Below, piece after piece: positions 1 through 9,272 of a stretch of DNA of 9,272 bases. The translations under genes were made by a program, and so were the position numbers. The notes below the pieces were generated by a model, which searched no databases, was not told where the DNA came from, and saw only the letters and a list, made by a program, of their open reading frames with translations. This DNA is from Pseudomonadota bacterium (GTDB lineage Bacteria; Pseudomonadota; Gammaproteobacteria; Burkholderiales; Burkholderiaceae): the NCBI GenBank assembly GCA_023441105.1, contig JAEZQX010000118.1, forward strand, positions 1 through 9,272, written 5' to 3'. Position 1 is the first letter of the stretch; every line of letters begins with the position of its first letter.

Positions 1-498
1 GCCACCCAGTGCAACGTCCTGATCGAGGACGGCGTGCTCAAGGGCTACCTGCAGGATTCGCTCAATGCGCGCCTGATGAAGGTGCCGGTCACCGGCAACG
101 GCCGGCGCGAGTCGTTCGCGCACCTGCCGATGCCGCGCATGACCAACACCTTCATGTACGCCGGCGACAAGGATCCGGACGAGATCGTCGCGTCGCTCGA
201 GCGCGGCATCTATGCCGCCAATTTCGGCGGCGGCCAGGTCGACATCACCAACGGCAAGTTTGTCTTCTCGGCCTCCGAGGCGTATTGGGTCGAGAACGGC
301 AAGATCCAGTATCCGGTCAAGGGCGCGACCATCATCGGCAACGGCCCCGACGCCCTGACCCGCGTCACCATGGTTGGCAACGACATGCAGCTCGACTCGG
401 GCGTCGGGGTCTGCGGCAAGGACGGCCAGAGCGTGCCGGTGGGCGTCGGCCAGCCGACGCTGCGCATCGAAGGGTTGACAGTCGGCGGAACGGCGTAG
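1..498 (+). CDS. tldD: Metalloprotease TldD, C-terminal third (5' end outside window)
   Basis: The frame is open from base 1 to a TAG at 496-498 and gives 165 residues. The family is about 480 long, so the N-terminal two thirds, including the HExxxH zinc helix, lie upstream of the window. The visible part matches E. coli TldD closely: PMPRMTNT, then [40 protein letters not shown], and the terminal LTVGGTA. The cysteine in GVGVCGK (codon 412-414) aligns with the third zinc ligand of E. coli TldD (Cys454). TldD pairs with TldE/PmbA as a cytosolic heterodimeric protease. It degrades unfolded peptides and matures some ribosomal peptides such as microcin B17. No partner gene is visible here. It converges on the ubiquitin-like operon with only 32 bases between the two stop codons and no obvious terminator hairpin. 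Confidence 0.95.
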
Positions 499-530
499 CC
501 CGGCCGGCCCGTCCGCCGCAAGAAGGTGCC

Positions 531-1064
531 TCAGCCTGCGCCGCGGTCCGGTCCGCGCCGCACCGGCCGGCAATCCCCGCCCAGGAACAGCGCCTCGTCG
601 CCGTCGCTCGGATCGATCACCCAGCCGATGCTGTAGGCGTTGCTGAAGAAGGCGCGCTGCGTCTGCCGGTCGGTGTCGCTGAAGAAGGCGCTGAGCCCGG
701 GATGGCTGTGGTACCAGCCGACGATCAGGTCGCCCGGCGCCAATAGCGCCTGCGCGGCCTGCCACACCTGAGATCCCATGCGCAGCGAGAAGGCGGTGCC
801 TTGGGCGTCGTCGGCCGGCGCGCAGCCGGTGATCCGAACATGCGCCAGCACGCCGGTCGACCGATCGCCGTACGGGCGGCCGACCAGCAAGCCGCCTTGC
901 TCGACATCGCGCAGGCGCAGATGCGCCAGCACCTGCCGGTCGACTGCCGGCTCGATCCAGACGTCCACGTCGCCGGGCGCCGGGGCCGTCGGCACGTCGG
1001 CAGCGCCCGCCGGAAGCGGCTCGAGCCGCAGCGCCGGCGTGGCATCGGTGAACTTGATGGCCAT
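531..1064 (-). CDS. JAB/JAMM metallopeptidase (deubiquitinase-like), last gene of Ubl operon
   Basis: This 177-residue Mov34/MPN/JAB-domain protein carries the complete JAMM zinc motif. The catalytic Glu is E55 in VEQGGLLVG, and H119-x-H121-P-x6-S129-x2-D132 lies in WYHSHPGLSAFFSDTD. Enzymes with this motif cut isopeptide or C-terminal peptide bonds of ubiquitin-like proteins, so it probably removes the operon's own Ubl from targets. Because that Ubl already ends in a bare glycine, deconjugation is likelier than precursor processing. The first 35 or so residues are Pro/Ala-rich and not clearly part of the fold. The start is supported by GGAGG at 1078-1074, nine bases before the ATG. The gene lies 21 bases after the E2 stop codon. 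It has no fused rhodanese, ubiquitin or zinc domain. The closing residues (RRGPDRGAG) look like a disordered tail. Confidence 0.92.
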   Translation of the reverse strand: MAIKFTDATPALRLEPLPAGAADVPTAPAPGDVDVWIEPAVDRQVLAHLRLRDVEQGGLLVGRPYGDRSTGVLAHVRITGCAPADDAQGTAFSLRMGSQVWQAAQALLAPGDLIVGWYHSHPGLSAFFSDTDRQTQRAFFSNAYSIGWVIDPSDGDEALFLGGDCRPVRRGPDRGAG

Positions 1065-1085
1065 GTCCTGTCGCCTCCGACCGCC

Positions 1086-1703
1086 TCAGGTGCTCACGTC
1101 GAACTCGTGGCGGCAGGCGGGGCAGGCGACGACGCCGCTGCGGCCGGCCGGCAGCCGCAGCCCCTTGCCGCAGGACGGGCAGTGTCGCACGACCCGGGAG
1201 GCGTCGGCGGGCGGGACCTTGGCAGCAGGCCGGAACAGGACCTGGTCGGTGGGAAAGGCGTCCGGCGTCCGCTTGCGCTGTTGCAGGTACCACACCGCCG
1301 CCCCGCGGTTGGCTGCCGACGCCGGATTGACATGGGCCGGATCGAAGGTGGCCAGCCGGATGAAGCGCTTGACGAGCAGGTCGAGCCCCTCGCCAGGCAG
1401 CCATTTGTCCCCCTGGCACACGACGCCGGACGCGAAGATGTTGGGATGGAAGATGCGGCTTTCCACCGTCAGCACCGGCCGCTCGAACGGATAGCGCGAC
1501 GGCAGGTCGATGCGCAGCGTCACGCCGTCCTGGCTGGCCTGCGGATAGCTTTCGGACGCGGCGGTGCGGCAGCGGATCGTCAGCCGGATCGGCCGTCCCG
1601 CGCGCGACGGCGTCTCCAGCAGCTCGATCCGGCCGCCGGATTCCAGCGCCAGCTCCCGCAGCCGCGCAAGATCGGCCTCCCGCCGCAGCGCGTGCGCGGT
1701 CAT
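1086..1703 (-). CDS. E2-like ubiquitin-conjugating enzyme with C-terminal zinc ribbon
   Basis: The product has 205 residues. Residues 1-140 or so are a UBC-fold E2. There is an N-terminal helix, then YPFERP at 71-76, HPN at 86-88 and the presumed catalytic Cys96 in GVVCQGDKW, with Trp101 after it. The gap from the HPN asparagine to the cysteine is the same as in eukaryotic E2s. The enzyme should accept the Ubl as a thioester from the E1 and pass it to a target. Residues 175-197 form a zinc ribbon (C175-x2-C178...C194-x2-C197), an appendage absent from typical E2s that could recruit substrate or act like an E3; that role is inferred. No RING or other E3 is encoded nearby. The ATG overlaps the TGA of the Ubl gene (ATGA at 1703-1700), so translation is probably coupled. 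No strong ribosome binding site is seen. An inactive UEV-type E2 is unlikely because the cysteine is present. Confidence 0.9.
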   Translation of the reverse strand: MTAHALRREADLARLRELALESGGRIELLETPSRAGRPIRLTIRCRTAASESYPQASQDGVTLRIDLPSRYPFERPVLTVESRIFHPNIFASGVVCQGDKWLPGEGLDLLVKRFIRLATFDPAHVNPASAANRGAAVWYLQQRKRTPDAFPTDQVLFRPAAKVPPADASRVVRHCPSCGKGLRLPAGRSGVVACPACRHEFDVST

Positions 1704-1948
1704 CCGGCGACGAGCACCGGCTGCACTTCCAGCACGTCGCCGCTTCTTGCCTGCTGCTCCAGCGGTTGCGATGGATTGAGCACCTGCCCGGTGGTGGTGT
1801 TGACCAGCGTGTAGTCCATGTCCGCCGGCAGCGACCAGTTGTCCACCGCCGCCTGGATGATCTCGCTGCCGGTGCTGCTCTGGTCGAAGTCGATGTCCGC
1901 GCGCCGGCTCTGGTCGGCCGTGCGCAGGACCAGCTTCCTGTCGTTCAT
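1700..1948 (-). CDS. Small ubiquitin-like (beta-grasp) protein ending in glycine
   Basis: This 82-residue gene is hidden in the last part of a longer open frame that runs antisense-like through the E1 gene. The true start is the ATG at 1948, which overlaps the E1 stop (ATGA) and has GGAG at 1960-1957, eight bases upstream. The pattern fits a beta-grasp fold: strand KLVLRTAD (5-12), strand ADIDF (17-21), helix around SEIIQAAVDNW (28-38), strand YTLVNT (46-51), then QVLNPSQPLEQQARSGD and strand VLEVQPVLV. The chain ends in Val-Ala-Gly. It resembles YukD-like and other prokaryotic Ubls more than ubiquitin itself. The free C-terminal glycine is what an E1 adenylates, so no processing step seems necessary. 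With E1, E2 and JAB beside it, this is the likely modifier. Only one glycine is present, not the GG of ubiquitin. It could instead be a sulfur carrier of the ThiS/MoaD type, but an adjacent E2 argues for conjugation. Confidence 0.88.
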   Translation of the reverse strand: MNDRKLVLRTADQSRRADIDFDQSSTGSEIIQAAVDNWSLPADMDYTLVNTTTGQVLNPSQPLEQQARSGDVLEVQPVLVAG

Positions 1949-3108
1949 GTGATGTGCTCCGTGGTTGTCGTGTGTGACCGATCCGCGGCCGTCGGCTGCA
2001 GGTCGATGCAAGTCTCGCCGACGATGGCGAAGCGCGCGGGTATGGCCATCCCCGGCGCGAAGCGGGCGGACAGTTCGCCAGGCTCGAATTCGTCGCGGAT
2101 CTGCACCCGGATCGCCTGGCTGCGGCATTGCAGGCAGAAGGTGATGCCGTCGGAGACGTCGGCCGCCCGTTGCAGTTCCACCGCCCGGGTGGCGTCGGTG
2201 CTGCCGCAGTTCGCGCATTCGCAGGACCAGATCAATCCGTCGCTCAAGCGGACGGTGTCGGCGCCGGCGACGCGGGCGGCCGCATCGATGGCAGCGCCCA
2301 TCGCCTCCCCGGCTGCAGGCCGGATCATGGCGGCAGCATGCGGGTAGGTGCCGCAGCACGGGCACACCGGCGAGCGCGTCAGGGTGGCCTGCGTGGCCAG
2401 GCCGCTGTGCGAGTCGAAGATCCAGCGCCGCGCGGCACGCGGCAGGCGCAGCGCATGATTGACCGCCTGCGCGCCGGCGAGCGATGCGGTGATGGCGGTA
2501 GTGGGCATGATGCGCCGGGCCGAGGCTGCCCGCTGCAATCCGCCGCAGGAATAGCGCTCGGCGATCTTCTGGTACACCGTGGGTGGCAACCCGCATTCGT
2601 AGCAGGCAGGCGCCGCCCGGTCGGATCCGTCGCCGACACTGCCGAACGGGAAGGTCTCGACGGTCACGTAGCGGCTGTCGATGGCGGCGTTGATCCAGTC
2701 GACACCCGCCAGCCAGCACAGCAGGTTCAGCCGCAGGCGGGCCTCGAAGTTGTCCAGCGCGCCGATGACGCAGCGGTAGCGCTGCAGTCGCTCGAAACCG
2801 AGCGTCTGCCAGAGATCGCCGTCGATGCCGGTTACCGCAACCGCCGGGTCCAGCCGGGCGGCGCGCCGCGCCACGCTCTCGGCCTTGCTGCGCCCGACAT
2901 CGGCTTCGCGCAGCAGCACCGAGCGCGTCAGGTTGTGCAGCTCGACGGTGTCGAAGTCGTGGATGTCGATGGCGCCGACACCGAGCAGGCACAGGTTCTT
3001 GACCACCTCGTTGCCGATGGCGCCGGCGCCGATCACCGCCACCCGGCTCGCCTGCAGTTCCTCCTGCGAGAACCCCTCGATGGCGCGATGCCGCGCATAG
3101 CGGTCCAT
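1945..3108 (-). CDS. E1-like ubiquitin-activating enzyme (ThiF/MoeB superfamily) with extra zinc ribbon
   Basis: This 387-residue ThiF-fold adenylating enzyme opens with MDRYARHRAI, as these proteins usually do. It has the ATP-binding loop GAGAIGNEV (27-35), the acidic HDFDTVELHNLTR stretch (50-62), K75 in GRSKAE and D119 in GALDN. A structural zinc site is formed by C169/C172 (CYEC) and C249/C252 (CPCC). C188 in ERYSCGG is the best candidate for the thioester cysteine. A second zinc-ribbon-like module follows (C298-x2-C301 and C325-x2-C328), then about 55 residues of unclear function. It should adenylate the Ubl C-terminal glycine and hand it to the E2. An in-frame stop lies directly before the ATG (3111-3109), which fixes the start. 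The ribosome binding site is weak. The gene starts 58 bases after the zinc-ribbon gene and overlaps the Ubl gene by four bases. It has no ubiquitin-fold domain like eukaryotic UBA1. Confidence 0.92.
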   Translation of the reverse strand: MDRYARHRAIEGFSQEELQASRVAVIGAGAIGNEVVKNLCLLGVGAIDIHDFDTVELHNLTRSVLLREADVGRSKAESVARRAARLDPAVAVTGIDGDLWQTLGFERLQRYRCVIGALDNFEARLRLNLLCWLAGVDWINAAIDSRYVTVETFPFGSVGDGSDRAAPACYECGLPPTVYQKIAERYSCGGLQRAASARRIMPTTAITASLAGAQAVNHALRLPRAARRWIFDSHSGLATQATLTRSPVCPCCGTYPHAAAMIRPAAGEAMGAAIDAAARVAGADTVRLSDGLIWSCECANCGSTDATRAVELQRAADVSDGITFCLQCRSQAIRVQIRDEFEPGELSARFAPGMAIPARFAIVGETCIDLQPTAADRSHTTTTEHIT

Positions 3109-3166
3109 TCAGGTGTCCAGGCGCGGCGGGACCATGCCGTGCGGCGCGATGCGACCGGCCATGGGG

Positions 3167-3577
3167 CTAGTCGACCACCTCGACGGCAATGCGGTGGATG
3201 CTGCCGCAGTTGATGCAGCGGGCGCCGTTGTCCATCGCCAGGGCGCGCACGCTCGCCACCGAATAGAAGCTCTGGCATTCGGCGCACCGGAACAACTCGG
3301 CGCCGGCATCGAGCGGACCGCCGCTCAGCGCGTCGCGCATCTCGGCCAGCGCCGAACGCCGCACGATCGAGCGCGCGTTGTAGGGCGGCGGCTGCTGCGC
3401 GCGGCTGCGCTTGGGTCCGCGCGGCCGGAAGTGCCGTTCGTCACGGCTGCCGGCGCCGGACGATGCGGTTTCAAGCAGCCGCCGGGCCGCGAGCAGGCCG
3501 GCGATGACCAGCAGGAACACCAGAAGTACTCTCGCCATTGCCGGACTCCGCAGGTCTGCTCCCGCAGGATATGCCAT
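3167..3577 (-). CDS. Membrane-anchored zinc-ribbon protein, first gene of Ubl operon (unknown function)
   Basis: This 136-residue protein matches no named family that I can recall. A hydrophobic segment at about 15-31 (ARVLLVFLLVIAGLLAA) is followed by Arg-Arg. It is probably a single N-terminal membrane anchor with the basic side, and so the rest of the protein, in the cytoplasm. A basic, Pro/Arg-rich linker (about 44-75) leads to a C-terminal zinc ribbon with C98-x2-C101 and C121-x2-C124 (FRCAEC, then RCINCGS). The start at 3577 has GGGAGGA about four bases upstream. An alternative start at 3538 (Met14, with GGAG seven bases upstream) would begin right at the anchor. It is co-directional with the E1, 58 bases ahead of it, so it is probably in the same transcript. 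Its general layout resembles PP0621-like short anchored zinc proteins. A membrane adaptor or E3-like role is only an inference from context. Confidence 0.75.
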   Translation of the reverse strand: MAYPAGADLRSPAMARVLLVFLLVIAGLLAARRLLETASSGAGSRDERHFRPRGPKRSRAQQPPPYNARSIVRRSALAEMRDALSGGPLDAGAELFRCAECQSFYSVASVRALAMDNGARCINCGSIHRIAVEVVD

Positions 3578-3642
3578 GGTTCCTCCCGTCGCCGGCGCCG
3601 CCGTGGCGGACGAAGCCGAATTTGCCGTTGTTGGCAGTCGCG

Positions 3643-3656
3643 CGGCGACAACGCCG
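3643..3656. repeat. GC-rich hairpin in the divergent intergenic region
   Basis: CGGCG (3643-3647) and CGCCG (3652-3656) pair around an ACAA loop. The pairing can extend outward with a one-base bulge through GCGC-type bases on both sides. It sits between the Ubl operon start (3577) and the aroG leader. It could be an operator or simply a product of base composition. No T-run follows it on either strand. Confidence 0.3.
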
Positions 3657-3666
3657 TCGCGCCGAT

Positions 3667-3696
3667 TTGCCAGATGGGGACGCTTGGGACTACATT
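3667..3696 (+). promoter_or_regulatory. Candidate sigma-70-type promoter for the aroG leader
   Basis: TTGCCA (3667-3672, one mismatch to TTGACA) is followed by 18 bases and TACATT (3691-3696, four of six matches to TATAAT), where GC content falls sharply. Transcription would begin near 3703, only a few bases before the leader ATG at 3706, giving an almost leaderless start. That is possible but unusual, so the real start could lie further upstream. No equally good promoter for the minus-strand operon was found. Confidence 0.3.
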
Positions 3697-3705
3697 AAAG
3701 TCAAT

Positions 3706-3783
3706 ATGCGGACGACGTACTTTTACTTCGGCTACTTTTGGGGCTTTCCTGTCGCAGGCGGGATGAGTCGGAGAGCGTGTTGA
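3706..3783 (+). CDS. Aromatic-amino-acid-rich leader peptide of aroG (attenuation control)
   Basis: This is a 25-codon open frame with ATG at 3706 and TGA at 3781-3783. Residues 5-14 read YFYFGYFWGF, so eight of ten are Tyr (3), Phe (4) or Trp (1). It lies 79 bases ahead of aroG, with an intrinsic terminator in between. This is the classic arrangement of pheA, pheS and trp leaders: ribosomes stalled on scarce charged tRNA change RNA folding and prevent termination. Three of the four Phe codons are TTT, unusual in such GC-rich DNA, and the local base composition is distinctly AT-richer than its surroundings. No clear Shine-Dalgarno sequence precedes the ATG. The mixture of Tyr, Phe and Trp codons suggests that all three end products of the pathway are sensed. 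The function is inferred from sequence and position. Confidence 0.85.
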   Translation: MRTTYFYFGYFWGFPVAGGMSRRAC

Positions 3784-3832
3784 AGTAAAAAACCAGCAGT
3801 CCGTCCGAACCGAACCGCCAGCGCGAAAGCCC
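3741..3832 (+). promoter_or_regulatory. Candidate antiterminator pairing in the aroG leader RNA
   Basis: Bases 3741-3748 (GGGCTTTC) are complementary to 3825-3832 (GAAAGCCC), 3753-3755 to 3821-3823, and 3757-3761 (GGCGG) to 3815-3819 (CCGCC). This gives 16 base pairs interrupted by a small internal loop and an A-A mismatch. The 3' partner covers the 5' arm and loop of the terminator, so the two folds exclude each other. A ribosome stalled at codons 5-8 of the leader peptide would leave 3741 onward free to pair. One read to the stop codon would not be held upstream. A short competing hairpin (3748-3751 with 3755-3758) also exists. Found by eye; no energies were computed. Confidence 0.45.
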
Positions 3833-3846
3833 TGGCGGTTTTTTTT
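3813..3846 (+). terminator. Rho-independent terminator / attenuator upstream of aroG
   Basis: A perfect 9-bp stem AACCGCCAG (3813-3821) / CTGGCGGTT (3832-3840) is capped by a C-C mismatch and an inner GC-GAAA-GC tetraloop. It is followed by an unbroken T-run ending at 3846. The T-run makes it directional for the + strand. It ends just 16 bases before the aroG ATG and follows the leader peptide, so its natural role is conditional termination ahead of aroG. There is no other complete + strand gene upstream for it to close. Confidence 0.85.
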
Positions 3847-3862
3847 ATCTGGAGCTTGCGCC

Positions 3863-4924
3863 ATGCCGACCACCGACGACCTACGAATCCGCGCCATGAA
3901 GGAACTTGCGCCCCCCGCCCACCTGATCCGGGAGTTCCCGGTCTCGCCGGTGGCCGCCGAGGTGACCAGCGAATGCCGTTCCGCCATCCACCGGATCCTG
4001 CACGGCATGGACGACCGGCTGCTGGTGATCGTCGGACCTTGCTCCATCCACGATCCGTCGGCCGCCCGGGAGTATGCGTCGCGCCTTGCGGGGCAGCGCG
4101 AGCGGCTCAAGGACCGGCTGGAGATCGTGATGCGGGTCTACTTCGAGAAGCCGCGGACCACCGTCGGCTGGAAAGGGCTGATCAACGATCCCGATCTCGA
4201 CGGCAGCTTCGACATCAACAAGGGCCTGCGCATCGCCCGCGAGCTGCTGCTCGACATCAACTCGCTCGGCGTCCCGGCGGGCACCGAATACCTCGACATG
4301 ATCACCCCGCAGTACATCGCCGACCTGATCTCCTGGGGTGCGATCGGCGCGCGCACCACCGAGTCGCAGGTGCATCGCGAGCTGGCATCGGGACTGTCGT
4401 GTCCGGTCGGCTTCAAGAACGGCACCGACGGCAGCATCCGCATCGCGCTCGACGCCATCAAGGCCGCGTCCCAGCCGCATCATTTCCTGTCGGTGACCAA
4501 GGGCGGTCATTCGGCCATCGTCTCGACCAGCGGCAACGAGGACTGCCACATCATCCTGCGCGGCGGCAAGGCGCCGAACTACGATCGCGCCAGCGTCGAG
4601 GCGGCCTGCCGCGAGGCCGGCGCGGCGGCGCTCGCCTGTCGCCTGATGATCGACTGCTCGCACGGCAACAGCCAGAAGAATCCCGACAACCAGCTGCTGG
4701 TTGCGCAGGACATCGTCGACCAGCTGAGCGAAGGCGAAGCGCGCATCTTCGGCGTGATGATCGAGAGCCACCTGGTGGCCGGGCGCGAAGACCTGATGGC
4801 GGGCCGTACGCCGACGTACGGACGCAGCATCACCGACGGCTGCCTCGGCTGGGAGGCCACCGAGCAGGCCCTGGAGCTGCTGGCCGAAGGCGTCGCCGAA
4901 CGGCGCATCGCCATGGCGCAGTGA
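3863..4924 (+). CDS. aroG: 3-deoxy-7-phosphoheptulonate (DAHP) synthase, class I AroFGH type
   Basis: The enzyme condenses phosphoenolpyruvate with erythrose 4-phosphate, the first and usually rate-controlling step of aromatic amino acid synthesis. The 353-residue length is normal for the family. Diagnostic motifs run in order: DDLRI near the N-terminus, GPCSIH (58-63), EKPRTTVGWKG (95-105), GTEYLDMITPQY, SWGAIGARTTESQ, GFKNGTDG, KGGHSAIVSTSGN, LRGGKAPNYD, DCSHGNSQK and ESHLVAG. The expected metal ligands are all present: C60, H267, E301 and D325. GGAG at 3851-3854, eight bases before the ATG, supports the start. The long N-terminal extension typical of allosterically regulated isozymes is present. 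I cannot tell from motifs which amino acid inhibits it. Transcription is probably controlled by the leader peptide and terminator just upstream. Confidence 0.97.
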   Translation: MPTTDDLRIRAMKELAPPAHLIREFPVSPVAAEVTSECRSAIHRILHGMDDRLLVIVGPCSIHDPSAAREYASRLAGQRERLKDRLEIVMRVYFEKPRTTVGWKGLINDPDLDGSFDINKGLRIARELLLDINSLGVPAGTEYLDMITPQYIADLISWGAIGARTTESQVHRELASGLSCPVGFKNGTDGSIRIALDAIKAASQPHHFLSVTKGGHSAIVSTSGNEDCHIILRGGKAPNYDRASVEAACREAGAAALACRLMIDCSHGNSQKNPDNQLLVAQDIVDQLSEGEARIFGVMIESHLVAGREDLMAGRTPTYGRSITDGCLGWEATEQALELLAEGVAERRIAMAQ

Positions 4925-4933
4925 GCTTTCCCG

Positions 4934-4970
4934 GACGGTGCCGGCACGCCTGCCACAGGCCTGCACCGTC
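4934..4970. repeat. Stem-loop downstream of aroG
   Basis: GACGGTGC (4934-4941) pairs perfectly with GCACCGTC (4963-4970). A second small stem, GCCTG/CAGGC (4948-4952 with 4956-4960), sits in the loop. It begins ten bases after the aroG stop. No T-run follows on the + strand (an A-run does, at 4978-4983), so it is not a textbook intrinsic terminator. It may stabilise the aroG mRNA 3' end or pause polymerase. Confidence 0.45.
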
Positions 4971-5045
4971 TGTCGGCAAAAAAGTCGCAGAAATCGGATG
5001 GAACCCCGGGATGCCCGCCGCACCGGCACGGACGCTGGCGGTGCA

Positions 5046-5054
5046 TGCTGTAAT
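5046..5054 (+). promoter_or_regulatory. Candidate extended -10 promoter for the CNBD gene
   Basis: TG-C-TGTAAT carries the extended -10 TG dinucleotide and a -10 hexamer with five of six consensus bases. The start codon is 25 bases further on, with GGAGGT at 5069-5074 between them. No convincing -35 element lies at the usual distance, which is common for extended -10 promoters. Confidence 0.4.
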
Positions 5055-5079
5055 AGTCGAAAGAACCCGGAGGTAGTCC

Positions 5080-5661
5080 ATGCAGGCCACCAGTACATCT
5101 GCCTCAGTCAGTGCCAGCCAGCGTTCGCGGATCAGCCCGCACGAGCGCCTCACCGGCCTGGGTCTCACGCCGCTCGGTCGCGCCAGCGAATTCGCCGACG
5201 ACATCTACGCCTTGATGGCCAAGACGCCGCTGTTCTCCGGCCTGGACATGGCGGAAACCCGCATCCTCGGCGCCTTCATGTACGTCTACGACGCACCGGC
5301 CGGCCTCACCCTGATCAATGAAGGCGACAGCGGCGACTTCATGGTGCTGCTGATGTCCGGGATGGTGGACGTCCTGCGTCGCAATCGCTACAACTATCCG
5401 TCCCGCATCGCGGTCGCCCACTCCGGCCATGCCCTCGGCGAGATGTCGATGTTCGACGGCGAGCCGCGCTTTGCATCCTGCGTCACCCTCGAGCAGTGCC
5501 GCCTGGCGGTCCTGACCCGCGATTCGCTGATGCTGGTCCTGCAGGACGAGGCCAAGCTCGGCAACAAGATCCTGCTCAAGCTGGTGCAGCTGCTGTCCGA
5601 GCGCCTGCGCCAGACCAGCGCGAAGCTGGTGTCGTACCTGGAAGCCGCCCGCGACGCCTGA
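5080..5661 (+). CDS. Stand-alone cyclic-nucleotide-binding-domain (Crp/cNMP) protein without HTH
   Basis: This 193-residue protein has one cNMP-binding beta-roll at about 50-155. It starts at PLFSGL (50-55), has the glycine turns EGDSGD and LMSGMVDVLRR, and then the phosphate-binding cassette LGEMSMFDGEPRFAS (119-133). Within the cassette, E121 and R130 are the residues that contact the ribose and the cyclic phosphate in CRP and PKA. A helix follows (about 155-190) and the protein then ends. There is no DNA-binding winged helix, so it is not a complete Crp/Fnr regulator. It may act by protein-protein contact or as a free sensor. The first 40 residues are Ser/Ala-rich and likely flexible. GGAGGT five bases before the ATG supports the start. 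The gene is probably transcribed alone, from its own promoter. Its ligand (cAMP, cGMP or none) and partner are not evident. Confidence 0.85.
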   Translation: MQATSTSASVSASQRSRISPHERLTGLGLTPLGRASEFADDIYALMAKTPLFSGLDMAETRILGAFMYVYDAPAGLTLINEGDSGDFMVLLMSGMVDVLRRNRYNYPSRIAVAHSGHALGEMSMFDGEPRFASCVTLEQCRLAVLTRDSLMLVLQDEAKLGNKILLKLVQLLSERLRQTSAKLVSYLEAARDA

Positions 5662-5662
5662 T

Positions 5663-5723
5663 CGCGACAGCCGGCCCCCGGGCGTGATGTCGCGCCGGCC
5701 GCGGCCGAGGCAAAGGCCGCCGG
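5663..5723. repeat. Two GC-rich stem-loops between convergent genes
   Basis: CGCGACA (5663-5669) pairs with TGTCGCG (5688-5694), and GCGGCC (5701-5706) pairs with GGCCGC (5715-5720). They fill the 81-base gap between the CNBD gene and the adenosyltransferase, which end facing one another. Such structures often mark transcript ends. Neither strand has a T-run after them, so intrinsic termination is doubtful. Confidence 0.35.
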
Positions 5724-5742
5724 TCGTCTGCCGCGCACGCTC

Positions 5743-6297
5743 CTAGCCGTCCGGCCGCTCCTTCTCCCACAACACGTCCGTGCCGCCCGCGGCGCGATTG
5801 AGCACGCGCGCCAGCACGAACAACAGGTCGGAGAGGCGGTTGAGATACTGCTGGCAAAGCGGCCGCACGAACTCCAGGCTGGCCAGGGCCACCACGTCGC
5901 GCTCCGCCCGGCGGCAAGTGGCCCGCGCGACGTGCGCCAAGGCGGCCGGTCGCGAGCCGCCCGGCAGGATGAACTCGGCCAGGGGCGGCAGGTCGCGGTT
6001 GAATTGCGCCAGCCAGTCGTCGAGCAGGCCGACCCGCTTCGCGCCGAGCTTCTGGAAGCCCGGGATGCTCAGCTCGCCGCCGAGGTCGAACAGGTCGTTC
6101 TGGATGGCGGCGACCACCGATCGTACGTCGGCGGGCAGATCCTCGGCGGCGAGCAGGCCCAGCGTCGAGTTCAACTCGTCGATGCCGCCGATGGCGGCGA
6201 TGCGCGGGCTGTTCTTGCGGGTGCGCGAACCGTCGCCGAGGCCGGTGGTGCCGTCGTCGCCGGTGCGGGTGGCGATCCTCGTCAATCGATTGGCCAT
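5743..6297 (-). CDS. pduO: PduO-type ATP:cob(I)alamin adenosyltransferase
   Basis: The enzyme transfers the adenosyl group of ATP to cob(I)alamin to form coenzyme B12. The 184 residues match the PduO/MMAB family, which is unrelated in fold to CobA/BtuR. The N-terminal ATP loop TRTGDDGTTGLGDG is at 10-23, with RKNSPR after it and GGIDELNSTLG at 37-47. FILPGG (109-114), the helix ARATCRRAERD (124-134) and YLNRLSDLLFVLAR (151-164) are the other family signatures. A GGAG a few bases before the ATG supports the start. No other B12 gene is in the window, so it probably serves salvage or a distant adenosylcobalamin enzyme. The gene is divergent from the TetR regulator, with only 59 bases between start codons and the palindrome in the middle. 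It may therefore share that regulator's operator. Confidence 0.95.
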   Translation of the reverse strand: MANRLTRIATRTGDDGTTGLGDGSRTRKNSPRIAAIGGIDELNSTLGLLAAEDLPADVRSVVAAIQNDLFDLGGELSIPGFQKLGAKRVGLLDDWLAQFNRDLPPLAEFILPGGSRPAALAHVARATCRRAERDVVALASLEFVRPLCQQYLNRLSDLLFVLARVLNRAAGGTDVLWEKERPDG

Positions 6298-6310
6298 GGT
6301 TCTCCAAGAA

Positions 6311-6330
6311 AATCAAGCAAGCGCTTGATT
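6311..6330. promoter_or_regulatory. Perfect palindromic operator candidate for the TetR regulator
   Basis: AATCAAGC-AAGC-GCTTGATT is a perfect inverted repeat with 8-base arms and a 4-base spacer. It lies between the divergent adenosyltransferase and tetR start codons. Size and symmetry fit a TetR-family dimer site, and TetR regulators commonly bind next to their own gene. It sits just upstream of the tetR -10 candidate (TATGAT, 6337-6342), where binding would block polymerase. Confidence 0.65.
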
Positions 6331-6336
6331 AAAGCG

Positions 6337-6342
6337 TATGAT
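6337..6342 (+). promoter_or_regulatory. Candidate -10 box for the tetR-efflux operon
   Basis: TATGAT matches five of six consensus bases. The spot where a -35 would fall (about 6313-6319) lies inside the palindrome and is not a good TTGACA. Transcription would start near 6349, giving a leader of only about eight bases ahead of the ATG at 6357. This fits the absence of a visible Shine-Dalgarno sequence. Confidence 0.35.
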
Positions 6343-6356
6343 GCGTCCTCGCAGCC

Positions 6357-7079
6357 ATGAACGCACCCGAAACACCGCTGACGCGGACCTCCCAGGCAAC
6401 CGACGGGCGCCTCGCCCGCGGCCTCGACACCCGCCTGCGGCTGCTGGAGGCGGCCCTGCGCCTGTTCGCGGAGAAAGGATACGCGCAAACCTCCACCCGT
6501 GAAGTCTGCCTGGCGGCGGGCGTCAATACGGCCTCGATCCACTACTACTTCGGCGACAAGGCCGGCCTCTATCGCGCCGTCTACCTGGCGCCGATCCAGC
6601 AGCTGATGGTTGCGGCACGCGCCATTGCCGAATCCGGGGAGGCTTTCGAGACGATCATGCGGCGCACCTACGAGGCGTTCCTCGCGCCGCTCAAGGCGTC
6701 CGACACGAAGACCATGCAGATCCTCAAGCTGCATTTCCGCGAGCAGGCGGATCCGACCGGCCTGTCCGGCAGCGAGGTGGTGGCGGCCGGCCAGTCGCAC
6801 TTCGATGCCCTGGTGGCCATGCTGGTCCGCGAGCTGGGGCTGGCGGCGCCGGACGACGACCTCCGCCGCCTGGCCAGCAGCCTGGTCGCGCTGGCGGTGG
6901 ACTTCCTGACCAGCGCCGACTGGCTGCGCCAGATCGCGCCGCAGCTGCATGCCGGGCCGGCGGCGATCGACCGGATGTCGGAGCGGCTGACCGGCTATGC
7001 GGTCGCCTTGCTGGAACATGAGCGCAGCCGCCGTGGCGCCGTGGCGGCAGGCGGCGGCCGCAAGGGCGCCGGCCCATGA
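6357..7079 (+). CDS. TetR/AcrR-family transcriptional regulator (CecR/DUF1956-like C-terminus)
   Basis: This 240-residue protein has an N-terminal TetR helix-turn-helix at about 26-74. The region runs LRLLEAALRLFAEKGYAQT, then STREVCLAAGVNTASIHYYF, then GDKAGLYRAV, the hallmark of the family. The helical C-terminal half (about 85-225) should form the dimer interface and ligand pocket. Its pattern, including TKTMQILKLHFREQADPTG, recalls the CecR (YbiH) type rather than AcrR. It probably represses its own operon and perhaps the divergent adenosyltransferase through the palindrome at 6311-6330. The ligand is unknown, but efflux genes downstream suggest a toxic small molecule. The TGA stop overlaps the ATG of the outer-membrane factor (ATGA at 7076-7079), so all three genes probably form one transcript. 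The last 20 residues are an Arg/Gly-rich tail. Confidence 0.93.
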   Translation: MNAPETPLTRTSQATDGRLARGLDTRLRLLEAALRLFAEKGYAQTSTREVCLAAGVNTASIHYYFGDKAGLYRAVYLAPIQQLMVAARAIAESGEAFETIMRRTYEAFLAPLKASDTKTMQILKLHFREQADPTGLSGSEVVAAGQSHFDALVAMLVRELGLAAPDDDLRRLASSLVALAVDFLTSADWLRQIAPQLHAGPAAIDRMSERLTGYAVALLEHERSRRGAVAAGGGRKGAGP

Positions 7080-8542
7080 GGCGGCCGGTCGTCCTCCGGA
7101 TGCGCCGCGGGCTCGCGCTGCTGCTGCCGCTGATAATGGCCGGCTGCGCGGTCGCGGTGCCGGATCCGACGCCACCGGCGCCGGCGGCCAGCGCCTGGCA
7201 GGCGCCGCTGCCGCACGATGGCGATCCCATCCAGCTTGCCCAATGGTGGCAGCGTTTCGAGGATCCGGTGCTGGTGCAGCTGGTGGCCGCTGCCCAGCGC
7301 GACAACCCCGGTATCGCCGCCTCCCTGGCGCGGGTTCGGCAGGCGCGCGCCACCGCCGTGGTCGCCGGCGCCAGCCGACTGCCCACCGTCGATGCCAACG
7401 GCCAGCTCATCCGGCGTTCCAGCCTGGAGCCGCCGGCAGTCGTGGCGACCATCGCGGGCGTGTCGCTCGATGCCGCCTGGGAGCTCGACCTGTTCGGCGC
7501 CAACCGGTACGGGCGCGAGGCGGCGCTCGCCCGACTCGATGCGCGCGCCGCCGAATGGCACGACGCGCGGGTGACGCTGGCGGCCGAGGTGGCCGCCGGC
7601 TACGCCAACCTGCGGCTGTGCGAGGCGGAGTTGCAGGTGCTGCGCGAGGATCTCGACTCGCAGCGCGTGGTGCTCGACCTCACCCGGCGCAAGGTCCGCA
7701 GCGGCTTTTCGCCGCCGGCCGATGCGGCGCTGATCGACGCCGCCACCGCGGACGCCGCCAACCGCTTGCGCGCCAAGCAGGCGCAGTGCGACCTGCTGGT
7801 CAAGTCGCTGGTCACGCTGACCGCGCAGCCCGAGCCGGTATTGCGCGGGCAGCTGGCCGCCGGTCGCGCCCGGCTGCCGCAGCCGGCGGTGCTGGCCGTG
7901 CAGGAGGTGCCGGCCGCCGTGCTGGCACAGCGGCCCGACCTGGCGGCGCTGGAGCGCGAAATGATGGCGGCCGCCAAGGAGGTCGGCGTCGCGCAGGCGG
8001 ACCGGTTCCCGCGCATCGGGCTCACCGGCTCGATCGGCTACGCCGCCTTCCGGGCCCTGGGCATCACCGGTACCGGCGCCACCTGGTCCTTCGGCCCGAC
8101 CTTGTCGCTGCCGTTGTTCGACGCCGGGCGCCGCGTCGCGGTGGTCGAGCAGAGCAGCGCGCGCCTGGACGAGCTGGCGGCGAACTACCGGCAGCGGGCG
8201 ACGGCCGCGGTCCAGGAGGTCGAGGAAGCGCTGGTGCGGCTGGCCAGCGCCAACGACCGGCTCAAGGATGCGGAGCGGGCGGCGCAGAGCTTCCAGGTCT
8301 ACCTGAAGGCCGCCCGGACGCGGTTCGAGATCGGCGCCGGCAGCGCCTTCGAGCTGGAGGAGGCGCGGCGGTCGTCGCTCAATGCCGTGGCCTCGCTGCT
8401 GCAGGTGCGCAGCGAGCGGGTCGCGGCCGGCGTCTCCCTCTACAAGGCGCTCGGCGGCGGCTGGGACGTCGATCCGCCGCCGCCGCCGCAGGCCGCAGCC
8501 GGCGGCGAAGTGCGCAGGCAATCAACCAAAGCGAAACCATGA
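7076..8542 (+). CDS. NodT-family outer-membrane efflux lipoprotein (TolC-like)
   Basis: The 488-residue product begins with a lipoprotein signal peptide: basic MRRPVVLRMRRG, a hydrophobic run, then lipobox LIMAGC with Cys24 as the lipidation site. Two OEP (TolC-like) repeats follow. Recognisable pieces are WWQRFEDPVLVQLVAAA, the AWELDLFGANRYG motif near 140, and the second-repeat equivalents VLAQRPDLAALEREMMAA, QADRFPRIGLTGSIGY and WSFGPTLSLPLFDAGRR. It should form a trimeric beta-barrel and periplasmic tunnel that exports substrates from an RND pump. It overlaps tetR upstream and the periplasmic adaptor downstream, both by ATGA. The C-terminus has a PPPPPP stretch. The pump gene itself would lie beyond the window. 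Substrate cannot be told from sequence. Confidence 0.95.
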   Translation: MRRPVVLRMRRGLALLLPLIMAGCAVAVPDPTPPAPAASAWQAPLPHDGDPIQLAQWWQRFEDPVLVQLVAAAQRDNPGIAASLARVRQARATAVVAGASRLPTVDANGQLIRRSSLEPPAVVATIAGVSLDAAWELDLFGANRYGREAALARLDARAAEWHDARVTLAAEVAAGYANLRLCEAELQVLREDLDSQRVVLDLTRRKVRSGFSPPADAALIDAATADAANRLRAKQAQCDLLVKSLVTLTAQPEPVLRGQLAAGRARLPQPAVLAVQEVPAAVLAQRPDLAALEREMMAAAKEVGVAQADRFPRIGLTGSIGYAAFRALGITGTGATWSFGPTLSLPLFDAGRRVAVVEQSSARLDELAANYRQRATAAVQEVEEALVRLASANDRLKDAERAAQSFQVYLKAARTRFEIGAGSAFELEEARRSSLNAVASLLQVRSERVAAGVSLYKALGGGWDVDPPPPPQAAAGGEVRRQSTKAKP

Positions 8543-9153
8543 AGAGAGCTGCAACCCGGTTGGTCAACGCGGTGGTGCTGGTCGCCATCCTGCTGGTTTC
8601 CGGCTGGTGGTTCCACGTCCGCGAACCGGCGCCGCGCGAGACGGCGATCGTGCCGGCGGCGCATCCGGCGAACCAAAGACCGGCCATGACCGTGACCGTG
8701 GTCAAGCCGTTGGCCAGGGAATGGCAGACCCGGCTCGCGGCCGATGGGAGCGTCGCGGCCTGGCAGGAGGTGTCGATCAGCCCCGAGGTCGGCGGCTACC
8801 GGATCGCCGAGGTCCTGGTCAACGTCGGCGACAAGGTGAAGAAGGGCGACGTGCTGGCGACCCTCAGCAGCACCCTGCTCGCCAACGACCTGGCGCAGCA
8901 GCGGGCGGCGCTGGCCGAGGCCCGCGCCGGCTTGTCCGAGGCCTCCGCCAACGCGGCGCGGGCGCGCCAGCTGCAGGATTCGGGCGCGATCAGCGCCCAG
9001 CAGGTGAGCCAGTACCTGACGGCGGAACAGACCGCGCGGGCGCGGCTGCAGGCGGCGGAGGCCCGGATCAAGTCCGAGGAGCTGCGCCTGAGCCAGAGCA
9101 GCGTCGTCGCGCCCGACGACGGGGTGATCTCGGTTCGGGCGGCGACGGCCGGT
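8539..9153 (+). CDS. RND efflux periplasmic adaptor (membrane fusion protein), N-terminal part, broken by rearrangement
   Basis: The ATG at 8539 overlaps the stop of the outer-membrane factor. About 205 codons read as a normal HlyD/AcrA-type adaptor. There is an N-terminal membrane anchor (about 8-24), then the first half of the lipoyl domain, VSISPEVGGYRIAEVLVNVGDKVKKGDVLATL (78-109). An alpha-helical hairpin with LAQQRAALAEARAGLSEA and SGAISAQQVSQYLTAEQTARARL follows, and then the second lipoyl half SSVVAPDDGVISVRAATAG (187-205). Adaptors link the inner-membrane pump to the outer-membrane channel. The family is about 370-400 residues long, so roughly half is missing. The + frame stays open to the window end, but the last 40 codons do not look like an adaptor: a later piece of the adaptor lies on the opposite strand there. 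The break is at about 9141-9153. Confidence 0.88.
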
Positions 9154-9270
9154 CTCGATCTTCGACAAGGCCACGCGGTTGCCGGCACCGAGCTTGAAGA
9201 GATAGGAGAAGCCGTCGCGGACCAGCACGCTGGCCGCCGGCACGGTCAGCGCCTGGCTTCGGCCGAGGTT
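9142..9270 (-). pseudogene. Inverted downstream fragment of an RND periplasmic adaptor
   Basis: Read on the minus strand from 9270, 43 codons give LGRSQALTVPAAS, then VLVRDGFSYLFKLGAGNRV, then ALSKIETGRR. This is the beta-barrel to membrane-proximal region of RND adaptors, which normally lies about 100 residues beyond the point where the + strand copy stops. The similarity ends at TGRR (9142-9153), exactly where the + strand copy also loses sense. The simplest reading is that both pieces come from one gene, with the second flipped and the intervening part displaced. It may be a true inversion or an assembly or amplification chimera. It could also belong to a second adaptor gene on the other strand, but the meeting of two mid-gene pieces argues against that. 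Confidence 0.75.
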
Positions 9271-9272
9271 GA

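Follow-up and report, generated by a model that had tools for sequence, protein, structure and literature searches.

A bacterial operon for probable ubiquitin-like conjugation led by a membrane-anchored RING/U-box-like protein, a candidate E3

The window analyzed here, a stretch of 9,272 nucleotides from a Burkholderiaceae contig (JAEZQX010000118.1), carries five minus-strand open reading frames that encode a membrane-anchored zinc protein, an E1-like enzyme, a ubiquitin-like protein (Ubl), an E2 and a JAB/JAMM peptidase (Table 1). The open reading frames lie exactly where an initial annotation had placed them (531..3577), between tldD and the gene for DAHP synthase, and their coordinates bear out the tight packing described there: the E1 and Ubl genes, and likewise the Ubl and E2 genes, overlap by the 4 bases ATGA, while the gaps amount to 58 bases between the zinc protein gene and the E1 gene and 21 bases between the E2 and JAB genes.

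Table 1. Genes and features of the operon, with positions in the window
Feature	Position	Strand	Basis
JAB/JAMM peptidase, 177 aa	531..1064	-	Prok-JAB 5.3e-11; profile's best solved match 6fjv, Rpn11-like, 1.1e-18
JAMM core H119-x-H121-P...S129-x2-D132	669..710	-	invariant 15/15
JAB N-terminus, Phe variant of PhixWx[DE]: MAIKFTDATP	1035..1064	-	motif comparison
E2 conjugating enzyme, 205 aa	1086..1703	-	UQ_con 1.2e-7; profile's best solved match UBE2A 4.8e-12
E2 C-terminal zinc ribbon, residues 175-197, CPSC...CPAC	1113..1181	-	alignment A1; weak zinc-ribbon matches
E2 catalytic Cys96 (HPN = residues 86-88)	1416..1418	-	alignment A1
Single-domain ubiquitin-like protein, 82 aa, ends VAG, no tail	1700..1948	-	alignment A2
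E1-like activating enzyme, 387 aa, one adenylation domain and a C-terminal UFD-like domain	1945..3108	-	ThiF 2.7e-39; model pLDDT 89
E1 UFD-like C-terminal domain, about residues 265-372, with inserted zinc ribbon C298 C301 C325 C328	1993..2316	-	alignment, model, structure alignments
E1 candidate catalytic Cys188 in RYSCG	2545..2547	-	invariant 15/15 and in 49 rows of alignment A9
Membrane-anchored RING/U-box-like protein, candidate E3, 136 aa (123 aa if start is codon 14)	3167..3577	-	ORF, AF2 model, Foldseek
RING/U-box-like domain, residues 78-136	3170..3346	-	presumed zinc ligands C98 C101 C121 C124
Predicted transmembrane segment, residues 13-31	3485..3541	-	best 19-residue hydropathy 2.56; AF2 helix 12-38

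Profile searches against Pfam assigned the E1, E2 and JAB proteins to ThiF, UQ_con and Prok-JAB, respectively; the window Ubl matched no family. A survey of gene order found E1-Ubl-E2 kept in 15 of 16 loci, the remaining one (L009) being cut off, with the JAB gene after E2 in 14 (L008 is cut off, and no JAB was found at L016). Since this order is preserved in surroundings that mostly differ from locus to locus, the arrangement is not due to chance. Judged from the sequences, all five genes are real, with active-site residues conserved across a family. The annotated E1-Ubl-E2-JAB operon is thus complete and its chemistry appears intact: the HPN motif and Cys96 of the E2, the E1 cysteine, the C-terminal Gly of the Ubl and the JAMM residues are all conserved in alignments of homologues. 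Three of these, the Ubl Gly, the candidate Cys of the E1 and the catalytic Cys of the E2, are general marks of ubiquitin-type systems.

The adenylation domain of the E1 resembles those of MoeB and SAE2 alike, and the highest VIA Z values for this protein belong to MoeB and ThiF. A closer kinship to Uba1 than to MoeB was rejected. Scored as whole chains, Uba1 and UBA7 gain from the summing of two adenylation domains, and the best single domain in the top chain (100.3 bits) scores below both MoeB (108.9) and SAE2 (109.8). In several structure alignments, the C-terminal part of the E1 aligns with the ubiquitin-fold region of Uba1/SAE2. In a midpoint-rooted tree of 28 E1 rows, in which locus L038 forms one very long row, the window E1 groups with that of a Lautropia MAG (L001; 100/100) inside a clade of nine rows. 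The named loci of this clade (L001, L002, L003, L006 and L008) have no operonic J-domain gene; its other rows are proteins without genomic context.

The initial annotation had described the Ubl as a single domain of 82 residues, and the open reading frame and the similar length of the other 17 aligned Ubls agree with this. Gly82 is invariant in all 18 members, half of which (9/18) carry a tail of 1-6 residues beyond it. Eight of the 18 match the Pfam family YukD at E up to 1 (best 9.5e-6), the window Ubl not being among them. The best single-domain solved match of the Ubl profile is a ubiquitin design (5.8e-4); a lower figure for polyubiquitin (9.4e-7) was discounted, as it sums over repeats.

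Cys96 and Pro87 of the E2 are invariant in all 38 rows of alignment A1, and His86 and Asn88 are nearly so. No invariant or nearly invariant His follows Cys96 in this alignment, and positions +6, +8 and +13 after the cysteine are L, G and L in the window sequence. The zinc ribbon that the initial annotation attributed to the E2 is present in the window protein, but it belongs to only part of the family: it is missing from L011, L012, L013, L014 and L015 (though present in L010) and from the cyanobacterial-type E2s. When 399 genomes from the order of L005 were surveyed with the E2 profile, scoring up to 7 candidates per genome, 21 genomes were listed, 18 of which matched C-terminal parts only (within residues 124-205), chiefly the zinc ribbon; whole E2s were found in three (G002, G005 and G046). 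Prevalence was taken from the Ubl profile instead.

The ThiF/MoeB-type adenylation domain of the E1, together with its VIA ranking, would also suit a sulfur-carrier or tRNA-thiolation pathway of the ThiS/MoaD/Urm1 kind, in which the JAB protein would be the processing enzyme. However, the window E1 has no match to a rhodanese domain in Pfam and carries a UFD-like tail, and the E2 looks catalytically complete, with both HPN and Cys. We therefore consider a sulfur-carrier function very improbable.

In the JAB protein, Glu55, His119, His121, Ser129 and Asp132 are invariant in 15 of 15 homologues. In the window, the region ahead of the JAB core is only about 35-45 residues long; its nearly invariant Trp is replaced by Phe in the window protein. 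The solved structure that best matches the JAB profile, 6fjv, is one that we take to be a protein of Caldiarchaeum subterraneum.

The first gene of the operon had been annotated as encoding a zinc-ribbon membrane protein. Its leading position and predicted membrane anchor stand, but a one-zinc RING/U-box-like domain attached to that anchor is a better reading than a zinc ribbon and makes the protein a candidate membrane-tethered E3. The best Foldseek match of the AF2 model is the Prp19 U-box, though weak (E 0.15), and RING and U-box titles together form the largest named group among the VIA matches listed, with modest fold scores. With a single four-Cys zinc site, the domain is intermediate between RING domains, which have two, and U-boxes, which have none. 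The ligands of the first site are replaced by Asp plus Ser, Thr or Asp, and by Tyr-x-x-x-Ser; in the window protein, D82-A-L84-S occupies the position of the first RING Cys pair. The net charge is +6 over the 35 residues after the transmembrane segment and 0 before it, and the RING-like domain is therefore predicted to be cytosolic. The start of the protein is unsure: the start codon at 3577 is preceded by a good Shine-Dalgarno sequence (by eye), whereas most of the close homologues listed have only about 123-134 residues, as with a start near codon 14.

Alternatively, this protein could be a mere zinc-ribbon anchor or scaffold, with E1 and E2 sufficient for conjugation. The one presumed zinc site that is left and the modest fold scores fit such a role, as do the Pfam results for the window protein, which has no RING family match and weak zinc families only, below cut-off; a RING-family match occurs in one of the 13 members of alignment A5, and it is weak (0.15). 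The RING-like gene was also not found in genomes G012 and G016 or at loci L038 and L069. Yet the gene is otherwise stably linked to the operon in the surveyed genomes and loci, and six distant homologues carry the motif C-x2-C-x-TGYH-x2-SW. Five of these six, encoded in the same gene order, match Prok-RING_1, in each case below the curated cut-off, which no RING-family match of the window protein or of the six exceeds. Together with the predominance of RING/U-box titles among the VIA matches listed, these observations make a pure scaffold doubtful.

If the membrane protein is instead a RING/U-box-like E3, the operon would encode a complete and reversible Ubl conjugation pathway. We regard the conjugation scheme itself as likely, and the scheme with the E3 included as somewhat less so, but still fairly probable. 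Going by the conserved residues, the E1 would adenylate the C-terminal Gly of the 82-residue Ubl and load the Ubl onto Cys188. The UFD-like domain, if its predicted fold is correct, would then pass the Ubl to Cys96 of the HPN-type E2. Positioned under the inner membrane by the N-terminal helix, the RING/U-box-like domain may bring the charged E2 to substrates in or near the membrane. Finally, the JAMM peptidase would take the Ubl off again and, in relatives with 1-6 residues past the Gly, may also mature it.

Burroughs, Iyer and Aravind (Mol BioSyst, 2011) reportedly described prokaryotic operons that combine an E1 with a C-terminal UFD, an E2, a JAB protein, RING fingers and YukD-like Ubls. 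The window has recognizable counterparts of these parts, and an operon of its type was probably already predicted in that work; its kind would thus be known, though largely uncharacterized. It is in archaea and eukaryotes that E1-E2-E3-DUB sets whose E1 has a ubiquitin-fold tail are best known. PMC5654768 describes an operon of Caldiarchaeum subterraneum with a Ub-like modifier, an E1 with a C-terminal ubiquitin-like domain, an E2, a small RING protein and an Rpn11/JAMM protein, the last of which trims pro-ubiquitin. The window operon has counterparts of this gene set, its family includes tailed Ubls, and its JAB profile leads to the Rpn11-like 6fjv. In contrast, the archaeal ubiquitin has Gly-Gly where the window Ubl ends in AG, and the RING-like protein of the window has a membrane anchor and a single zinc site.

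The operon types 6a-6e of Iyer et al., 2006 (PMC1779556) include one, 6d, in which a stand-alone Ubl, JAB, E1 and E2 occur together in a predicted operon, as in the window. Type 6d further comprises a novel alpha-helical protein; its JAB bears an N-terminal alpha+beta domain with a conserved Arg and Trp, and its E2 lacks the classical His but has a conserved His downstream of the Cys. The window E2 differs in having HPN and no conserved His after Cys96. BilABCD, as described in PMC11354881, is a bacterial operon that likewise unites genes for E1, E2, Ubl and JAB, but BilA has two beta-grasp Ubl domains, BilD has an inactive and an active adenylation domain and a Cys domain of about 80 aa, and BilB has a CEHH active site. 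Of four Bil features compared, the window shares only the JAB/JAMM peptidase; the single-domain Ubl, the E1 with one ThiF domain and a UFD-like tail, and the HPN-type E2 all depart from Bil. The initial annotation had likewise set the layout apart from Bil, on account of the single-domain Ubl, the E2 zinc ribbon and the leading membrane protein. Bub systems reportedly use oxyester chemistry and a DUF6527 protease. Bub operons (Ye 2026; Gong 2025), which PMC13373217 mentions, resemble the window operon in being bacterial Ubl conjugation operons. No Bil, Bub or CBASS chain appears among the VIA matches listed (50 rows per list), which is not evidence of absence.

A small gene for a J-domain protein (Hsp70 co-chaperone) lies directly upstream of E1 in 7 of 17 genomes, though not in the window operon. 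It points more to protein quality control than to defence. The JAB, E2, J and RING-like proteins also share a short motif, PhixWx[DE], which is found in all 7 J proteins, in none of 128 flanking ORFs and at the N-terminus of 12 of 15 JAB proteins (the exceptions being the window, L002 and L012). The E2 tail carries the Trp motif in 10 of 17 cases and in 8 of 8 cyanobacterial-type loci (L016 is counted in both). The Crinalium operon holds 9 copies, against a mean of 0.28 and a maximum of 3 in 2000 shuffles; the window operon holds Phe variants only. These counts are descriptive, because the motif was noticed only after looking, but the motif offers an immediate route to mapping binding partners.

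Because relatives carry the co-chaperone gene in the same operon, we favor, tentatively, the marking of aberrant or membrane-associated proteins in quality control or envelope stress as the most likely job of the system. A more elaborate scheme, unlikely to be right in its entirety, would make the system a bacterial counterpart of membrane- and chaperone-linked ubiquitin quality control: a one-zinc membrane RING/U-box E3 (with a Cys-rich extramembrane part in some lineages), the J protein, the UFD-bearing E1, the E2 and the DUB would all dock on the Ubl or the E1 via PhixWx[DE] and tag misfolded or envelope proteins. The small operon makes two questions testable in E. coli: whether bacteria have dedicated E3s, and whether chaperone-coupled Ubl tagging arose outside eukaryotes.

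To our knowledge, work on bacterial Ubl systems has so far linked them chiefly to phage defence, and the initial annotation had guessed at an antiviral role. Here, the Ubl would be conjugated to phage or host proteins in the manner of BilABCD. Related bacterial E1/E2/JAB systems do defend against phage, the operon is sporadically distributed among the genomes surveyed, and PADLOC gives generic E1-E2 and JAB matches for the E1 and JAB proteins. In Cupriavidus (L007), genes for a type I restriction enzyme, a PDC-S28 homologue and a defence-type ATPase come after the operon, and PD-T4-6, mad3/mad8, PDC-M37B, DolB and Specificity_I are among the PADLOC families listed (25 of 162) for the 128 flanking ORFs, traced to loci in part. 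However, the E2, Ubl and membrane protein have no PADLOC match at E up to 1, the E2 patterns have no relatives in the viral contigs searched, and the J-domain gene is, as far as we know, foreign to Bil. The Pfam families listed for the flanks (25 of 161) are mainly metabolic, the window operon itself has tldD and DAHP synthase as neighbors, and a type I restriction gene is a clear neighbor at one locus, L007. Kinship and rarity thus still speak for the earlier guess, with nothing further positive added, and we consider antiphage defence unlikely.

Marinimicrobia was rejected as the host phylum of L013: one genome, G065, turned up in the samples of both the order of L005 and the phylum of L013, so these two loci fall in one phylum in that collection. 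In the plasmids searched, the window E2 has no relatives; the E1 search gave 302 records, and the 40 listed are mainly of MoeB/ThiF type, with one, Crinalium NC_019754, reaching 90% match coverage.

Five ORFs called in the window occupy 531-3577 on the minus strand. E1/Ubl and Ubl/E2 each overlap by 4 bases, the membrane gene lies 58 bases from E1, and a gap of 21 bases separates E2 from JAB. The five-gene minus-strand operon proposed in the initial annotation is thus borne out. In a Pfam scan of the window proteins, E1 matched ThiF, E2 matched UQ_con and JAB was recognized; neither the Ubl nor the membrane protein, each queried singly, was recognized. Family alignments confirm the catalytic residues claimed for the Ubl (its Gly), E1, E2 and JAB. 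Judged from sequence, a conjugation scheme appears well supported, and predicted fold and gene order support the membrane protein as a candidate for the E3 step.

Coordinates of features in the window and in related loci
Feature	Locus	Position	Orientation or remark
tldD 3' end	window	1-498	convergent to operon; flank
JAB	window	531-1064	minus
E2	window	1086-1703	minus
Ubl	window	1700-1948	minus
E1	window	1945-3108	minus
Membrane RING/U-box-like protein	window	3167-3577	minus
Leader peptide	window	3706-3783	plus
Hairpin and T-run	window	3812-3841	plus
DAHP synthase	window	3863-4924	divergent from operon; other flank
Efflux operon	window	6357-9270	plus
Part before RING-like domain, with in-frame stop	L008	8107-8235
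RING-like membrane protein	L010	11186-12319
RING-like membrane protein	L013	11065-11874
E1, split reading	L016	7836-9034
Tandem Ubl-like genes	L038	9165-9413, 9485-9742
ATPase and small proteins	L038	11480-14277	after JAB
Tandem RING-like genes	L064	2696-3193, 3254-3859	ahead of E1
ATPase and small proteins	L069	1431-3825	after JAB

Of 18 aligned Ubl rows, 17 end in AG and one, L038 from the Crinalium plasmid operon, in GG. Nine of the 18 carry 1-6 residues beyond the terminal Gly and so would need trimming; the window's Ubl has none. When Ubl, E1, JAB and the membrane protein were compared (E2 lay outside this comparison), the Ubl was the most conserved in 55/55 locus pairs. L038 has tandem Ubl-like genes, the first without a terminal Gly and the second ending in GGY.

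For the E1 adenylation domain, SAE2 (109.8 bits), MoeB (108.9) and Uba1 (100.3) score alike, and we therefore rejected a specifically Uba1-like domain. Because that claim fell, our confidence in the best explanation as a whole, a conjugation pathway with a membrane RING/U-box-like candidate E3, is slightly reduced, and we now consider it moderately probable. The predicted E1 model (pLDDT 89, pTM 0.89) returned ThiF, UBA5 and MoeB as first Foldseek rows, and its nearest structures by Z were MoeB (29.3) and ThiF (28.8), both alignments stopping at residue 253-254. Several Uba1 rows align 268-294 residues (rmsd 3.2-4.5) and extend to residue 370-372, where their UFD ends, as does one SAE2 row aligning 289; other SAE2 and UBA6 rows cover the tail with few residues. 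We read the tail of this E1 model as UFD-like, with a putative inserted zinc ribbon (C298, C301, C325, C328).

A protein collection search yielded 104 E2 homologues, and an E2-alignment scan of the genome collection yielded 16 loci, a lower bound since the scan demands exact patterns. The claimed E1-Ubl-E2 arrangement recurs in 15 of the 16, the exception (L009) being cut off; JAB follows E2 in 14 (L008 is cut off, none was found in L016, and L001 holds only its start). Apart from operon genes and overlapping frames, flanking ORFs are hardly shared. Locus records include Paraburkholderia ribeironis, Cupriavidus sp. amp6, Lautropia, Lysobacterales, Rhodospirillaceae and a cyanobacterium, and E1 homologues named among the 120 matches listed of 2781 include Paraburkholderia strydomiana, atlantica and nemoris. 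The nearest named relative is a Lautropia MAG (L001; E1 76% identical, Ubl 89%), pointing to a probable Burkholderiales host. The system is rare in the genome collections surveyed. With the centre genome included in every count, a whole E2 was found in 3/399 genomes of the order of L005 (few candidates scored), and the Ubl in 2/299 of the family of L005, in 1/299 of the phylum and 1/248 of the order of L013 (both L013's own genome), and in 7/194 of the phylum of L016. The L016 E1 reading is split across two overlapping frames, perhaps by sequencing error or decay. In the genome collection L013, titled Candidatus Marinimicrobia like L011 and L015, appears via genome G065 to share a phylum with Paraburkholderia, an assignment for L013 only.

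Directly 5' of E1 in L005, L007, L010, L011, L013, L014 and L015 lies a gene for a small DnaJ-domain protein. The domain scored above cut-off in all three proteins scanned, and the HPD is invariant. A seven-sequence profile gave E < 1e-38 solely at the seven operon sites; among the other 10 genomes, G004 had no match and the remaining nine had weaker ones, none better than 3e-9, which are presumably ordinary DnaJ proteins. No such gene was found among the window ORFs; with the E1 tree rooted at its midpoint, the clade holding the window may have lost the gene, or other lineages may have gained it independently.

The J partner of relatives and the membrane anchor would point to quality control or envelope stress, which we put slightly ahead of a role in conflict or defence. 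Rarity and kinship with defence systems speak for the latter. Of 10 flank ORFs scanned singly, three, all at L007, gave matches to a type I restriction enzyme, to PDC-S28 and to an ATPase; the other seven had no match at 1e-10. Across 128 flank ORFs (123 from L002-L016, 5 from the window), most of the 25 Pfam families listed (of 161) are metabolic, and PADLOC matches, spanning 162 families, include by reading many general enzymes and ATPases (25 of 162 listed).

In 2011 Burroughs and colleagues reportedly predicted operons in prokaryotes that carry RING genes together with YukD-like Ubls, so this kind of operon has probably already been predicted. Among the matches listed from open-literature titles and abstract openings, we recognized no account of such an operon's J-domain partner or its membrane RING. 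Set against published accounts, the window operon departs from Bil in three of the four features tested (PMC11354881), upholding the claimed difference; it fits type 6d of Iyer et al. 2006 in gene content but not in its E2 active site (PMC1779556), and comes closest in working parts to the Caldiarchaeum operon (PMC5654768).

The E2 zinc ribbon, which had been taken as part of the layout, is absent from L011-L015 and from cyanobacterial-type E2s and is thus not a core part. The RING-like genes also vary: L064 has two in tandem, L008 has an in-frame stop within the part preceding the domain, and the Rhodospirillaceae-type proteins of L010 and L013 show, by eye, Cys-rich repeats before a TM segment, a part that looks secreted, as in a receptor E3.

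A PhixWx[DE] motif or close variant is found towards the N-terminal end of JAB and J proteins, within the E2 tail and in some RING-like proteins. In the Crinalium plasmid and L069, copies of it recur in the T4SS coupling-type ATPase and in small proteins encoded 3' of JAB; in these cyanobacterial-type loci the small proteins carry LNWRD-type repeats, and the L069 ATPase matches PF02534 (1.4e-19). None was seen in E1 or Ubl of these two loci, so either could be a common partner of the motif-bearing proteins, an idea formed after the fact.

Upstream of DAHP synthase in the window, a 25-residue leader peptide with many aromatics (MRTTYFYFGYFWGFPVAGGMSRRAC) precedes a strong hairpin and a T-run that lie just 5' of the start codon; together they look like an aromatic amino acid attenuator. 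The neighbouring efflux operon comprises, by reading of its ORFs, a TetR-type regulator, an outer-membrane efflux protein and an HlyD-like adaptor.
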